Notes under the pieces: generated by a model
The model's database searches: none
Told to the model about the DNA's origin: nothing
What the model saw: only the letters and a program-made list of their open reading frames with translations
Assembly: GCF_016403105.1 (NCBI RefSeq)
Contig: NZ_CP046155.1
Span: 930,001 to 994,000 of the forward strand
DNA: 64,000 bases
Source: Leptolyngbya sp. BL0902
Lineage (GTDB): Bacteria > Cyanobacteriota > Cyanobacteriia > Phormidesmidales > Phormidesmidaceae
Direction: 5' to 3'
Position numbers and translations under genes: made by a program
Shown: in pieces, positions 1-64,000 of the stretch
How positions within the stretch are numbered: position 1 is the first letter of the stretch
Layout: each line of letters begins with the position of its first letter

Positions 1-138
1 TTTACCCAATTTGCCCTGCGCGTGACCGACAAAATCCTCTTTGGCCTAGAGGGCGGCTACGACTACAACGCCCTCAGCCAATCGGTGATGGCTACCATTG
101 GCGCAAGGCTAGGGCTAGGATCTGGCCTCCTGCCCTGA
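1..138 (+). CDS. C-terminal end of a histone deacetylase-like protein (partial)
   Basis: The frame is open from the window edge and stops at 136-138, leaving 45 C-terminal residues. The segment LEGGYDYNALSQSV followed by a short helix (ATIGARLG) resembles the last strand and helix of the histone deacetylase / acetoin-utilisation deacetylase superfamily, which are zinc-dependent amide hydrolases acting on acetylated lysines or polyamines. The catalytic residues would lie upstream, outside the window. The next gene makes polyamines, so a polyamine deacetylase is conceivable, but that is inference from position only. Confidence 0.6.
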   Translation, partial: FTQFALRVTDKILFGLEGGYDYNALSQSVMATIGARLGLGSGLLP

Positions 139-387
139 CCGCCAGCCACCAAGTCCGGCCCACCCCAGGGAAGATTGGCCTGGGGTTATGCCCGGTACTG
201 TTTAGACTGGCGGCGGTTCAAAGGGCGGGTTAGATTCGTTGACGGCAAGGTTTGCTGAGGGCGGCTAGAGTAGCAAACCCGCTAGACTGGATGGGGTGCT
301 GTGGGTGACTGCTCATTGCCATCGCCCGCAATGTTCTGTGCTGAAGTTGATCCTAAGCCACCTTTTCCTTCTAAGTCGCCCTACGGA
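139..387. other. intergenic region before nspC
   Basis: About 250 bases with no convincing gene. A GTG at 301 would extend the next gene by 29 residues, but that extension (MGDCSLPSPAMFCAEV...) is low in family-like character, so I treat it as leader. No clear terminator or promoter was recognised. Confidence 0.4.
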
Positions 388-1596
388 ATGTCTGTACTAA
401 GCCCCCTTTACCCTGCCCTCCAGGCCATCGCCACCCCGGCCCTGGTGTACGACGAAGCGCGACTTCGGGCTAATGCCGAGCGGATTCAGTCCTTGGGGCA
501 GCGCTACGGATTTACGCCCCTGCTGGCGATGAAAGCCTCCTATGCGGGGCTGGGGGCGTTGTCGGAGGTGCCGGGGCTGGTGCCTGAAGTGGGTTCCATT
601 GGCGAACTGCGGCTGTCCCAAACGCTCTTTCCAGAGGTGCCTGCCCACGGTTTTTTTGTCGCCATCGTTGAGGAAGAATGGGACGAAATTGCCCAGGGCG
701 TTGGGCATTTGTCCTTTAATTCCCTCAATCAGGCGGCGCAATTTGGCCCTAGGGCGGCGGCGGCGGGTATTGCAGCGGCCATTCGGGTAAACCCCTTGGT
801 GCAGGTCTCGTCCCACAGCGACTACGATGCCGGGGCAAAGGGCTGTCGGTTTGGGGTGCCCCTGGCAGAATTGCCCTCGGAGTTGCCGGACTCCATCGCC
901 GGACTCCATGCCCATGTGTTGTGCGAAAACGGCGCGGCAGACTTGGCCCAAGTGGTGGAAGTGTTGCTGAAAGAGGGCGGACATTGGCTCTCCCAGGTGC
1001 AGTACCTCAACCTGGGCGGGGGCCATTTGATGACCGCTGAGGACTACGAGGATCAGCACCTAGGGGCAGCTTTGGCCCACCTCAAACAAGCCCATCCCCA
1101 CCTAGACCTGTTTTTAGAGCCCGGTGCCGCCTGGTTTTGGGAGGCAGGTCAACTGGTGGTAATGGTGCGGGACATTGTGCGCCCCAGCGGCATTGCCACG
1201 GCAATTATCGACTGCTCCTTCCGCGCCCACCTGAACGATTTTTTAATTGGGTCACTGTTGGCGGATCTGCCGCTGACCATCACAGGGGCATCCTATGTCT
1301 CCCCAGAGGACTACGCCCAACTATCCGACGAAGCCCGTGCCCGTACTTACCGCATCGGTGGCCTATCCTGCGCCACCTGCGACTCTAAAGAGTATTACCA
1401 GTTTGCCCAACCGCTGCGGGTGGGCGACCGTCTGGTGATGGAAAATATGGGCCACTACGTCGATGTTACCTATAGCTGGTTCAATGGCCTGCCGCCGCCG
1501 TCGGTGTATCGCCTGACGAAAGCCGCCGCCACCCTAGAGCGAGACCACCCCTACCGCGAGTTCCTTCAGAGCAATCTCCCCTTCCATCGACGATAA
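388..1596 (+). CDS. nspC: carboxynorspermidine decarboxylase
   Basis: PLP-dependent decarboxylase of the fold-III (alanine racemase-like) group, which removes CO2 from carboxynorspermidine or carboxyspermidine in the alternative bacterial spermidine route. The protein is 402 residues from the ATG at 388. Lys49 in LLAMKASY is the expected Schiff-base lysine. The NLGGGH segment, LEPGAAW (phosphate/substrate strand) and SCATCDS near residue 330 (the Cys-containing loop that completes the neighbouring active site) are all in order. The length matches the family. A GTG at 301 is an alternative start but adds an unconserved-looking tail. The gene stands alone; no carboxyspermidine dehydrogenase partner is visible in the window. 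Confidence 0.88.
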   Translation: MSVLSPLYPALQAIATPALVYDEARLRANAERIQSLGQRYGFTPLLAMKASYAGLGALSEVPGLVPEVGSIGELRLSQTLFPEVPAHGFFVAIVEEEWDEIAQGVGHLSFNSLNQAAQFGPRAAAAGIAAAIRVNPLVQVSSHSDYDAGAKGCRFGVPLAELPSELPDSIAGLHAHVLCENGAADLAQVVEVLLKEGGHWLSQVQYLNLGGGHLMTAEDYEDQHLGAALAHLKQAHPHLDLFLEPGAAWFWEAGQLVVMVRDIVRPSGIATAIIDCSFRAHLNDFLIGSLLADLPLTITGASYVSPEDYAQLSDEARARTYRIGGLSCATCDSKEYYQFAQPLRVGDRLVMENMGHYVDVTYSWFNGLPPPSVYRLTKAAATLERDHPYREFLQSNLPFHRR

Positions 1597-1612
1597 TCAT
1601 CCCCTATTCCGG

Positions 1613-1651
1613 CTCCCCTCTTCCCGTGGGAGAGGGGCTGGGGGTGAGGGC
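1613..1651. repeat. GA/CT-rich palindromic intergenic repeat, copy 1
   Basis: CCCCTCT and AGAGGGG arms flank TCCCGTGGG, followed by GCTGGGGGTGAGGG. The same core recurs at 3449, 11359, 26774 and 26926. It lies just after the nspC stop and could act as a terminator in either direction. Confidence 0.7.
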
Positions 1652-1701
1652 CAATCCCCGCCAAAGAGGGTTTAGGGAGAGGATTGGGAAGTGAGGACTC
1701 C

Positions 1702-2178
1702 CTAGGAGTTCAACAGCTCAAACAGGCCGTCGTCGATGTCGTAGCCCAGCATTTGGGTCATAAATTTGAGCTTGGTGGGGTTGAAGCGGCCCTGGGATTT
1801 GAGCCATTCGGCAATCACAAAAATCTTTTGCATCACAAAGATTTCTAGGGCTTCGGGGTTGTAGCGGATGCCGTCGGTGGGGCTGAATTGGTGGGGCACC
1901 AGCATAGCGGCATAGCGACCCAGTTCACCCGCTTCCCAGTCCAGCACCAGGGGGAGCCAAGGATAGCGGCTATCCAACCGAATGAACCACAGCCGCACCT
2001 CCGGCAGTTCCGACAGTTCCCTGGGGTCGGTGGGGTCGCGGGTGATGTCGATATCAAACCGCAGGCCCGCCTCGGTGATGCCCGGTTCGCTGGAGAGCAG
2101 GGCCTCAATCACCGCTGTGGCGGGGCCAAGGTCGAGGGTTTGCAGATGGCTATCGCGGAGGGTGATGGTGTGGGCCAT
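1702..2178 (-). CDS. CRR6 family (DUF1817) NDH-1 assembly factor
   Basis: The 158-residue soluble protein matches my memory of the cyanobacterial/plastid CRR6 family (chlororespiratory reduction 6, DUF1817), needed for maturation of the NdhI subunit of the photosynthetic NDH-1 complex. Characteristic stretches are RELSELPEVRLWF, RYPWLPLVLDW, RYAAMLVPHQF and NPEALEIFVMQKIF. There is no signal peptide or membrane segment, so it should act in the cytoplasm/stroma equivalent. It is convergent with nspC and divergent from wecB. ndhH, another NDH-1 gene, lies 25 kb away and is not linked. Family assignment is from memory of conserved motifs. Confidence 0.75.
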   Translation of the reverse strand: MAHTITLRDSHLQTLDLGPATAVIEALLSSEPGITEAGLRFDIDITRDPTDPRELSELPEVRLWFIRLDSRYPWLPLVLDWEAGELGRYAAMLVPHQFSPTDGIRYNPEALEIFVMQKIFVIAEWLKSQGRFNPTKLKFMTQMLGYDIDDGLFELLNS

Positions 2179-2299
2179 GGGAAATCGGGCGAAACGGGAC
2201 AGCCTCTATTGTGGCAGGGGGGTGGCAGCGGGGAAAGGGCGTGCCATGATCGGGGGCGGTTTTGCGGTCTAATAGTTGGGTATTGAGTGGACTTTGGCG

Positions 2300-3412
2300 A
2301 TGACGGCTTCTCCCCGGCGCGTGTGCATTATTCTTGGAACTCGGCCCGAGGCCATTAAGCTGGCCCCGGTGATTCGGGCCTTTCAGCAGGATGCCGAGTT
2401 TGAAACCCAGGTGGTGCTGACCGGGCAACACCGGGAAATGGTGGATCAGGTGATGACCCTGTTTGACCTGCGGGCCGATGCCGACCTGGCGATCATGCAG
2501 CCAAAGCAAACCCTCACCGATATCACCTGCCGCAGCCTCCAAGGGCTAGAGGCCCATTTTCAAACCCTGAAGCCCGATCTGGTGATTGTGCAAGGGGATA
2601 CGACCACCGCCTTTGCCGCCGCCCTCGCCGCCTTTTACCAACACATCCCGGTGGGCCACGTAGAGGCCGGACTTCGCACCGACAATATCTATAGCCCCTA
2701 CCCCGAAGAGGCCAACCGACGGCTGATTTCCCAGCTCACCACCCTGCACTTTGCCCCCACCACCAAGGCCGTCGATCACCTCAAAGCCTCCAGCGTGGTC
2801 GGAGCCATTCACCACACGGGCAATACCGTGATCGATGCCCTGCTCACCGTGGCCGCCCAACGGCCCGACTGCCCCATCGACGGGCTAGATTGGGATCAGT
2901 ACCGGGTGATTTTGGCCACCGTCCACCGTCGGGAAAACTGGGGCGCACCCCTGGGCGACATCGCTGCCGGATTCCTCGACATCCTAGAGGCCCAGCCCGA
3001 CACCGCCCTGCTGCTGCCCCTGCACCGCAACCCCCTCGTGCGGGAACCCCTCACCGCCGTTCTGGGGAGTCATCCCCGCGTGTTTTTGACCGAACCCCTG
3101 GACTACCGCGCCCTGGTGGGGGCCATGCAGCGCTGTCACCTGTTGTTGACCGACTCCGGTGGCCTGCAAGAGGAAGCCCCCGGTCTGGGCAAACCCGTCC
3201 TTGTGCTGCGCGACACCACGGAACGCCCCGAAGCCATTGACGCTGGCACCGCCCGCCTGATCGGCACCGACCGGGACGCCATCCGCGATCACGCCCTGGA
3301 ACTGCTGACCAACCCCGCCGCCTACGACGCCATGGCCCAGGCCGTCAATCCCTTCGGCGATGGCCACGCCTCCGAGCGCATCCTCGCCATCGTCAAAGCT
3401 TACCTAGGCTGA
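2300..3412 (+). CDS. wecB: UDP-N-acetylglucosamine 2-epimerase (non-hydrolysing)
   Basis: Interconverts UDP-GlcNAc and UDP-ManNAc for surface polysaccharide precursors. The N-terminal GTRPEAIKLAPVI motif, VQGDTTTAFAAALAAF, HVEAGLRTDN followed by PYPEEANRRLI, the HRREN motif and DSGGLQEEAPGLGKPVLVLR are all typical of the WecB GT-B-like fold. The ATG at 2300 gives 370 residues, the usual length; a TTG at 2276 would add eight residues of no evident value. No other capsule or O-antigen gene is adjacent; gmd at 17.4 kb is the only other nucleotide-sugar gene in the window. Confidence 0.93.
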   Translation: MTASPRRVCIILGTRPEAIKLAPVIRAFQQDAEFETQVVLTGQHREMVDQVMTLFDLRADADLAIMQPKQTLTDITCRSLQGLEAHFQTLKPDLVIVQGDTTTAFAAALAAFYQHIPVGHVEAGLRTDNIYSPYPEEANRRLISQLTTLHFAPTTKAVDHLKASSVVGAIHHTGNTVIDALLTVAAQRPDCPIDGLDWDQYRVILATVHRRENWGAPLGDIAAGFLDILEAQPDTALLLPLHRNPLVREPLTAVLGSHPRVFLTEPLDYRALVGAMQRCHLLLTDSGGLQEEAPGLGKPVLVLRDTTERPEAIDAGTARLIGTDRDAIRDHALELLTNPAAYDAMAQAVNPFGDGHASERILAIVKAYLG

Positions 3413-3448
3413 GTTTGGGTTAAACCCAGGAACATTGAGTTGCTCTAG

Positions 3449-3486
3449 CTCCCCTCTCCCCACGGGAGAGGGGCCGGGGGTGAGGG
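3449..3486. repeat. GA/CT-rich palindromic intergenic repeat, copy 2
   Basis: CTCCCCTCTCCCCACGGGAG with the matching AGAGGGG arm, followed by GGGGGTGAGGG. It is almost the same as copy 1 and sits between wecB and the Uma2 gene, again directly downstream of a coding region. Confidence 0.7.
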
Positions 3487-3582
3487 TGCCAGGACATGGG
3501 GCCGCTGAGCTTCATGCTCCCTGAAGTTACTCCGGTGGGGGATTCGCTACCATAGACACCATCGTCATTCTGCCCTGCCGCT

Positions 3583-4362
3583 GTGACTGCCGCCCAGCCC
3601 CGCCCCACGGATGTGGCCCCCGCGCCCAGCCCTGACCCCATCCACTACCCCAGTTCCGACGGTGAGCCCGTGGCTGAAACCTACGTCCATTTCTATGCGC
3701 TCCTCGCGACGCTGGAGGTGCTGCGCCAGTATTTGGAGGGCCGACGAGCCACGGTGCTGGCCAACCAGTTTCTCTATTATTCCCAGGGAATGCCGAAACT
3801 GCGGGTGGCCCCCGATGTGATGGTGATTTTTGACGTGGAGCCCGGTGGTCGAGACAACTATAAGGTGTGGGAAGAGAGCCAGGTGCCCAGTGTGATTTTT
3901 GAGATGACCTCGGCGGGCACCCAAGACCAGGACAAAACCTTCAAAAGAACCCTCTACGAGCAGATGGGCGTGGCGGAATACTGGCTGTTTGACCCCAAGG
4001 GTGAATGGGTCGAAGGCCAGTTGCAGGGCTACCGTTTAGAGCATGATGTGTACTACCCCATCACCGATGGCCGCAGCGAGCCCCTCCAGCTACGGCTTCA
4101 GGCGGAGGGTTCTTTAATTGGGTTCTATCGCGAAGACACCGGGGAAAAATTGCTGATTCCCGGCGAACTGGCCCAGGCGCTCCAGCAAGAATCCGTCGCC
4201 CGTCAGCAGGCTGAACAGCGGGCTGAACAAGAACGCCAGCGAGCCGAGCAGGCCGAAGCTCGCCTCATAGAACTGCAAGCGCAACTAAAGGCCCACGGTA
4301 TTGATGTGATTGATCCTTTGGATCCAGGGTCTCCGTCCCAGAGCGAGTGGTCTGAAGCCTAA
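3583..4362 (+). CDS. Uma2 family (DUF820) endonuclease-like protein with coiled-coil tail
   Basis: Residues about 20-190 carry the Uma2/DUF820 restriction-endonuclease-like fold, a family greatly expanded in cyanobacteria with mostly unknown function. Visible motifs are RVAPDVMVIFDV (metal-binding Asp in PDV), PSVIFEMTSAGT (second acidic position), a conserved Lys cluster DKTFKRTLYEQ, and GVAEYWLFDP. Residues about 195-240 form an Ala/Glu/Gln/Arg-rich helix (QQAEQRAEQERQRAEQAEAR) that should be a coiled coil. It starts at GTG 3583, with no upstream alternative that fits. No transposase or partner gene is adjacent. Confidence 0.85.
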   Translation: MTAAQPRPTDVAPAPSPDPIHYPSSDGEPVAETYVHFYALLATLEVLRQYLEGRRATVLANQFLYYSQGMPKLRVAPDVMVIFDVEPGGRDNYKVWEESQVPSVIFEMTSAGTQDQDKTFKRTLYEQMGVAEYWLFDPKGEWVEGQLQGYRLEHDVYYPITDGRSEPLQLRLQAEGSLIGFYREDTGEKLLIPGELAQALQQESVARQQAEQRAEQERQRAEQAEARLIELQAQLKAHGIDVIDPLDPGSPSQSEWSEA

Positions 4363-4688
4363 AAGACCCCAAGGTTCCCTAGGCTTACGGAGCGACGTCA
4401 GGACGATATCCACCGATTGAAAGACGATCATGGGCCACAATTTGCCGTCGTCCTCTGGAAATTGACCCGAGAGCCATGTAGATTTACGGAGGCTGGCATG
4501 GCATCTTCACAAAAATCTCTAGTAAGCTAGGAAATCATCCGACTGTTTATGGCGGAAAACGTGAAGAACCGATGAAAACCATGAAGGAACCCTGACTATC
4601 CCCTCCGGGAGTGGCGATAGCGCCAGGAGGTTCAACCTCGGTTTTTCAGTCCTCACCCTTTCAGTCCCCCTAAACCCAAGGTGCGATC
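4363..4688. other. 326-bp intergenic region before the OmpR regulator
   Basis: No coding frame was recognised. An imperfect hairpin CTATC..CTCCGGGAG..GATAG lies near 4597-4620, and GGAGGTTCAACCTC followed by GGTTTTT at about 4627-4647 resembles a weak terminator or leader stem. The promoter of the downstream regulator presumably lies here but I cannot place it. Confidence 0.3.
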
Positions 4689-5408
4689 ATGGCGGAAGCC
4701 AAAATCCTAGTTGTTGATGACGATCCTGCCATTCGCAACCTGATCTATCGATTTTTGTCGAAGCAGGATTACACCATGGAGGCGGCTGAGGACGGCAAAA
4801 AGGCGCTAGCGGCGTTTGAGCAGTTCACGCCGGATCTGGTGATCCTCGATGTGAACCTGCCCGACACCAACGGCTACGACCTCTGCAAGGAGATGCAATC
4901 TCGCACGGGGGTGTTTGTACTGATGCTGACCAGCCGCACCGACGAAGCGGATAAAATTCGCGGTTTTGCCGAAGGGGCCGATGACTACCTCACCAAGCCC
5001 TTCAGCCTGTTAGAACTGGAGGTGCGGGTGGGGGCCATCCTCAAGCGCCAGCGCCCCGTCACCGCCGCCGAGCAGCAATGCCTCTCCTTCGACAGCCTAG
5101 TGATTGACCCGGTACGGCGAGAGGTGATGCTCGATCATGACCTGGTGCCCCTCACGGCCCTAGAGTTTGACTTGCTGCACTTCTTGGCCAGTCATCCGGG
5201 CCGGGTGTGGCGACGGGCGGAGCTGATCCAAAAGGTCTGGGACTATGACTACGTGGGCGACCAGCGGGTGGTGGATGTCCATGTGGGGCAAATTCGCAAA
5301 AAAATTGAGAAGGATATCAACGAACCCGCCCTGATCCAAACCGTGCGGGGGGTCGGTTACAAATTCGAGCCTCCCCATGGCGTAACGGAAGGCCAAGCCT
5401 CTGCCTAA
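4689..5408 (+). CDS. OmpR/PhoB family response regulator
   Basis: DNA-binding response regulator of 239 residues. The receiver domain (about 1-120) has the acidic pocket VVDDD, the phospho-acceptor Asp in LVILDVNLPD (about residue 54), the Thr/Ser of MLTSR and Lys in YLTKPF. A winged-helix Trans_reg_C domain follows (about 135-230), with LTALEFDLLHFLASHPGRV, RVVDVHVGQIRKKIE and TVRGVGYKF. No histidine kinase is next to it, so the partner is unknown. It is convergent with the HetZ-like gene. It is not an obvious RpaA or RpaB by sequence memory, so I give no symbol. Confidence 0.9.
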   Translation: MAEAKILVVDDDPAIRNLIYRFLSKQDYTMEAAEDGKKALAAFEQFTPDLVILDVNLPDTNGYDLCKEMQSRTGVFVLMLTSRTDEADKIRGFAEGADDYLTKPFSLLELEVRVGAILKRQRPVTAAEQQCLSFDSLVIDPVRREVMLDHDLVPLTALEFDLLHFLASHPGRVWRRAELIQKVWDYDYVGDQRVVDVHVGQIRKKIEKDINEPALIQTVRGVGYKFEPPHGVTEGQASA

Positions 5409-5567
5409 CGCCCATGGAGCCTTTGGCCTGTCACAGCCTAGGCTGGCGGAATTGGGGTAGATTCGGGGTTAGGCCGAGCCAAACGAGTGAACCGTGCGCG
5501 GCAGGGTGGGCCTCTGGCCTGCTGGGGAGGCCGTCCAGCCGGATATTTCCTAGGAGCTTGGAATGGG

Positions 5568-6824
5568 CTAGGACTTGTCTCCGTCGCGACGGCTTTGGTT
5601 GCGGTAGTCCCAGGCTTGTTTGAGGACCTGACTCCAGGTGCGGTGCACCTTCTTCGACGTCCAGCCTAGACAGCGGGCCAGGGTATCTTCATCGCCCTGA
5701 TCCGCTCCATCGGTCTGACGTTTGAGGTCGATGAGGCGGCGATGATCAACGGGCAAACTTGCCAAAAAGCCCTGCCATTCTTCAGGCGTCATGCCTAGGC
5801 TATCTTCTAGGTTGGCCCCTAGCCACTGGTGTACCAGCGCCCACTCGTGCTGTTGGGCGAATTTTTCGACGTGGTACTTGAACCGCTGTTGCAGGTAATC
5901 GCGCTGACGGGGGGAGAGCCCTAGGATTTCATCAATTTCGGCGGCGGAACAGTCCTCCAGCTTGAGGACGAGGTAGTCAATGCAGTCTGTTTGGTTTTGG
6001 GCTTTGAAATAGTCCACCAGGGTAGCAATGACCCGATCTCGCATCACCGCTGCCCCTGGGTCGTAGGCGTCGGTTTTCAGCTTGTCGCGCACCTCCTGCA
6101 CCAGGGAACTGCGAGCGTAGGTTTCGGCTTCTTCGGATTTGGCTCCATCGCTCACCAGACCCATATCCACGGAGGTTTCGGCGGGCTGACGGCGGCTAAA
6201 GGACTGGGCTCGCAGCACAATCAACTGCTGGCTATGGCGACCGGGGAGGGTAATGCGGCGCTTGGCATACTGCTCGCTGAAGGCCATGTATTCCGCCAGT
6301 TCTAACTGGGTGCGCGGGGTGTAGGTGGCGGGTAGCTGGTGCTCTCGCCGAAAGGCATTCAGCACTTCGATATAGAAGATTTGCATGAAGTCTTCGATCA
6401 GCGCATAGCGGCCCTGAAAGCTGAGGTAGCTCTCCTTGGGGGCCACATGGCGATAGACGATGGCGCTGAGGTTGCTGTGCAGTTCCACCCGGCCCCGGCG
6501 AGACCCCATCTCATAGTAGGTCAGGCATTTGTCTACCCGATGGCGCACCAGGGCCATGGCCCAATGCTGTACATCGCCAGAGGACTGGATGCGGTCGCTG
6601 CGGTGGCAAATGCGATTGACCTCAGCCGCTAACCGTGCCGCCACTCCCTCCAGCCCCCCAGGGCGACGCTGGAGCCGTTCCTCAACGAGTTGTTCGATTC
6701 TTGGGGCCAACCCCCCGATGACGCCATCTTCCCCTGCCCTCCCAGGCTGGGACGATGAGTTGGAGGGAGGAGGTGCTCCTGGAGAGGATGCCGCCATAGT
6801 ACAGGTGGTAGATGCAGTCTTCAT
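5568..6824 (-). CDS. HetZ-like / HetZ-related regulatory protein
   Basis: The 418-residue soluble protein has a Ser/Pro-rich N-terminus (about 1-30) followed by stretches I associate with the cyanobacterial HetZ family: YYEMGSRRGRVELHSNLSAI, EDFMQIFYIEVLNAFRRE, and LELAEYMAFSEQYAKRRI. The C-terminal third (LEDCSAAEIDEILGLSPRQR, then QQRFKYHVEKFA) looks like a sigma-factor-type helix-turn-helix, suggesting DNA binding. HetZ proper acts early in heterocyst commitment; relatives also occur in filamentous non-heterocystous species with unclear roles. It stands opposite the receiver-domain trio across a 690-bp divergent region. The family call is from memory. Confidence 0.6.
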   Translation of the reverse strand: MKTASTTCTMAASSPGAPPPSNSSSQPGRAGEDGVIGGLAPRIEQLVEERLQRRPGGLEGVAARLAAEVNRICHRSDRIQSSGDVQHWAMALVRHRVDKCLTYYEMGSRRGRVELHSNLSAIVYRHVAPKESYLSFQGRYALIEDFMQIFYIEVLNAFRREHQLPATYTPRTQLELAEYMAFSEQYAKRRITLPGRHSQQLIVLRAQSFSRRQPAETSVDMGLVSDGAKSEEAETYARSSLVQEVRDKLKTDAYDPGAAVMRDRVIATLVDYFKAQNQTDCIDYLVLKLEDCSAAEIDEILGLSPRQRDYLQQRFKYHVEKFAQQHEWALVHQWLGANLEDSLGMTPEEWQGFLASLPVDHRRLIDLKRQTDGADQGDEDTLARCLGWTSKKVHRTWSQVLKQAWDYRNQSRRDGDKS

Positions 6825-7516
6825 AGATACCCAATCCTAGCAATGACACCGAAAGGAGAACCAGCGAGGCGAAAATTGCGCCGTGGTGTTCTGCTCTATC
6901 CACATCATCAGGGGAACTCAGCCGATTTCGAGGAATCTGTGTCAGTGCTTAAATTGGCTTCCGGAAATCGTCCTAAAGCCTCTGAAACCTAGTGTTTGAC
7001 CCCTATTATTTGGGCCAATGGACAGATTGCCCCCGTGCCCTCGCCCGATGCTAGCCATGGCGACGAATGTATCACTTTATTACAGCCTCGGCTTCGTAGG
7101 GCTCCGTAAGGAGGGTAATCCTACGACATGGGAGCGCTGTGGGTAACGCCATCGTGATCTATCTGTCGCCACGACCTCTTCCCCCTGGCCTCTTCTACGG
7201 AGGGCCTACGGACTATCGCTGAGATTCCTGCGCAGGATGTCCTAGAAACTACGGAGCATGGCGATGGGGAAAGGTGAGGATGGCAAAGAAAGCTGAGACA
7301 CGGACAATGAAGACAACTCCAAGCACAGTAATGTTTTGTGATAAACCTTTAGGGCCGAACGGTGTTTTCTTCGATTCTAACGGGCATCCTAGAGTTAGGG
7401 GAGCCCTGAACTGGCCCTCCCTAGCAAAACCTAGGTCGATGAACTAGGTTTGCCGTTAATATACCCACTCTTACCCCACCGATCCCCGATTCTATCCTGT
7501 ACTGACGAGGCTAACC
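6825..7516. other. 692-bp divergent intergenic region
   Basis: Lies between the HetZ-like gene (minus) and the receiver trio (plus). I see no gene with a plausible ribosome site. Several TACGGAG-type words recur (about 7197, 7209, 7251) with an inverted form CTCCGTAAGGAG near 7101, which could be operator-like, but the pattern is loose. AT-rich sequence TTAATATACCC occurs near 7455-7465, upstream of the first receiver gene. Confidence 0.35.
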
Positions 7517-8209
7517 ATGGCAAAGATTTTGGTGATTGAAGACGAGAAAGGCGTGCAGGATAATGTGGTTGACATTCTTCAACTGGAGGGGTTTACGGTC
7601 ACGTTTGCAGACAATGGCCTGCTGGGGGTGTTGATGGCACGGGCAGAACAACCTGACCTCATCATTTGCGACATCATGATGCCCGAACTGGATGGCTATG
7701 GCGTTCTAGATCAACTGCGCCAGAATCCGGAGACTGCTACGATTCCCTTTATCTTTCTCACCGCCAAGGCCGACACGGTGGATTTGCGCCAGGGCATGGA
7801 ATTGGGGGCCGATGACTACCTGACGAAGCCCTTTACCCCCCAGGAATTGCGTAAGGCGGTGGCTGTTCGCTTAGAAAAACAGGCCGCGATGATGGAAAAA
7901 TACCAGCAGGAGCGAGAACGGGCACTGACCTATCAGCGGCAGGCCCAGGAGCGGCAAAATATCATTGACACCCAGGAAGACTTTCTGCGCAAGATGATTA
8001 TGGACTTGCGGGATCCCCTGTCTAATATCAATATTGCCATTCAGCTTTTGGCCAGTAGCCAAGAAGAATCGGCGCGCCAACGCTACCTCAAGGTGCTGAG
8101 GGAGGAATGTTCTAAAGAAATTATGATGCTGAACCAAATGGCCCAGCTTCAAGACTTGATGTCTCCCCAAAATCTCAAGCTGTTGAATCAATTTAAGCTC
8201 ATTCAGTAG
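7517..8209 (+). CDS. response regulator with degenerate kinase-dimerisation tail
   Basis: The 230-residue protein has an intact CheY-like receiver at residues 1-120 (E8/D9 pocket, phospho-acceptor D52 in IICDIMMPE, T82, K104 in YLTKPF). A coiled stretch (about 118-150) follows, then a segment FLRKMIMDLRDPLSNI that aligns with the HisKA motif FL..VSHELRTPL but has Met162 in place of the phosphorylated His. There is no ATPase domain. It should therefore dimerise and receive phosphate, but not act as a conventional kinase. It is the first of three tandem genes with closely similar receivers; the next starts 51 bases downstream, so co-transcription is likely. Confidence 0.85.
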   Translation: MAKILVIEDEKGVQDNVVDILQLEGFTVTFADNGLLGVLMARAEQPDLIICDIMMPELDGYGVLDQLRQNPETATIPFIFLTAKADTVDLRQGMELGADDYLTKPFTPQELRKAVAVRLEKQAAMMEKYQQERERALTYQRQAQERQNIIDTQEDFLRKMIMDLRDPLSNINIAIQLLASSQEESARQRYLKVLREECSKEIMMLNQMAQLQDLMSPQNLKLLNQFKLIQ

Positions 8210-8260
8210 GCGGCGCTGGATGAGCAATATGTCTTTTTCTGCACTGCCCCCAGAGGCCCC

Positions 8261-9985
8261 ATGACTAAAATTTTAATCATTGAAGATGAAGCCTTCATCC
8301 GAGAAAATCTAGAGGATATTCTCTCCCTAGAGGGATTTGAAACCGTCACGGCTGCCGATGGAATGGCCGGGATTGCCATGGCCCAACGCGATCTCCCGGA
8401 TTTGATCATCTGCGACATTATGATGCCCTACGGGGACGGCTATAGCGTCATCCAAGCTCTGCGCAACGGCCCGCAGACGAAGGCTATTCCCTTTATTTTT
8501 CTCACGGCCAAGGCTGACCGGGCCAGTTTGCGCCAGGGCATGACCCTAGGGGCCGATGACTACCTCACCAAGCCCTTCACCCCCCAGGAGGTGATCGGTT
8601 CCGTCCGTACCCGTCTGGAGAGACAGTTGGCCCAACAGGCGGCGTTCCAGACTCGGCTCCAGGATCTTTCCGCGCAGTTGAGTGATCAGCGCATCATGGA
8701 TGCCGTGACCCGTCTGCCCAATCGCCTTGCCCTCACCCAGGCGTTCCATCGTCTACTGGCGGAGGACTCAGGGGCATCTCTGGCGGTTCTGTACCTAACC
8801 CTGAACCAAATGGGGTCGATTCGGGCGACCCTGGGGCCAGACCTCAACCCCACCCTAATTCGGCAGATTGGTCAGCATTTGATGGCCCTAGAGGCGGTGG
8901 GGGGGATGGCCTACCTGAGCGATCATCAGTTTGCGTTGGTGATGAGGCTAGGTGAGGGCCGTGACCTTGAAGGTCAGGTGGAGGCTGTGGCAGGAACCTT
9001 TGCGACCCCGATGCAGATATCCTCCCACGAGATTTTTCTGGCCCCTCGGTGGGGGGTAGCGGTTTATCCCCAGGATGGTGACGACCTCGATACCCTGCTG
9101 CTAGCGGCGGAACTGGCCGCGAGTCTATCGGAATTTAGCCCGAACGCCATCACCTTTTATTCCGACGACCTACAGCAGGATGCCAAGCATCGCTTTACCA
9201 TCGAGGCTGACCTCTACCATGCCCTCGACCAGCAGCAGCTCCAGGTCTATTATCAGCCCCAGTTTGCCATTCAAACGGAGCAACTGGTGGGGGCAGAGGC
9301 GCTGATGCGGTGGCTGCACCCGGTGCGGGGCTACATTTCTCCGGCTCACTTTATCCCCATCGCCGAAGCCTCAAGGCTGATTATCCCGATGGGAGAATGG
9401 GTGCTGCGGGCCGCCTGTCAGCAAGTCCAGCAGTGGCCGCAGTATCCCGCTGGGGGGCACATCTCCGTCAACCTATCCACCCGACAGTTTACGGAACCGA
9501 ACCTGATTGACACGGTGATCCATATCCTGGCGGAAACAGGGCTCTCTCCCCAGCGGCTGGAGCTCGAAATTACCGAAAGCATTCTCATGCAGGACGCCCA
9601 CCTGGCGGAACAGACCCTAGCTCATTTGGCCGAGTTGGGGGTGCGGATTGCCATTGATGATTTTGGGGTGGGTTATTCTTCCTTTAAGTATCTCCAGCGG
9701 TTTAGCCTCAACACGTTGAAGCTGGATCGGTGCTTTGTGCAAAGTATGGCCACCAACGCCAAGAATCCTAAAATTGTGGCAGCCATGATTCACATGGCCC
9801 ACGACCTGGGGCTAAGCGTAGTGGCGGAAGGCGTCGAACGCCAGGAAGAACTGGATCAACTGCGGGAGTTTGGCTGCGATATAGCCCAGGGCTATTGGTA
9901 TAGCCAGCCGATTCCCCCTCACCAGTTTGAACAGCAGTATTTTACTAGCCCAGTCACGCCGTCCGCAGGGCCAACCCCGCGATGA
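8261..9985 (+). CDS. response regulator with degenerate GGDEF and intact EAL domain
   Basis: The 574-residue cyclic-di-GMP signalling protein has a receiver at 1-120 (D52, K104). The GGDEF domain (about 150-305) has SDHQF in place of the GGDEF signature, so diguanylate cyclase activity is unlikely; it may be a GTP-sensing or structural domain. The EAL domain (about 315-560) keeps AEALMRW, the NLSTRQF strand, EITES, and IDDFGVGYSSFKYL with the downstream KLD and AEGVE motifs, so c-di-GMP phosphodiesterase activity is expected. Its receiver is a close paralogue of those in the flanking genes, suggesting shared phosphate donors and different outputs. Confidence 0.9.
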   Translation: MTKILIIEDEAFIRENLEDILSLEGFETVTAADGMAGIAMAQRDLPDLIICDIMMPYGDGYSVIQALRNGPQTKAIPFIFLTAKADRASLRQGMTLGADDYLTKPFTPQEVIGSVRTRLERQLAQQAAFQTRLQDLSAQLSDQRIMDAVTRLPNRLALTQAFHRLLAEDSGASLAVLYLTLNQMGSIRATLGPDLNPTLIRQIGQHLMALEAVGGMAYLSDHQFALVMRLGEGRDLEGQVEAVAGTFATPMQISSHEIFLAPRWGVAVYPQDGDDLDTLLLAAELAASLSEFSPNAITFYSDDLQQDAKHRFTIEADLYHALDQQQLQVYYQPQFAIQTEQLVGAEALMRWLHPVRGYISPAHFIPIAEASRLIIPMGEWVLRAACQQVQQWPQYPAGGHISVNLSTRQFTEPNLIDTVIHILAETGLSPQRLELEITESILMQDAHLAEQTLAHLAELGVRIAIDDFGVGYSSFKYLQRFSLNTLKLDRCFVQSMATNAKNPKIVAAMIHMAHDLGLSVVAEGVERQEELDQLREFGCDIAQGYWYSQPIPPHQFEQQYFTSPVTPSAGPTPR

Positions 9986-10131
9986 CCGCAAATGAGGGCG
10001 GTAGCCTAGGATATTGCCATCAGTGTGTTAGCTCCGCGTTTAGGTTTGATTTTTTGGCCCCGCTGAACCGTAAGACCGAACTTGGGCTCACCACTTCAGC
10101 CTCACCTTAGGAAAGACGAAGGACGTTCACC

Positions 10132-11268
10132 ATGAAAAAGATTTTAGTCATCGAAGATGATCTCCAGGTTCAAGACAATATCTACGACATTTTAAGCCTG
10201 GAGGATTTTTATACCATCACCGCCTCCGATGGGGCCGAAGGGTTGATGCTGGCCCAAGAGGAGCGTCCTGATCTGATTATCTGTGACATTATGATGCCCC
10301 AGATGGATGGCTACGCAGTCCTCGCTGCGCTGAGGGCGGATGAGAATACGGCAGCTATTCCCTTCATTTTTTTGACGGCTAAGGCCGACCGCGACGATCT
10401 TCGCCAGGGGATGGCCCTCGGAGCCGATGACTATCTCACCAAACCCTTCACCCCCGACGAACTGCGGCAGTCCATCAACGCCCGCCTCGCCCGCCTAGAA
10501 AGCCAGCAACAGCAGACCCAGCGCCAGGTCGATCAACTGCGAGACACCATCTCCTACGCCCTGCCCTACGAACTCAACACCCCCCTCGTCGGCATCATCA
10601 ACGGGGCTCACCTGCTGCGTACCAGCTACGCCTCCATGGATAAAGCCGAAATTGAAGAACTCCTCGGCGACATCGAGACCTCCGGCAATCGGCTCTATGC
10701 CCTGATCCAAAACTTCATCACCTACGCTGACCTAGAACTGGCCATTGCCAATCCCGAAACCGCCGACAAACTCCGGGCCCGAACCGAACCCTGCCTCACC
10801 GCCCCCGTTATCACCGCCGCCGCCGTTCAGCGGGCCAAGGCCGTCAACCGCGAAGCCGACCTCCATCTCGAACTTCAGGATGCCTACGTGCAAATTTCCG
10901 ACTGGCGGCTGAAAAAGGCCGTCCAGGAAGTGGTCGATAACGCCTTCAAGTTTTCGCCAGCGGGCAACCCCGTGAAGGTCATTAGCCACGTCAAAGATGA
11001 CCATCTGCACATCTTCGTCATCGACCAAGGCCGAGGCATGGACGCCGATCAAATCGAAGCGATTGGGGCTTATATGCAGTTCCAGCGCCGTCTCTATGAA
11101 CGACCGGGAAGCGGGCTAGGGCTGGCCATCGCCAAGCTCACCATGGCCCTCTATGGTGGCGAACTCAATATCGAAAGCTTTGTGGGTCAACAAACCACCG
11201 TCCGCCTCACCCTCCCCACCGCCCAGGATATTAATATTGCCCACCGCGCAGACGACACCTCAGCCTAG
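10132..11268 (+). CDS. response regulator fused to histidine-kinase-like module lacking the phospho-His
   Basis: The 378-residue protein has a receiver at 1-120 (D52, K104), then a HisKA-like helical hairpin whose key motif reads LPYELNTPLVGI, with Tyr146 where the phosphorylated His belongs. The HATPase_c domain (about 240-360) has an N-box VDNAFKFS, G1 DQGRGM and G2 GSGLGLAI, so ATP binding looks intact. Such a protein could phosphorylate another protein's His, act as an allosteric ATPase, or bind other kinases. Third gene of the receiver trio, with 146 bases between it and the second gene. A good terminator follows at 11274-11307, marking the end of the cluster. Confidence 0.87.
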   Translation: MKKILVIEDDLQVQDNIYDILSLEDFYTITASDGAEGLMLAQEERPDLIICDIMMPQMDGYAVLAALRADENTAAIPFIFLTAKADRDDLRQGMALGADDYLTKPFTPDELRQSINARLARLESQQQQTQRQVDQLRDTISYALPYELNTPLVGIINGAHLLRTSYASMDKAEIEELLGDIETSGNRLYALIQNFITYADLELAIANPETADKLRARTEPCLTAPVITAAAVQRAKAVNREADLHLELQDAYVQISDWRLKKAVQEVVDNAFKFSPAGNPVKVISHVKDDHLHIFVIDQGRGMDADQIEAIGAYMQFQRRLYERPGSGLGLAIAKLTMALYGGELNIESFVGQQTTVRLTLPTAQDINIAHRADDTSA

Positions 11269-11273
11269 GCACA

Positions 11274-11307
11274 AAAAGCCCCGGCGTCTGGAGGAAACCG
11301 GGGTTTT
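11274..11307 (+). terminator. intrinsic terminator after the receiver trio
   Basis: AAAAGCCCCGG pairs with CCGGGGTTTT across a 13-base loop, with one G-T pair, and ends in TTTT. It lies 6 bases after the stop of the kinase-like gene. Confidence 0.8.
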
Positions 11308-11358
11308 AGGTTATCTAGGTTCAGTAGATCACAAACGCACTCTTTTGCCACGATCCAG

Positions 11359-11449
11359 CCCTCACCCTAAATCCCTCTCCCAAGTTGGGAGAGGGACTTT
11401 GAAGGATTTTCCGGCTCCCCTCTCTTCTCTGGGAGAGGGGCTGGGGGTG
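11359..11449. repeat. GA/CT-rich palindromic repeat, copy 3 (double unit)
   Basis: Two units back to back in opposite sense: CCCTCTCCCAAGTTGGGAGA (with GGG following), then CTCCCCTCTCTTCTCTGGGA with its AGAGGGG arm and GGGGGTG tail. It fills the gap between convergent genes (receiver trio and transketolase). Confidence 0.7.
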
Positions 11450-11523
11450 TAGCTTGCTTCCCGCAGGGTGGACGGCGGGGGACTTTGCGATCCACGGAGG
11501 GTATCTCCGTGGATTCAGAACGC

Positions 11524-13425
11524 TTAGCCGACGAGTTCCTTCACCTTGGCCATAATGCCCACGGGATCAATGCCTTGGTGGGGATACTGTTCCCACAGAC
11601 CGCCGCAGCCTTCTTCGTGGGTGCCCAGGTAGGCGAACTTGGGCGTATAGCCCCGCTCTAGCAGCCAGGAGCCAAAGCGGCTACCCAGGCCCGTCTTGCG
11701 GTTGAAGGCTTCCGTCACCAGCACAAAGGGAGCCTTGCCAATCTTGGCCATCATCTCTTCATCGACGACGTTGAGGGTGGCTTTGTTGATCAGACCCACA
11801 TCAATGCCTTCCTGCTTCAGGCGTTCCACCGCATCCAGGGCGCGGTAGACGGAATCGCCAAAGGTGACGATGTAGCCAGCGGTGCCCTCACGGATGACTT
11901 CATCCTTACCGGGGGTGAAGGTGTAGTCGCCGCCGAACATTTCGTTGCCGTCGGCGTCGAGGATCATCGGCACCTTGGAGCGGGTGGAGAAGATGAAGCG
12001 CAGGCCGGGGTTGTGGAAGACCGTTTTGACGCAGGCTTTCATCTGGTTGGGGTCGGCGGGGAAGTAGAGGCGGGTTTCGTAGCCGTCATCCAGGCCGTTG
12101 TCGGCAAAGAAGTTGTTGAGGCCGAAGTGACAGGTGTTGTCGGCCATGTCGTCGATGCCGGAGTGGGAGAAGTGGCACAGCAGGTTGGAGTAGTTCAACC
12201 GGGCCATGGTGATCTCGGAAATGCACATTTCCAGGAAGGCCGCGAAGGTGGCGAAGACGCCCTGCTTGCCCTTGGCCATACCAAAGCCCGCCGCCGCCGA
12301 CAGGTTGCCCCGCTCTTGGATGCCGCCGCTGACAAAGATTTCGGGGTAGGCTTTGCGAATTTGGGCCAGACCACAGGAGCCTTCCAGGTCGCTATCCACC
12401 ACGAGGACGCTCTCTTTGCGGGTGGCTTCATCCAGGCCACCGAGGACTTCCACCATGGCATCGCCAAAGGTGTTGCGGTTGGCCCCGGTGGTTTTGCTAG
12501 AACCCAGGAATTCGTAGGTGCTGGGGCTGGGGGAAATGCTGTTGAGGATTTCCACCGCTGCGGTGTGGCCCTTGGCCGTGAGGTAGGCAATGGCGGCTTT
12601 GACGGAAATCACATCGTGGCCGTGGGTGCTGCCTTCGATGCCTTCGATGCCCACCGCCATGGCCCGCTTGTTGATTACCGCCACGGGGCCGGGGGTGTTG
12701 ATGGCCTTGCAGATGTTGGCGTAGAGGCTGTCGATGTCTTCGCCGTCGCCCTCAAACACGGTGAGGCCGTGGCCTTCTAGGGTTTTCTTAACGCTGTAGC
12801 CGCCCATGTAGCTGGAGGGATGTCCGGCAATGGTGACGTCGTTATCGTCGATCAGCAGCTTCACATTGACGTGGTGGGCCACCGCAAAGCGGGCTGCTTC
12901 CGCATCGTTGCCCTCCTGTTGGGAACCATCGGAACCGAGGCAGAACACCGTCTTACCAGGATTGGCCATGGCCACGCCGTTGACGTAGGGCCACATGTGC
13001 CCCAAGCGGCCAGAGCTAAACTTCACGCCGGGGGTGAGGCCCAGTTCGGGGTGTCCGGGCAGCTTAGATCCGGCTTCGCGGTAGTGCATCAGTTGCTCGG
13101 CGGGCATATCGCCGTTCAGCACCGACATCAGGTATTGGGTGGCCACTCGGTGCCCCGCTTCGTCAAAAAACACAGGCACATACTTCTCGCCCGCACCCCG
13201 GAACAGGGCGTCCAAAATCACCACTTCGGGCACGGTGTCGTAGGGGCCGCCCGTGTGTCCGCCCACGCCGCGAGCGGCACCCGTGGCGGTAAAGAAGACA
13301 ATGGCATCACGACAGAGCTGAATATTGGCCTTGATGGCGCTGCGCTGCTCGTCGGTGAGGGTGGGGTTAGCGGCATCTAGAGAAATTCGTTGGTACGCGC
13401 CCAGGTCAATGGGAAAGCTCGTCAT
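11524..13425 (-). CDS. transketolase family protein (atypical)
   Basis: A 633-residue thiamine-diphosphate enzyme. The cofactor motif reads LGSDGSQQEGNDAEAARF with the closing DDNDVTIAG about 25 residues on. Other landmarks are TGGPYDTVPEV near residue 60, a GRLGHMWPYVNGVA loop, the pyrimidine-binding Glu in GIQERGNLSAAAGF, and a C-terminal transketolase domain with TFGDSVYRALDAV. The N-terminus differs from the usual Calvin-cycle transketolase (LSAGHG.., GPLGQG.. are absent), so this is a divergent subfamily rather than the standard tktA product; substrate not predictable here. It is a single gene with GTP-cycle or pentose genes absent nearby. Confidence 0.8.
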   Translation of the reverse strand: MTSFPIDLGAYQRISLDAANPTLTDEQRSAIKANIQLCRDAIVFFTATGAARGVGGHTGGPYDTVPEVVILDALFRGAGEKYVPVFFDEAGHRVATQYLMSVLNGDMPAEQLMHYREAGSKLPGHPELGLTPGVKFSSGRLGHMWPYVNGVAMANPGKTVFCLGSDGSQQEGNDAEAARFAVAHHVNVKLLIDDNDVTIAGHPSSYMGGYSVKKTLEGHGLTVFEGDGEDIDSLYANICKAINTPGPVAVINKRAMAVGIEGIEGSTHGHDVISVKAAIAYLTAKGHTAAVEILNSISPSPSTYEFLGSSKTTGANRNTFGDAMVEVLGGLDEATRKESVLVVDSDLEGSCGLAQIRKAYPEIFVSGGIQERGNLSAAAGFGMAKGKQGVFATFAAFLEMCISEITMARLNYSNLLCHFSHSGIDDMADNTCHFGLNNFFADNGLDDGYETRLYFPADPNQMKACVKTVFHNPGLRFIFSTRSKVPMILDADGNEMFGGDYTFTPGKDEVIREGTAGYIVTFGDSVYRALDAVERLKQEGIDVGLINKATLNVVDEEMMAKIGKAPFVLVTEAFNRKTGLGSRFGSWLLERGYTPKFAYLGTHEEGCGGLWEQYPHQGIDPVGIMAKVKELVG

Positions 13426-13753
13426 AGTGATGTTGTCCTAGTGATTGGTCTAGTGGTTGGTCTAGCGGGGGAACGCCGCCACAGGGGACAGGCCACCGCC
13501 CATCTCGCCGCCGCACAGGTACGGTTAGAGATTCGTCCCTCTCCATCATTCAATACTGTGGGATCGCTGTGAAGGGCTGCATCAAGAGTTGGTTAAGGTT
13601 GGCGAGGCCGTGACCCAATGCCCTCCATCGTTCGGCGAGATCACACCAGCCTTGGCCACCCAAGCATCGTCCTTGGTACGCAGCCGCCACACCTCACCTC
13701 CAGCGCCAGATTCCCGCTCAGATATTGGGGAATTCAGCTCGGCCCTAGGGAGA
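13426..13753. other. 328-bp intergenic region upstream of the transketolase
   Basis: No gene recognised. A 12-bp near-tandem repeat CTAGTGATTGGT / CTAGTGGTTGGT sits at 13438-13461, just upstream of the transketolase start on the minus strand, where it could overlap the ribosome-binding or promoter region. Confidence 0.35.
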
Positions 13754-14116
13754 CTAGGCGGCGTCTTCTAGGCTGAGGTAGTCGGTGTAGCCCTCGGCCC
13801 CGCCGCCGTGCAGAAAAATCCGCCCGCCTTTTTCGTGGACGGCCTGGGTGACGGTCTTCCAGCCTTCCACTTGCTCGGTGCTGTGAATGCCGGGGGTAGC
13901 GGGGTAGCCCTGCCCTTCGGGGCACACCTGGCTGGCCTCGGAGATAATCAACCCCGCCGAGGCCCGTTGTTGGTAGTACAGCGCATTCAACGCCTGGGGC
14001 ACATTGCCAGCCCCAGCCCGGTTGCGGGTGAGGGGAGCCATCACAATCCGGTTGGGTAGTTCGTAGCGCCCAAGCTGGATGGGGGTAAACAAATTCTTGT
14101 CGGTCGCCATGCCCAT
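13754..14116 (-). pseudogene. old yellow enzyme (NADH:flavin oxidoreductase) remnant with internal deletion
   Basis: The 120-residue frame begins like a full OYE family member: NLFTPIQLGRYELPNRIVMA, PLTRNRA, ASAGLIISEASQV and a long match up to GRIFL at about residue 100. It then jumps directly to GGGAEGYTDYLSLE, which is the family's extreme C-terminus. A normal member has about 360 residues, so roughly 240, including most of the TIM barrel and FMN site, are missing without a frame change. The fragment cannot fold as a flavin barrel. I treat it as a deleted gene; expression as a small protein is possible but unsupported. Confidence 0.8.
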
Positions 14117-14424
14117 GATTCGCTTGTATCCAAAATGTCCTTCACTACTTTACGGACTTTGGCCTGTTCTTCGCCTCTCTCTTAATCGGTACGTTTCATT
14201 AGTACGCTGATGGGCTAATTTCATACGCCCGACTGCCGAGGTGTCCAAACGCCAATCCCCCTTCCCCTTCGCCCAAAAACATGGACGTCAGCCGCTCCCA
14301 AATTCAGGAAGATGCCAACGTCCAAGCCTGCCTTTAGCAGGGGAATGGAGGGGGATTGGCTAGCGCTAGCCGTTCAGTCCGAAGACTGCTCTGCGCCGAC
14401 GATCTACGCCAATGGGGCTATCCG
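14117..14424. other. 308-bp intergenic region with an imperfect inverted repeat
   Basis: CCAATCCCCCTTCCCCTT (near 14252) and AGGGGAATGGAGGGGGATTG (near 14339) form an imperfect inverted pair about 90 bases apart. TAGCGCTAGC follows the right arm. No gene recognised; it should hold the promoter of the OYE remnant and the 3' end of the chelatase transcript. Confidence 0.35.
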
Positions 14425-15618
14425 TTAGTGGTGGTGGCCGTGATCGTGGTGGTGACCGTGATCGTGGTGATGACCGTGATCGTGACCGTGGTGATGGCCT
14501 TGGACGGCGGCGGCTTGCACGGCGGCAAGGCTGGGATTCACGGCTAGGGCTTCGGCCTCTAGTAGGTCGGCGATGGGCTTATCGGCCCAGGTCGCGGCCA
14601 TGGCCAAAAATTCGGGATGGTCGTTGACGCAGGGCATTTGCACGTAGGTCACATCCGGGCGGCGGCGGCGCAAACCGCTGATGATGTGCTCCACATCCAG
14701 CAGGGTTTCGTGGTTTTCGGTGGCAAAGCCGATGGGCATAAACACCAAGGCAGTGGCCCCCAGGTCAATCAAATTGCGGGCGGCGAGATCGGCATTGGGC
14801 TGCGTCCATTTGATGAGTGGTGTGTCGTGGTTGAGCCAGCCCACGGAAATCAGCGGATACTTTTGGATCAGCCTATCCCGCACCCGGTCATAGAGCTTTT
14901 GGCTTTCGTCGATGCCGGAGGTGAAGCCCTTGGCCTCGTGGGGGCAACCGTGGTTCATCAGCACAATGCCCGTTTGGGACGGCAGGTGGGCGACGGCCAA
15001 ATCCTGGCGAATTTTGTCCTCAACGATGCGGGCCAGCAGGTCGATGTAAGCTGTTTCATCGAAAAACGAGGGAATATAGCGCATTCCCTTCACCCAGTGC
15101 TCCGTACCGTCCGCAAGCTTCGTTAAGGCTCCGTTGACCTGCTCTACCGCAATGCCGCTGGTAAAAATAGAATCCACCACCAGCAGGGGATAGATCAGCA
15201 GCTTGTCGAAACCCTCCTGCTTAACTTGCTCTAGCACCTGCTCCGGCAGAAAGGGTTTGCAGAAGTTGAAGGCCTTAAATACCTTCACCCGATCCCCCCA
15301 GCGCTGCTTCAGTTGGGCCTCAATGCCCGCCCGCTGGGCCTCAAAAATGGCGTTGTGGGGCGAAATAAAGTTGCCGTGCTGGTGGCTCCATTCGTGCAAA
15401 TCAAAGGCCGCCAACAGCTTAGCCAAGGGGGGATAGACCCAGGTAGGCACCGGGGCAAACTTAGCCGTCAGCAAATTCAGCGCTTGCTCGTTGTAGTTGG
15501 CAAAGTCGTCGTAGCTTTCCACTTCGCCATAGCCCATCAGCAGCACCGCCACCCGGTTTTCGCCGGACGCCGCCGTAAAGGTCTCTGCACTTTGGATAAT
15601 ATCGGGGGTTGCAACCAT
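14425..15618 (-). CDS. ferrochelatase-like protein with histidine-rich C-terminal tail
   Basis: A 397-residue class II chelatase-like protein. The N-terminal VAVLLMGYGEVESYDDF, central LLIYPLLVVDSIFTSGIAV, VLMNHGCPHEAKGF and C-terminal FMPIGFATENHETLLDVEHI follow the ferrochelatase layout, with the metal-site His (NHGCP) and the Glu/His of ATENHETL visible. It differs from the usual cyanobacterial HemH, lacking the hydrophobic CAB-type tail. Instead the last 24 residues are nearly all His, Gly and Asp (HHHGHDHGHHHDHGHHH), a likely metal-storage or delivery segment. It may insert Fe, Co or Ni into a tetrapyrrole; which one cannot be read from sequence. Confidence 0.75.
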   Translation of the reverse strand: MVATPDIIQSAETFTAASGENRVAVLLMGYGEVESYDDFANYNEQALNLLTAKFAPVPTWVYPPLAKLLAAFDLHEWSHQHGNFISPHNAIFEAQRAGIEAQLKQRWGDRVKVFKAFNFCKPFLPEQVLEQVKQEGFDKLLIYPLLVVDSIFTSGIAVEQVNGALTKLADGTEHWVKGMRYIPSFFDETAYIDLLARIVEDKIRQDLAVAHLPSQTGIVLMNHGCPHEAKGFTSGIDESQKLYDRVRDRLIQKYPLISVGWLNHDTPLIKWTQPNADLAARNLIDLGATALVFMPIGFATENHETLLDVEHIISGLRRRRPDVTYVQMPCVNDHPEFLAMAATWADKPIADLLEAEALAVNPSLAAVQAAAVQGHHHGHDHGHHHDHGHHHDHGHHH

Positions 15619-15867
15619 AACGCTTTGCTCAGCTAGGAGATTTCCTCCAGGCTAACATCCCCCCCAAGGGGATCGTGTTAACAGATTATGTATCTTGCGC
15701 GCTGGATGTCATGGATCTTGATACCGTCGCGACGCGGATTTTGGGATGGCTTCACCCTTCGTCCAGGGGGCACCCACAGTTGCCCAAGGCAACCTAAACT
15801 CAGCATTGTTTAACCGCTCTGTTTTGTCGTATGCTTGTAAGGTTGTCAAGTTTAGCGTATTGCAGCC

Positions 15868-16044
15868 ATGGCGGTTCCAAAGAAGAAAACCTCCAAACAA
15901 AAGCGCGACCAACGTCGGGCTACTTGGAGACGCACCGCAGCCCTTCAGGCCCAAAAGGCTATGTCTTTGGGTAAGTCGGTTCTCACGGGTCGTTCCACCA
16001 GCTTTGTCTATCCCTCCGATGAAGCCGACGAGGACGAAGAGTAG
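15868..16044 (+). CDS. rpmF: 50S ribosomal protein L32
   Basis: The 58-residue basic protein begins [20 protein letters not shown], the hallmark of bL32, and ends in an acidic tail DEADEDEE common in cyanobacterial versions. It lacks the zinc-binding Cys pairs, as cyanobacterial L32 normally does. The ATG at 15868 fits the family start exactly. It stands alone, with a strong terminator at 16091-16117. Confidence 0.93.
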
Positions 16045-16090
16045 GTTTCCCGTTCGCCCCGTCGTAACTATGGAAATCCTGGCGTTATAG

Positions 16091-16117
16091 GCAGGGCAAG
16101 TTTTTGTCCTGCTTTTT
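16091..16117 (+). terminator. intrinsic terminator of rpmF
   Basis: GCAGGGCAA pairs with TTGTCCTGC (one G-T pair) over a 4-base loop and is followed at once by TTTTT. It starts 47 bases after the rpmF stop. Confidence 0.85.
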
Positions 16118-16214
16118 GCGCGTCTAGCGTTCACGGGCCTGCGAGGGCTACGACACTTTAACCCCCTGTTCCATCCCAAAAGCGATGGATAACCGATGAC
16201 GGAAAGCGACTGCC

Positions 16215-17291
16215 ATGACCTCCAAACTGCGTGATATTCAGACGGCCCAAGGTGCTGTGTTTGAGCTACCCCAAGCGCCCCCGCTCCATTTTGGAAATGA
16301 TGCGGCGGCCCTGGCGGCTGTCACAACGGGGGCGGTGCTGGTAGATCGCTGCCATTGGGGAATTTTGGAGATGACCGGGGCGGATCGGCTGCGGTTTATC
16401 CACAACCAAACCACCAATACCTTTACCCAGCGCCAGCCGGGGGAAGGCTGCGACACGGTGTTTGTCACCTCCACGGCCCGCACCCTAGATCTGGCGACGG
16501 TCTACCTGGCCGAAGAAAGCCTGTGGATTGTCACCTCCCCTGGTCAGGCTCAGCCCTTGATGGACTGGATGGATCGCTACATCTTTCCGGCGGATAAAGT
16601 GGCTTTGGCCAACGTCACCAAATCCACGGCGCTGTTTTCCCTGATTGGGCCTAGCAGTCACGCCCTTGTGCAGTCCCTCGGCGCAACCTTGGCTCCACAG
16701 GCTCCCTACGGCCAGCACGAACTTCTCGGCGACCTGGGCTGGCGGGTGGCGGTGGGCAGTGGCCTGGGCTGGTCGGGCTACACCCTATTTGGCCCGATGG
16801 ACAACGCCGATGCCGTGTGGCAGCGGTGCCTACAGGGCGGGGCCATTCCCGCTGGAGAACGGCTGTGGGAACAGTGGCGCATTCAGCAGGGGCGACCGAT
16901 GCCGGGGGCCGAACTCACCGACGAGGCGAACCCCCTAGAGGCGGGGCTGTGGCACACCATTTCCTTTGATAAGGGCTGCTATATCGGCCAGGAAACTATC
17001 GCTCGGCTGAATACCTATCGAGGGGTGAAGCAGCAACTTTGGGGACTGCGCCTCAGTCAGGGGGAAGAACCCGGCGCTCCCCTATACTTGGGTGACGAAA
17101 AAGTGGGACGACTTACTAGCGTGGTCGATACTGCCTCCGGGGTTCTGGGCTTAGGCTATCTTCGCACCAAGGCCGGGGGCGAGGGGCTAACCGTCACCCT
17201 AGGGTCATCCACCGCCGAAGTGGTGGAGATTCCCTTGGCTTCACGGGGCTATTTAGCGGAGGAAGCTTCGGCGTCAGCGCCCGACTCCTAG
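16215..17291 (+). CDS. ygfZ: YgfZ/GcvT-like folate-binding protein
   Basis: A 358-residue cytoplasmic protein of the YgfZ family, tetrahydrofolate-binding relatives of the glycine-cleavage T protein that help build or repair certain Fe-S clusters. The signature K-G-C-Y-x-G-Q-E is present as FDKGCYIGQETIAR (about residue 252-262), including the Cys needed for YgfZ function. Other landmarks are GADRLRFIHNQTTN near the N-terminus and EWRIQQGRPM-like WRIQQGRPMPGAELTDEANP. It starts at ATG 16215, 98 bases after the rpmF terminator; gmd follows 70 bases downstream without obvious functional link. Confidence 0.87.
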   Translation: MTSKLRDIQTAQGAVFELPQAPPLHFGNDAAALAAVTTGAVLVDRCHWGILEMTGADRLRFIHNQTTNTFTQRQPGEGCDTVFVTSTARTLDLATVYLAEESLWIVTSPGQAQPLMDWMDRYIFPADKVALANVTKSTALFSLIGPSSHALVQSLGATLAPQAPYGQHELLGDLGWRVAVGSGLGWSGYTLFGPMDNADAVWQRCLQGGAIPAGERLWEQWRIQQGRPMPGAELTDEANPLEAGLWHTISFDKGCYIGQETIARLNTYRGVKQQLWGLRLSQGEEPGAPLYLGDEKVGRLTSVVDTASGVLGLGYLRTKAGGEGLTVTLGSSTAEVVEIPLASRGYLAEEASASAPDS

Positions 17292-17361
17292 CGAGGTGTG
17301 CCCCCGCCGTCCCCGTGAGCCACTATTCCATTAACGAGTCAATTAACGAGATGAGATACTG

Positions 17362-18423
17362 ATGAGCCAATCTAAACGCGCACTGATTACGGGGATTACG
17401 GGCCAAGATGGATCCTACCTAGCCGAGTGGCTGTTAGATCAGGGCTATGAAGTGCACGGCATCATTCGCCGCACCTCCACCTTCAATACCGACCGTCTGG
17501 ATCACATCTACGTTGACCCCCACAGCGAAGACGCCCGCCTGTTCTTGCACTACGGCGACCTGACCGACGGCACCATGCTGCGCCGCATCCTCGAACAGGT
17601 ACAGCCCCAGGAGGTCTACAACCTGGGGGCACAATCCCACGTGCGGGTAAGCTTTGATTCGCCGGAATACACCACCGACACCGTGGCCATGGGCACCCTG
17701 CGCCTGCTGGAGGCGGTGCGCGACTACCAGCAGCGGACGGGCCTAGAGGTGCGCTTTTACCAGGCTGGCTCCTCCGAAATGTTCGGTAAGGTGCAGGAGA
17801 TTCCCCAAAAGGAAACTACCCCCTTCTACCCCCGTAGCCCCTACGCCTGCGCCAAGGTCTACGCCCACTGGCAGACGATCAACTATCGCGAATCCTACAG
17901 CCTCTTCGCCTGCAACGGCATTCTGTTTAACCACGAATCTCCCCGCCGGGGCGAAACCTTCGTCACCCGCAAGATTACCCGTGCCGTGGCTCGCATCGTG
18001 GCGGGTCAGCAGAAAAAGCTGTACCTGGGCAACCTCGACGCCAAGCGCGACTGGGGCTACGCGAAGGACTACGTGCGGGCCATGTGGCTGATGCTTCAGC
18101 AAGACCAGCCCGATGACTATGTGGTGGCCACCAACGAAACCCACTCCATCCGCGAATTTCTCGATCTCGCCTTTGGCCACGTCAACCTCGACTGGCACGA
18201 CTACGTGGAGTTCGACCCTCGCTACCTGCGCCCCGCCGAAGTAGAACTGCTGATCGGCGACTCTACCAAGGCCCGCCACCAACTCGGCTGGGAGCCCAGC
18301 GTCACCTTCGAGCAACTGGTGCAACTGATGGTCGAAGCTGATCTCGCTGCTGTGGGGGTTGGCCCCGGCCACAGCGATGACATCGCCACCATCCGCCAAG
18401 ATCGGCTGCACCTGCTGTCCTAG
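17362..18423 (+). CDS. gmd: GDP-mannose 4,6-dehydratase
   Basis: A 353-residue short-chain dehydrogenase converting GDP-D-mannose to GDP-4-keto-6-deoxymannose, the precursor of GDP-fucose and GDP-rhamnose. The Rossmann motif is [14 protein letters not shown]. The catalytic Ser/Thr region is [13 protein letters not shown], and the YxxxK motif is [10 protein letters not shown]. Typical [20 protein letters not shown] and [15 protein letters not shown] segments confirm Gmd. No GDP-fucose synthase or rhamnose reductase lies next to it, so the final sugar is not known from this window. Confidence 0.94.
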
Positions 18424-18652
18424 GTGCCGATTCTCTGGAGCGCTAACGCTCCCTGAACGGCCTAGACCAGTGAAGGTTCCCAGCCCCGGCGATTTTTTCT
18501 AGGGGGAACGCGCTTTTGGCCAAGGCTTTCCCTTAGTATGGAGTTGTCCCACGCGCTGGGAAGTGGAGTGGGCTTGACCAACCGTCTAGCCGCCCTCCCC
18601 GTGGTGAATCAATTCGGTTCAAGATTGGTTGTCGATTTTAGTACTACGCCCT

Positions 18653-19111
18653 ATGGCTGACGAAAAGACCCCCCCTGCGGCTCCTGCGGCTGATGCCAAG
18701 CCCGCCGCCAAGGCCCCCAAAAAGGAAAAACCTCCGGCCCTAGAGGATAAGCCCTTCACCGAGTTCATCCAGCAGCATTTTTTGCCCAGCCTAGAAGCCG
18801 CTCTGAAGGACAAGGGCATGGGAGATGTGACGCTTAGCTTTGCCCAGCAACCCCTGACCGTGTTTGGAATCACCGACGGCGAAGCCTACTGGCAGGTTAA
18901 GGGGCAGTGGCTAGGGGATAGCCGCCAGTTCACCATTGCCTTTACCAAAGACAGCATCAGCAGTCCCAAGCTGTTTTACCTGGCCGATGGCGGCAGCGAA
19001 CCCAGCACCATCGAGCAGTTCATGGGCGACGAGCGCAAAATCACCCTAGACCTGATGGTGCTCTACACTCTGCAACGGTTGAACGGCCAAAAGTGGTTAG
19101 TCCGCAACTAA
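18653..19111 (+). CDS. DUF2996 family protein
   Basis: The 152-residue cytoplasmic protein has an Ala/Pro/Lys-rich low-complexity N-terminus (residues 1-35, APAADAKPAAKAPKKEKPPA). A compact domain follows with DKPFTEFIQQHFLPSLEAAL, GEAYWQVKGQW and MVLYTLQRLNGQKWLVRN, which I recognise as the cyanobacterial DUF2996 family of unknown function. I chose ATG 18653 because the eight extra residues from a TTG at 18629 lack the family look. The methyltransferase gene begins 24 bases downstream, so they may be co-transcribed. Confidence 0.75.
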   Translation: MADEKTPPAAPAADAKPAAKAPKKEKPPALEDKPFTEFIQQHFLPSLEAALKDKGMGDVTLSFAQQPLTVFGITDGEAYWQVKGQWLGDSRQFTIAFTKDSISSPKLFYLADGGSEPSTIEQFMGDERKITLDLMVLYTLQRLNGQKWLVRN

Positions 19112-19135
19112 GCAGGATTCGCCCCTGGGGCTGGC

Positions 19136-19930
19136 ATGGCGGCCATGGCTAATCGCAACCAATCCGCCTACGCCCAGCCCAGCCTGGTTCGCTACTACAC
19201 TCAAATTCAGCAGCTTCAGCCCGCCGAACAGGGCCTTTGGGCAGAACTACAGGCTCGTCTACCCACCCTGACGATGCTGGATCTGGGCATTGGTGGCGGG
19301 CGCACCACCCAGTATTTTTGGCCCCAGGTTGGGCAATATACAGGCATTGACTATTCCCCAGAGATGATTGCCGCCTGTCGCGCCCGGTTTGGGAGCGATG
19401 GGCCAAACATGGCCGTGATGGATGCCCGCGATCTGTCTACCTTTGCCGACAACAGCTTTGACCTCATTTGGTTTAGCTACAACGGCCTAGATTACGTCTC
19501 CCACACCGACCGTCTGCAAATTTTGCAGGAGGTTCATCGCGTTGGCAAACCGGGGGGTAGTTTTGTTTTTTCCAGCCACAACCTACAGGCCATGGCCCAC
19601 GTGTTTGACTATCGTCAGCACCTTAGCCTCAACCCCATCACTACCTATGTCGATTTGGTCATGTGGGGACTCTTGCGCTGGTTTAATCGGGGTCTAACGG
19701 TTGCCGACTTAGTCAAAGCTGATCACCTCATCCTGCGCGATGAATCCCACAACTTCGCCCTGCAAACCTACTACATTCATCCTGAAGCCCAAATCAAACA
19801 GCTTGCCTTCGGCTTTCGGGACATTGAAGTCTACCCCTGGACGCGGCCCGATCCCATCGCAAGCCTCAAGGATCCAGCCCTCGCTATCCCCCTCTGGCTC
19901 TACTACCGGAGCACCATCGCTAAAGCCTAG
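19136..19930 (+). CDS. class I SAM-dependent methyltransferase
   Basis: The 264-residue protein has a Methyltransf_11/25 type core: motif I LDLGIGGGRTTQYF, the acidic loop IDYSPEMI, MDARDLSTFADNSFDLIWFS (motifs II and III) and VHRVGKPGGSFVFSSHN (motif IV and beta5). The substrate is unknown. The C-terminal part (WTRPDPIASL, IPLWLYYRS) is not diagnostic. An in-frame ATG at 19145 is an equally good start. It lies 24 bases after the DUF2996 gene and converges on the ZIP-CNBD gene. Confidence 0.85.
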   Translation: MAAMANRNQSAYAQPSLVRYYTQIQQLQPAEQGLWAELQARLPTLTMLDLGIGGGRTTQYFWPQVGQYTGIDYSPEMIAACRARFGSDGPNMAVMDARDLSTFADNSFDLIWFSYNGLDYVSHTDRLQILQEVHRVGKPGGSFVFSSHNLQAMAHVFDYRQHLSLNPITTYVDLVMWGLLRWFNRGLTVADLVKADHLILRDESHNFALQTYYIHPEAQIKQLAFGFRDIEVYPWTRPDPIASLKDPALAIPLWLYYRSTIAKA

Positions 19931-20001
19931 GACATTCTCAGGGGCGGCACTCAAGGTTGGCATGGCCCTTCAACCGTAAAGGGAGTGATGGGTGGCTGAC
20001 G

Positions 20002-20059
20002 GACAAAAGATTCTGCGTCGGGCGCAAAACCCTGCCCCTACCGGATTGGGTTCCCGTAG
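20002..20059. repeat. dispersed repeat copy, related to 58613-58671
   Basis: Begins GACAAAAGATTCTGCGTCGG and ends TTCCCGTAG; it aligns with the 58.6-kb copy at roughly 80 percent over 58 bases, counted by eye. The inner GGGCGCAAAACCCTGCCCCT block is a degenerate hairpin shared with 47430-47453. It lies between convergent genes. Confidence 0.6.
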
Positions 20060-20108
20060 ATGGTGCGTTTCCATACCAAGGATCCTCCTCGCTTTAGCGC
20101 AGGGAGGG

Positions 20109-21386
20109 TTAACGAAAGGCTGGAGAGGCCACCCAAAAGCTAATCAAAAATCCAGCAATGGTGGAGAACGTCACGGAGCCGCCGCCCATTTCGTAGGCTT
20201 CGGGCATCATGGTGCTGGCCACCATGGCGAGGATAGCACCGCCAGCGGTGGCCTGGGCCACATCCACCACCCAGGGAGTTGTAAACCCGACCATCAGGCT
20301 ACCCAAAAGGGCCATGAGACCACTCAAGAGAACGGCTCCGCCCCATAGCCCAAGGATGCGTCGGGAGGAGGTTCCGGCCTGCTTCATCCCCAGGGAACTG
20401 GACATGGCTTCGGGAATGTTGGAGATAAACACTGCCAGCAAGAAGGATGATCCGGCGTGGCCCACCCCGGCATTGAACCCAATGACCAGGGCTTCGGGAA
20501 TATTGTCGATGAGGGTGCCCACCAGAATAGCCAGGGGGGCAGAGCTTTGGGCAAGCTCCTGAAATTGATGTTCGGACAGCGGAATATCAACTTCTACGCT
20601 GTCTAGAACGCGCTGCCGCCAGTGGTCATCATCGGCGGGCTTGAAGCGAGCGGTGGACTGGGTGGTTTCCCGCAGGCGACGGGCCAAAATGCGGCTGAGC
20701 CCGCTAGCCATTTGGGGCGAATGGGTAATCATGGTGTCAAAGTCGCCCTTACCCAGTTCGTAGAGATCCATGGGGGTTTTAGCAATGACGGTGGCGGAGC
20801 GATCTTCCCCGGTGAGTAGGGCCATTTCCCCAAACATTTCCCCGGCCCCTAGTTCGGCCATCAGTTTGGAGTCTTTATAAATTTCGGCGTCGCCTTCCAC
20901 AATTAAGAACATGGCGTTGCCCGGTGCCCCCTCCCGGCAGAGCACCGTCCCCGGCTCTACGGAGAGCGGTTTGAGCAAGGGAATAATGGCCTGCATTTCC
21001 GAAGGCGACAGGCTGTGTAAGACTTCGATGTGCTCAATGCGATCCAGCACTTCCGAGGCTTCTTCCTGGCGATGGTGGTAGAGAAAACGCCGGGAGGAGG
21101 AGGGGTGGCGGATAAACCCACCCTGGTTGTCGATGTAGTTGACCAGAACCGTAAACAGGGTGCCGCCTAGGGCAAAGCCCACCACCAGGGGCCAAAAACC
21201 GCTGCTTTGGAAGACGGGCAGCGTAATATCAAAGGCAATGGCGGAAATGAGGGTGCCACTGCCGAAGGCCATCACTGCCGCTGTGAAGGATCGTCCTGGT
21301 TGCCAGCCAATGCCAAGGACGGCCCCCACCAAGAGGCTGGAGGCAGCAAGTAACCCTTGGATCAGGGCGGTTAAGGAAGAGCTCAT
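20109..21386 (-). CDS. ZIP-like membrane permease interrupted by a cyclic-nucleotide-binding domain
   Basis: A 425-residue membrane protein with three N-terminal hydrophobic segments (about 5-25, 33-55, 63-85), then a soluble insert at about 115-240, then four or five more membrane segments. The insert is a CNBD/Crp-type domain: EPGTVLCREGAPGNAMFLIV, GAGEMFGEMALLTGEDRSAT. The flanking halves read like a ZIP transporter, with GTLIDNIPEALVIGF and FISNIPEAMSS at the positions of the HNxPEG and HExPE metal motifs; His is replaced by Asp or Asn. The CNBD takes the place of the variable cytoplasmic loop after helix 3. A cNMP-gated or docking-regulated metal permease is a reasonable inference. Confidence 0.75.
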   Translation of the reverse strand: MSSSLTALIQGLLAASSLLVGAVLGIGWQPGRSFTAAVMAFGSGTLISAIAFDITLPVFQSSGFWPLVVGFALGGTLFTVLVNYIDNQGGFIRHPSSSRRFLYHHRQEEASEVLDRIEHIEVLHSLSPSEMQAIIPLLKPLSVEPGTVLCREGAPGNAMFLIVEGDAEIYKDSKLMAELGAGEMFGEMALLTGEDRSATVIAKTPMDLYELGKGDFDTMITHSPQMASGLSRILARRLRETTQSTARFKPADDDHWRQRVLDSVEVDIPLSEHQFQELAQSSAPLAILVGTLIDNIPEALVIGFNAGVGHAGSSFLLAVFISNIPEAMSSSLGMKQAGTSSRRILGLWGGAVLLSGLMALLGSLMVGFTTPWVVDVAQATAGGAILAMVASTMMPEAYEMGGGSVTFSTIAGFLISFWVASPAFR

Positions 21387-21480
21387 TGGCGAGATTCACG
21401 GGGTTGTATCAAGATTACTCCAGAACGTTACGATTCCTGGCACACTAAGTCCTAGGATTTTATTGGTTCTTTAACTTGCC

Positions 21481-22020
21481 ATGAATCGCGTATCCCGGCG
21501 GTTGTCTCGCCCAAACTCTCCCCCCCCAGCTAAGCGTCGTCGTCCAGGAACAGGGGCAGGGCTAGTGATTCTCTGCGGTTTGATCTACAGCCTCGTCGGC
21601 TTTTTAGTAACGGCGTTGCCCCCCGTGCCTTGGCTGTGGCCTGTGGTCTTGGTGGCGCTGGGGCTGCACATTGGGGCCGTCTCTTGGATGGCAGCCTCGG
21701 CGGGGGGCTGGCTGGCTCGCCTGGGCACTGGCTTACTGCAAACCCTAGCGGCCCTGGGGCTGGTGGTTCCCCTGGCGGTGGCCTTAAACTACATCGGCAG
21801 CGACCAACTCAACGACATCGCCGTTTCCGGTGCGATGGGCCAGGTGATCCTCCTGAGCCTGGGGGCCGTGGCAGTGGCCTTGGTGTGTCGATGGGCGACC
21901 CATCGTCTCAGCCAACAGTTGCTAGCCCGTCTGCCCCGTCGCCAAATGCGCGGGGTGCTGGCCCTAGTGGGGGTCGTCGGCCTCACCCTGGGCGGCGCGG
22001 CTGGGCTGCTGCTGCCCTAG
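21481..22020 (+). CDS. hypothetical membrane protein
   Basis: The 179-residue protein has a basic, Pro-rich N-terminus (RRLSRPNSPPPAKRRRPGTG) and four hydrophobic segments: about 26-46, 50-70, 82-102 and 118-138, with a further one at about 158-178. No catalytic motif is seen and I do not recognise the family. The positive N-terminus suggests an N-in topology. It is divergent from the ZIP-CNBD gene, 94 bases apart, so the two may share a regulatory region. Confidence 0.65.
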   Translation: MNRVSRRLSRPNSPPPAKRRRPGTGAGLVILCGLIYSLVGFLVTALPPVPWLWPVVLVALGLHIGAVSWMAASAGGWLARLGTGLLQTLAALGLVVPLAVALNYIGSDQLNDIAVSGAMGQVILLSLGAVAVALVCRWATHRLSQQLLARLPRRQMRGVLALVGVVGLTLGGAAGLLLP

Positions 22021-22181
22021 CCCCCCAGCGGGCTGAAGAATCTAGCATTTTTGCTGTCGCCATGACCCTTCTCCCCGGCCCAAAAGCGCGGGAAGGAGGG
22101 TATCCGCCCCCAAGCCTTTCCCAGAAAGGGCAGACTACGCCCAGGGAGATGAGGGAACCTTAGGTTTGAGTTGGCCCAGCC

Positions 22182-22934
22182 CTAGCGGAAGTTATCGGGG
22201 TTGAGGGTGCGCCCGCCCGTAGGTTGAGGGGCCGTGGAGGTACCCGTTAACCGTGCCCCCGTGCCCCCATCGGAGGGAGCCAGGAACGGCTGGAGATTAA
22301 TGGCCCCACCACTCACACGGGTTCCGGTGCTTCCCGACGGTACCCCCAGAATGTTGCCAATCTGACCCAAAATACTGGAGTTGTTTCCATCGGCAAAGGT
22401 CGTGACCCCTTCGGTTGTACGACCCTGGTCGGCGCTAGCGAGATTGCCAAACACCTGATCGCGGGTGAGGGTGGGGTCTTGACCGGGCGGCACGGTGAAG
22501 ACAATGCGGCAACCGGGTGTGGCCTCAGTGGTGACACAGACTGTGTTGTAGCCATTTTCCATGCCTGTATCTAGGGTAAGCAGGCCATCGGGGCGGTAGG
22601 ACTCTAGACGGGCGCTGATGGCCTCACAGCGGCGCTGGGCAGGCCATGCGGTGCCCATATCCTGGGGAACAGCCCAGGGATACATTTGTCCGGGCTGGCT
22701 GCTGGGGGCATACATCACCGTGGGACGGCCCTGGTACATTTGGCAGGCAAAGGAGGAGGCCGACGTGGTTTCGGGGGTGGGTGTTTCGCCTTCTGCGGTG
22801 GGTTCAGGGGCAGGATCTGTGGTCTGCGCCAACGAGCTCAGGCTGAGGCCCGTGGCTAGGGTGACGAAGGCTAGGCTAGCGCCAACCGTGAGACGTTTAG
22901 ACCAAGGGTGTGTGAGGACGGCCATGGGTTTCAC
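22182..22934 (-). CDS. COP23 domain protein (exported)
   Basis: The 250-residue protein has a signal peptide (KRLTVGASLAFVTLATGLSL, cleavage likely after SLAQ at about residue 36) and a Thr/Pro/Glu-rich linker. A domain of the circadian oscillating polypeptide COP23 family follows at about residues 58-175: SFACQMYQGRPTVMYAP, AQRRCEAISARLESY, TVCVTTEATPGCRIVFTVPP, DQVFGNLASAD. The four Cys in these motifs probably form two disulfides in the periplasm or at the membrane surface. The tail is Gly/Ser/Thr-rich. The function of COP23 proteins is not established. A second ATG three codons in is possible. Confidence 0.8.
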   Translation of the reverse strand: MKPMAVLTHPWSKRLTVGASLAFVTLATGLSLSSLAQTTDPAPEPTAEGETPTPETTSASSFACQMYQGRPTVMYAPSSQPGQMYPWAVPQDMGTAWPAQRRCEAISARLESYRPDGLLTLDTGMENGYNTVCVTTEATPGCRIVFTVPPGQDPTLTRDQVFGNLASADQGRTTEGVTTFADGNNSSILGQIGNILGVPSGSTGTRVSGGAINLQPFLAPSDGGTGARLTGTSTAPQPTGGRTLNPDNFR

Positions 22935-22970
22935 TCTCTCAAGTTATAGACAAAAGCTGTGGGCGAACGG

Positions 22971-23019
22971 ATTGCACAAATAAATTGCACAAATAAATTG
23001 CACAAACAAACTGCACAAA
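22971..23019. repeat. 13-bp tandem repeat upstream of the COP23 gene
   Basis: Nearly four copies of (TAAAT)TGCACAAA: 22971-22980 (partial), 22981-22993, 22994-23006 identical, and 23007-23019 with two changes. It lies 37-85 bases upstream of the COP23 start on the minus strand, in the expected promoter position. Confidence 0.85.
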
Positions 23020-23230
23020 CAGGCTGGAGGGACAGGCTAGGAGCAGGCTAGGGGCTCAAGGTCATAGACCAGGGATGACCTGGCGTTGTTTCTCCTGAAG
23101 GCATGGCTAGCCCACTTTATTTAGAACACCCCGATTGATGACCTAGGATGTCATGGTGTTAAAGAACTTGACATAAACACCTTAACCTCTCCTTGAAGTG
23201 ATGTCTCTAAGCCTTGGGGGTGAGACGATA

Positions 23231-26200
23231 CTAGGGGCAGAGATCGCGGTCGGCCTGGGGCACCTGGGGGTTGGTGCGTAAATAATCGTTCACCCAGGCA
23301 CAGGCGACGGTGAGGGGATCTAGGGTCAGAATTTCATCGAGGTTCCAATGCACCAGGCTACCATCGTCGCTGATGGAGGTGAGCACCTGGCCATCGGGGC
23401 GAAAGGCCACTGCCCGCACTCCAGAGGTATGCCCCTTGAGGGTGGTTAGGGCACGACCTTCCAAATCCCAGAGTCGCACCGTTTCATCTACACTACTGGT
23501 GGCCACTAGATTCCCCTGAGGACTAAAGGCCACCCCCCACACCGCTGCCTCGTGGCCATCGAGCGTGGCTACCAGGGATCCATCTTCACTGCGCCAAAGC
23601 TTGGCCGTGTTGTCGCCGCTGCCGGAAATAATCAGCGATCCATCAGGGCTATAGGCGACTCGCCAAGCGGCGAACTCGTGACGGAGGGTGTGGAGCAGGG
23701 TTCCATCCGGTTGCCACACTTTTACTAGGCCATCATTCCCCGCCGAGGCGATCTGCGTGGCTTGGGGATGGTAGGCCACATCCCAGGCGGGGGCCGTATG
23801 GGCGTTCCAGGTTTGGAGCAAATTGCCCTGGATACTCCATCGCCGCAGGATGCCGTTGGTGGTGGTAGCCACGATCTCCTGCCCCTGGGGATGCCACGCC
23901 ACCCCTAGGATGGGGCCACCGGGCTGGGAAATCGATTGCTGAAGTTGTCCAGTTCGAGCCCAAACCTTGAGAGTGCCATTTTCTCCAGCGGAAAGCAGTT
24001 CAGTTCCTGCGGGATAGAGGGCCAGGTTGGTGGTGGTCACCTGCTGGCTGTCCAGAATGTCATAGGTTAAGGCGGTGGCGGATATGCGTACGATGCCTGC
24101 CCCAGTCAGGGCTGCCATCAGCGTTTGGCCATTGTCGGCATACAACGCTTTAAGGTAGTGGCCCGCAGGTAATGACTTGAGACTGGTCTGGAAGGTATTG
24201 CGGGGCTGCCAAATCCGCACCGTGTTGTCGGCCCCCGCCGAGGCAATGATCTGACCATCGGGACTGAAGGCCACCCCCCAGACAATGGTGCGATGGCCTT
24301 GGTAGGTTTGCAGAAGATGGCCTTCGCGGCTCCAAAGCGCAAGGGTTTTATCGCTACTGGCAGAGGCGAAGGTTTGGCCGTCAGGGCTAAAGGCAAAGTC
24401 TTCCACAGAGGCTTCATGGTGCCGAATTTCCTTCAGCAGTTGGCCCCCACGGCTCCAGATGCGAATACTTTTATTGATGCTACCGCTAACAATCAGATTG
24501 CCATCGGGGCTAAAGGCCAGTCCTTGAACAGGTTCTTGGCCATGCTGCAAGGTGAGAAGACATTCCCCCTGGGCCGTCCATAGGGTAATACTGCCGTCAT
24601 TTCCCCCTAGGGCAATCGCGTCCTCCACCGGGCTATGGGCTAAGGAGCGCACCCTCGATGGTACTCCCCCCGTATCAATGGCCTCCAACGGTGTCCCATC
24701 CACTCGCCATCGATCCACATGATTAGCGGATCCTGCAACCAAGATCGTTTGACTATCGGGGCTAAAGGCCATCCCCCAAATTCCCGAAATCTCCGTGGTC
24801 AAGGTTTGGAGTAGATCCCCATCACGGCTCCACAGGTTGACCGATCCATCTTCGCCGGAGGAGGCCAACCACTGGCCATCGGGGCTGAAGCGCAGGGCGC
24901 GAATGGTGGACTGGTGCCCCGCGAGGGTGTTGATCCGGGAACCATCTCGGCCCCACAGATGAATGACCCGATCTACCCCCGCCGAAGCCAGACGAGTGCC
25001 ATCGGGGCTGAAGTCTACCGCCAGAACGGTGGCTTGATGACCATCGAGACGGTTGATCTGGTGAATGGTGAGGATCACTCGTTCTAGGATAGCCCTGGCC
25101 TGTTCCTTCAAGGCCGGGGGCACCCGATGCCAGCGTTCGAGCCGTCGCTGACCCCGAATTGCTTCAATCAGGGCATCAAAGTCCTGGTTGGAGGCAAACA
25201 GAGCCTCCGCCGTCCGAATGATGGACTGGGCTTCGTTGAGGGATGCCTGTCGATACTGACCCCAGGCCACCAGCCCCAGACTAATAGCCGTCACCATAGC
25301 CAACCCCATGCCCGCCAGCAGCCCCCGCTGCCGTTGCAAACTGCGCTGCTGCTCTTGGTTGCGCTGATACTCTGCCGCCAGCCGTCCCTCCATCTCCTGT
25401 AGGCGGGCGGTTTCCATGGCGGAGATGGTTTCCTGGCGGTCGAGATCCTGGCTAGCCGCCAAAAAGCGATAGTCCAAATCGCTGAGGCTTTGGCTTTGCG
25501 ACCACCGCAACATTTCCTGAAGCGCCTGCCCCCGCAGCAACCAGGCGCTATCTCCCCCAGAGGCCGCCCAGGCATTTAGGGCTTGGGAATAGGGCCGCAG
25601 GTGATCCAGTTGAGTCTGAATCCAATCTAAGGAAAAGACGGCTTGATAAATCCGGTTCTTGGCTACCAATTGACCCTGGCGCTTCGTCACCAGGCCCGAC
25701 AGCAGCAGTTCCGTTTGCTCCGGGCTACCGTCCACGGGTACCGAAGTCCCTGGGCTAATCACCCGTTGATAGAGGCTCAGCAACCGGGGCGCACGCTGTT
25801 CGTTGTACAGCAGACGGTTGCGAATCGTCCGCAGGTGTTCGGGAATGTCCTGGCTTTCCCAGTTGCCCAGCACATATTCCTGCACCAGGGTTTCTACCCA
25901 GGTAGCTTCCGTTCCTGGCGGCAGGCTGAGATCCTCCCTGGCGGCAGAATGACTCAGTTGGGCCACCAACCGACAGAGTTTTTGCGTCAGGAAGGGCTGG
26001 CCCCCCGTCCAGTCGAAGATGGCTTTGAGGAGGGCCGTGGGGTGATCCACTTGGTGCTGAAAGCCCACCATCAGCGGCTCAGCCTCATCCAGGCTGAAAT
26101 CCTCCATGTCAATGGAGCGGCCAATGTTGAAGGGAGTGCGCTGGGGGTCTTGAATCAAATCCGACGGAGTGGCTACCCCAAACAGCACCCAGGTCACGCG

Positions 26201-26719
26201 GTGGTAGGCGGGCTGGGTCGGTCGTTGCTCGTGACAAGCCCGAATGAAAGCAAAAAAGTCATTGACTGGAAAATCCAGCCCCAGCACGCTGTCTACCTCA
26301 TCCAGCAGGATAAACAGCCGGGTATTGGGGAGGTGGGCCAAAAGGTCATCCATCAGCAGCCGCAACTGCTGGACTGGGGGCTGATCGGCCCAATCTTGCC
26401 AGTGGGCCTTGAGGTCAATGGTGCTCAGCATTTGCAGCCTAGCTACCAGCTCCAGCATCACCCCCCGATACCATTGGTCGTGGGTCACTTGCTCGCTGCC
26501 CAGTTGGGTCATATCCAAATAGATGCAGCGATGACCCTGGTGCTCTAGCCGCCGCTGCATCCGCACCCGCAGGCTAGATTTCCCCATCTGGCGGGCGTTG
26601 AAGACGTAGCAAAACTCACCCCGATCTAGGGCTTCGTACAGTTCCCGATCCGCCTGCCGCACCACATAGACCGAGGCATCGGCGGCGAGACTGCCTCCAA
26701 CTTGGTAAATGGTTTCCAA
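23231..26719 (-). CDS. AAA-like ATPase (AAA_35) fused to WD40 repeats
   Basis: A 1162-residue protein. The N-terminal P-loop domain (about 1-330) has Walker [10 protein letters not shown] (42-50) and Walker [12 protein letters not shown] with Asp at 140, matching the cyanobacterial AAA_35/STAND-like group. A helical linker and coiled coil (about 430-470) precede one hydrophobic helix ([20 protein letters not shown], about 472-491). The remaining 600 residues are about 14 WD40 units with typical [20 protein letters not shown] and IRLWGRDG-like ends, enough for two beta-propellers. Such proteins are usually read as membrane-tethered sensors or scaffolds that bind a partner with the propeller and switch by nucleotide state. 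The ligand is unknown. Confidence 0.85.
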
Positions 26720-26773
26720 AATGCGCTGTCTCCGCGAGGTGCCTAGCCCAGCGTGATGCCCCTAGCAATTCAG

Positions 26774-26910
26774 CCCCCGGAGCCCTCACCCCCAGCCCCT
26801 CTCCCAACGTGGGAGAGGGGGGCCAGAAAAGGAGAGGGGGGCCGGAAGTTTTTAAAGGCCCTCTCCTTCCTAGGAGAGGGATTTAGGGTGAGGTTCTACT
26901 GATCCACCGG
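26774..26910. repeat. 136-bp direct repeat, unit 1 (copy of the ndhH 3' flank)
   Basis: Begins CCCCCGGAGCCCTCACCCCC and ends GATCCACCGG. It contains two GA/CT-rich palindromes. It matches 26926-27060 almost base for base, with small differences in the TTTTTAAAGG and CTTCCTAGGAG parts. Confidence 0.8.
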
Positions 26911-26925
26911 AGCCCTTACCCCCAG

Positions 26926-27060
26926 CCCCCGGAGCCCTCACCCCCAGCCCCTCTCCCAACGTGGGAGAGGGGGGCCAGAAAAGGAGAGGGGGGCCGGAAG
27001 TTTTCAAAGGCCCTCTCCCATCGGGAGAGGGATTTAGGGTGAGGGTCTACCGATCCACCG
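26926..27060. repeat. 136-bp direct repeat, unit 2 (overlaps the 3' end of ndhH)
   Basis: Same order of elements as unit 1; its last 14 bases (27047-27060) contain the stop and final codons of ndhH. Unit 1 carries the same tail as GATCCACCGG outside any gene, so unit 1 looks like a duplication of the gene end plus flank. Confidence 0.8.
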
Positions 27061-28231
27061 ACCCCATGATGATGTCGATGCTGCCGAGGATAGCCATGAT
27101 GTCGGCGACTTTGACGCCCTTCAGCAGGTGGGGCAGAATTTGCAGGTTGTTGAAGTCGGCGGCGCGGATTTTGAACCGCCAGGGGAAAACGTTGTCGTCA
27201 CCCATGATGAACACGCCCAGTTCGCCCTTGCCGCTTTCTAGGCGGACGTAGTGTTCCCCAGCGGGGATTTTGAAGGTGGGGGCAATTTTCTTGCCGATGA
27301 ACTGGTAATCAAAGCCGTTCCATTCCGACTTGGGGCCTTCAGCCATGCGCTTGGCTTCGAGGTTCTCGAAGGGGCCACCGGGGATTTGCTTGCAGGCTTG
27401 GCGAATGATTTTCACCGATTCGCGCATTTCCCGAATCCGCACCTGGTAGCGGGCCATGCAGTCGCCAGCAGTTTCGTAGTGGATATCCCAATCCAGTTCG
27501 TCGTAGCATTCGTAGTGGTCTACCTTGCGCAGATCCCACTTGACGCCGGAACCGCGCAGCATGGGGCCAGACAGCCCCCAGGCAATGGCTTCATCCCGCG
27601 TGATGGTGCCGATGCCCTCGATGCGGCGGCGGAAGATGGGGTTGTTGGTGATCAGCTTTTCGTACTCGTCTACCTTGGGCAAAAAGTAGTCGCAAAAGTC
27701 TAGGCACTTGTCGATCCAGCCGTAGGGCAGATCGGCAGCGACCCCACCGATACGAAAATAGTTGTTGTTGATCAGGCGCATCCCCGTGGCCGCTTCCCAC
27801 AGGTCGTAGATCATCTCCCGTTCGCGGAAGATGTAGAAGAAGGGGGTTTGGGCACCCACATCCGCCAAGAAGGGGCCAAGCCAGAGCAGGTGGTTAGCAA
27901 TGCGGTTTAGCTCCAGCATGATCACGCGGATGTAGCTGGCCCGCTTGGGCACTTCGATGTTGGCCAGCCGTTCCGGGGCGTTGACGGTAATGGCTTCGTT
28001 AAACATCCCCGCCGCATAGTCCCAGCGAGACACGTAGGGCACAAACATCACGTTCGTGCGGCTTTCGGCGATTTTCTCCATGCCTCGGTGCAGGTAGCCG
28101 ATGACAGGTTCGCAGTCGATCACATCTTCGCCATCCAGGGTGACAATCAGGCGCAGCACCCCGTGCATGGAAGGATGGTGCGGCCCCATGTTGATCACCA
28201 TGGGTTCGGTCTTAGTTTCAATAATTGACAT
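27047..28231 (-). CDS. ndhH: NAD(P)H-quinone oxidoreductase subunit H
   Basis: The 394-residue 49-kDa-type subunit of the photosynthetic NDH-1 complex, which forms part of the quinone-binding cavity on the cytoplasmic arm and serves respiration, cyclic electron flow and CO2 uptake. Clear motifs are [15 protein letters not shown] near the N-terminus (quinone-site His-His), [25 protein letters not shown], and the C-terminal [20 protein letters not shown] and [14 protein letters not shown]. Length and ends match the family. It is a single gene; other ndh genes are not in the window. Its last codons lie inside a duplicated repeat unit. Confidence 0.96.
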
Positions 28232-28988
28232 AGGTCAAACCAAGGATCAGCGGCTATTTGGGGGATATCTTTGAGTATCTTAATGTGGATCGTCCGCCTT
28301 GGCGAGATCGTCCACGACGGAAACCGTAATCGTTCTGATAACGGAAAACGATGACGGCAACGGAAGGCAACACCGCAGGCGACGGGGCCAGGGTAGGCGT
28401 CGGGCTGGAGGGTGATCTCCCCAGGGCTAGACCGGGAAGAACGCCTATTCATTTGCCCAAAGTTTGTAAAATCTCGAAAAAATACGCAACTCTGACTGTG
28501 AAGTTCTCACTAAGATAGAACCTAGAGGTGTGTGTGAACGAGATGGTTTCGGAATGGTTTAGCTGCGTTGATCCTAGGGCCAAAAGGCCCAGGCCACAAC
28601 GGCTCCGGGAATTTACGCAGGCTCGATTCGAGCTTCAATAAAAGGATGCCCTCCCCCCAGATTGATGCTAATTGTGAACCCAGGCCAACCCCTGATCGCT
28701 CCGCTACAATATCTGGGTATTTTAGGAATAGGCCTTGCCTGTTCCTAGATAGTTCTCCCCTTGACGAAAGGGGATGGGGTTTGCATCACCCCGGCAGCAC
28801 ACGCCCGTTCGGAACATAGGTTCAGCAAGGTTAGCCCGGTATCGGTTTCCATGGTCTGTGGTGGTGTGGCCCTTGGCTAGGGGTCACTCTAATGTGCCGC
28901 CCGGTCTGGCCATCGATGATTTCCCTGTAGGGTCTCTAGTCCAGCCGAGTCTCTGGTTTTGTCGTTTGGCGAAGCGGTTTTAAGAACT
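28232..28988. other. 757-bp divergent intergenic region before hpsA
   Basis: The longest gap in the window. It must hold the ndhH promoter (left part) and the hpsA leader. A near-perfect hairpin GGAATAGGC-CTT-GCCTGTTCC lies at 28725-28745, and a TACAAT box at 28705-28710 could be a -10 element just before it. A 33-codon frame from ATG 28541 has no recognisable product. No tRNA or known riboswitch motif was seen. Confidence 0.4.
28725..28745 (+). promoter_or_regulatory. leader hairpin upstream of hpsA
   Basis: GGAATAGGC and GCCTGTTCC pair over a CTT loop with one G-T pair. It sits 15 bases after a TACAAT box and about 240 bases before the hpsA ATG, so it would be near the 5' end of a long leader. 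It is not followed by a T run, so it is not a standard terminator. Confidence 0.4.
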
Positions 28989-31900
28989 ATGCATCTTCAC
29001 CTGCTTAGGAAAATTTGGCAGTTTCCGAGAACTGTCCTGAAGCGGTTTATTCAAGATTTATTGCGGCTGACGCTGCTGAGCACCCGACCGAGGCGCATGG
29101 CCCAGGCCGGGTTTGTGCTGCCAACGACGGTACTGCTGGTGCTGATGGTGGTGCTCACCGCCACCGCCCTCACCTACCGCACCTTCACCCGCAGCGAGCA
29201 GGCCATTGTGCAGCGCGAACAGCAGGTGATTGCCAACGCCGCCACCCCCGCCATTGACCGCGCCAAGGCGAAGATCGAGTTTCTATTTCGCAACGACCCC
29301 CGCTTTCCGGGCGACCTACCCAGCAGCGACTTCCTCTACGACATGATGTCTACCCGGCTGGGGAACCAAGAAATTTCGGGCTTTACCGGGCAGGTGGAGC
29401 CCCTGACGGGAGGTGTGGGCACGGGCACAGGGGCAAACCGTCCGGTAGACCCCTATACCCTGGCCGATGAAACCCGGGTAGATATCAACAACGACGGTCT
29501 CCTAGACAACGCCTGGAGCTTCCAGTCTCAAGGGCGCACCATTGTCTATTCCATTCTGGTGGATGATGAAGTGGTGGCCACCGAACGCAACGCCCCCGCC
29601 GCCACCGAAACCCGCCTAGCGCGGCCCTACGCCACCGCCAACCTGAACGTGATGATGCCCGTGAACCGGGCCAAGGCCAACGCCCTGATTACCCGCACTG
29701 GCCCCCTTGCGGCTGCCGAAGCTATCCCCAACTGCCCCAACGCCAGAGCCCAAGCAGGCTGGCAACCCGTGGCCCAGGGCAACTCTTCGACTCTGCAAAA
29801 GAATTTCCAAGTTACCGCCTTTGTGGCCAATGCCAACGGTGGCCCTGGCCAAACCTTTGAAACCCTAGAATTTCAGCAGTCTCGTCAGGCGTCTACCGCC
29901 AGTAAGTGGGGGGCCTGGTTCCGCTACGACCTCGACCTCTTCCCTGGGGCCGACTTTAACTGGAACGGGGCCATGCACACCGACAGCAGCCTGTTTGTGA
30001 ACCGGAATCTGGTTCACCTGCATATGGTGAGCTCCCACAATTCCTGCGTGTATAGCCAAGAAGCTTCGGAAATTACGGTGGGCCAAGACGACACCACCGG
30101 GTTCCAGGGCCAAGTGGTGAAGGGCAACGCCGTTAACGACACCTACCCGGCGGGCGATAACCCCACCATCCACGTCTTCACCAGCCTCGGCAACCCGCCC
30201 CGCACCGGAGATACCCTCACCAACGCCAACCACTCGGTACAGAATGGTCGGCCTTCGGATATTTCGGCTAACCCCATGGCCCTCTACACCCGCGACCGCA
30301 TGGAGCACATGCGGAGGGATTCTTGGCAGCGGCGGGCCGGATGGGATACCGATGCCAACATCTTTGGCGTGTTGGGCGGTGGCCGTACCGTCAATGCCCT
30401 GGTGGCCCGCCCCTTTGTGGATGACTTTTTCCGCGCCGACAACCGCTGGGGGCCAAAACCCCGCTACGATGCCCGCACCCCCGCCTTTGACGTTTCTAAT
30501 ACGGCTGGTCGCCGCATTGGGGATGCCATTACAGAGCCTGGTACCAACAGCTTGACCGATCCCTCCATTGGTTTAGACGGCTTTTGGGAACGGCAGGCCA
30601 TGCGTACCGGGCTGCGCCTGGTGGTGGGCCAACGGCTGGAACTGGGCAATAACCAAGAGTGGAACAGACCCCCCGCCGGAGTTCCCAACGAGGGCGATCC
30701 CCTCTATCCGGCCACGGCCCGTCCGGTAGCGAATGCTCGCTTTGGCGGCAACCACGAATATATGCAGCGCCGATCCTTGATGGATAACCTGGCGGCGGTG
30801 CAGGGCATGGTGGTCTACCACTACCAGAAAAACGGCGCAGCTGCCGCTACTGCAGATGCCCCAGGCGCATTCCCGGTAGCCTGCGTGGCCGCCACCGCCC
30901 ATCCCGGCACCCGCCAATCTATCCTTAATAGCCGCACCTTTAGCAGGTTCCAGCGTGCCGACGGCACACCCACTACCCTTACTCGCCTAGACTTTTTCAA
31001 TGGTGTGGGCACCAATGGATGGGAAGTGGCGTGGCCTACCAGCTTTGACACCGAGGGCAAGTTTGCCACCGAGATTGCCCCCAACCGCCCCCTGGGTATT
31101 GCCCTGCGCAACCTGGCCAACTTTGCCGGAGACCCCAGCGGTGGGGCACCCTCCTTCTCGGCCTTCCAGGATGATTTTGTCCACCCCTTCCCCTACCAAA
31201 GCATGTGGGGAGATTTTTCGCCCCTGCGCCGGATTCTGCTGAACATCGACTCGGCAGGAACCTACAGCACCGCCCGCTACGACGGCCTCAGCCCCGCCGA
31301 CAAAACCACCCTGCATACAGCAGCCTGCACCATTAGCCTGCTCGCCTACAACCTAGGTAGTGCTTACGCCATCCTGGATAGCGAACTCGGCACGCCACTC
31401 CCTAGCAACCTCAACTTCCAGAATATTTCCACGCAGTTGAGGAATGGGATGCGGAGCATGCTGGGCTTCATCGAAACTGGCGCTGACCAAGGTGGGAAAA
31501 TGCTGGCCCTATTCCGTCGCTTGGCCAACGAAGGGAGCTACAAACCTGGCCGTCCGATCCCCGGTGTGACTCCAACTACCTATCCACCCGGAACCCGGTG
31601 GGACGGCGTCTTTCCGGCGGCGGGGCCGCTCCAGACCCCGGCGGTATCTTTGGTGAATACATGGATTGACCCCAACCCCGGTACGGTGCTGAATCCACCT
31701 CTTAATCTGGATGGAACCCCCGCAACGAGGCCCAACGGCCAGCCAATCCCCAGCGTATGCCCACCCGGAACTGATGGGCCAGGCTTCCAACCCGACTGTG
31801 ATGCGGCGGAGTTCTTTGCCCAGTTTACCCGGCAAGATTGGCTCATTATGCTGGATGAACTGACCCCTGCCACTCCTCAACAAATTGACCTCATTCTGTC

Positions 31901-34166
31901 CTATGGCACGCGGATTGATGCCGTGCGCGACACCATGCGAGATCGGGCCTTGGGCTTTAGGGAGGGACTTACGCCTGAACGGTATCGGCTGGATAGACAG
32001 GATCTGACCACAGGCAACAATGTCCGCTGGGATAAGGACAGTGGCATGACGCAGGAGTACATTCCGATCAGCAACCTTGAATATCCCTTCCAACTCGGCT
32101 GTAGCCCCAACCTATTCTCTGAGACCATTGCTAAGGGGACTGGCGGCAAGGATGACCAAGTGGCGCTTACCCTAGTGGCCTGTAGCCCAAATCCTGATCA
32201 AGAAAGGGAAGCTGTACGTTTCCCATCGCTGTTCTATCTGTTCCCCCTTGAAAACCATGGCCTAGTTGGCACGGGGCCGATTGAGCAACCGGGCGGTACT
32301 CGTACCCATCCCGGTGATCCCCGATGGATCGACCGTATGACCGCCTACAACGACAACTATATTGCTGCCACGACGAATGGTGGTCGCGGTCTGCCCAGCC
32401 TCATGGGGGCCAATACCTTCCGAGTTGTGGGCACTGGTGATCGGGGCTTCACTGCTATCTCCGCTGTGCCCCGACTGGAAAGCAACTTGCCGAACTGGCA
32501 GCTTCCAGTGGCTACCACCACAGGGGCCTTAACCGTAGACAACCTAGACGATCAAGCTTCGGCCTTTAAGATCAACACTGGGACACTGGTGTTGCAGGTT
32601 CCGTTCCTTGAGAAGGGCATCTTCAATGGCCGAGAACAAATCAACACCCGCGTGCTAGACATCGACCTCGATGCTCTCACCACCCAGCCCGTGAGGGGCA
32701 CTGTCACTGGAACCGCCGACTTCTGGCTTTCCGCCGACCGGGATGGTCGCCAAGCAGAGGGGGCTGTCTACGCCTTCCGGGAAGACTCGGTGCGGGAGGA
32801 CGAAATTGTCCGCCCCCGGCAACCGGGTGCCACAGATTGTACGGGCATCACAGCGGTGGTACCCCGCCGTCTGCGGATTGAAACCGAGGCCAACTGTCGG
32901 ATGCGGGTGACGAATCCCTCCGAGCCTGTCTTGGCCAATAACCAAGATCCACCCCTCACACCCCAGGGCATTAGCCTCAAGCCCATCGACTTTGCCCCCG
33001 ACCCTGAGCGTCGGCCCTACGGCTTCCGGCTGAGAACCGCCAGCGGCAACCCCGCCGACTTTAGCGGCCCCAACTTTGCCCGCCGGGTGGGGATGACCTT
33101 CGTCACCGACGATGCGGTCTACATTCAGGGCAACTTCAACCCCCACAGCACCACCGGAGGCCAAAACGCCGCCGGGGTGCCCAACGGCCTCGTGGAGGAA
33201 TTTACCCAAACGCTGCTGGATCAAGACGCCGCCAACTTCCGCACCCGCTTCTACAACGGGCGCACCACCCTCAACATCGCCTCCTTTGCCAACCTAGCCG
33301 TAGATCGCTGGCGTCCGGTAGAAATTCTCTCCGACTCGGTTTCCATCCTGTCGAGAACCTTCCGCGACGGCGAAGTAGAAGATGCCTTCCTCAACGCCGA
33401 ACCCACTGCCGAAGGGGGGGCCAATTCCTCCTACATGAACCAAAACCGACCTCGGTTTGCAGCCAACCTAGCCGCAGATGCGCTAATTCGCTATCAGCGG
33501 AACGAAGCCCCTGGGACATTGACCAACGAGGTTCGAGCCAATAGCCGTCCCCTCTACATTGACCGCAGTGGTACCTACTACCTGCCTGGGGCCGACGCTG
33601 GGGATCCCCCTCGTCCGTTCTTTGATGTCTACAACAACAACAACGCCACCAGCGGATGGATGGAGTTTACGACCGCCGACGGCACTCGGCGGCGCAACAC
33701 CCAGGCGGCGGCTAATACCTTTGTTAATGCGGTGTTTGTGAGCGGCATCACCCCCAAACGACCGAACCAAAGCTATGGTGGTTTGCACAACTATCCCCGG
33801 TTTATCGAAAACTGGAATGGCCGCAGCCTGAGTATCTTGGGTTCCTTTATCCAGCTCAACTTCTCCACCGCCGCCACCGCCCCCTTCGACCAAGACGTTT
33901 GGGAACCTGGTGTGGATCCTGTAGCCAATGAGGTCATTGGCTACTACAACGCCCCTCAACGGCGCTGGGGCTATGATGTGGGGCTGCTGTATGTGCCGCC
34001 TGCCCCCGCCGCCCGACGGTTTGTTACCATCGGTGCCCCCCGTAGTGAGTACTATCGCGAGCTACCGTCCGATGATCCCTACGTCCAAAACCTGCGCTGT
34101 GCTAGGGCTGGCAATGCCTTCGTCCTCCCCGAGGCGATGCGAGCCACCGCTAACTGTCCGGCCTAG
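28989..34166 (+). CDS. hpsA: hormogonium polysaccharide biosynthesis protein HpsA
   Basis: A very large 1725-residue secreted or surface protein. The basic N-terminus (about 1-40) leads into AGFVLPTTVLLVLMVVLTAT (about residues 41-60), a single membrane helix that resembles a pilin-type N-terminal segment, followed by a long helix with YRTFTRSEQAI. The rest is Asn/Pro/Gly-rich and soluble, including WNGAMHTDSSLFVN, VQGMVVYHYQKNG and DAVYIQGNFNPHS. Size, N-terminus and the three pseudopilin genes directly downstream fit HpsA, needed in Nostoc for hormogonium polysaccharide release and gliding. ATG 28989 is preferred to a start ten codons upstream. Confidence 0.82.
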   Translation: MHLHLLRKIWQFPRTVLKRFIQDLLRLTLLSTRPRRMAQAGFVLPTTVLLVLMVVLTATALTYRTFTRSEQAIVQREQQVIANAATPAIDRAKAKIEFLFRNDPRFPGDLPSSDFLYDMMSTRLGNQEISGFTGQVEPLTGGVGTGTGANRPVDPYTLADETRVDINNDGLLDNAWSFQSQGRTIVYSILVDDEVVATERNAPAATETRLARPYATANLNVMMPVNRAKANALITRTGPLAAAEAIPNCPNARAQAGWQPVAQGNSSTLQKNFQVTAFVANANGGPGQTFETLEFQQSRQASTASKWGAWFRYDLDLFPGADFNWNGAMHTDSSLFVNRNLVHLHMVSSHNSCVYSQEASEITVGQDDTTGFQGQVVKGNAVNDTYPAGDNPTIHVFTSLGNPPRTGDTLTNANHSVQNGRPSDISANPMALYTRDRMEHMRRDSWQRRAGWDTDANIFGVLGGGRTVNALVARPFVDDFFRADNRWGPKPRYDARTPAFDVSNTAGRRIGDAITEPGTNSLTDPSIGLDGFWERQAMRTGLRLVVGQRLELGNNQEWNRPPAGVPNEGDPLYPATARPVANARFGGNHEYMQRRSLMDNLAAVQGMVVYHYQKNGAAAATADAPGAFPVACVAATAHPGTRQSILNSRTFSRFQRADGTPTTLTRLDFFNGVGTNGWEVAWPTSFDTEGKFATEIAPNRPLGIALRNLANFAGDPSGGAPSFSAFQDDFVHPFPYQSMWGDFSPLRRILLNIDSAGTYSTARYDGLSPADKTTLHTAACTISLLAYNLGSAYAILDSELGTPLPSNLNFQNISTQLRNGMRSMLGFIETGADQGGKMLALFRRLANEGSYKPGRPIPGVTPTTYPPGTRWDGVFPAAGPLQTPAVSLVNTWIDPNPGTVLNPPLNLDGTPATRPNGQPIPSVCPPGTDGPGFQPDCDAAEFFAQFTRQDWLIMLDELTPATPQQIDLILSYGTRIDAVRDTMRDRALGFREGLTPERYRLDRQDLTTGNNVRWDKDSGMTQEYIPISNLEYPFQLGCSPNLFSETIAKGTGGKDDQVALTLVACSPNPDQEREAVRFPSLFYLFPLENHGLVGTGPIEQPGGTRTHPGDPRWIDRMTAYNDNYIAATTNGGRGLPSLMGANTFRVVGTGDRGFTAISAVPRLESNLPNWQLPVATTTGALTVDNLDDQASAFKINTGTLVLQVPFLEKGIFNGREQINTRVLDIDLDALTTQPVRGTVTGTADFWLSADRDGRQAEGAVYAFREDSVREDEIVRPRQPGATDCTGITAVVPRRLRIETEANCRMRVTNPSEPVLANNQDPPLTPQGISLKPIDFAPDPERRPYGFRLRTASGNPADFSGPNFARRVGMTFVTDDAVYIQGNFNPHSTTGGQNAAGVPNGLVEEFTQTLLDQDAANFRTRFYNGRTTLNIASFANLAVDRWRPVEILSDSVSILSRTFRDGEVEDAFLNAEPTAEGGANSSYMNQNRPRFAANLAADALIRYQRNEAPGTLTNEVRANSRPLYIDRSGTYYLPGADAGDPPRPFFDVYNNNNATSGWMEFTTADGTRRRNTQAAANTFVNAVFVSGITPKRPNQSYGGLHNYPRFIENWNGRSLSILGSFIQLNFSTAATAPFDQDVWEPGVDPVANEVIGYYNAPQRRWGYDVGLLYVPPAPAARRFVTIGAPRSEYYRELPSDDPYVQNLRCARAGNAFVLPEAMRATANCPA

Positions 34167-34204
34167 CGCCCTGTTCCTGCATCCCTCTGGAGACCCTACG
34201 GCCC

Positions 34205-35002
34205 ATGAAACCCACCCGGTTCCTCCCCCCATCTGTCCTTAGGGATCGCGGCTCCCGTCTGGCTAGGGGCCTTCCCCTGGCCAACCATGCGGGCCTCACC
34301 CTGATTGAGTGTTTGGTGGCCATTGTGATGGTGGCGCTGGTGGCTAGCGCCATTACTCCAGCCCTGGTGCTGTCGGTGGCCACACGGGTACAAAGCCAAA
34401 AGGCCGAACAGGCCATGGCCCTGGGGCAATCAGAAATCGACCGCATCAGAACCCTGGCAGAACGGGGGCAGTTAGTGCCGCCGACCCCGTTGCCAGCCTT
34501 GACCGCCGACTCCGCGTTTCGGGGAGTTACGGAGGTGCCTGTGGCGGCTAACAATGTGCTGGATAACGACCCAGCGGCTCAGGTGGGGGCTGCCGTAGGG
34601 CTCAACAACATCGTCAACCGCAATGGCCCGGCCCTGCCCGCGACCACCAACCCCACCCAAACCCGCCAGTTTGACGTTAACAACGACGGCACCCCCGACT
34701 TTGTGGTACAAACCTACCGCACCCGTGGGCTGGTGGTGAATGGCGAACCCGTGGCCTTTGCCGTGGGGGTGCGGGTCTACGACTATAATGCCGTGGCCAA
34801 TGGCACAGGCGGCAACCTAGAGCGAGAGCCCATCTCCCTGGGCATTTCTGCGGGGCAGGGGCAGCGGCTACGACGCCCCATCACCGCCTTCTACACCACC
34901 GTCTCGGTTTCCGAACGGGGAGACTCTCTCTGCGATCTCCTGCGCTATTCCCAATCCACCACGGGCGTGAATGTGACGCGCCCGCCGGGTTGTCCGCCCT
35001 AG
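34205..35002 (+). CDS. hpsB: pseudopilin, HpsB-like
   Basis: A 265-residue prepilin-like protein. The leader ends HAG, then LTLIECLVAIVMVALVASAI forms the hydrophobic helix with Glu at position 5 after the processing site (about residue 30), as in type IV pilins and type II secretion pseudopilins. The C-terminal domain is about 200 residues with no Cys-rich core and includes NNDGTPDFVVQTYRTRGLVV. It starts 38 bases after the hpsA stop. Position and size match HpsB, a pseudopilin proposed to help export the polysaccharide. Confidence 0.75.
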   Translation: MKPTRFLPPSVLRDRGSRLARGLPLANHAGLTLIECLVAIVMVALVASAITPALVLSVATRVQSQKAEQAMALGQSEIDRIRTLAERGQLVPPTPLPALTADSAFRGVTEVPVAANNVLDNDPAAQVGAAVGLNNIVNRNGPALPATTNPTQTRQFDVNNDGTPDFVVQTYRTRGLVVNGEPVAFAVGVRVYDYNAVANGTGGNLEREPISLGISAGQGQRLRRPITAFYTTVSVSERGDSLCDLLRYSQSTTGVNVTRPPGCPP

Positions 35003-35098
35003 GGTGGCTGTAGCCCCGCCGCTGGGGTAAGCCCTGCCTGCCCCATGCGCCCACCTTGTTCAACTCGCCCAATTCCTGCCGTTACCTGGCCTAGCGCT

Positions 35099-36169
35099 AT
35101 GGCTACTTCTCCCTCCTCCCTCCCTTTCTTTCGCTGGCTGCTGCGGGCCAACCACACCAGCCAGCGCGGCTTTACGCTGATTGAACTGCTGGTAGCCATG
35201 ATCATTGGCTCCCTGATTATGGGCAGTCTGCTGTTTTTGGTGGTGGAGCTGATGCAGGCCAACCGCCGCGAGGAGGTGCTGACCCAAACCCAGCAGGATA
35301 TGCAGCGGGCCATCAACTACATCACCAGCGATGTGCGGGAGGCGGTGTTTGTCTACCCTAACCCCGCCGCTATTGTAGAACCTACCGTGGGCACCACGGT
35401 CGGCACCGATACCCTGCTAGACGAACTGGGAATTACGGTAAATGCGGCGGGGGTGGTGACGGCCCCAGCGGCCCTAGCGGGATCTACGCCGATTATGGCC
35501 TTTTGGCGGCTAGATCCGGTGCCTGCGGATAGTAACCTGTGGAATCGGGTGTGCTCGACGGCGTTTACGGGCAACCAGATCAATGAGTGCAACACCCTCA
35601 AACTACGCCAGAGCTTTTATACCCTGGTGCTATACTTCCAGCGGCCCAACCAGCCCAACGAGCTTTGGGGTGGCCCCTCGCGTATCCTGCGCTATTCCCT
35701 GCCTAAATACGGCACCGCCGATATCGCCACCCTCACCCAGCGCCGAGGCTATTCTGACCCTACGGTGTGTAACTCCTTTGCCACCTGGAGCGCTCCCCCA
35801 GGCCGGATTGCGGCTCAGCCCTGTGATGCGGGCAATGTTGGAGCCCCCGCCGCCGATATCGCCGTCCTGACAGACTACGTTAGCCTAGACGTGATCTCCC
35901 CAGCCCCCGCCTGTGGAACGGGGGGAACGACCACCCCAGCGACCAATGCACGGGGCTTTGCGGCCTGTGTCAATTCAGGTGCCGCTGGCGACCTGGGGGA
36001 AGGGGCTGGCGTCAACCAAACCATGCGAATCTTTTTGCAGGGCAACGCCACCCAAGGGCGTCCCGGCCTAGTCAATACCTTTAACGAGGCGGGGCGCTTG
36101 CCCGTCCTAGAGGCTGAGGTGTTGATTCGTGGGGTGTTGAACAAGCAACCTGGCATTGTTCCCCAATAG
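35099..36169 (+). CDS. hpsC: pseudopilin, HpsC-like
   Basis: A 356-residue prepilin-like protein. The processing motif is SQRGFTLIELLVAMIIGSLI (Gly at about residue 24, Glu5 of the mature chain). The helix continues into a large C-terminal domain resembling PilW/GspJ-type minor pseudopilins: QQDMQRAINYITSDVREAVF is the typical amphipathic part. It contains several Cys. ATG 35099 gives a normal short leader; an ATG at 35045 adds 18 residues and cannot be excluded. It follows hpsB by about 100 bases in the same operon. Confidence 0.78.
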   Translation: MATSPSSLPFFRWLLRANHTSQRGFTLIELLVAMIIGSLIMGSLLFLVVELMQANRREEVLTQTQQDMQRAINYITSDVREAVFVYPNPAAIVEPTVGTTVGTDTLLDELGITVNAAGVVTAPAALAGSTPIMAFWRLDPVPADSNLWNRVCSTAFTGNQINECNTLKLRQSFYTLVLYFQRPNQPNELWGGPSRILRYSLPKYGTADIATLTQRRGYSDPTVCNSFATWSAPPGRIAAQPCDAGNVGAPAADIAVLTDYVSLDVISPAPACGTGGTTTPATNARGFAACVNSGAAGDLGEGAGVNQTMRIFLQGNATQGRPGLVNTFNEAGRLPVLEAEVLIRGVLNKQPGIVPQ

Positions 36170-36228
36170 CTTGGGTCTCCCGCGTCCATAGCCTGCTTCC
36201 TTCGTCGTCCTGTCTATCCGGTTGAACC

Positions 36229-36777
36229 ATGAAACCCGCTCTGACTGCTCTCTATCGCCTAACCGCCCGTCAGCGATCTCAATCGGGGTTTACCCTCCTA
36301 GAATTACTGGTGGTTGTGATCATTGTGGCGGTGCTAGCCGGAATTGCTGCTCCGGGCTGGTTGGGCTACCTCAACCGTCAGCGGGTGGGGGCCATCCGCA
36401 GCGATTTGGTTCAAACCCTGCGCTCGGCCCAGCAGGATGCCCAACAACGCCGACAAACCATGACCGTGGCGGTGGTTAACGAAAATGGTCGGCCTCTGCT
36501 GCGGCTAAATGGCGTTTCCCAACCCCTGGGCGGCGATAGCAACCCCAGCAATATCCGGGTAACGCCCTTCAGCTTTAACCCCGATGGCAGCCGCAACACC
36601 ACCATCACGCAAATTAGCTTCAATCACCAGGGTATTCCCGTCGGCAACGTTCCCTTTGTGGTGGATATCGTTAGCGATGGATCCTCAGCCCGTCAATGCG
36701 TTCGCATCGAAACCCTCCTCGGCACCATCAAAACCTTAGACGGCGCGGCCTGCGATACCCCCAACCTCGGCATCTAG
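36229..36777 (+). CDS. GspH/FimT-type minor pseudopilin
   Basis: The 182-residue protein has the class III signal motif SQSGFTLLELLVVVIIVAVL (Glu5 present) and an extended FimT/GspH beta-domain. Two Cys near the C-terminus (ARQCVRIE and GAACDTPN) could form the disulfide seen in many minor pilins. It is the third pseudopilin of the hps cluster and probably corresponds to HpsD in position, but I am not sure of the symbol. Its stop codon shares the CTAG palindrome with the stop of the convergent hydrolase gene. Confidence 0.8.
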   Translation: MKPALTALYRLTARQRSQSGFTLLELLVVVIIVAVLAGIAAPGWLGYLNRQRVGAIRSDLVQTLRSAQQDAQQRRQTMTVAVVNENGRPLLRLNGVSQPLGGDSNPSNIRVTPFSFNPDGSRNTTITQISFNHQGIPVGNVPFVVDIVSDGSSARQCVRIETLLGTIKTLDGAACDTPNLGI

Positions 36778-37382
36778 GCTAGGGCTTGCAGCACCAGGGC
36801 CTGCACCTGGGGATGGTTCATCATGAAGGTGTGCCAGACAGGCACCTGTAGGACTTTGTCTTGGGGCGTGATATAGGTTTCGGTAAGGGCCACGACCCCA
36901 TCGTTGATCTCCTCCCCAAAGGGGCTGAGGGGGCCAGTGGGGCCACCCGTCCCGGCGATGATGGTGTAGGGGCTTGGCAAGGGCGGCAACTGGGCATAAA
37001 ACCGCTGACAGGTGAGGTTGCGCCCGCACTGCCCGGTCAACCACTGAAAGGGCCATAGATTCCAGGCCAGGGGGGCCAACCGAGGGGGTTGGTTGGGGGT
37101 GCCCAGCATCACTACCTGGTGCGGCAGGGTGGGCACTGGCCCCATTCCCAGGGCGGCACGGGTGAGCACCCCGCCGAGGGAGTGGCCCACAATGCCGTAG
37201 GGGCCTTGGTGGGCTAGGGCTTGGATCCGCTGGTGTAGCCGTTGGGCAATGGCGTCAAAGTCTTCGGCAAAGGCAACGTAGCTAAAGGGTTCGGTGTGGT
37301 GTCCGGCATGGCGCAGTCGTTGGTCTAATAGGGCTAACGAGAGGGAGGTACGGGCGAGGCCGTGGATGAGCAGCAGGTGCAT
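36774..37382 (-). CDS. alpha/beta hydrolase (lipase-like)
   Basis: A 202-residue alpha/beta hydrolase. HLLLIHGLART gives the oxyanion-hole strand, GHSLGG (about residue 68-73) holds the nucleophile Ser, VVMLGTPNQPP is the following strand, and a late His in PVWHTFMMNHP is a candidate catalytic base, with Asp in EINDGVVAL the likely acid. These are typical of small esterases/lipases similar to the cyanobacterial permease-like lipase group. The ATG at 37382 puts the first strand at the start; an upstream ATG at 37433 adds a Pro-rich stretch. Substrate unknown. Confidence 0.82.
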   Translation of the reverse strand: MHLLLIHGLARTSLSLALLDQRLRHAGHHTEPFSYVAFAEDFDAIAQRLHQRIQALAHQGPYGIVGHSLGGVLTRAALGMGPVPTLPHQVVMLGTPNQPPRLAPLAWNLWPFQWLTGQCGRNLTCQRFYAQLPPLPSPYTIIAGTGGPTGPLSPFGEEINDGVVALTETYITPQDKVLQVPVWHTFMMNHPQVQALVLQALA

Positions 37383-37495
37383 GGGGAATCGGGGTTGCAG
37401 AGGGGAAATCGGGGGTGGAGGCTGTGGATCCATTCACCATTGAGGGTAAATGGCTGGGCGTAAAATGTGAGCGGTGAATCGGAGGTAGGGCAAGG

Positions 37496-38149
37496 ATGAC
37501 GGGCTGGATGGTGGTGCTGAAGGGCATGGGCATGGGCTTGGCCATTGCCGCTCCGGTGGGGCCGATTGGGCTGCTGTGTATTCGGCGGTCGCTGGCCCAG
37601 GGGCGCTGGATGGGGCTGGCGACGGGCCTGGGAGCAGCTACGGCGGACGGCCTCTACGGGGGGCTGGCGGGGTTTGGGCTCACGGCGGTGTCGGATCGGC
37701 TGATCGATCAGGCGTGGGTGCTTCAGCTTGTGGGCGGGCTGTTTTTAGTCTACCTAGGCTGGGCCACGGCGCGATCTGCCCCCGCCACAGAACCCGCCCT
37801 ACTCACCGGACGAGGGCTGCTAGCGGCCTACGGGTCTACCTTTGTGCTAACCCTGACAAACCCTGCTACTATTCTGTCGTTTTTTGCGATTTTTGCGGGG
37901 CTGGGACTGGTGGCTCCTGGCCAAGGCCCCTGGGGGGCGCTGGCCTTGGTCTTGGGGGTGTTTTTGGGGTCGGCCCTGTGGTGGCTGTGCCTAAGCTGGG
38001 GCGTTACGTTTTTTAGCCCTTACCTCACCCCTTCCCGGCTGATCTGGTTAAATCGACTGGCTGGGGCCGCAATTTTTGCCTTTGGCATAGTAGCCCTAGG
38101 ATCCCTGATCGGGGCAAGAGTGATGAATCGGATGAATGGGGTGAATTGA
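37496..38149 (+). CDS. LysE family amino-acid exporter
   Basis: The 217-residue membrane protein has six hydrophobic segments, as in LysE/RhtB exporters. The family signature near the N-terminus is AIAAPVGPIGLLCIRRSLAQG, followed by GLGAATADGLYGG, and a mid-protein TLTNPATILSFFAIFAG motif. These transporters export basic or neutral amino acids by proton exchange. Substrate cannot be told. It is divergent from the hydrolase and ends 58 bases before the M23 peptidase gene; function not obviously related. Confidence 0.88.
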   Translation: MTGWMVVLKGMGMGLAIAAPVGPIGLLCIRRSLAQGRWMGLATGLGAATADGLYGGLAGFGLTAVSDRLIDQAWVLQLVGGLFLVYLGWATARSAPATEPALLTGRGLLAAYGSTFVLTLTNPATILSFFAIFAGLGLVAPGQGPWGALALVLGVFLGSALWWLCLSWGVTFFSPYLTPSRLIWLNRLAGAAIFAFGIVALGSLIGARVMNRMNGVN

Positions 38150-38207
38150 TTCAGGATTTCGTTCGCTAGGGGCAATCCATACACCGTTCTAGAGGGACAC
38201 CGCGACC

Positions 38208-39434
38208 GTGAAACCAAGGCTGCGACAACGGGGTAAACAGGGCCGTTTCTTCTCCTGGGTACGGCTGGGCTGGGGGCTGGGGTTGGCCTGGGTCGTCATT
38301 TGGTTGGGGCTAGGCAACTGGAGTCCGGCGATGGCTCAGATGGGGCTCAGAGGCACGGGTAATTCCGCTGGCCTGGTGGCCCAGTCGGTGCAGGAATTGG
38401 AGCAGCGGCGGCAAACCCTAGAGCAACAGCGCCAGCAGCTTCAAGAGCAGCAGAACGAACTGGAGGGCCGTCAGAATGCCTCGGAGGCCAACCTCGACAC
38501 CCTAGAGCGCAACATTCTCTACACCGCCAACCAAATTACCGAGACCGAATTTCGCCTCGCCCAGGCGGAACAGGAGTTGCAGCGGCTAGAGGCCAACCTG
38601 CGGCAGGCGGAAACCGACTACGAAAATGTGCGAATGGCCACCGTGGCGCGGCTTCAGTTTCTCCAGCGCCAACAGGGCAGCGAGGGCTGGGCGGTGCTGC
38701 TGCAAAGCCAAGACTTCAACGAATTTTTAGACCGCCAGTATCAGCTCAAGCGGGTCTATGCGGCGGATCGGCAGGTGCTCCAAGATTTGAAGGTGAAAGC
38801 AGACGCGATTCAGCAGCAAAAAGCGGCGGTAGAAGACCAGAAAAACCAAGTGGCCCTGCTGCGACAGCAGTTACTCTCCCAAAAACAACAGTACGAAGCC
38901 GAAGCCGACGAAGAGAAACAACTGATTACCCGCCTCCGAGATCAGCGGTCGGCCCTGGAGGCGGCGGAGGCCCAGCTTGTCCGGGATTCTGAGCAGATTG
39001 CCAACCTGATTCGCCAAAGGCTGGCGGCCCAGTCGGGGGCAGTGCGGGGCACGGGGCGGTTTGTGTTTCCGGCCAATGCCCGTATTTCTAGCGGGTTTGG
39101 CAACCGGGTTCACCCCATCCTGGGCTACAGCCGCTTCCACGGCGGGGTAGACTTTGCTGGCCCCCAGGGCACCGCTATCTATGCCGCCGACTCTGGCCAG
39201 GTGATTTTTGCGGGCTGGTATGGCGGCTATGGACAGGCGGTGATCATTGACCACGGCGGCGGTCTCACCACCCTCTATGCCCATGCCAGCCGCCTGTTTG
39301 TGCGAGAAGGGCAGGCGGTGCAGCAGGGGCAATCCATCGCGGCCATCGGGTCTACGGGCCTATCCACCGGGCCGCACCTGCACTTTGAGGTGCGCCAAAA
39401 CGGCAACCCCGTTAACCCCATGGGCTATCTCTGA
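38208..39434 (+). CDS. EnvC-like M23 family peptidase
   Basis: A 408-residue exported protein. A GTG start gives a basic N-terminus and a membrane/signal segment (WLGLGNWSPAMA, cut near residue 44). Residues about 55-275 are a long coiled coil rich in Gln/Glu (LEQQRQQLQEQQNELEGRQ). The C-terminal LytM/M23 domain has GFGNRVHPILGYSRFHGGVD (first zinc His and Asp) and HLHFEVRQNGNPVNP (last metal His pair). So the metal site looks complete, unlike E. coli EnvC, which is degenerate and only activates amidases. It probably cleaves peptidoglycan cross-links or controls septal splitting. The LD-carboxypeptidase follows 52 bases on. Confidence 0.9.
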   Translation: MKPRLRQRGKQGRFFSWVRLGWGLGLAWVVIWLGLGNWSPAMAQMGLRGTGNSAGLVAQSVQELEQRRQTLEQQRQQLQEQQNELEGRQNASEANLDTLERNILYTANQITETEFRLAQAEQELQRLEANLRQAETDYENVRMATVARLQFLQRQQGSEGWAVLLQSQDFNEFLDRQYQLKRVYAADRQVLQDLKVKADAIQQQKAAVEDQKNQVALLRQQLLSQKQQYEAEADEEKQLITRLRDQRSALEAAEAQLVRDSEQIANLIRQRLAAQSGAVRGTGRFVFPANARISSGFGNRVHPILGYSRFHGGVDFAGPQGTAIYAADSGQVIFAGWYGGYGQAVIIDHGGGLTTLYAHASRLFVREGQAVQQGQSIAAIGSTGLSTGPHLHFEVRQNGNPVNPMGYL

Positions 39435-39486
39435 GGGGTTGGGGTAGGCTTAGCACAGTGAATCTGGGCTAGGAGGCTGGGGATTG

Positions 39487-40536
39487 ATGCGTCGTCGTCG
39501 GTTGCTGATGGGGGGAGGAATGGCGGCGGTGGGCCTGGTGGGCCTGGGCGCAGGGGGATCAGGCATGGCTCAACCCTCGGTGACGGTTCAGCGTCCACCT
39601 CGGCTCAGGCCGGGGGCCACCGTTGGCATTTGCAGCCCAGCCGGGGCCACCTTCGAGCGGGATCGCCTGGATTTGGTGGTAGATGCCGTGACGGCGATGG
39701 GCTGGCGACCCAAGCTGGCTCCCCACGTCCTCGAACGCTACGGCTATTTGGCTGGCCCCGATGCCGTCCGCGCCGCCGATGTCAACGCCCTCTTTGCCGA
39801 CCCCAGCGTGGATGCCCTGCTGCCCGTGCGGGGAGACTGGGGCAGCGCCCGCATCTTGCCCTACCTCGACTACGACCAAATTCGGGCCAACCCCAAGGTG
39901 ATCATCGGCTTCAGCGACATCACCGCCCTGCTGCTGGGAATCTACGCCAAAACCGGACTGATTACCTTCCACGGCCCCCACGGGGTGACGGCGTGGCGCA
40001 GCGACCAGGTGGACTTTCTGCGGCGCGTGGTCGTCCAAGGCGAAACCCTGACCTTTACCAATCCCCTGCTGGGGGCCGACCAAGACCGCATCATGCGCGA
40101 CCAGGGCCGCATTGACACCATCACCCCCGGTCGGGCTACTGGACGGCTTTTGGGCGGCAATTTGTCGGTGTTGTCAGGCCTGGTGGGTTCCCCCTACCTG
40201 CCCGACCTGCGGGGGGCGATTTTGTTTTTGGAGGACATTGGCGAGCGACCCCACCGGGTAGACCGGATGATCACCCAATTAAAACTGGCTGGAGCCCTAG
40301 ACGGCTTGGCCGGGTTTATCTTTGGGCAGTGCCGTTCCTGCGGGCCGGGGGAAGGGTTTGGAGCCCTCACCCTCTCGGAAATTCTGCGCGATCACATTCA
40401 ACCCCTCGGCATTCCCGCCTGGAGTGGAGCCTGGATTGGCCATGTGGAGCCGATGTGGACGCTGCCCCTGGGTGGACAGGTGGCCATCGACGCCAACCGA
40501 GGGGAAATTCGGATGCTGGAACCCGCTGTGATCTAG
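39487..40536 (+). CDS. LD-carboxypeptidase (peptidase S66 family)
   Basis: A 349-residue protein with an N-terminal twin-Arg-like signal (MRRRRLLMGGGMAAVGLVGL), probably exported. The S66 core shows RPGATVGICSPAG, the nucleophile region IIGFSDITALLLGIYAKTGL (Ser in GFSD), TFHGPHG, and later LFLEDIGERPHRVDRMI with Glu and the His near WIGHVEPMWTLPLG. S66 enzymes trim the terminal D-Ala of tetrapeptides in peptidoglycan recycling. Together with the neighbouring M23 gene this is a small cell-wall module. The ATG at 39487 follows a TTG three bases earlier. Confidence 0.88.
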   Translation: MRRRRLLMGGGMAAVGLVGLGAGGSGMAQPSVTVQRPPRLRPGATVGICSPAGATFERDRLDLVVDAVTAMGWRPKLAPHVLERYGYLAGPDAVRAADVNALFADPSVDALLPVRGDWGSARILPYLDYDQIRANPKVIIGFSDITALLLGIYAKTGLITFHGPHGVTAWRSDQVDFLRRVVVQGETLTFTNPLLGADQDRIMRDQGRIDTITPGRATGRLLGGNLSVLSGLVGSPYLPDLRGAILFLEDIGERPHRVDRMITQLKLAGALDGLAGFIFGQCRSCGPGEGFGALTLSEILRDHIQPLGIPAWSGAWIGHVEPMWTLPLGGQVAIDANRGEIRMLEPAVI

Positions 40537-40718
40537 CAGGAGGGGATCTGAACCTAGATGGCCATCCTTGGGGGGCTGGGCCAGCGGCGTGGGCGATTGG
40601 TATGAGTGGTGATCTGGGCCGTGGTGGGGTGGGGCCTTCAGCGGGTGAGGGGTAATTTATCTCGGTGGCAGGCGACGAACCGGGTAGGATAAAACATGAC
40701 CCTGACCTGGAGGTGCCC

Positions 40719-41366
40719 GTGGCGACGATTGCGGTAATTGATTACGACATGGGGAATCTGCACTCGGCCTGTAAGGGCTTGGCCATTGCCGGAGCAACAC
40801 CCCACATCACCGACCGCGCCGCCGACCTAGCCGCCGCCGATGCCCTGGTATTGCCCGGAGATGGAGCCTTTGACCCAGCCATGCAGCACCTCCGGTCGCG
40901 GGATTTGGTGGGGCCAATCCAAGACGCCATCGCCAGCGGTAAGCCCTTCCTGGGAATCTGCCTGGGTTTGCAACTGCTGTTTGACTACAGCGACGAAGGC
41001 ACCGAAGCTGGACTGGGGCTGATTCCTGGCCACATCAAAAAGTTCCAAAAAGAACCAGACATCACCATTCCCCACATGGGCTGGAACCAGCTCACCCTCA
41101 CCCAGCCGGAAATGCCCCTCTGGCAAGGCATTCACACCGGAGACTGGGTGTATTTCGTCCATTCCTACTATGCGGATCCGACGGATCCCGCCGTGATTGC
41201 CGCCACCACCACCCACGGCCAGCAAACCGTCACTGCGGCCATCGCCAAAGACAACATCATGGCCATGCAGTACCACCCCGAAAAATCAGCCCCCGCTGGG
41301 CTCACCATGCTGTCTAATTTCGTTAACTTGGTATCGCAGGCGAAGACATCACAGGCGAATCCTTAG
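40719..41366 (+). CDS. hisH: imidazole glycerol phosphate synthase, glutamine amidotransferase subunit
   Basis: A 215-residue class I glutaminase that supplies ammonia to HisF in histidine biosynthesis. The N-terminal strand IAVIDYDMGNLHS, the nucleophile motif FLGICLGLQLLF (Cys about residue 83), VYFVHSYY and MAMQYHPEKSA (catalytic His-Pro-Glu) are all present. The GTG at 40719, with GGAGG six bases upstream, gives the proper start; a GTG at 40665 would add 18 residues. HisF is not nearby. Confidence 0.93.
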   Translation: MATIAVIDYDMGNLHSACKGLAIAGATPHITDRAADLAAADALVLPGDGAFDPAMQHLRSRDLVGPIQDAIASGKPFLGICLGLQLLFDYSDEGTEAGLGLIPGHIKKFQKEPDITIPHMGWNQLTLTQPEMPLWQGIHTGDWVYFVHSYYADPTDPAVIAATTTHGQQTVTAAIAKDNIMAMQYHPEKSAPAGLTMLSNFVNLVSQAKTSQANP

Positions 41367-41568
41367 GGTAGGTGGCCTAGGCATGGGTTGATCGTGGCCT
41401 ATGGATTACCGACTGGGGCTCCCTAGGCAACCCCGCCCGTCTGGCCCCTTGCGTTTTTGAAAGACATCGGTATACTAGGGCAGATTTTTGACCCGACTTA
41501 CTTGGGTAGCTCGAAACTTCTCTGCTACTTTGAGGCAAGGCACCCACGCGCATAGGCAGGAATGGGGT

Positions 41569-43581
41569 ATGGCTCGAAACCGAGGCCCGTCAGATCGATA
41601 TGTTTACGAAGAGCCTGATCCGGGGCCAGAGGATTGGGTTCCCCAGCCGCACCCGGTGCCGCCCTATAAGACTCCTGCCCGTCCCCAGACCGAACGCTAC
41701 GACCCCCTCAGCGATCTGCGGCAGCGGTCGGTTGCGCCCACGGAATTGCCCTGGCCCGTGGCAGCCAAGCCCAAGCGTTCCTTGGGTCAGCGGGTTGCCC
41801 AAAGCTGGCCCCTGTGGACGATGGGTGCCCTGGCAGCGGTGATGGGGCTGGGCGTGGCTTCGGCGGTGGCCCTGTTCCGCATCCCCAACCTGCCCAACTG
41901 TCGGGCTATTTTTTGGCCCACGGCCTCCGCCAGCACCCGCCTGCAATGTGCCGAAGCCTTTGCCGAACAGGGCACCGTAGAAGGCTACCTGGAGGCCATT
42001 GCCCTGATTGAAGCTCTGCCACCGGATCATCCCCTACGCGGCGAAATTAGCCAGCGCATTGAAACCTGGGCCGACCGAATCTTGGATTTGGCGGAACGCG
42101 CCTTCCAAGACGGGCAGATCCAGGAGGCCATCGCCATGGCGCGACGGATTCCTAACCACACCGCCGCCGCCCAGGTGGTGGGGGAACGGGTAAACGGCTG
42201 GAACCAAATTTGGCAGGAGGCCGAAGCCATCTACACCGCCGCCGAGGCCGAGCTAGAAAACCTAAAATTCCAGGAAGCCTTCACCCAGGCTACCCAGTTG
42301 CTCCAGGTGCGGAATACCTACTGGAGAACGGTGAAGTACGACGAACTGACGGCCAAAATTACCGCCTCCCGTGATCACCTCAACCAACTGGGGGAAGCCA
42401 AGCGCTTAGCTAACCAGCGCACCCTCGACGCGCTCAAGGAAGCCATTGACATCGCCCGCAAAATTCCGGCGGAAAGCCCCATCCACGGTGAAGCCCAGAA
42501 GGTTTTGGGTGAATTTGGCCAAATTCTGATCGAAATGGCCGAAGGTGCGCTAGAAAGACGGGATGCTACCGCTACCCAGCAAATCCTGTCGGCGGTGCCC
42601 TCCGAGGCCAATTTAGTCGGCGATGTGACCGACCTGCGGGTCATCCTGGAGGCCAGCCAGCTCTCTTGGCAGGGCGGCATTACGGGGCTAGAGGGCGCGA
42701 TCACTCGTCTTCAAAGCATTGACAGCAGCCGTCCCCGCTATGGCTTGGCCCAGCGTCTGATGGGGCAGTGGCGAGCCGAAGTGGAAGGCCGCACCCAACT
42801 CGCCTGGGCCGAACAACTGGCCATGGCGGGCACCACCGCCGATCTCCGAGCCGCCATCGCTGAGGCCGAGCAGATTTCTCGATCTAACCCGGTGTGGAAC
42901 GAGGCCAGCAGCCAGATTGATCGTTGGCGGGGGCAGGTGGAGACCACGGAAGATCGGCCTATCCTCGACGAAGCGCGGCAGTTTGCCCGCAACGGCGACC
43001 TGAATGCTGCGATCACCACCGCCCGTCGTGTGGGGGATGGCCGTGCCCTGCACAGCGAGGCCCAAGATCTGATTCGAGGCTGGCGCAGCGACCTCGAGCG
43101 GGGCGAAGACAGCCCGACCTTGGCCCAGGCTCAGCAGCTCGCCACCGCTGGCCAATTCCAGGACGCCATTGCCGTGGCCTCTCGCATTGGTCGAGGCCGT
43201 GCCCTCTACGATCAAGCCCAGGGGGATATCGCCCTCTGGCGTAGGCAAATTCAGGGACAGCAGCAACTTCAGCAGGCTTACCAACTGGCGCAGCAGGGCA
43301 GTGTCACTAGCTTGGTCAGCGCCATCCAGGCCGCTCAGCAGGTGCCCGAAAGCAGCCTCCAGCGATCTGAAGCCCTGCGCGTCCTCAATCGTTGGAGCCT
43401 TGACCTGCTGCGCATGGCCGAAAGCGAAGTCCGTCTCAACCCGGCCCGTGCCATCGAGATTGTCTCTGCTATCCCTCCCCAAACCGAAGCCTATGCCCAG
43501 GCTCAACTCCGTCTGCGCGAATGGCAAGCCCCGCCCACTATCGTCCCCTCCAGTCCTCCCCAGCCCCTCGACAGCCTGTAG
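41569..43581 (+). CDS. membrane-anchored helical-repeat protein of unknown function
   Basis: The 670-residue protein has a charged Pro-rich cytoplasmic N-terminus (about 1-75) and one membrane helix (WTMGALAAVMGLGVASAVAL, about 84-104). The remaining 550 residues are repeating helical pairs, probably in the periplasm. A motif recurs about every 40-60 residues: AI-x-x-A-(R/E/Q)-x-I, a short turn, then (S/H)-x-A-Q-x-x-I-x-x-W, e.g. EAIAMARRIPNHTAAAQVVG, AAITTARRVGDGRALHSEAQ, DAIAVASRIGRGRALYDQAQ. I recognise it only as a cyanobacterial conserved hypothetical. ATG 41569 (AGGA upstream) is preferred to a TTG at 41488. Confidence 0.7.
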   Translation: MARNRGPSDRYVYEEPDPGPEDWVPQPHPVPPYKTPARPQTERYDPLSDLRQRSVAPTELPWPVAAKPKRSLGQRVAQSWPLWTMGALAAVMGLGVASAVALFRIPNLPNCRAIFWPTASASTRLQCAEAFAEQGTVEGYLEAIALIEALPPDHPLRGEISQRIETWADRILDLAERAFQDGQIQEAIAMARRIPNHTAAAQVVGERVNGWNQIWQEAEAIYTAAEAELENLKFQEAFTQATQLLQVRNTYWRTVKYDELTAKITASRDHLNQLGEAKRLANQRTLDALKEAIDIARKIPAESPIHGEAQKVLGEFGQILIEMAEGALERRDATATQQILSAVPSEANLVGDVTDLRVILEASQLSWQGGITGLEGAITRLQSIDSSRPRYGLAQRLMGQWRAEVEGRTQLAWAEQLAMAGTTADLRAAIAEAEQISRSNPVWNEASSQIDRWRGQVETTEDRPILDEARQFARNGDLNAAITTARRVGDGRALHSEAQDLIRGWRSDLERGEDSPTLAQAQQLATAGQFQDAIAVASRIGRGRALYDQAQGDIALWRRQIQGQQQLQQAYQLAQQGSVTSLVSAIQAAQQVPESSLQRSEALRVLNRWSLDLLRMAESEVRLNPARAIEIVSAIPPQTEAYAQAQLRLREWQAPPTIVPSSPPQPLDSL

Positions 43582-43617
43582 CCTGGTTCCTCGATAGCTT
43601 TGATGGCCGCTAATCGG

Positions 43618-43896
43618 CTAGCGGTAGCTGCGGACGTGCTTATCGGGGCGCTGCTTACGAATCCAGGTCAGAAAGGATTGCATCTGGGGGTGGGCCTGGA
43701 GTTTGTCGAGGGTATTGAGGTCTTGGGCGAGGGTGTGGTTAGAAAAGAGCGTGTGGATGTGTTTGTGGCAGGGCCGACAGATCTGTACCGTGGGGCCAGG
43801 GTCAAGCTTGCGTCGCTTGGTGTATTGGCGAGGAATGAGATGATGTTCCGTGAGGTCAGAAACCGGACGCTGACACAACTGACAGGACATGGGCAC
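43618..43896 (-). CDS. small HNH endonuclease family protein
   Basis: The 92-residue protein has two Cys pairs (CQLC near residue 5 and CRPC near 40) likely binding zinc, and the HNH core EHHLIPRQY followed by CHKHIHTLF. That is the layout of the 5-methylcytosine restriction-like HNH proteins commonly annotated in cyanobacteria. Whether it cuts DNA in vivo is unknown. It lies between the repeat-protein gene (convergent, 36 bases) and cobH, with no restriction or mobile partner next to it. Confidence 0.82.
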   Translation of the reverse strand: MPMSCQLCQRPVSDLTEHHLIPRQYTKRRKLDPGPTVQICRPCHKHIHTLFSNHTLAQDLNTLDKLQAHPQMQSFLTWIRKQRPDKHVRSYR

Positions 43897-43988
43897 CCCC
43901 GATTACAGATCAACTCATCACCTCAATCCACTGATCACCTCAATCCATTGATCACCTCAATCAACCGCTGATTAACCTCGCAGAAGGG

Positions 43989-44618
43989 TTAGCTGACGGA
44001 TTTTGGATCTTGGCCGTAGGCTTGCCATGCCAGGTCAACTAAGCCATTGACAATGGCCGCAGCAACCACCGCACTGCCCTTGCGGCCATCAATGCGAACG
44101 TGGGGAATCATCGTATCCTGTAGTCGATCCTTCAGCGCCACGATGTCTAAAAAGCCGGAGGGCGTGCCCACCACCAGGGCCGGACGGACTTTTTGGTTCT
44201 CTATGAGGTCTACCAGGGTGGCTAGGGCTACCTCAGAATCGCCCACCACAAAGATGGCCTCTGGGTAGCGCAGGGCGAGGGTTTCAATGCCCCAGGCGGC
44301 TTGGCTTTTGCCTTTCTGGGGCCGGGTGAGGGCATCCATGCTGCAATAGACCGGGTTGGCAAAGGTAGCCTGAATGGCGGGGGTGATGCCCACCTGCACC
44401 ATCGGGACATCCACTACAATGGTCGTACGAGCCGCCAGGGCCGCAGCCCCCGATTGCAGCGCTTGGTCGGAAAATCGGATGTGGGTCGCATAGTCAAAAT
44501 CTGCGGTGGCATAGATGACCCGACGCACAATCTCGTACTCTGCCGGAGAAAAGCCGTGGTCGCCAATTTCGCTATCAATGACTCGCAGGCTTTGGGCGTC
44601 GCTCACATGCCATTCCAT
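43989..44618 (-). CDS. cobH: precorrin-8X methylmutase
   Basis: A 209-residue CbiC/CobH-family protein that moves the C11 methyl group to C12 in precorrin-8X to give hydrogenobyrinate. Motifs: EYEIVRRVIYATADFDYA, GAAALAARTTIVVDVPMVQV, FANPVYCSMDA and VVGTPSGFLD. In the proteobacterial enzymes an active-site His follows the VRR-type stretch; here the matching residue seems to be Tyr in RRVIYATAD. The gene is isolated, as cobalamin genes often are in cyanobacteria. No B12 riboswitch is visible upstream. Confidence 0.88.
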   Translation of the reverse strand: MEWHVSDAQSLRVIDSEIGDHGFSPAEYEIVRRVIYATADFDYATHIRFSDQALQSGAAALAARTTIVVDVPMVQVGITPAIQATFANPVYCSMDALTRPQKGKSQAAWGIETLALRYPEAIFVVGDSEVALATLVDLIENQKVRPALVVGTPSGFLDIVALKDRLQDTMIPHVRIDGRKGSAVVAAAIVNGLVDLAWQAYGQDPKSVS

Positions 44619-44861
44619 GAATTTGTCCAGACCGCATAAATTCTGTAGCTACCATAGCTCACTTTAGGCCGCAGAAAACCTGAATTTCCGACCTCACAGA
44701 GCCGCTTCCTGCTTCGTCCGATTGCTTGGGATCCGGTATAGGTGGCGAGGTACGGTTTTGGTTTGAGGCCGTGGCCGACAGCGATCCCTCACCTCCAGGA
44801 AAAGTCCTAGCGGTGACGGAATCCGATCAGGCTACTCCCGTCCAGACTGCGCCGAGGCCCA

Positions 44862-46760
44862 TCAGCCGCTCAGCAGGGCTTCCACAAACTCGTAGCTGGA
44901 GAAGGGGCGCAGGTCTTCGATGCCTTCCCCAGCACCGATGAAGCGGATCGGCAGACCCAACTGTTCAACCACCGCGAGGGCTACGCCGCCCTTGGCCGTA
45001 CCGTCCAATTTGGTTAGCACCACACCGCTAAGGTTGGCCGCTTCGGCGAAGACTTCCGCCTGACGCAGCCCGTTTTGGCCGAGGGTGGCATCGAGGACGA
45101 GGAGGGCTTCGATCTTGGCATCGGGGGCGTTTTTATCGACAATGCGGCGAATTTTGGCCAGTTCGTCCATCAGGTTTTTCTTATTTTGCAGACGGCCTGC
45201 GGTATCCACCAACAGCAGGTCAATTTGGCGAGAATTGGCGGCGGCGATGGCGTCGTAGACCACGGCGGCGGGGTCAGTGTTCTTGCCGGGATTGGCGATC
45301 ACCTCCACGTCGCTGCGGGCACCCCAGGCTTTCACCTGCTCCACGGCGGCGGCTCGGAAGGTATCGGCGGCGGCGATCAGGGTGTTGTAGCCCGACTTTT
45401 TCGCCACGTGGGCCAACTTGCCGATGGTGGTGGTTTTCCCGGCCCCGTTTACCCCGGTCATCAGCCAAATGTTGAGGATCTCTTTTTCGGGCACAAACAG
45501 CAGATTGTGGGAGTCGCCCAGGGGGGCATCCAGCATATCGCGCAGAATGGTTTTGAGGTAGGCAATGGCCTGATCCGGCGGCAGCACCTGATCTCGCATC
45601 CGGTTTTGCAGGGCTTCGATCACCTTATCCGTTGCCGCCACGCCCACATCCGCTTGGAGCAGCAGCGCCTCAATTTCCATCACTGCATCGTCATTCAGCG
45701 GCCCCTGACCCACGATGGCCTTCAGTTGGTTCACCAAGCTCAGGCGGGTTTTGCTGAGCCCCTGCCGCAGCCGCTTCAGCCAGGTGATTTCCTCGGCAGA
45801 AATCTCGTCCGGTCGCCGCCCCTGGGCCGCCAACACTTCCGCTGACCACAGGAAGGCTTCATCCAAATCAATGTCCGGCAGAATTAGCTCTGGCTCGGCT
45901 ACCGTCGCTACGGGTTCCGGCTCTGGCTCTGGTTCCACAATGGCGGTGGCTTCCAATCGTTCCAACCGCTGCAAGCGTTCTTCCTCGGCCCTCGCCCAAA
46001 AGGGAACACTGGCCTGGGGTTCCGGCTCGGCCACAGGTTCGGCAACGGGTTCAGAAACAGAGGCTTCCGCGACGGGTTCAGCCACGGACTCAGCGACCAC
46101 TTCGGCCACGGGTTCAGCCACGGACTCCGCAACGGGGATGCCTGCCTCAGAGGAAATGTCTGCAACGACGGCAACGGGTTCTTCGGCAATAGCCTCTTCT
46201 TGGACGGATCCTTCTGATTCGGGCGCTTCAGCAGTGGATTTCTCAAGGCCGGATTCTTCTGCGATGACCGCTTCTGATGCGGTTGCCTCAAGGACGGCCT
46301 CTTCAAGGACGGATGCCTCGATGACGGCTTCCGCTTCAGGGGCGACTTCTGGCTCAACTTCAGCGGTAACGGCAGGTTCCGGTTCCGCCACGGATTCTAC
46401 AGCCTCAGCAACCTGTTCCTCAACGGCTTCAGGGACGACGGATTCAACAGGTTTAATAGGTTCGGCAGCTTCGACCGGGGCTTCAGTCTCAGGTTCCACC
46501 GCTGCGGGTTCTGGGGCGGGTTCAGCGGGGGCTTCCGTCGTTTGGGCTTCGGCCTGTTGTTTTTGAATATTTTGCGCCGCTGCCTTGGCCCAGGCCAGTT
46601 TCTCCTCTGGGGTCATTTCCGCAAAGGATTTGGGCGCGGTGGGAGTCTCAGCCTTGGCTTGCTCCGGGGTCGGTTCCGGCGTCACCGATTCGGCGGGTTT
46701 GGGCTCGGCCTTGGCCGCATCGGACTTTTCAAAACCACGCCGAAACCAGTTGAAAACCAT
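44862..46760 (-). CDS. ftsY: signal recognition particle receptor FtsY
   Basis: A 632-residue SRP receptor GTPase that docks ribosome-SRP complexes at the membrane. The C-terminal NG domain (about 325-632) has G1 TGVNGAGKTTTIGKLA, the DTAGRLQNKKNLMDEL G3 region and TKLDGTAKGG G4/closing motif. The N-terminal A region is unusually long (about 300 residues), acidic, and made of Val-Ala-Glu-Pro words (VAEPVAEVVAESVAEPVAEA), starting with MVFNWFRRGFEKSD, a possible amphipathic membrane anchor. FtsY proteins vary in this part; the long acidic repeat is likely flexible. Confidence 0.95.
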   Translation of the reverse strand: MVFNWFRRGFEKSDAAKAEPKPAESVTPEPTPEQAKAETPTAPKSFAEMTPEEKLAWAKAAAQNIQKQQAEAQTTEAPAEPAPEPAAVEPETEAPVEAAEPIKPVESVVPEAVEEQVAEAVESVAEPEPAVTAEVEPEVAPEAEAVIEASVLEEAVLEATASEAVIAEESGLEKSTAEAPESEGSVQEEAIAEEPVAVVADISSEAGIPVAESVAEPVAEVVAESVAEPVAEASVSEPVAEPVAEPEPQASVPFWARAEEERLQRLERLEATAIVEPEPEPEPVATVAEPELILPDIDLDEAFLWSAEVLAAQGRRPDEISAEEITWLKRLRQGLSKTRLSLVNQLKAIVGQGPLNDDAVMEIEALLLQADVGVAATDKVIEALQNRMRDQVLPPDQAIAYLKTILRDMLDAPLGDSHNLLFVPEKEILNIWLMTGVNGAGKTTTIGKLAHVAKKSGYNTLIAAADTFRAAAVEQVKAWGARSDVEVIANPGKNTDPAAVVYDAIAAANSRQIDLLLVDTAGRLQNKKNLMDELAKIRRIVDKNAPDAKIEALLVLDATLGQNGLRQAEVFAEAANLSGVVLTKLDGTAKGGVALAVVEQLGLPIRFIGAGEGIEDLRPFSSYEFVEALLSG

Positions 46761-46855
46761 ACCAGCACTACCTTGGGGAGACGTTACGCTTCTTTAATAT
46801 TGATACTCTATCGCGGCACCGTCGGTAGGTATGATGCCCGTACCTTTGGCCGCAT

Positions 46856-46972
46856 CTAGGCTAGCCACGCCGGATCCAACCCATAGCGATAGGCCAGCCA
46901 CAGCAGGGCCAGCAGCGTAAAGCCCAAGATCCACAAAGGCCAGCGAGGGGGTGGTGACAGCGGGGGCGACAT
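46856..46972 (-). CDS. possible 38-residue single-helix membrane protein
   Basis: ATG at 46972 opens a frame of 38 residues, starting MSPPLSPPPRWPLW and continuing ILGFTLLALLWLAYRYGLDP. The Pro-rich cytoplasmic start, one clean hydrophobic helix of about 18 residues and a Trp-containing end are plausible for a small thylakoid or plasma-membrane subunit. No match to psb, pet or psa small subunits was recognised, and no convincing ribosome site lies before the ATG. It lies between ftsY and the 67-residue gene, in the same direction as ftsY. Confidence 0.35.
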   Translation of the reverse strand: MSPPLSPPPRWPLWILGFTLLALLWLAYRYGLDPAWLA

Positions 46973-47025
46973 GGCAGCGGTGGGAATGGATTGGTGCGAG
47001 GCAGGTAATGGGGACGGGTTAGGTT

Positions 47026-47033
47026 GTTACAAT
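47026..47033 (+). promoter_or_regulatory. HLR1-like half-site before the 67-residue gene
   Basis: GTTACAAT matches one half of the HLR1 element bound by the RpaB response regulator in cyanobacteria; the second half two bases later is degenerate. It lies about 60 bases upstream of the ATG. A single half-site is weak evidence. Confidence 0.25.
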
Positions 47034-47093
47034 TTTTTAAGTCAGCATAACGCTATTACCATTTAGTCGCATTTCGCAGGAGAACGAAGCACC

Positions 47094-47297
47094 ATGGCCA
47101 TTAACTGTGCGGTAGATTGCAAAGACGGCTGCATTTTGGGTGATGACTGCCCCAACCTGAAGTACACCGAAGAAGCCAGCAAATTCATCGCCGATACGTC
47201 CCTCGACAAAATGCTAGAAATGGCAGAGGAAGCCGTGCGCCGTAAGATGATGGAACGGGCTTCTCAGCCGCCGAAATGGGTTTTGCCTGAGGACTAA
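47094..47297 (+). CDS. conserved small Cys-containing protein
   Basis: The 67-residue soluble protein begins MAINCAVDCKDGCILGDDCP, with four Cys in the first 20 residues, then a helical part SKFIADTSLDKMLEMAEEAV and the end PPKWVLPED. The Cys spacing suggests metal binding or a disulfide. I recall similar small proteins in other cyanobacteria but no known function. AGGAG lies 11 bases before the ATG, so translation is credible. A terminator-like repeat follows at 47430. Confidence 0.7.
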   Translation: MAINCAVDCKDGCILGDDCPNLKYTEEASKFIADTSLDKMLEMAEEAVRRKMMERASQPPKWVLPED

Positions 47298-47429
47298 GCT
47301 GCTGGACTCTAGCCATTATGGAACCTCACAATTAGGAGGCTGAAATGCTTTCTTCTTTCAATGGTCTAGGTGGCTGAAAAGCTGAGTTCCATCATCCCAA
47401 AAATTCAGTGGTTCTACAGCCAAACGAAA

Positions 47430-47453
47430 GGGCGAGAAAACCTCGCCCCTACG
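47430..47453. terminator. hairpin repeat between convergent genes
   Basis: GGGCGAG pairs with CTCGCCC over AAAAC, followed by CTACGGTTTTTG. It sits between the 67-residue gene and ylqD, so it can stop transcription on the plus strand. The same GGGCG..AAAACC..CGCCCCTAC word occurs in altered form at 20022 and 58631. Confidence 0.65.
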
Positions 47454-47519
47454 GTTTTTGGGAAAATTGATCCAGCGTCGTCAGGATTCATTCAGATTGT
47501 CAGCAAATCTAGGAGACGC

Positions 47520-47969
47520 CTAGAGTTCGCCTCGGATGGCTTCGATGATGCCATCGCGAATCAGGATTTCGACCTGGAGCTTTTGCACCAGGTTATCTCC
47601 TTCGGAAACGTTGAAGAAGCTTTCTACTTTGCCCTGTTCCACTTCCACTTCCATCTCCAGGGTTTGCACCTGCTGGAGTTGTTGGAGGGTTTGGTTCTTT
47701 TGCTGAAGTAGTTTGCTCTTGTCCTGGTTTAGACGATTCTGCACATCAGCAATTTGCTGCTGAATGCTAACGTTTCCGGGTTCAGATTCGCCCTGCTTTT
47801 GCAGTTCGCTGACGACCCGCTGGCCCTGCATTTCCAACTGCTGAAGTTGGCCATCAATTTGATTGATTTGACCTTGCAGTTGCTTTTGGGCTTCTTCCTT
47901 CCACAGCGGTGTCACCACAGCTTTGATGTTGACAACACGCTTGAGAAGCAATGTTTTCTTGTCCTCCAT
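47520..47969 (-). CDS. YlqD family protein
   Basis: The 149-residue soluble protein has a start TLLLKRVVNIKAVVTPLWKE and a long Gln-rich coiled coil (about 25-110), then a small beta segment VEVEQGKVESFFNVSEGDNL and LQVEILIRDGIIEAIRGEL. That is the YlqD layout; the family is widespread in cyanobacteria and Bacillus with no established biochemical role. It starts 9 bases downstream of the acyl-CoA synthetase stop, so the two form a likely operon. Confidence 0.8.
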   Translation of the reverse strand: MEDKKTLLLKRVVNIKAVVTPLWKEEAQKQLQGQINQIDGQLQQLEMQGQRVVSELQKQGESEPGNVSIQQQIADVQNRLNQDKSKLLQQKNQTLQQLQQVQTLEMEVEVEQGKVESFFNVSEGDNLVQKLQVEILIRDGIIEAIRGEL

Positions 47970-47977
47970 AACCCCGC

Positions 47978-49945
47978 CTATACAAACATAGCGTCAATCA
48001 TATCGCGATACCGTTCAGTCACCACGGGGCGACGAACTTTTAAGGTTTGTGTAAGCAATCCATTTTCAATGGAGAAGGGTTCGATCACCAGGCGGAAGGG
48101 GCCAATGCGGTCGTCGGGCCGATAGCCGGGACGGTTTTTCACCTGACGCACCATTTCGTCGCGCAGGAGCTTTTGGATGCGGTCGTCCTCTAGGGTGATG
48201 GTGCCCATGCCCTCGGGTACGGGGGTTTCATCCCCTGGAATGGCGATGAAGAGGGACTGGCTAGCGGCCCAGGCTTGCAGGGCGTCCACATTGGGCACCA
48301 CCAGGGCACCGAGGGATCGCTGATCCTGCCCCACCACCATAATTTGGTCGATGTAGGGGCTGCGGATGCAGGCGTCTTCGATGGGCTGGGGTTCGATGTT
48401 TTCGCCGTTGGTGAGGACGATGGTGTCCTTGGCCCGTCCGGTGAGGACGACGTTACCGTCTTTGCTAATCCAGCCCAGGTCGCCCGTGTCGAACCAGCCT
48501 TCGGGGTCGATGGCCTTTTGGGTAGCTTCGGGGTTGCGGTAGTAACCCTCCATCACCTGCGGCCCCCGTGCTAGGACAAGACCTTGACTGCCCTGGGGGA
48601 CTTCCTGGCGGGTTTCCAAATCCACCACCTTGATTTCGGTGAAGGGGATGGGTTGCCCCGCCGCGCCGCGCAGGTTGCTCCAGGGGCGACGGGCGGAGAG
48701 GACGGGGGCGGTTTCCGTGAGGCCGTAGCCCACCAGCAGGGGTACGCCGATAATTTCAAAGAAGCTGTCAATGTGCCGCGCCAGGGAGCCGCCGCCGCTG
48801 ATCAGTTGCTTCACCTCACCCCCGGTGGCTTGGCGCACCTTGCCGTAGACCAAGGCTTTGCCCACTTGGTGCAGGGGCCACAGGGCCAGGGCGGCGATCC
48901 CCGAACTCAGTCGCTCCACGGTGGACAGGTTGGGGGCGTCGATTTTCATGTCCTGGTAGCGCCAGAGGTGGGTGACGTAGCGCTCGCTGAGGCCGAAGCA
49001 GGTGAAGATCAGCTTTTGCTTGCCAGGGCTCTGCTCCCGAAACTGCTTCTGCGCCCCTTCATAGATGGATTCCCACAGGCGAGGCACCCCCACCATGTAC
49101 TGGGGTTTGGTGCTTTTTAGATCGGTTTTGAGGTGGCGAATGTTGCTGTAGATTTGGCTGCACCCATTGGACAGCAAAAAGTATTCCGCCGTGCGCTCGA
49201 AGCTGTGCCAGGAGGGCAAAATCCCCACCACTCGATCCCCTGGTTCGGGCTGCACCACCGACCGCAGGGTGTTGATTTGGTGCAGCAGGTTGCGATGGCT
49301 CAGCATCACCCCCTTGGGCTGGCCCGTGGTGCCGGAGGTGTAGATCAGCGTCGCCAAGTCCTCCGGTTTAATGGTGACGGGGGTGTAGGGGTGCTCCTGC
49401 CCTAGGGCCATCAGTTGGCTAAAATTCAGGATTTTCAGCCGTTCATCGGCGGGCGGTTCTTCGTCAGACAGCAGAATCACCAGGGGAATGGGCAGGGACT
49501 CCAGGCGATCCCCCAGGCGCTTCAGCAGGGCGACGTTCTCCACCACCAGCATCGTACTTTCGCTGTGTTCGGCAATGTAGAGCAGTTCCTCGGTGTCGGC
49601 GGTGCCACTCCGCACGGCATCCATGCCCCCGGCGGTCATAATTCCCTGGTCGGCAATGAACCAGCGGTGGCTGTTATCGGCAAACAGGGCCACATGGGTA
49701 CGGTTTTCAATGCCCAAGGCCTGCAAGCCGCTGGCAAAGGTGCGGATGGCCTCCCCCAGTTGCCGATAGGTGAAGGTGGCGGCGGGTTTGTAGTGGGGGT
49801 CGTTGAGCGCCACGATGTCGCCATATTTTTCCGCCACAATGGGCCAAATCTCGTGGAGAGCCTGGAGGTGTTCGTAGGGGTTTTGGGCCGACAGATAGGC
49901 CCGATCACGCTGGCGAACTTCTTGCAGGGCGTCACTAAGGGTCAT
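47978..49945 (-). CDS. long-chain acyl-CoA/acyl-ACP synthetase (AMP-binding)
   Basis: A 655-residue adenylate-forming enzyme. The P-loop-like motif is LIYTSGTTGQPKGVMLSHRN, then VGYGLTETAPVLSARRP and EGWFDTGDLGWISKDGNVVL, and the closing LTNGENIEP with Lys-containing C-terminal subdomain. Cyanobacteria usually use one such enzyme (Aas/Slr1609 type) to recycle free fatty acids onto ACP. The ATG at 49945 fits the family start MTLSDALQEVRQRD; a GTG at 49987 adds 14 residues. ylqD follows directly. Confidence 0.87.
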   Translation of the reverse strand: MTLSDALQEVRQRDRAYLSAQNPYEHLQALHEIWPIVAEKYGDIVALNDPHYKPAATFTYRQLGEAIRTFASGLQALGIENRTHVALFADNSHRWFIADQGIMTAGGMDAVRSGTADTEELLYIAEHSESTMLVVENVALLKRLGDRLESLPIPLVILLSDEEPPADERLKILNFSQLMALGQEHPYTPVTIKPEDLATLIYTSGTTGQPKGVMLSHRNLLHQINTLRSVVQPEPGDRVVGILPSWHSFERTAEYFLLSNGCSQIYSNIRHLKTDLKSTKPQYMVGVPRLWESIYEGAQKQFREQSPGKQKLIFTCFGLSERYVTHLWRYQDMKIDAPNLSTVERLSSGIAALALWPLHQVGKALVYGKVRQATGGEVKQLISGGGSLARHIDSFFEIIGVPLLVGYGLTETAPVLSARRPWSNLRGAAGQPIPFTEIKVVDLETRQEVPQGSQGLVLARGPQVMEGYYRNPEATQKAIDPEGWFDTGDLGWISKDGNVVLTGRAKDTIVLTNGENIEPQPIEDACIRSPYIDQIMVVGQDQRSLGALVVPNVDALQAWAASQSLFIAIPGDETPVPEGMGTITLEDDRIQKLLRDEMVRQVKNRPGYRPDDRIGPFRLVIEPFSIENGLLTQTLKVRRPVVTERYRDMIDAMFV

Positions 49946-50217
49946 GGGGGGGCACCAATAATAACGATAAGATACCGAGGGAGTCACAAAAGCGGGTTGG
50001 GCTAATCCTACCGCAGCCTTGCTTTAGGCTAGCCATCTGTAGCCTAGCGATCTGTGGTGCCGGATAAATCCCTAAAAGAACCAGATATTCAACTGGATTG
50101 GCCTGGAAATGCCTCCCATTCCCCCAGCGATGTCATCGGATCTTGCTAAACCAGTGTGAGCCAAGGCAAGAAACCGTGGATAATATTACCCCTGTAATGC
50201 AATAGCAGGGATTGACC

Positions 50218-51423
50218 ATGGGTCGCGCAGAGAAAGTTGTTTTAGCCTATTCCGGTGGGGTGGATACCACCGTTTGTATTCCCTACCTGATGAATGAATG
50301 GGGCGTGAAGGAGGTCATCACCCTCGCCGCCGACCTGGGCCAAGGGGATGAACTGGAACCCATTCGCCTCAAGGCGCTCACCGCCGGGGTGAAGGAGTCC
50401 CTAGTGGCCGACCTGACGGAAGAATTCATCACCGACTACGCCTTCCCCGCCATCCAGGCCAACGCCCTCTACGAAAACCGCTACCCCCTCTCCACCGCCC
50501 TGGCCCGTCCCCTGATCGCCAAGGCCCTGGTGGAGGCGGCAGACCGCTACGGTGCCGATGCGGTGGCCCACGGCTGCACCGGAAAAGGCAACGACCAGGT
50601 GCGCTTTGATGTGGCCATCGCCGCCCTCAACCCCGGCCTGAAAGTCCTTGCCCCCGCCCGTGAGTGGGGCATGGGTCGCGAAGAAACCATTGCCTACGGC
50701 GAAAAAATGGGCCTCGCCTTCCCGGTGAAAAAATCTAGCCCCTACAGCATCGACCGCAACCTGCTGGGCCGCAGCATCGAAGCTGGCCCCCTAGAAGACC
50801 CCATGAACGAACCCCTAGAAGAGGTGTTCCTCATGACCCAGGCCATCGAAGCCACCCCCGACCAGCCGGAATACATCGAGATCGGCTTTACCAAGGGCAT
50901 CCCCACCCACCTCAACGGTGCCGCCCTAGCTCCGGTGGAGCTGATCACCCAAATTAACGACATCGCCGGACGCCACGGGGTAGGCCGCATCGACATGGTG
51001 GAAAACCGCCTGGTGGGGATCAAATCCCGCGAAATCTACGAAGCCCCGGCCCTGCTGGTGCTGATCGACGCCCACCGCGATCTGGAAAGCCTCACCCTCA
51101 CCTCCGATGTTACCCAGTACAAGCGCGGCATCGAAGAAACCTACAGCCGCCTAGTCTACAACGGTCTCTGGTACAGCCCCCTGAAGCTGGCCCTGGATGC
51201 CTTCATTCAGCAAACCCAGGAGCGCGTGACGGGCACCGTGCGGATGAAGCTGTTCAAAGGCAACGCCCGCGTTGTAGGCCGCAAGTCTGACCTGGCCCTG
51301 TACAGCGAATCCCTGGCCACCTACAGTTCCGACGACCAGTTTGACCACAAGGCCGCCGAGGGCTTTATTTACGTGTGGGGTCTGCCCACCCGCGTGTGGT
51401 CTGAAAAAGTGCGCGAGGGCTAG
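50218..51423 (+). CDS. argG: argininosuccinate synthase
   Basis: A 401-residue enzyme joining citrulline and aspartate with ATP in arginine biosynthesis. The N-terminal ATP motif [18 protein letters not shown], then [15 protein letters not shown] and [14 protein letters not shown] are classic for ArgG. Cyanobacterial versions often have DTS..; here DTT. ATG 50218 is preferred over a TTG two codons earlier. It is a single gene, convergent with the protease gene across a shared terminator at 51441-51470. Confidence 0.96.
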
Positions 51424-51440
51424 ACCTCCAGCCTGGATTG

Positions 51441-51470
51441 GCCCCCGATGGCTTGAGACCATTCGGGGGC
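51441..51470. terminator. bidirectional terminator-like stem between argG and the M50 protease
   Basis: GCCCCCGATGG pairs with CCATTCGGGGGC with one bulged base and a 7-base loop. It fills most of the 59-base gap between convergent stops. There is no long T run. Confidence 0.65.
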
Positions 51471-51482
51471 AGAGGGAGGGGG

Positions 51483-52685
51483 CTAGTCGTCGGCAACGGT
51501 ACGGGCAATGGCCGCTAACTGAAGGCCGGGGGGATAGGCACCCTCTTCTTTGATGCGCTGAATCATCGCTGGGGCGACGCCCAGCCCAAGGCGGTCGGCA
51601 ATGGCGCGGACGATGTCTCCCCGGTCAAGCACGCCTGCCACAGCGTCGGCGGGGGTGAGGACCGTGAGGCGGGGTAGGGCAAGATCCTCTAGTTTGGCGA
51701 TTACCTCGGTGAGGGGGGTGGTTTCGCGCACGGAGGGAATGGTGAGCAGGGGTTGGGCGATGTCCTGGAGGGTGCGCTGGTTCCACTGGCCGCGCTCAAT
51801 GGTGCGGATGGAATCAATGCTGACCAGGCCCCGATAGCGCCCCTCGGAGGCGGCAAAGTAGACGGGGGGATGCTGATCCTCTAGCAGATAGGCTTCGGCA
51901 AAGTCGCGCAGGCTGGTGTGGGCATCCACCACCCGAAAATCGCGCCCCATGGCATCGGCGGCGGTGAGGGCTAGCATGGCCTCTTGCAGACTGGTGACTT
52001 GCTGGTAGGCGGCGGCGTTGCGGAGGGCAAACCAGCCAATGGCGGCAATCCACAGACCAGAATAGTCTTGGTTCAGCAGCACTCGTCCGAGGCCCAGGGC
52101 AATGGCCAGCCAGCCCAGAATTTGCCCCGACCGCGCCGCCCAGCGAATTCCCTGCATCCGGCTGTTGGTCATTTTCCACACCACGGCTTTCAGCACTTGG
52201 CCCCCATCCAGGGGCAGACCGGGAATGAGGTTAAACAGCGTTAGCACCAGGTTAATGTAGGCGACGTTCATCAACACGACGGTGATGGGCTGGGGTAAAC
52301 TTACCCCCTGCACCAGGATGGACAGCAGTACAAAAAGTCCAAAACTCACCAGCGGCCCTGCGATGGCGACCTTCAGGGCTCCCCAGGGGGTTTTAGATTC
52401 GCGATCAATGGAGGCAATGCCTCCAAAGAGAAACAGCGTGATGGAGTTGACCCCGATGCCCTGCACCTTGGCCGCAACGCTGTGACCCAGTTCGTGGAGC
52501 AGCACTGAGCCAAACAACAGCAGCGCCATGGCAAAGCCCATCACCCAGGCCAAGTCTCCCCACGCCGTCTGCCATTCAGGGTTGATCCCGTTGGCGAGGG
52601 TAATCAAAGCCAGGATGATGAACCAAGAACGGTCGATAAAGAGGGGAATACCAAGAATAGACCCCACGCGCCAGCCAGATTGCAT
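51483..52685 (-). CDS. site-2 protease (M50) with CBS domains
   Basis: A 400-residue integral membrane zinc protease. The metal motif HELGH is in LLHELGHSVAAK (about residue 64), and the second site is NLIPGLPLDGGQVL. Five or six hydrophobic helices precede a C-terminal soluble region (about 235-370) with two CBS-type repeats (TAADAMGRDFRVV, VLTPADAVAGVLDRGDIVR), which may bind adenine nucleotides. This is the SpoIVFB-like/Sll0862-type group in cyanobacteria. Substrates are unknown. I use ATG 52685; a start at 52715 adds ten residues. Confidence 0.9.
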   Translation of the reverse strand: MQSGWRVGSILGIPLFIDRSWFIILALITLANGINPEWQTAWGDLAWVMGFAMALLLFGSVLLHELGHSVAAKVQGIGVNSITLFLFGGIASIDRESKTPWGALKVAIAGPLVSFGLFVLLSILVQGVSLPQPITVVLMNVAYINLVLTLFNLIPGLPLDGGQVLKAVVWKMTNSRMQGIRWAARSGQILGWLAIALGLGRVLLNQDYSGLWIAAIGWFALRNAAAYQQVTSLQEAMLALTAADAMGRDFRVVDAHTSLRDFAEAYLLEDQHPPVYFAASEGRYRGLVSIDSIRTIERGQWNQRTLQDIAQPLLTIPSVRETTPLTEVIAKLEDLALPRLTVLTPADAVAGVLDRGDIVRAIADRLGLGVAPAMIQRIKEEGAYPPGLQLAAIARTVADD

Positions 52686-52791
52686 TGCCAAATCCTCTGA
52701 AGAACACCCCCTCACCCGGTCAACTAGGGGACAGAGGGAGGGAGAGATGTTCCTATTCTAGACAACTGCCTGGAAGAGCACGACAGACGCT

Positions 52792-53079
52792 CTACAATAG
52801 GCCCGCGTTGCCTAGGCCCAAAATCATCCCAGCGCCCAGGATGTGGCCCAAGCTACCGATGGCAAGTAATTCGGGCAGGCCAAAGCCCTCAAACACCATG
52901 GGCAGGCTGACGGGCAGGGCAGGCCCCACCCCAGGCCGCTGGATGGCGTATTTGCCAATGGCCAGCACAAACAAATTGCAGGTGATCATAATCAGCGCCA
53001 CCTTAAAGGACCATTCGGCGGTGGTGGGGGTGGTGAAGGCCATGAGCAGTGCGGTATTCAGCAATGTTATGTCTCCCAA
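52792..53079 (-). CDS. psaK: photosystem I reaction center subunit PsaK
   Basis: The 95-residue protein has two membrane helices (about 22-42 and 68-90), joined by a short loop IGKYAIQRPGVGPALP. The C-terminal half FGLPELLAIGSLGHILGAGM is typical PsaK. PsaK binds chlorophylls at the edge of photosystem I and helps state-transition antenna docking. The N-terminal part before the first helix is short and may be processed. It is divergent from trpF with 88 bases between starts. Confidence 0.95.
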   Translation of the reverse strand: MGDITLLNTALLMAFTTPTTAEWSFKVALIMITCNLFVLAIGKYAIQRPGVGPALPVSLPMVFEGFGLPELLAIGSLGHILGAGMILGLGNAGLL

Positions 53080-53104
53080 CTAAAGCAGTTTTGAATCATT
53101 CTGG

Positions 53105-53110
53105 ATTATA
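53105..53110 (-). promoter_or_regulatory. candidate -10 box of psaK
   Basis: TATAAT on the minus strand, 26 bases upstream of the psaK ATG. The region 17 bases further up (ACCAGT) is not a good -35, as is common for light-regulated cyanobacterial promoters. Confidence 0.35.
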
Positions 53111-53167
53111 GGAAGCCGTAGAATCGAACTGGTGGAATGTTCAATAGAGTTAACATGTAGGTCGAGT

Positions 53168-53836
53168 ATGCAGGTCAAAATTTGCGGCATCACCCAGGTC
53201 GATCAAGCCTTGGCTATCGCGCATCTGGGGGCCACTGACCTCGGGTTTATCTGCGTGGCCCAGTCTCCCCGCTACGTTGCTCCGGTTGCTATTGCCGCCC
53301 TGCTCAAAGCCCTCGCTGCCGATGGTTGGATGGGGGGTACCGTGGGCGTTTTTGCCAATGCCGAGGCTGAGACCATCCTTGAGGTGGTTCATCAAACGGG
53401 GCTCAATACCGTCCAACTCCATGGGGCTGAATCCCTGGAGTTCTGTCAGGCGCTGCGCCAAGCCCTGCCTCAGCACCGCATTATCAAAGCGATTCGTGTC
53501 CGCACCCCGGCAGATCTTGACCAGGCGCTTGCCTATGCCGACCCGGTGGACGCGCTCCTACTCGATGCCTACCACCCCGATCAGCTCGGTGGCACTGGGC
53601 TTACCCTAGACTGGCAGGCCCTTGGCACCTTTGTTGCGCCCTGTCCTTGGTTCCTGGCGGGGGGGCTGCGTCCCGATAATATTCAGCAGGCTCTCCGCAG
53701 CCTCCACCCCTACGGCATTGATCTGTCCAGCGGCGTTGAAACCTGCCCCGGCGTAAAAAACCTGGCTTTGGTAAAACAACTATTTGATCAGCTACACCGC
53801 TTGGGGATGGCTGACTCTAGGGCCACTCCTGCCTAG
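53168..53836 (+). CDS. trpF: phosphoribosylanthranilate isomerase
   Basis: A 222-residue (beta/alpha)8 barrel enzyme of tryptophan biosynthesis. Start MQVKICGITQVDQALA contains the catalytic Cys; LGFICVAQSPRYV, VGVFANAEAETI, TVQLHGAES, LLLDAYHPDQLGGTG (acid Asp) and FLAGGLRPDNIQQAL with GIDLSSGVETCPGVK are all present. ATG 53168 is the family start; an ATG at 53132 adds 12 residues without motif. No other trp gene is adjacent. Confidence 0.95.
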   Translation: MQVKICGITQVDQALAIAHLGATDLGFICVAQSPRYVAPVAIAALLKALAADGWMGGTVGVFANAEAETILEVVHQTGLNTVQLHGAESLEFCQALRQALPQHRIIKAIRVRTPADLDQALAYADPVDALLLDAYHPDQLGGTGLTLDWQALGTFVAPCPWFLAGGLRPDNIQQALRSLHPYGIDLSSGVETCPGVKNLALVKQLFDQLHRLGMADSRATPA

Positions 53837-53973
53837 GGTGGGGGCCTCAATCCTTCGTTCAGCCTCCTCCCTAGGCAGCTATGCTGAACTGCGTTCGGAA
53901 GCCTTAGCCTGCTGGGGTGCTTGGCCTAGTGTGTTGCTCCCCACAAGAAAGGGTCAACGAGGATCGACGAAAA

Positions 53974-53996
53974 AGGGAAGCCCATCGGACTTCCCT
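53974..53996 (+). terminator. stem-loop downstream of trpF
   Basis: AGGGAAG pairs with CTTCCCT over CCCATCGGA, preceded by AAAAA and followed by ATCATCTTTG. It lies between convergent trpF and the Hlip gene and may serve both. Confidence 0.6.
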
Positions 53997-54079
53997 ATCA
54001 TCTTTGATTATCTTAAGTGATGACCTTTCAGGAACCTATGCCATCGTCAGATCAAAACCTAGCGATGGGTAGGTGAAGA

Positions 54080-54223
54080 TTACATCAAACCAATCTGAGA
54101 CAAAATCCCTTGGCCAGTGAGCAGTTCGGTAGCTACACCGATCACGAAGCCCAGCATTGCCAGACGGCCATTCCAGGTTTCAGCAAAAGCCACAAAACCA
54201 AACTTGCTGTCGTTGCTTTCCAT
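54080..54223 (-). CDS. high-light-inducible protein (Hlip, one-helix CAB-like)
   Basis: A 47-residue protein starting MESNDSKFGFVAFAETWNGR, whose helix continues LAMLGFVIGVATELLTGQGI. The E-x-x-N-G-R-x-A-M motif is the chlorophyll-binding helix of the LHC/Hlip superfamily. Hlips bind chlorophyll and carotenoid in thylakoids, quench energy and help photosystem II repair under strong light. AGGAG lies about ten bases before the ATG. It is a single gene with an HLR1-like site upstream. Confidence 0.93.
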   Translation of the reverse strand: MESNDSKFGFVAFAETWNGRLAMLGFVIGVATELLTGQGILSQIGLM

Positions 54224-54266
54224 GGCAGATAACTCCTAATGGATAGAGGGCAAACAATTCAATATC

Positions 54267-54284
54267 CTTGTAAACTAAATTAAC
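54267..54284 (-). promoter_or_regulatory. HLR1-like element upstream of the Hlip gene
   Basis: On the minus strand GTTAATTTAGTTTACAAG, compared with the RpaB-binding HLR1 consensus (two (G/T)TTACA(T/A)(T/A) words two bases apart). The proximal half matches at seven of eight positions, the distal at six. It lies about 45-60 bases before the ATG. hli genes are classic RpaB targets in other cyanobacteria. Confidence 0.4.
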
Positions 54285-54517
54285 ATAATTTTTCTGAAGT
54301 GGCAGGGCGTCAGCATAACTTTTTCTCGATGGTAGAAATAACAGACGCCTATGGATAGCATCGCCACCCGATGTCGGGGGCTATTCGGTGGGGCCGACGG
54401 AACGAAAGGCTAGCGCTCAGGTTTGATTCTCCTCGGTCTGACCATTCCTCATTTTGGTAAGATCATAGACTGGCAATCTCAATGCCCCAGCCTCAGAAGA
54501 ACAAGGAGACTCAATCC

Positions 54518-55513
54518 ATGGCCCGCATGTATTACGACAGTGACGCCAACCTAGACCTACTCAACGGCAAAACCGTGGCCATCATCGGCTATGGTTCCCA
54601 GGGCCACGCCCACGCCCTCAACCTCAAAGACAGCGGCGTCAATGTCATTGTGGGCCTCTACGAAGGTAGCAAATCCACCGCCAAGGCCGAAGCCGAAGGG
54701 CTAACCGTGAAGCCCGTGGCCGAAGCCGCCAAGCTGGCCGACTGGGTGATGATTCTGCTGCCCGACGAAGTGCAAAAGACCATCTACACCGAAGCCATCG
54801 CCCCCAACCTAGAGGCGGGGAACGTGCTGCTGTTTGCCCACGGCTTCAACATCAACTTCGGCCAAATTGTGCCCCCCGCCAGCGTGGACGTGGTGATGGT
54901 GGCCCCCAAAGGCCCCGGCCACATGGTGCGCCGCACCTACCAAGAGGGCCAAGGTGTCCCCTGTCTGTTTGCCGTCCACCAAGACGCCACCGGGCAGGCC
55001 CGTGATCGCGCCATGGCCTACGCCAAGGGTATCGGCGGCACCCGCGCTGGCATCCTAGAAACCACCTTCCGCGAAGAAACCGAAACCGACCTCTTCGGCG
55101 AACAGGTGGTGCTGTGCGGTGGCCTTAGCGAACTGATCAAGTCTGGCTTTGAGACCCTAGTGAACGCTGGCTATCAGCCCGAACTGGCCTACTTCGAGTG
55201 TCTCCACGAAGTGAAGCTGATTGTGGATCTCGTCGTGGAAGGTGGCCTCGCTGAGATGCGTCGCAGCATCTCCAACACCGCTGAGTACGGCGACTACACC
55301 CGTGGCCCCCGCATTATCACCGACGAAACCCGCGCCGAAATGCGCAAGGTGCTGAAGGAAATCCAAACCGGACAGTTTGCCCGTGAATTTGTGCTGGAAA
55401 ATCAGTCCGGTAACGCTGGCTTTACTGCCATGCGCCGCCGCGAAGCCGAGCACCCCATCGAAGAAGTGGGCAAGGATCTGCGGGCTATGTTTAGCTGGCT
55501 GAAGAAGGTCTAA
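54518..55513 (+). CDS. ilvC: ketol-acid reductoisomerase
   Basis: A 331-residue class I enzyme of valine/isoleucine biosynthesis. The Rossmann motif is [45 protein letters not shown], and the knotted C-terminal domain [17 protein letters not shown] and [12 protein letters not shown] supply the Mg-binding Asp/Glu. ATG 54518 with AGGAG about ten bases upstream is the family start (MARMYYD). An ATG at 54482 would add 12 residues. Terminator-like stems follow at 55571 and 55722. Confidence 0.96.
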
Positions 55514-55570
55514 GACCAATTCCTAGACGGGTCTCTTCTGCCTTTACCCTATCGGCCAGGAGATGTGTAG

Positions 55571-55611
55571 CAGCAGAACCCGCTAAGGCTTGCCAAGACT
55601 GGGTTCTGCTG
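55571..55611 (+). terminator. stem-loop downstream of ilvC
   Basis: CAGCAGAACCC pairs perfectly with GGGTTCTGCTG over a 19-base loop, 58 bases after the ilvC stop. T-poor, so termination strength is uncertain. Confidence 0.55.
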
Positions 55612-55721
55612 TCTCCGACCTCTTGCCGATATACACGTCCATGCCGGACTCAAGAACTGGTGTGATTGGGGGTGTGTCAATGTTCCTCAAGCAGCAGAAC
55701 AGGTTTGCCCAACAGGTGATC

Positions 55722-55764
55722 AAACACAAGGGGCGCACTCTGAAAAAGTGCGCCCCTTGTGTTT
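55722..55764. terminator. strong bidirectional terminator between ilvC and aconitase
   Basis: AAACACAAGGGGCGCACT and AGTGCGCCCCTTGTGTTT form a perfect 18-bp stem over a 7-base loop. It ends 24 bases before the aconitase stop and can serve both converging transcripts. Confidence 0.85.
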
Positions 55765-55787
55765 CGGCTATGCAGTCCTCTGGGGCG

Positions 55788-58469
<2,682 letters not shown>

Positions 58470-58984
58470 AGGGGTGCTCTCTCCGGTTGCGATTATGCGA
58501 TTTAGCGGGGGATTTAGGGTACTTGTAGCGCAGCACCTAAACCCCAAACGATGCGATCTTACCCCGTCTTCAGTAAATTACTGTAAACCCCGTGGCGAAA
58601 TCCTGACGGTCTGACAAAGGATTCTGCGTTGGGTGCGAAAACCGCGCCCCTACAGCATTGGACTCCCGTAGGGGTCAGGTCTCCTGGCCCTTCGACAAAT
58701 AGGGACTCTAGCAAGTTTTGTCAGTCAACCAGGACGAAATCAGTCCCCCATATCGGGCCAAAAGAAATCGAATCAGAATAACTTACCGATTTGGGCAGAA
58801 TCTATTTAATATAGAGAACAAGTTATGGTTTTGTGAATCGCTAGAAAATCTGCCGTTTCGGTCAATTTCTAGGTTCTGATTCTGGATTTTGAAGGTCGCC
58901 CCGGTTTGCCATCATCAGCGTCGATGCCTCAGCCCATCGAAACTCGGGGATCAGGGCGAATTGTCCTCCCTTGGGGGTGTGTCT
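58470..58984. other. 515-bp divergent region between acnA and nrdR
   Basis: Holds the repeat copy at 58613-58671. An AT-rich TTTAATATAGAG near 58804-58815 may be an nrdR promoter -10. GTAGGGGTCAGGTCTCCTGG follows the repeat. No gene recognised. A long upstream frame reaching 58889 into nrdR lacks family character. Confidence 0.4.
58613..58671. repeat. dispersed repeat copy, related to 20002-20059
   Basis: Begins GACAAAGGATTCTGCGTTGG and ends ACTCCCGTAG. The inner GGGTGCGAAAACCGCGCCCC block can form a hairpin and matches the pattern at 47430. Confidence 0.6.
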
Positions 58985-59530
58985 ATGCATTGTCCTTTTT
59001 GCCAACATCCCAATAATCGCGTGCTAGAATCCCGTGCTGCCGAGTCGGGGCGCAGCATTCGGCGACGGCGAGAATGCCTCCAGTGTGAGCGACGCTTTAC
59101 CACCTACGAGCGCATCGAATACGTCCCGGTGACGGTGATCAAACGCAGCGCCGATCAAGAATTATTCGACCGTTCCAAACTCCTGCGGGGCATTGTGCGG
59201 GCCTGCGAAAAAACCCCGGTTTGCTCCCAAGTGATGGAGGGCATTGTTGATGACATTGAGGCCGAACTGCAACAGCGCCACCATCGAGAAGTCAGCAGCG
59301 CCGAAATTGGCGAAATGGTGCTGACCAAACTGCGCCCCCTCAACGAAGTCGCCTTTGTCCGGTTTGCCTCCGTTTATCGCCAGTTCCAGGGCATCCGCGA
59401 CTTTACCGACACCCTCAGCCAGCTCCAGGATGTTGAGTCCTCGGTGTACGAGGAAGATCGTCCCCCGTCGGAGGGGAACCAGGCCGCAGAATCTCCGCTG
59501 ACCTACCCCGCTCCCGCGTTGTCTTCCTAA
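58985..59530 (+). CDS. nrdR: transcriptional repressor NrdR
   Basis: A 181-residue ribonucleotide-reductase regulator. The zinc ribbon is [13 protein letters not shown] with the second Cys pair in [17 protein letters not shown] is the expected DNA-contact stretch. The ATP-cone domain follows (about 46-136): [42 protein letters not shown]. The C-terminal tail (about 150-181) is acidic and Pro-rich, longer than in E. coli. ATG 58985 is the family start. Ribonucleotide reductase genes are not in the window. Confidence 0.95.
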
Positions 59531-59595
59531 AATCCCCAGGCCTGCCCCGCCCGGAATCTTTCAAAACCCCTCTTCAAGATCATGGCCCCATCGGT

Positions 59596-59601
59596 TATAA
59601 T
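59596..59601 (+). promoter_or_regulatory. candidate -10 box for rpsA
   Basis: TATAAT in CGGTTATAATCG, 144 bases before the rpsA ATG. A long leader is common for rpsA, where S1 can repress its own translation. The -35 region is not clear. Confidence 0.45.
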
Positions 59602-59744
59602 CGTAATCCTGTGGGTTTATCGGGCTGTCTCGGGCCGATGCATTTTGTGTACGGTACGAGCCTCCATATCACTGAGTCGATTGTTTTGTACGTCTGCACA
59701 GAAAACCGCAGTATTTACGGAGAAAACCTTAGGAAAACACTAGC

Positions 59745-60716
59745 ATGCTCAATCAGGACGTAAAGGACACGGGAATCGGGTTTACACACGAAGACTTTGC
59801 TGCACTGCTGGACAAGTACGACTACCACTTCAATCCTGGCGACACCGTGACCGGGACTGTGTTTAGCTTGGAGCCCAGAGGTGCCCTGATTGACATCGGT
59901 GCTAAAACGGCAGCTTATCTGCCCATCCAAGAAATGTCCATCAACCGCGTGGATCATCCCGAAGAAGTGCTGCGCTTCAACGAAACCCGCGAGTTCTTCA
60001 TCCTCACCGACGAAAACGAAGACGGTCAGCTCACCCTGTCCATCCGCCGGATTGAGTACATGCGGGCCTGGGAACGGGTACGTCAGCTCCAGCAAGAAGA
60101 CGCCACCGTGCGCTCCGGCGTGTTTGCTACCAACCGAGGCGGTGCCCTGGTGCGGATCGAAGGTCTGCGCGGCTTTATTCCCGGTTCCCACATCAGCACC
60201 CGCAAGCCCAAGGAAGACCTGGTGGGCGAAGATCTGCCCCTGAAGTTCCTGGAAGTGGACGAAGAGCGCAACCGCCTGGTGCTCAGCCACCGTCGTGCCC
60301 TGGTAGAGCGCAAGATGAACGGTCTGCAAGTGGGCGAAGTGGTGCTGGGTGCCGTGCGCGGCCTCAAGCCCTACGGTGCCTTCATCGACATCGGCGGCGT
60401 CAGCGGTCTGCTGCACATTTCCGAAATTTCCCACGACCACATTGACACGCCTCACAGCGTGCTAAACGTCAACGACGAAATCAAGGTCATGATCATTGAC
60501 CTGGATGCCGAGCGCGGTCGGATTTCCCTATCTACCAAGCAGCTTGAGCCGGAACCGGGCGACATGGTGAAGAACCCCGACCTCGTGTTCGACAAAGCCG
60601 AGGAAATGGCTGCCAAGTATCGCGAGAACCTGCGTAAGCAAGCCGCCGAGAAGGAAGCCGCCCTCCACGGTGAAGAGGTTTACGAGGACGAGGAAGCCGC
60701 CCTCGCCGTTGACTAG
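59745..60716 (+). CDS. rpsA: 30S ribosomal protein S1
   Basis: A 323-residue protein with three S1 (OB-fold) domains at about 28-97, 115-180 and 195-265: GDTVTGTVFSLEPRGALIDI, RSGVFATNRGGALVRIEGLR, and GEVVLGAVRGLKPYGAFIDI. It is the short three-domain S1 typical of cyanobacteria and plastids (E. coli has six). The C-terminal tail is acidic. S1 brings mRNA to the 30S subunit. It starts 214 bases after nrdR. The HAD gene begins 15 bases after its stop. Confidence 0.95.
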   Translation: MLNQDVKDTGIGFTHEDFAALLDKYDYHFNPGDTVTGTVFSLEPRGALIDIGAKTAAYLPIQEMSINRVDHPEEVLRFNETREFFILTDENEDGQLTLSIRRIEYMRAWERVRQLQQEDATVRSGVFATNRGGALVRIEGLRGFIPGSHISTRKPKEDLVGEDLPLKFLEVDEERNRLVLSHRRALVERKMNGLQVGEVVLGAVRGLKPYGAFIDIGGVSGLLHISEISHDHIDTPHSVLNVNDEIKVMIIDLDAERGRISLSTKQLEPEPGDMVKNPDLVFDKAEEMAAKYRENLRKQAAEKEAALHGEEVYEDEEAALAVD

Positions 60717-60731
60717 GGTTAGCGGTTATCC

Positions 60732-61496
60732 GTGCTCCGTTGTGGTCAGCGGTTTCTGCCAGGGGTAAATGCCGTCATTTTTGACAAGGACGGCACCCTG
60801 GCGGATTCACGGCAATTTCTCATTAAGTTAGCCCAAGCGCGTAGTCAGCGCTGTGCGGATGTCGTCCCTCGTGGGTCACATTCAGCCCGAACATCGCCAG
60901 GGGATCTCGTTATGGATCTCTTGGCGATGTTTGGTATTACGGACACCGCCATGAACCCCGATGGGCTGATGGCGGCGGGGACTCGGCAATCAAATATTGA
61001 AGCGGCGGTTCAGGTATTGCGACGGGCGGGCATTCCAGCCAACGAAGCCTTAGAAGCTTGGGTGTCCGAGCAGTTTGACCTAGCAGATCGGGATCTGATT
61101 CCTAAGGCGCGTCATACGCCGCCCTTCCCCGGCACGGGGGCGATGCTTCAGCGCCTTAAGCAGGGTGGGCTGAAAATCGGCGTATTGTCCTCCGATGGCG
61201 GAGCTAACGTCGCGGAGTTTTTGCGTCACCATCACCTCATGACCTGGGTAGACGACTGGCAGGGCACCGAGGCTCACGAGCCGCCCAAGCCCGCCCCGGA
61301 TTTGCTGTATCGCCTGGGTCAGCGGATGGGGGTGGAGGTCGCCCATACTGTAATTGTGGGGGACAGTTGGGCCGACCATGCCCTGGCCCAAAATGCCGGA
61401 ATCCCTTTTATTTCAGTGTCTGACGCCTGGGGCCGACCGCCCATCGCAGGGGCAGATTTTGTGCTTCACACCTGGGACGACTTGAGGACAGCTTGA
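60732..61496 (+). CDS. HAD superfamily hydrolase (phosphatase-like)
   Basis: A 254-residue HAD protein with motif I FDKDGTLADSRQFL (nucleophile and acid Asp), motif II Ser in GVLSSDGG, motif III Lys in EPPKPAPDLL and motif IV VGDSWADHALAQNAG. The cap lies between about 30 and 125. Small phosphate monoesters such as phosphoglycolate are typical substrates, but this cannot be told here. The GTG start is 15 bases after rpsA, so read-through from rpsA is likely. Confidence 0.88.
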   Translation: MLRCGQRFLPGVNAVIFDKDGTLADSRQFLIKLAQARSQRCADVVPRGSHSARTSPGDLVMDLLAMFGITDTAMNPDGLMAAGTRQSNIEAAVQVLRRAGIPANEALEAWVSEQFDLADRDLIPKARHTPPFPGTGAMLQRLKQGGLKIGVLSSDGGANVAEFLRHHHLMTWVDDWQGTEAHEPPKPAPDLLYRLGQRMGVEVAHTVIVGDSWADHALAQNAGIPFISVSDAWGRPPIAGADFVLHTWDDLRTA

Positions 61497-61686
61497 GGGA
61501 CGTGGGAGCCAGCCTTGAGAGAGTCCCGCTCTGATAACCACCCCGTTCTGGTGGCGATAATGGGCGGATGACTACGCCCTCCAGGTAAGGTCGTCCCCAC
61601 TGGATAGGGGGTAGACCGTCTGCCACAATGGAGAGCGGCAGCAGGTTTGGGCCAGCTTTGTGTTTCAGGTTGAGGTAGGCAGCGCC

Positions 61687-63369
61687 ATGGCAGTGAAGCA
61701 ATTCCTTTGGAAGCGCCCGTTGGTGGTGGGTGGGCTGGGCCTGTCGGCCTCCCTGTGGTTACTGGAGGCGTCCCACCTCAGCGCGTTTGATGGTTCTACC
61801 TGGCTCAGCGCCTTGGCTTTAGGGTCTGGGGTTTGGTGGTGGCGGCAGCGAACGTCTGGGTCGCCCGCCAGTCCTCGACCTGTCGCCGCTCCGGTGGTAG
61901 ATCGGGCTAGGGTAGAAGCCCAGATTGGAGACCTGCGCAGCCTGATTGAGACCCTCGCAAAAGAGACCGCTTTCATCCCAGAATCAGAGGTGCCAGCCTT
62001 GGTTGTTGGCATCCCAACTCGGATGGCAACCTACGAGGCCCAGTGTCAGGCGTTGGCCCATGCTCTAGACCGTACCAACCTGACGGGTGTGGTGCTAGGG
62101 GAACGGCGCAGCGGCAAAAGTACCTTGATTCAGCACCTCACCACAACATCGACAGGCTCCCTTGCGGCCCATCGCGAGGGCGATGAGAACGTTACCAGTT
62201 GCCCAGTCGTCACCTGGACAGAAGTTCTCCCTGTTGAGTCGGCCCTCATTCCATCGGGGGCGGTGGAGCCCAGCCCGACTGAGTTCAACCCGGCTGAGTC
62301 CAACCTTGATGCAGTGCCAGCCGCCCTCGACGCTGCCGATGTGGTGCTGTGGGTGACGGATGGCGACCTGACGGCGTCGGCCCTGGGGCAGCTTCGGCAG
62401 CGGGTGATTGCCGGACAGGGCGTAATCGTAGCCTTCAATAAAACCGACCATTACGCCCCTACGGATCGGCTAACGGTGCTTACTCAACTTCAGCGCCAGG
62501 GCGAGAGCCTTCCCGGATCGGTGAAGGTGGTGGCGGTGGCGGCCAACCCTCGCCCCATCACCGTGCGGCGGCATCAGGCAGAAGGGGGCATGGAGGAATT
62601 TCAGGAGGCCGTACCGCCCCAACTAGCCGACCTGGATCAGGCATTGTCTGAGGTGCTTCAGCAGGGGCCAACCTGGGTGGCGGCAACCACGCTGCGCCAA
62701 GGGGAAGCCCTACGCCAGCGGATTCAGCAGGACATCAATCAGGTGCGTCGCCAGCGGGCGATGCCGTTGATTGATCAGCTTCAGTGGGTGGCCGCTGCCG
62801 CTGCCTTGGCCAACCCTGTGCCCACCCTAGATGTCTTGGCCACCGTGGCCATCAACGGCCAGTTGATGATGGACTTGGGCAAAATCTACGGGTTCAATCT
62901 TTCTCTGGAGGACGCCAAGGCCGCTGCCTCCACCCTGGCCGGACTCACTGTAAAACTGGGCCTGGTGGAGCTCTCGACCCAGGCGCTAACCCTGGTGCTC
63001 AAAAGCCACTTTGCCACCTACCTGGCCGGAGGCATGGTACAGGGGCTCAGCGCCGCCTACCTCACCCGCATGGCTGGGCTGAGCCTCATCGACTATTTCG
63101 AGCAAGCTGCCCTGGCAGGCACCCCCACCCAAGCCCTGTCTTGGGACGCCATTGCCCAGCGGCTATCCACCGTCATTCAGCAAAATCGCCAGATCGGTTT
63201 TCTGCAAAACCTGGTAAAACAGGGCATCAGTATCCTCCAACCCGCCCAAACCCCAGCCCTGATGACCGCGACAACCCAGGAACCCCTTTCCCTCACTGTC
63301 CCTGCCCCCGAACCCCTCACCGTCTCCGCCCAACCCGTCCAACCCGCTCCCCTTCCCCTCAACCCCTAA
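61687..63369 (+). CDS. DUF697-type membrane GTPase-like protein
   Basis: The 560-residue protein has two N-terminal hydrophobic helices (about 10-30 and 36-52). The GTPase-like domain (about 115-310) has P-loop GERRSGKST and FNKTD (G4), while the G3 DxxG is not obvious, so hydrolysis may be impaired. The helical C-terminal part (about 345-485) has the DUF697 look: VPTLDVLATVAINGQLMMDL, SLEDAKAAASTLAGL and GGMVQGLSAAYLTRMAGLSL. The tail is Pro-rich. Roles in envelope or thylakoid dynamics are suspected for such proteins, not shown. ATG 61687 is preferred. A second GTPase gene follows after 26 bases. Confidence 0.8.
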   Translation: MAVKQFLWKRPLVVGGLGLSASLWLLEASHLSAFDGSTWLSALALGSGVWWWRQRTSGSPASPRPVAAPVVDRARVEAQIGDLRSLIETLAKETAFIPESEVPALVVGIPTRMATYEAQCQALAHALDRTNLTGVVLGERRSGKSTLIQHLTTTSTGSLAAHREGDENVTSCPVVTWTEVLPVESALIPSGAVEPSPTEFNPAESNLDAVPAALDAADVVLWVTDGDLTASALGQLRQRVIAGQGVIVAFNKTDHYAPTDRLTVLTQLQRQGESLPGSVKVVAVAANPRPITVRRHQAEGGMEEFQEAVPPQLADLDQALSEVLQQGPTWVAATTLRQGEALRQRIQQDINQVRRQRAMPLIDQLQWVAAAAALANPVPTLDVLATVAINGQLMMDLGKIYGFNLSLEDAKAAASTLAGLTVKLGLVELSTQALTLVLKSHFATYLAGGMVQGLSAAYLTRMAGLSLIDYFEQAALAGTPTQALSWDAIAQRLSTVIQQNRQIGFLQNLVKQGISILQPAQTPALMTATTQEPLSLTVPAPEPLTVSAQPVQPAPLPLNP

Positions 63370-63395
63370 CTCCCTTACTCCCTACTCTCCTCCCC

Positions 63396-64000
63396 GTGCC
63401 TCCCTCCCTCCTCCACCGCACCCAAGCCCTGCTCAGCCAAGCCGCTAGCCGCTACCAGTCCGCCCTACCCCTCGCCCGTGAGGATCGGTCAGTGGCAGTG
63501 ATGAAAACCGGGCTGGAGCAACTGCAAAATCTGCAAACTCAACTGGCGGGGCGACGGCTGACGGTGGCGGTCTTTGGCCTGGTGAGCCGAGGAAAATCGG
63601 CGGTGATCAATGCCCTGGTGGGGCAGTCGATCTTGGAAACGGGGCCACTCCACGGGGTGACGCGCTGGCCTCGGTCGGTGTATTGGCAGCCGGAGGTCAG
63701 CACCTCGGACGGGGAACCCTGGCAGGTGGAGTTGGTGGATACTCCCGGACTCGACGAGATCGATGGTGCGGGACGGGCAGAAATGGCCCAAGCCGTGGCC
63801 CAGCAGGCGGATTTGATTCTGTTTGTGGTGGCGGGGGAAGTGACGGCGACGGAATACCGGGCGCTGGTGGATCTCTATCGCCAGAACAAGCCCCTGGTAC
63901 TGGTGTTCAATAAGGTGGATTTGTATCCCGATCTAGACCGCCAGGGCCTTTACGACCGCCTGAACCACCTGCGCCAAACCCTAGCAACGGAACTGGGGGA
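63396..64000 (+). CDS. DUF697-type dynamin-like GTPase (partial, cut by window end)
   Basis: The GTG at 63396 opens a frame that continues past the window edge (about 201 residues visible). After a helical start it has a complete GTPase core: P-loop FGLVSRGKSAVINALVG (about 60-76), DTPGLDEI (G3) and FNKVDLYPD (G4). It resembles the neighbour but with intact G3. Only 26 bases separate the two genes, so they form one transcript. The C-terminal domain type is inferred from the neighbour. Confidence 0.8.
   Translation, partial: MPPSLLHRTQALLSQAASRYQSALPLAREDRSVAVMKTGLEQLQNLQTQLAGRRLTVAVFGLVSRGKSAVINALVGQSILETGPLHGVTRWPRSVYWQPEVSTSDGEPWQVELVDTPGLDEIDGAGRAEMAQAVAQQADLILFVVAGEVTATEYRALVDLYRQNKPLVLVFNKVDLYPDLDRQGLYDRLNHLRQTLATELG

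What the first reader, a model, noticed from the sequence alone, without database searches (positions are those of the whole stretch)
20109..21386. ZIP-like permease with cyclic-nucleotide domain in the helix 3-4 loop
The loop that in ZIP proteins binds metal and governs turnover is replaced by a full CNBD. The two metal motifs read DNIPEA and SNIPEA rather than HNxPEG/HExPE, so either the ion differs or transport is lost. It suggests direct cAMP or cGMP control of a permease in cyanobacteria.
Basis: partly seen in the sequence, partly recalled or inferred. Interest (0 to 1): 0.6.

Follow-up and report, generated by a model that had tools for sequence, protein, structure and literature searches.

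The report
ZIP metal permease with built-in cAMP sensor
This cyanobacterial gene encodes a ZIP-family metal-ion transporter with a complete cAMP/cGMP-binding domain inserted in its main cytoplasmic loop; the same design occurs in several bacterial phyla, so metal transport in these organisms may be switched directly by a second messenger, which has not been tested.

Summary
The ORF (20109-21386, minus strand, 425 aa) is three membrane helices, a full cyclic-nucleotide-binding domain (CNBD, about residues 118-242), then five more helices. The membrane part is a true but divergent ZIP: it scores below Pfam's cut-off, yet BbZIP entries are the only significant solved-structure hits (E about 1e-9) and hhalign against canonical ZIPs gives E 2e-15. 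The CNBD keeps the phosphate-binding Glu187 and Arg196. It sits in the TM3-4 loop, cytosolic by the positive-inside rule, so it faces cellular cAMP. All parts are under purifying selection. The design is not only cyanobacterial: single-CNBD versions occur in Chloroflexi, Spirochaetes and a deltaproteobacterium, double-CNBD versions in Proteobacteria and cyanobacteria. The membrane-domain tree puts them all on one branch (100/100). The odd metal motifs (Asp for His177, Ser for Gln207) are shared with CNBD-less relatives, so they precede the insertion. Asp294, Glu298, Asn323, Glu326 and an acid at position 53 are kept in 64 of 64 sequences, which argues for retained metal handling. Best reading: an elevator-type permease for a hard divalent cation, gated by cAMP or cGMP. 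Ligand binding, ion and direction of control are untested. I found no description in the papers searched.

The parts
20109..21386 (-). whole gene, CNBD-ZIP permease, 425 aa plus stop
   Evidence: ORF; Pfam; homologues
21126..21380 (-). TM1-TM3 of the ZIP domain (residues 3-87)
   Evidence: AlphaFold2 model helices 3-27, 32-62, 65-87
21228..21230 (-). Asp53 in TM2, position of BbZIP Ser106; D or E in 64 of 64 rows
21036..21119 (-). helical connector from TM3 into the CNBD (residues 90-117)
   Evidence: model helices 90-93 and 95-117
20661..21035 (-). cyclic-nucleotide-binding domain (about residues 118-242)
   Evidence: Pfam cNMP_binding 142-221; Foldseek to M. loti CNBD 33-35% identity, rmsd 2.1-2.7 for most chains
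20793..20834 (-). phosphate-binding cassette FGEMALLTGEDRSA (residues 185-198), with Glu187 and Arg196
   Evidence: Arg in 51 of 51 and Glu in 51 of 52 rows with a residue there
20574..20660 (-). flexible linker from CNBD to TM4 (residues 243-271)
   Evidence: pLDDT under 50 at 243-252 and 264-270
20115..20573 (-). TM4-TM8 of the ZIP domain (residues 272-424)
   Evidence: model; profile alignment to BbZIP
20490..20507 (-). TM4 metal motif DNIPEA (BbZIP H177-N178-x-x-E181 positions)
20406..20423 (-). TM5 metal motif SNIPEA (BbZIP Q207-D208-x-x-E211 positions)

Best explanation
It is an elevator-type ZIP permease for a divalent cation whose activity is set by cAMP or cGMP binding to a cytosolic CNBD inserted between TM3 and TM4. 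Shown by sequence and model: ZIP homology, CNBD with intact phosphate cassette, position of the insertion, conservation, one origin. Inferred: TM3 belongs to the scaffold and TM4 to the moving domain, so a CNBD joined to TM3 by a helix and to TM4 by a loose linker can act as a lid or brake on the inward vestibule, the place where the His loop of BbZIP acts as a Zn sensor. By analogy with other CNBD proteins, the empty CNBD most likely holds the transporter back and nucleotide binding releases it. The carboxylate- and amide-rich site without His points to a hard ion (Mn2+ or Fe2+ more likely than Zn2+). Both the direction of control and the ion are guesses.
For: ZIP: PDB profile search finds five distinct BbZIP sequences (E 1.4e-9 to 1.9e-8) and otherwise only one chance-level chain; hhalign to canonical ZIPs prob 98.5, E 2e-15; Zip matched in 56 of 64 family members, best 3.2e-13, and a double-CNBD member passes the cut-off at 39.5 bits. 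CNBD; Arg196 in 51 of 51 rows with a residue there. Cytosolic side: mean K+R 1.7, 5.9 and 2.5 in the first three predicted inner loops against 0 to 0.5 outside. Transport site kept: D294, E298, N323, E326 and D/E53 in 64 of 64. Purifying selection on every part. The genome has 11 class III cyclase matches over the cut-off. The loop as a control site in ZIPs: PMC10256678. BbZIP residue roles and the two-domain elevator: PMC9873690.
Against: No biochemical data. M99, Q207, E240 and E276 of BbZIP are replaced (L46, S322, S355, T392), so the second metal site and the exit site are not conserved in the BbZIP form. No conserved neighbour or riboswitch names an ion. Double-CNBD relatives have mostly lost the cassette Arg, so the domain can persist without canonical nucleotide binding. 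Foldseek of the TM4-8 fragment ranks BbZIP first but with weak E (0.06) and rmsd 8.
Confidence: 0.57

Rival explanations
1. It is a metal receptor rather than a transporter: the ZIP fold binds an ion but no longer moves it, and the CNBD links that state to cAMP signalling.
For: Four BbZIP pathway residues are replaced; TM7 Glu276, critical for Zn transport in BbZIP (PMC10256678), is an invariant Thr here.
Against: The same replacements are present in CNBD-less relatives that have no other domain to signal through; an acid is present in TM2 at the proposed entrance position (BbZIP S106, PMC9873690) in all 64 sequences.
Confidence: 0.17
2. The transporter works, but the CNBD is a structural or dimerising module, or binds another ligand, and does not respond to cAMP or cGMP.
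For: Double-CNBD relatives (L017, L103) lack the cassette Arg in both domains (sequences); CNBD-fold proteins that do not bind nucleotide exist (own knowledge).
Against: Glu and Arg of the cassette are kept in the cyanobacterial single-CNBD rows; the domain is as constrained as the membrane part; 33-35% identity to the M. loti channel CNBD, which binds cAMP and cGMP.
Confidence: 0.2
3. The membrane domain is not a ZIP but an unrelated eight-helix protein that resembles it by chance.
For: The Zip score of the window protein is below Pfam's cut-off.
Against: Profile and profile-profile searches agree on ZIP only; the motifs align position by position with BbZIP.
Confidence: 0.03

Closest known systems
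BbZIP / ZupT (GufA subfamily of ZIP)
   Same: eight-helix fold, PE motifs in TM4 and TM5, bridging Glu181 and Glu211, the TM3-4 loop as a regulatory site
   Different: H177 is Asp, Q207 is Ser, D208 is Asn, E240 is Ser, E276 is Thr, S106 is Asp or Glu; no DxxxPHxH zinc sensor; a CNBD instead in that loop
CNBD-less xDGIPES / SNxPEG ZIPs (annotated 'ZIP family zinc transporter' in several plasmid records, e.g. Deinococcus, Rhizobium)
   Same: same changed metal motifs, about 40-50% identity in the membrane part, nearest neighbours of the CNBD-bearing clade in the tree
   Different: no inserted domain, about 250 aa; function also uncharacterised as far as I could find
M. loti MloK1 (mll3241) and SthK channels
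   Same: membrane transport protein with a CNBD of the same type, close cassette
   Different: channels with a C-terminal CNBD; here a ZIP carrier with the CNBD inside the membrane domain
CNNM magnesium transport mediators
   Same: metal transport protein with a CNBD-like fold (three family members hit the CNNM CNBH model weakly)
   Different: unrelated membrane domain; C-terminal CNBH domain (Pfam name)
MFS transporters fused to CNBD (noted in review PMC10710835)
   Same: plug-in regulatory domain on a carrier
   Different: other transporter family; fusions there are noted as a class, not a ZIP loop insertion

Membership tests
ZIP (PF02535) | profile match | tested here: met
   Sub-threshold for the single protein (24.1 of 35.1 bits), met by PDB profile search, hhalign and family-wide scan
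ZIP (PF02535) | eight helices with a 3+5 split at a cytosolic loop | tested here: met
   model and charge bias
ZIP (PF02535) | TM4 and TM5 PE motifs with two bridging Glu | tested here: met
   E298 and E326 in 64 of 64
ZIP, GufA/ZupT type | His in TM4 (HNxPEG) and His or Gln in TM5 | tested here: not met
   D294 and S322
ZIP, GufA/ZupT type | NCBIfam ZupT equivalog cut-off | tested here: not met
   window protein gives no ZupT hit; CNBD-less relatives reach 32-48 of 252 bits
BbZIP-type intracellular Zn sensor | DxxxPHxH in the TM3-4 loop | tested here: not met
   0 of 64 rows
ZIP | divalent metal transport | not testable with these tools
   needs flux assay
CNBD (PF00027) | profile above cut-off, beta-roll with cassette helix and helices B and C | tested here: met
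   73.7 bits against a cut-off of 27.5; DSSP and Foldseek
CNBD (PF00027) | cassette Glu and Arg for cNMP | tested here: met
   Glu187, Arg196
CNBD (PF00027) | binds cAMP or cGMP | not testable with these tools
   needs binding assay

The most novel reading that the evidence does not exclude
An ancient class of second-messenger-gated metal carriers, spread over several bacterial phyla, in which a CNBD between scaffold and moving domain of a ZIP elevator switches uptake of a hard divalent metal, with a later branch that doubled the CNBD and mostly lost canonical nucleotide binding.
Probability: 0.45. Interest if true: 0.75.

Novelty: new variant of a known kind. Interest (0 to 1): 0.52.

Why it matters
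If right, it would be a direct link between cAMP or cGMP and metal uptake at the level of the carrier itself, without transcription, in photosynthetic bacteria with a high metal demand. It also offers a ZIP in which the poorly understood TM3-4 regulatory loop is a well-known ligand-binding module, so allosteric control of a ZIP elevator could be switched on and off by a small molecule in the test tube.

Tried and rejected
Gene neighbours: the divergent 179-aa gene at 21481-22020 is kept in 17 of 42 loci compared, all of them near relatives of the window; no partner is shared across phyla. The lead that Synechocystis slr0593, listed as 'cAMP binding membrane protein' in PMC3516471, is the homologue came from memory; I could not verify it, and gene order around a homologue in a genome grouped with Synechocystis (next to genes that read as dapB and chlH) gives it no support, so it is not used. 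Foldseek of the whole model listed only CNBD-containing entries in its top 50, so TM4-8 was folded apart: BbZIP chains take ranks 1-4 but at weak E. Literature searches for ZIP with CNBD gave nothing relevant; two papers opened on transporter regulation and ZIP evolution do not describe it; the library lacks most subscription papers. One early alignment (A1) held a stray ten-residue dummy row by mistake; it was replaced by A2 and nothing rests on it.

Full report
Observation. The ORF 20109-21386 (minus strand) encodes 425 aa. Pfam finds cNMP_binding at 142-221 (E 1.2e-20) and a sub-threshold Zip match at 271-364 (E 2.5e-5); cutting the CNBD out raises the Zip match to 4.6e-7, still below the gathering score. 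No NCBIfam model covers the protein; its hits are CNBD matches far below cut-off.

Membrane domain. A profile of eight family membrane domains hits five distinct BbZIP sequences in the PDB (E 1.4e-9 to 1.9e-8; entries 8j1m, 5tsa/5tsb/8czj, 8ght, 7z6m/7z6n, 6pgi) and otherwise one chance-level chain. hhalign against canonical ZIPs from the phylum gives probability 98.5 and E 2e-15. Across a 64-sequence family alignment, 56 members match Zip at E 0.001 or better, best 3.2e-13, and the double-CNBD member L017 passes the gathering score (39.5 bits). In its own genome this gene is the only Pfam Zip match.

Metal site. The alignment maps BbZIP M99 to L46, S106 to D53, H177 to D294, N178 to N295, E181 to E298, Q207 to S322, D208 to N323, E211 to E326, E240 to S355, E276 to T392 and E280 to E396. 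In the 64-row alignment L46, D294, E298, N323, E326, T392 and E396 do not vary, and position 53 is always Asp or Glu. In BbZIP, S106 and Q207 are proposed to form an entrance metal site in the outward-facing state (PMC9873690), so an invariant acid there fits a pathway re-tuned towards hard ligands. The exit residue E276, critical for Zn transport in BbZIP (PMC10256678), is lost. The set looks like a changed specificity rather than decay, but this is inference.

CNBD. The AlphaFold2 model (mean pLDDT 83.5) shows helices 3-27, 32-62 and 65-87, a helical connector, a CNBD with cassette helix 187-192 and helices 213-222 and 224-242, a low-confidence linker (243-252 and 264-270 under 50), then five membrane helices. 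Foldseek matches include PKA RI-alpha (26% identity, rmsd 1.8) and the M. loti channel CNBD (33-35% identity, rmsd 2.1-2.7 for most chains). The cassette FGEMALLTGEDRSAT holds Glu187 and Arg196; Arg is present in 51 of 51 rows with a residue at that column and Glu in 51 of 52. Arginine and lysine lie almost only in predicted inner loops: mean 1.7, 5.9 and 2.5 in loops 1-2, 3-4 (before the CNBD) and 5-6, against 0.0, 0.5, 0.1, 0.1 and 0.1 in the outer segments; loop 7-8 has none. This places the CNBD in the cytosol. The same genome has 11 class III cyclase matches over the cut-off.

Distribution and history. In the genus, 25 of the 27 other genomes carry a homologue at 79-92% identity, one of them with a frame break (G022). 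In a phylum-wide sample of 386 genomes the homologues are patchy: eight long single-CNBD-type hits (60-100% identity, the window's own included) and two about 610-630 aa long (sequences). A scan of 84,980 species genomes found 392 relatives, of which the best were kept (77 loci): single-CNBD forms in cyanobacteria, Chloroflexi (L094, L100, L101), a deltaproteobacterium (L095), Spirochaetes (L096, L098, L099) and an unclassified bacterium (L097); about 600-aa forms in alpha- and gammaproteobacteria (L102-L104); and CNBD-less forms in Actinobacteria, Firmicutes, Planctomycetes and Proteobacteria. Pfam finds two CNBDs in L017 and L102. A maximum-likelihood tree of the membrane domain alone (75 rows, 245 columns) puts all CNBD-bearing proteins plus L106 on one branch (100/100), with the double forms on one branch inside it (100/98). 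The simplest history is one insertion, one duplication and one loss (L106, which has a 133-residue instead of a 75-86-residue spacing before the TM4 motif). Holding the CNBD-bearing rows together without L106 is disfavoured (p-AU 0.011), as expected if L106 lost the domain; that group was, however, chosen for its trait, and L106 is a long branch. Most of the non-cyanobacterial records are MAGs, so single taxon labels could be wrong.

Selection. Against the closest homologue dN/dS is 0.054 for the whole gene, 0.042 for the CNBD and 0.071 for TM4-8; against five others the whole-gene value is 0.07-0.12. dS is often saturated and could not be estimated for two pairs. All parts are maintained.

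Metal motifs and the CNBD are separate changes. The CNBD-less relatives already have D-x-x-P-E-S and S-N-x-P-E-G and lack the DxxxPHxH sensor (0 of 64 rows). So the CNBD was added to a ZIP that had already changed its metal site and lacked the His loop; it did not replace a metal-binding loop in this lineage.

Mechanism. In BbZIP the TM3-4 loop folds into the inward vestibule and down-regulates uptake when Zn is high (PMC10256678), and transport is by an elevator movement of one helix group against another (PMC9873690). A CNBD rigidly joined to TM3 and loosely joined to TM4 is well placed to lock or free that movement. That nucleotide binding releases inhibition is an analogy with other CNBD proteins, not a result. 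No neighbour or riboswitch identifies the ion.

Degeneration in the double forms. By reading the sequences, the second CNBD of L102, L103 and L017 has His where the cassette Arg should be; the first has Arg only in L102 (GAPRATYAV), His in L017 and Phe in L103. This suggests loss or change of ligand in that branch and offers a natural contrast to the strictly conserved single forms.

Verdict. A real, conserved and apparently undescribed domain architecture: a new variant of the ZIP family, probably regulated by a cyclic nucleotide. The function is inferred.

Noticed in passing
L066 / G022:C641: The homologue in this Nodosilinea MAG is split near residue 338-340 (frame shift or stop); it could be a pseudogene or an assembly error.
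   Followed up: partly
L080 (MAG 'Candidatus Gracilibacteria' SU_1_2): The homologue sits beside that of Hydrococcus in the tree on very short branches, so the contig is probably misbinned cyanobacterial DNA.
   Followed up: partly
L127:1606-2061: A 151-aa CNBD-less ZIP relative in genome G002 seems to lack the stretch from TM3 to TM6 that holds the metal motifs; internal deletion.
   Followed up: no
L126:2108-2803: Another divergent CNBD-less ZIP (motifs LDGIPEN and SNLPEA) beside a cytochrome P450-like gene in genome G002.
   Followed up: no
window 14425-15618: Ferrochelatase/CbiX-family protein with a long His-rich C-terminal tail, suggesting a nickel or cobalt chelatase or metal store.
   Followed up: no
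window 21481-22020: 179-aa protein with no Pfam match, apparently hydrophobic, divergent from the ZIP gene and kept beside it in 17 of the loci examined.
   Followed up: partly
PMC3516471, slr0593: Synechocystis gene named 'cAMP binding membrane protein', with a co-varying antisense RNA, falls about 2.5-fold at 3-12 h of iron starvation; relation to this family not established.
   Followed up: partly

Follow-up and report, generated by a model that had tools for sequence, protein, structure and literature searches.

In the hps locus of Nostoc punctiforme, as it is described in PMC6495340 and PMC4284469, hpsA is followed by three pilin-type genes. The hpsA-D and hpsE-G genes are reported to be regulated differently (PMC6495340), and the HpsA protein itself is called a hypothetical membrane protein (PMC6495340) or functionally unknown (PMC4284469). 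In Leptolyngbya boryana, the locus tags given in PMC10581220 place hpsA, hpsB, hpsC, and hpsH side by side and hpsE elsewhere. Thus an unlinked hpsE is already in print for that species, whereas no hpsE was found in the genome studied here.

Another group of pilin-like genes is known from Synechocystis, where slr2015-slr2018 are named pilA9-pilA12 (PMC7076178) and deletion of pilA9-slr2018 together with half of slr2019 is reported to stop flocculation (PMC6755745). A review of 2025 puts forward the hypothesis that different minor-pilin sets of Synechocystis form different tip complexes (PMC12288463).

Two further systems offer a comparison. The priming complex of Myxococcus contains four minor pilins, among them PilX, which has no Glu5, and a separate large tip protein, PilY1 (PMC7541494). 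According to the same source, Glu5 is absent from the PilX homologs of several species and from GspK, PilX sits uppermost among the stacked minor pilins, and GspK is proposed to form the very tip of the pseudopilus. ComZ of Thermus thermophilus, a DNA-binding protein of 498 residues in the crystal chain, is described as a GspK-like pilin with a solenoid insert, accompanied by neighboring minor pilins and proposed to stand at the pilus tip (PMC6561018).

Here we analyze the hpsA-D genes of Leptolyngbya sp. BL0902, located in a window of 64,000 nucleotides (the whole stretch of DNA considered in this study). The four-gene operon is already known, and the assignment of HpsA as a tip pilin is the new part; in the open-license PMC literature, we found no description of HpsA as a K-type tip pilin and none that ties it to PilA12.

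Locus Layout and Family Assignment

Four frames on the forward strand (window positions 28989-36777) encode HpsA and three prepilin-type proteins of 265, 374, and 182 residues, HpsB, HpsC, and HpsD in this order. The gaps between them are 38, 42, and 59 bases, and this spacing, together with the common strand, suggests a single operon. The hpsA gene (28989..34166, + strand) encodes a giant prepilin-like protein without Glu5, which scores 619.8 bits against the NCBIfam model EPS_HpsA (NF038301), above the curated cut-off of 400. The first-pass annotation, made from the letters of the window, had named such a profile search as a possible refutation of the HpsA assignment, and the assignment withstood it. 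The protein has 1,725 residues when counted from the ATG at 28989 and 1,735 residues from the TTG at 28959 (frame 28959-34166); the ATG appears to be the better start, since the frames of the close relatives (L107-L109) begin at the matching codon.

The product of the second gene, hpsB (34205..35002, + strand), carries the motif GLTLIE and has its best match in the HpsB model (NF038303; 64 bits, below the curated cut-off of 150), with weak matches to PilV (E = 0.03) and GspI (E = 0.058). Similarly, the product of hpsC (35045..36169, + strand; motif GFTLIE) best matches the HpsC model (NF038304; 106.2 bits, below the curated cut-off of 200) and weakly matches GspJ (E = 7e-4). Resting on these weak matches, the roles of HpsB as a GspI/PilV-like and of HpsC as a GspJ/PilW-like minor prepilin are tentative. 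The product of hpsD (36229..36777, + strand; motif GFTLLE) is a GspH/FimU-like minor prepilin that passes the Pfam GspH model (22.8 bits, cut-off 21) and matches the GspH model TIGR01708 at E = 2e-10, under its curated cut-off. As the first-pass annotation had stated, all three are Glu5 prepilin-type proteins: each passes the Pfam N_methyl model and has Glu at +5.

The locus is thus similar to that of N. punctiforme, here known from the descriptions in the papers, in having a HpsA that passes the family model followed by three pilin-type genes; it differs in that HpsB and HpsC fall below the curated cut-offs and in the lack of hpsE-G downstream. A convergent frame encoding an alpha/beta-hydrolase-like protein (36774-37433, - strand) overlaps the end of hpsD by 4 bases, and so the absence of hpsE-G directly downstream, also read from the letters before, holds. 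A scan of the locus for promoters and terminators returned fewer sites than shuffled sequences and is uninformative.

N-Terminus of HpsA

A candidate prepilin-peptidase site lies between G51 and F52 of HpsA, with Thr56 at +5 (29109..29126, + strand; residues numbered from the TTG at 28959). G51, F52, and P55 are invariant in an alignment of 35 HpsA proteins and are followed by a hydrophobic stretch. The residue at +5 is Thr in 95 and Glu in none of 102 HpsA proteins (three of the 105 distinct frames, broken or truncated, were omitted). Glu occupies this position in 87 of 90 HpsB, 89 of 92 HpsC, and all 110 HpsD proteins; the three HpsB and three HpsC exceptions look like overlong or 5'-broken frames. 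The start without Glu5 is therefore confined to HpsA within the hpsA-D set, and the operon encodes three Glu5 prepilins and one prepilin-like protein that has none, the content of an H-I-J-K set. The prepilin-like start followed by a predicted α1 helix of 58 residues, without Glu5, is that of K-type subunits (GspK, PilX, and ComZ). The leader of HpsA, about 40 residues, is long for a prepilin, and this counts against a tip pilin. The first-pass annotation did not mention the prepilin-like N-terminus of HpsA itself.

Predicted Structure of HpsA

The AlphaFold2 model of HpsA residues 45-830 (mean pLDDT 70, pTM 0.53) contains a helix of 58 residues followed by long strands and a run of short strands. 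The helix, similar to α1 of pilins, covers residues 54-111 (29118..29291, + strand; positions 10-67 of the modeled fragment, whose first residue is 45). It is followed by a calcium-loop-like DxNxDGxxD motif at residues 175-183 (29481..29507, + strand), a pattern present in 80 of the 105 HpsA proteins, and by a pilin-like β-sheet region at residues 185-310 (29511..29888, + strand), defined by the model strands between fragment positions 141-159 and 234-266. In the model, a conserved block of short strands at residues 318-388 (29910..30122, + strand) opens the distal head, and a conserved C-terminal head region, which has a model of its own (AlphaFold2 pTM 0.77), occupies residues 1195-1735 (32541..34163, + strand). 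Both blocks are homologous to PilA12/Slr2018-type proteins (see below).

When the N-terminal model was compared with 581 PDB chains by VIA-align, the first rank was taken by chain 9a1f_T of the XcpGHIJK pseudopilus (Z = 6.1, rmsd 11.1, 142 residues), which, judged by its length of 295 residues, is probably the K subunit. The second was ComZ (6qvi_B; Z = 4.6, rmsd 3.7, 90 residues), where the part of HpsA aligned to ComZ 18-131 includes the β-sheet region. Folds of this kind had been expected beforehand, but the matches are weak: both are below the Z of 8 under which VIA-align issues a warning, and unrelated methyltransferases and phage coat proteins at Z = 3.6-4.1 tie with ComZ. On these models, a pilin fold of the N-terminal part of HpsA is likely.

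Other searches were negative. Foldseek gave no match at E ≤ 0.001 for the N-terminal and C-terminal models; VIA-align placed none of 22 chains at Z ≥ 2 for the C-terminal model, for which no PDB match was obtained; and PDB profile searches with HpsA gave no relevant chain of weight. In a comparison of HpsA with one E. coli K-12 GspK sequence by hhalign, the probability was 0.7% (E = 0.086), with the N-termini aligned in register. The HpsA model had no match in Thermus composti, used as a control from a ComZ-bearing genus.

Among the HpsA N-terminal regions scanned with Pfam (51 of 68 available), some weakly matched EF-hand or dockerin-like families, and single weak matches to INV_N (0.041) and DA_N (0.17) occurred in one member each. 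An enzymatic role was also considered for HpsA and rejected, as neither the window protein nor the 51 N-terminal regions matched any Pfam enzyme family above chance.

Shorter Homologs of the PilA12/Slr2018 Type

Weak matches of HpsA in other cyanobacteria led to nine proteins of 783-939 residues, compared with 1,384-2,817 residues for HpsA. All have an invariant Gly-Tyr start and no Glu5, and each is encoded by the last gene after a group of prepilin-type genes. In seven of the nine loci, three separate frames precede it, and in the other two, two frames were called. From gene order and protein size, these loci (L094-L104) probably correspond to Synechocystis pilA9-pilA12 (slr2015-slr2018), where a run of pilin-like genes likewise ends in slr2018/pilA12. 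Position and N-terminal motif served to assign H, I, and J, and on this basis their order is H-I-J-K, in contrast to the order K-I-J-H of hpsA-D.

Profile comparison of these proteins with HpsA gave 99.9% (E = 4.5e-34). The two ends, compared separately, gave 96% and 99.6%, the latter for the C-terminal region (hhalign, E = 7.4e-25). All nine match the HpsA model under its cut-off, at best with 6.5e-21, and two of the nine weakly match PilX_N (E = 0.16).

Of the 386 genomes of the phylum, 13 have PilA12/Slr2018-type proteins, and none of these is among the 95 genomes with a strong HpsA match. The 13 remain from 15 genomes matched at E ≤ 1e-25, after G115, where the profile cross-matched the HpsA of that genome, and G384, which has a shorter relative, were set aside; in two of the 13 (G113 and G290) the match is fragmented. 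Thus in 13 genomes without a strong HpsA the slot of HpsA is filled by a shorter homolog, probably PilA12/Slr2018. G384 is a genome from another class of the phylum, and its relative, a protein of 612 residues, is encoded beside three prepilin-like frames, which suggests that the HpsA family is older than hormogonia.

Gene Order, Phylogeny, and hpsE

HpsA matches at E ≤ 0.001 were found in 111 of the 386 genomes; 16 of these are weak and were excluded, leaving the 95 strong ones. No HpsA match was seen in the remaining 275 genomes; this counts against a tip role of HpsA, since the tip subunit of these cyanobacteria must be a different one, if they have any.

Removal of four duplicates left 105 distinct HpsA frames longer than 900 residues; 13 of them, followed by less than 3,600 bases of sequence, were not used for counting gene order. 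Locus order, a comparison suggested by the first-pass annotation, was A-B-C-D on one strand in 87 of the remaining 92 loci, and the arrangement is therefore not a matter of chance. The exceptions are a locus with neither B nor C seen after hpsA (L049), two with no D seen (L051 and L072), one where the B slot holds a prepilin without a BLAST match (L060), and one where C is split over two frames (L127).

HpsE was detected above the cut-off in at least 53 genomes, all 53 within the strong-HpsA group, and the two genes are no more than 25 kb apart in at least 29, 25 of which represent one family (f7). These counts are lower bounds, as at most five or two candidates were scored per genome, and accordingly the number of strong-HpsA genomes in which HpsE was not detected, 42 of 95, is an upper bound. 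One genome (G379), a member of both the group of 95 and the group of 53, carries hpsA and hpsE as broken copies, and at the locus L058 the HpsE model also picks up the following glycosyltransferase, at the expected position of hpsF. The occurrence of HpsA in all 53 genomes with a detected HpsE maintains a link with the hormogonium polysaccharide and counts against a tip function.

In the genome of the window, all 18 HpsE candidates were scored, and the best reached 39.6 bits at 30% identity; a search of the rest of the genome thus returned no HpsE ortholog. The two other sampled genomes of the same family (G164 and G209) carry HpsE on contigs other than those with HpsA, and since both have it and none was found here, an unlinked hpsE has probably been lost in the lineage of the window.

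The tree of 35 HpsA proteins consists of two well-supported groups joined by long branches. In the clade of the window (24 proteins), none has hpsE within 25 kb, 16 being without a detected hpsE and 8 having it elsewhere, whereas in the other, Nostoc-type clade (11 proteins) hpsE is near by in seven; the labels were assigned from the genome searches. The window protein thus differs from those with hpsE near by also in its clade. The tree is unrooted, and either arrangement may have come first. The hpsA-D genes form the broader unit, and adjacency of hpsE occurs on one side of the HpsA tree only.

Pilus Machinery of the Genome

The genome (4.7 Mb, estimated to be 99.99% complete) encodes one PilC-type platform, a single T2SSF protein with two domains, and one secretin. 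A search for the type IV pilus motor, as proposed in the first-pass annotation, yielded four motor-type ATPases above the cut-off. Two ATPase frames, of 679 and 384 codons, adjoin each other just before pilC, a position as expected of pilB and pilT. Five N_methyl frames were found genome-wide, the three of the hpsA-D locus and two others whose products, judged by eye, are a major pilin similar to PilA and another protein similar to GspH. Some pilins, above all those without Glu5, can escape the N_methyl model; when this genome was searched with the PilA12/Slr2018-type profile, HpsA was the sole match.

No platform and secretin belonging to a type II secretion system were found beside the type IV pilus set, and no second H-I-J-K set is visible among the N_methyl frames. 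With one platform, one secretin, and three of five N_methyl frames at the locus, a separate secretion pseudopilus is unlikely, and the dedicated one proposed by the first-pass annotation finds no support here. As no second set is visible, HpsA-D are the obvious candidates for the complex that primes the single pilus or forms its tip. Other cyanobacteria can hold more than one minor-pilin set: some genomes have two HpsA proteins, and extra prepilin-like frames without Glu5 occur in the loci L101-L103 and L106. A PilY1 search matched none of the 386 genomes and no control genome, and is uninformative on the presence of PilY1.

A Candidate Tip Complex and Its Alternatives

We suggest that hpsA-D probably encode the minor-pilin tip, or priming, complex of the type IV pilus, with HpsA as the K/PilX-type subunit; the four genes read as a full K-I-J-H set, in which HpsB would be the I/PilV-type, HpsC the J/PilW-type, and HpsD the H/FimU-type subunit. 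For HpsA, we infer cleavage, a tip position, a part in priming, and a ligand. The four proteins would be inserted into the inner membrane by their own α1 helices, and the PilD prepilin peptidase would cut HpsA after Gly51 and also process HpsB-D. Because Glu5 is missing, HpsA would take the outermost, top position, above a layer of HpsB, HpsC, and HpsD that connects it to PilA. The complex would start PilA polymerization by PilB and PilC, and the pilus would extend through the secretin, led by the head of HpsA. This head could grip a ligand, most likely an extracellular polysaccharide or a surface, or else another cell, and PilT retraction would then pull the bound target. As a speculation, the calcium-loop-like motif may tune the function of the head.

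The head of HpsA, well over 1,000 residues, would replace both PilX and a separate tip adhesin. This resembles the priming complex of Myxococcus in the four minor pilins and the K-type subunit without Glu5, but there the large PilY1 is a separate protein, whereas the HpsA head would be fused to the pilin. ComZ, a GspK-like pilin with an inserted domain and a proposed tip position, would be a similar case; it is shorter, binds DNA, and shows no significant sequence match to HpsA.

The reading of the first-pass annotation, which is close to the older view of the field, was that HpsA-D form a short piston like that of type II secretion, distinct from the motility pilus, which exports either HpsA itself or a polysaccharide of the hormogonium type. 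It agrees with the NCBIfam names of these families (hormogonium polysaccharide proteins and secretion pseudopilins) and with the confinement of HpsE to HpsA genomes, yet we regard it as unlikely, given the single platform and secretin with no second minor-pilin set seen, the many strong-HpsA genomes without a detected HpsE, the present one included, and the homologs in genomes that have no strong HpsA. That HpsA is a cargo which binds or processes polysaccharide and rides on the pilus, with HpsB-D as carriers and HpsA itself not a pilin subunit, is quite improbable: the very large head, the calcium-loop-like motif, and the lack of a significant sequence match to GspK would suit a cargo, but the invariant prepilin-like N-terminus with its 58-residue helix would not, Pfam gave no enzyme family for the 51 members beyond the single weak matches, and the homologs of HpsA stand last in pilin operons.

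The first-pass annotation also suggested that the locus is reduced or split. This was borne out insofar as the genome lacks hpsE, which the two other sampled genomes of the same family carry away from HpsA; it failed in that the four-gene unit is complete and that adjacency to hpsE is seen in the other clade only. With none of the 24 sampled members of the window clade near hpsE and the unit complete, no Nostoc-type cluster has broken up here, and since the HpsA tree is unrooted, the two arrangements could reflect an old split. We consequently attach a low probability to a Nostoc-type hps locus that has lost hpsE-G, and retain the tip complex as the preferred reading.

A wider extension has a little less than an even chance, in our estimate. 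HpsA and the PilA12/Slr2018-type proteins would then form one cyanobacterial family of tip subunits in which pilin and adhesin are fused, replacing PilX and PilY1, with each carrier having one form or the other, and the name HpsA would be a misnomer for a polysaccharide-gripping pilus tip.

Biological Meaning

Mutants without pilus extension (ebsA, pilB, and hfq) are reported to stop releasing the hormogonium polysaccharide, HPS (PMC11407516). A defect in the tip complex could therefore look like a polysaccharide defect, and this may explain the name of the HpsA family. If pili depend on the tip complex, and the release of polysaccharide depends on pili, there would be a reason for hps and pilus mutants to have phenotypes in common. 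The proposal names a concrete candidate tip set with a per-residue signature, and it connects the hps genes found in filamentous species to the pilA9-pilA12 type found in unicellular ones.

Variation and apparent decay of HpsA

The head of the giant prepilin-like protein HpsA has an approximately twofold size range. The open frames found in G187 (contig C66), G340 (contig C1, locus L066), and G171 (contig C1, locus L049) are approximately 2,500 to 3,160 codons long. Genome G384, a member of a different class within the phylum, encodes an HpsA relative of 612 amino acids (L105, 1472-4888), which adjoins three prepilin-like frames. Among the 14 control genomes, the HpsA model matched one, Deinobacterium chartae, with a score below the cut-off; this bacterium is a relative of Thermus, a genus possessing the GspK-like pilin ComZ. 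The search of Thermus composti with the same model produced no match.

In G209, a member of the window's family, HpsA is distributed over two overlapping frames of 322 and 1,200 amino acids (L035, 6911-11406), the cause of this split being either a frameshift or an assembly error. In G379, a member of family f7, HpsA is fragmented and contains many stops (L106), and the glycosyltransferase HpsE of this genome also contains six stops. HpsA and HpsE appear to have decayed jointly in this one member of the family.

Additional features of the window and genome

The prepilin HpsB of the window (34205-35002) contains the calcium-loop-like stretch DVNNDGTPD and has an FG-GAP match in the Pfam scan (E 0.0098). 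A pattern search detected the calcium-loop-like pattern in 19 of 86 HpsB proteins. Elsewhere in the window, a frame of 1,162 amino acids (23231-26719, minus strand) encodes a putative ATPase domain followed by probable WD40-type repeats, and NCBIfam propeller models match it weakly. At L198, the locus with the major pilin gene, the PilA-like gene (1060-1626) adjoins two tandem copies of a frame (1965-2986, minus strand), which share an identical N-terminal membrane stretch and differ in their charged tails.
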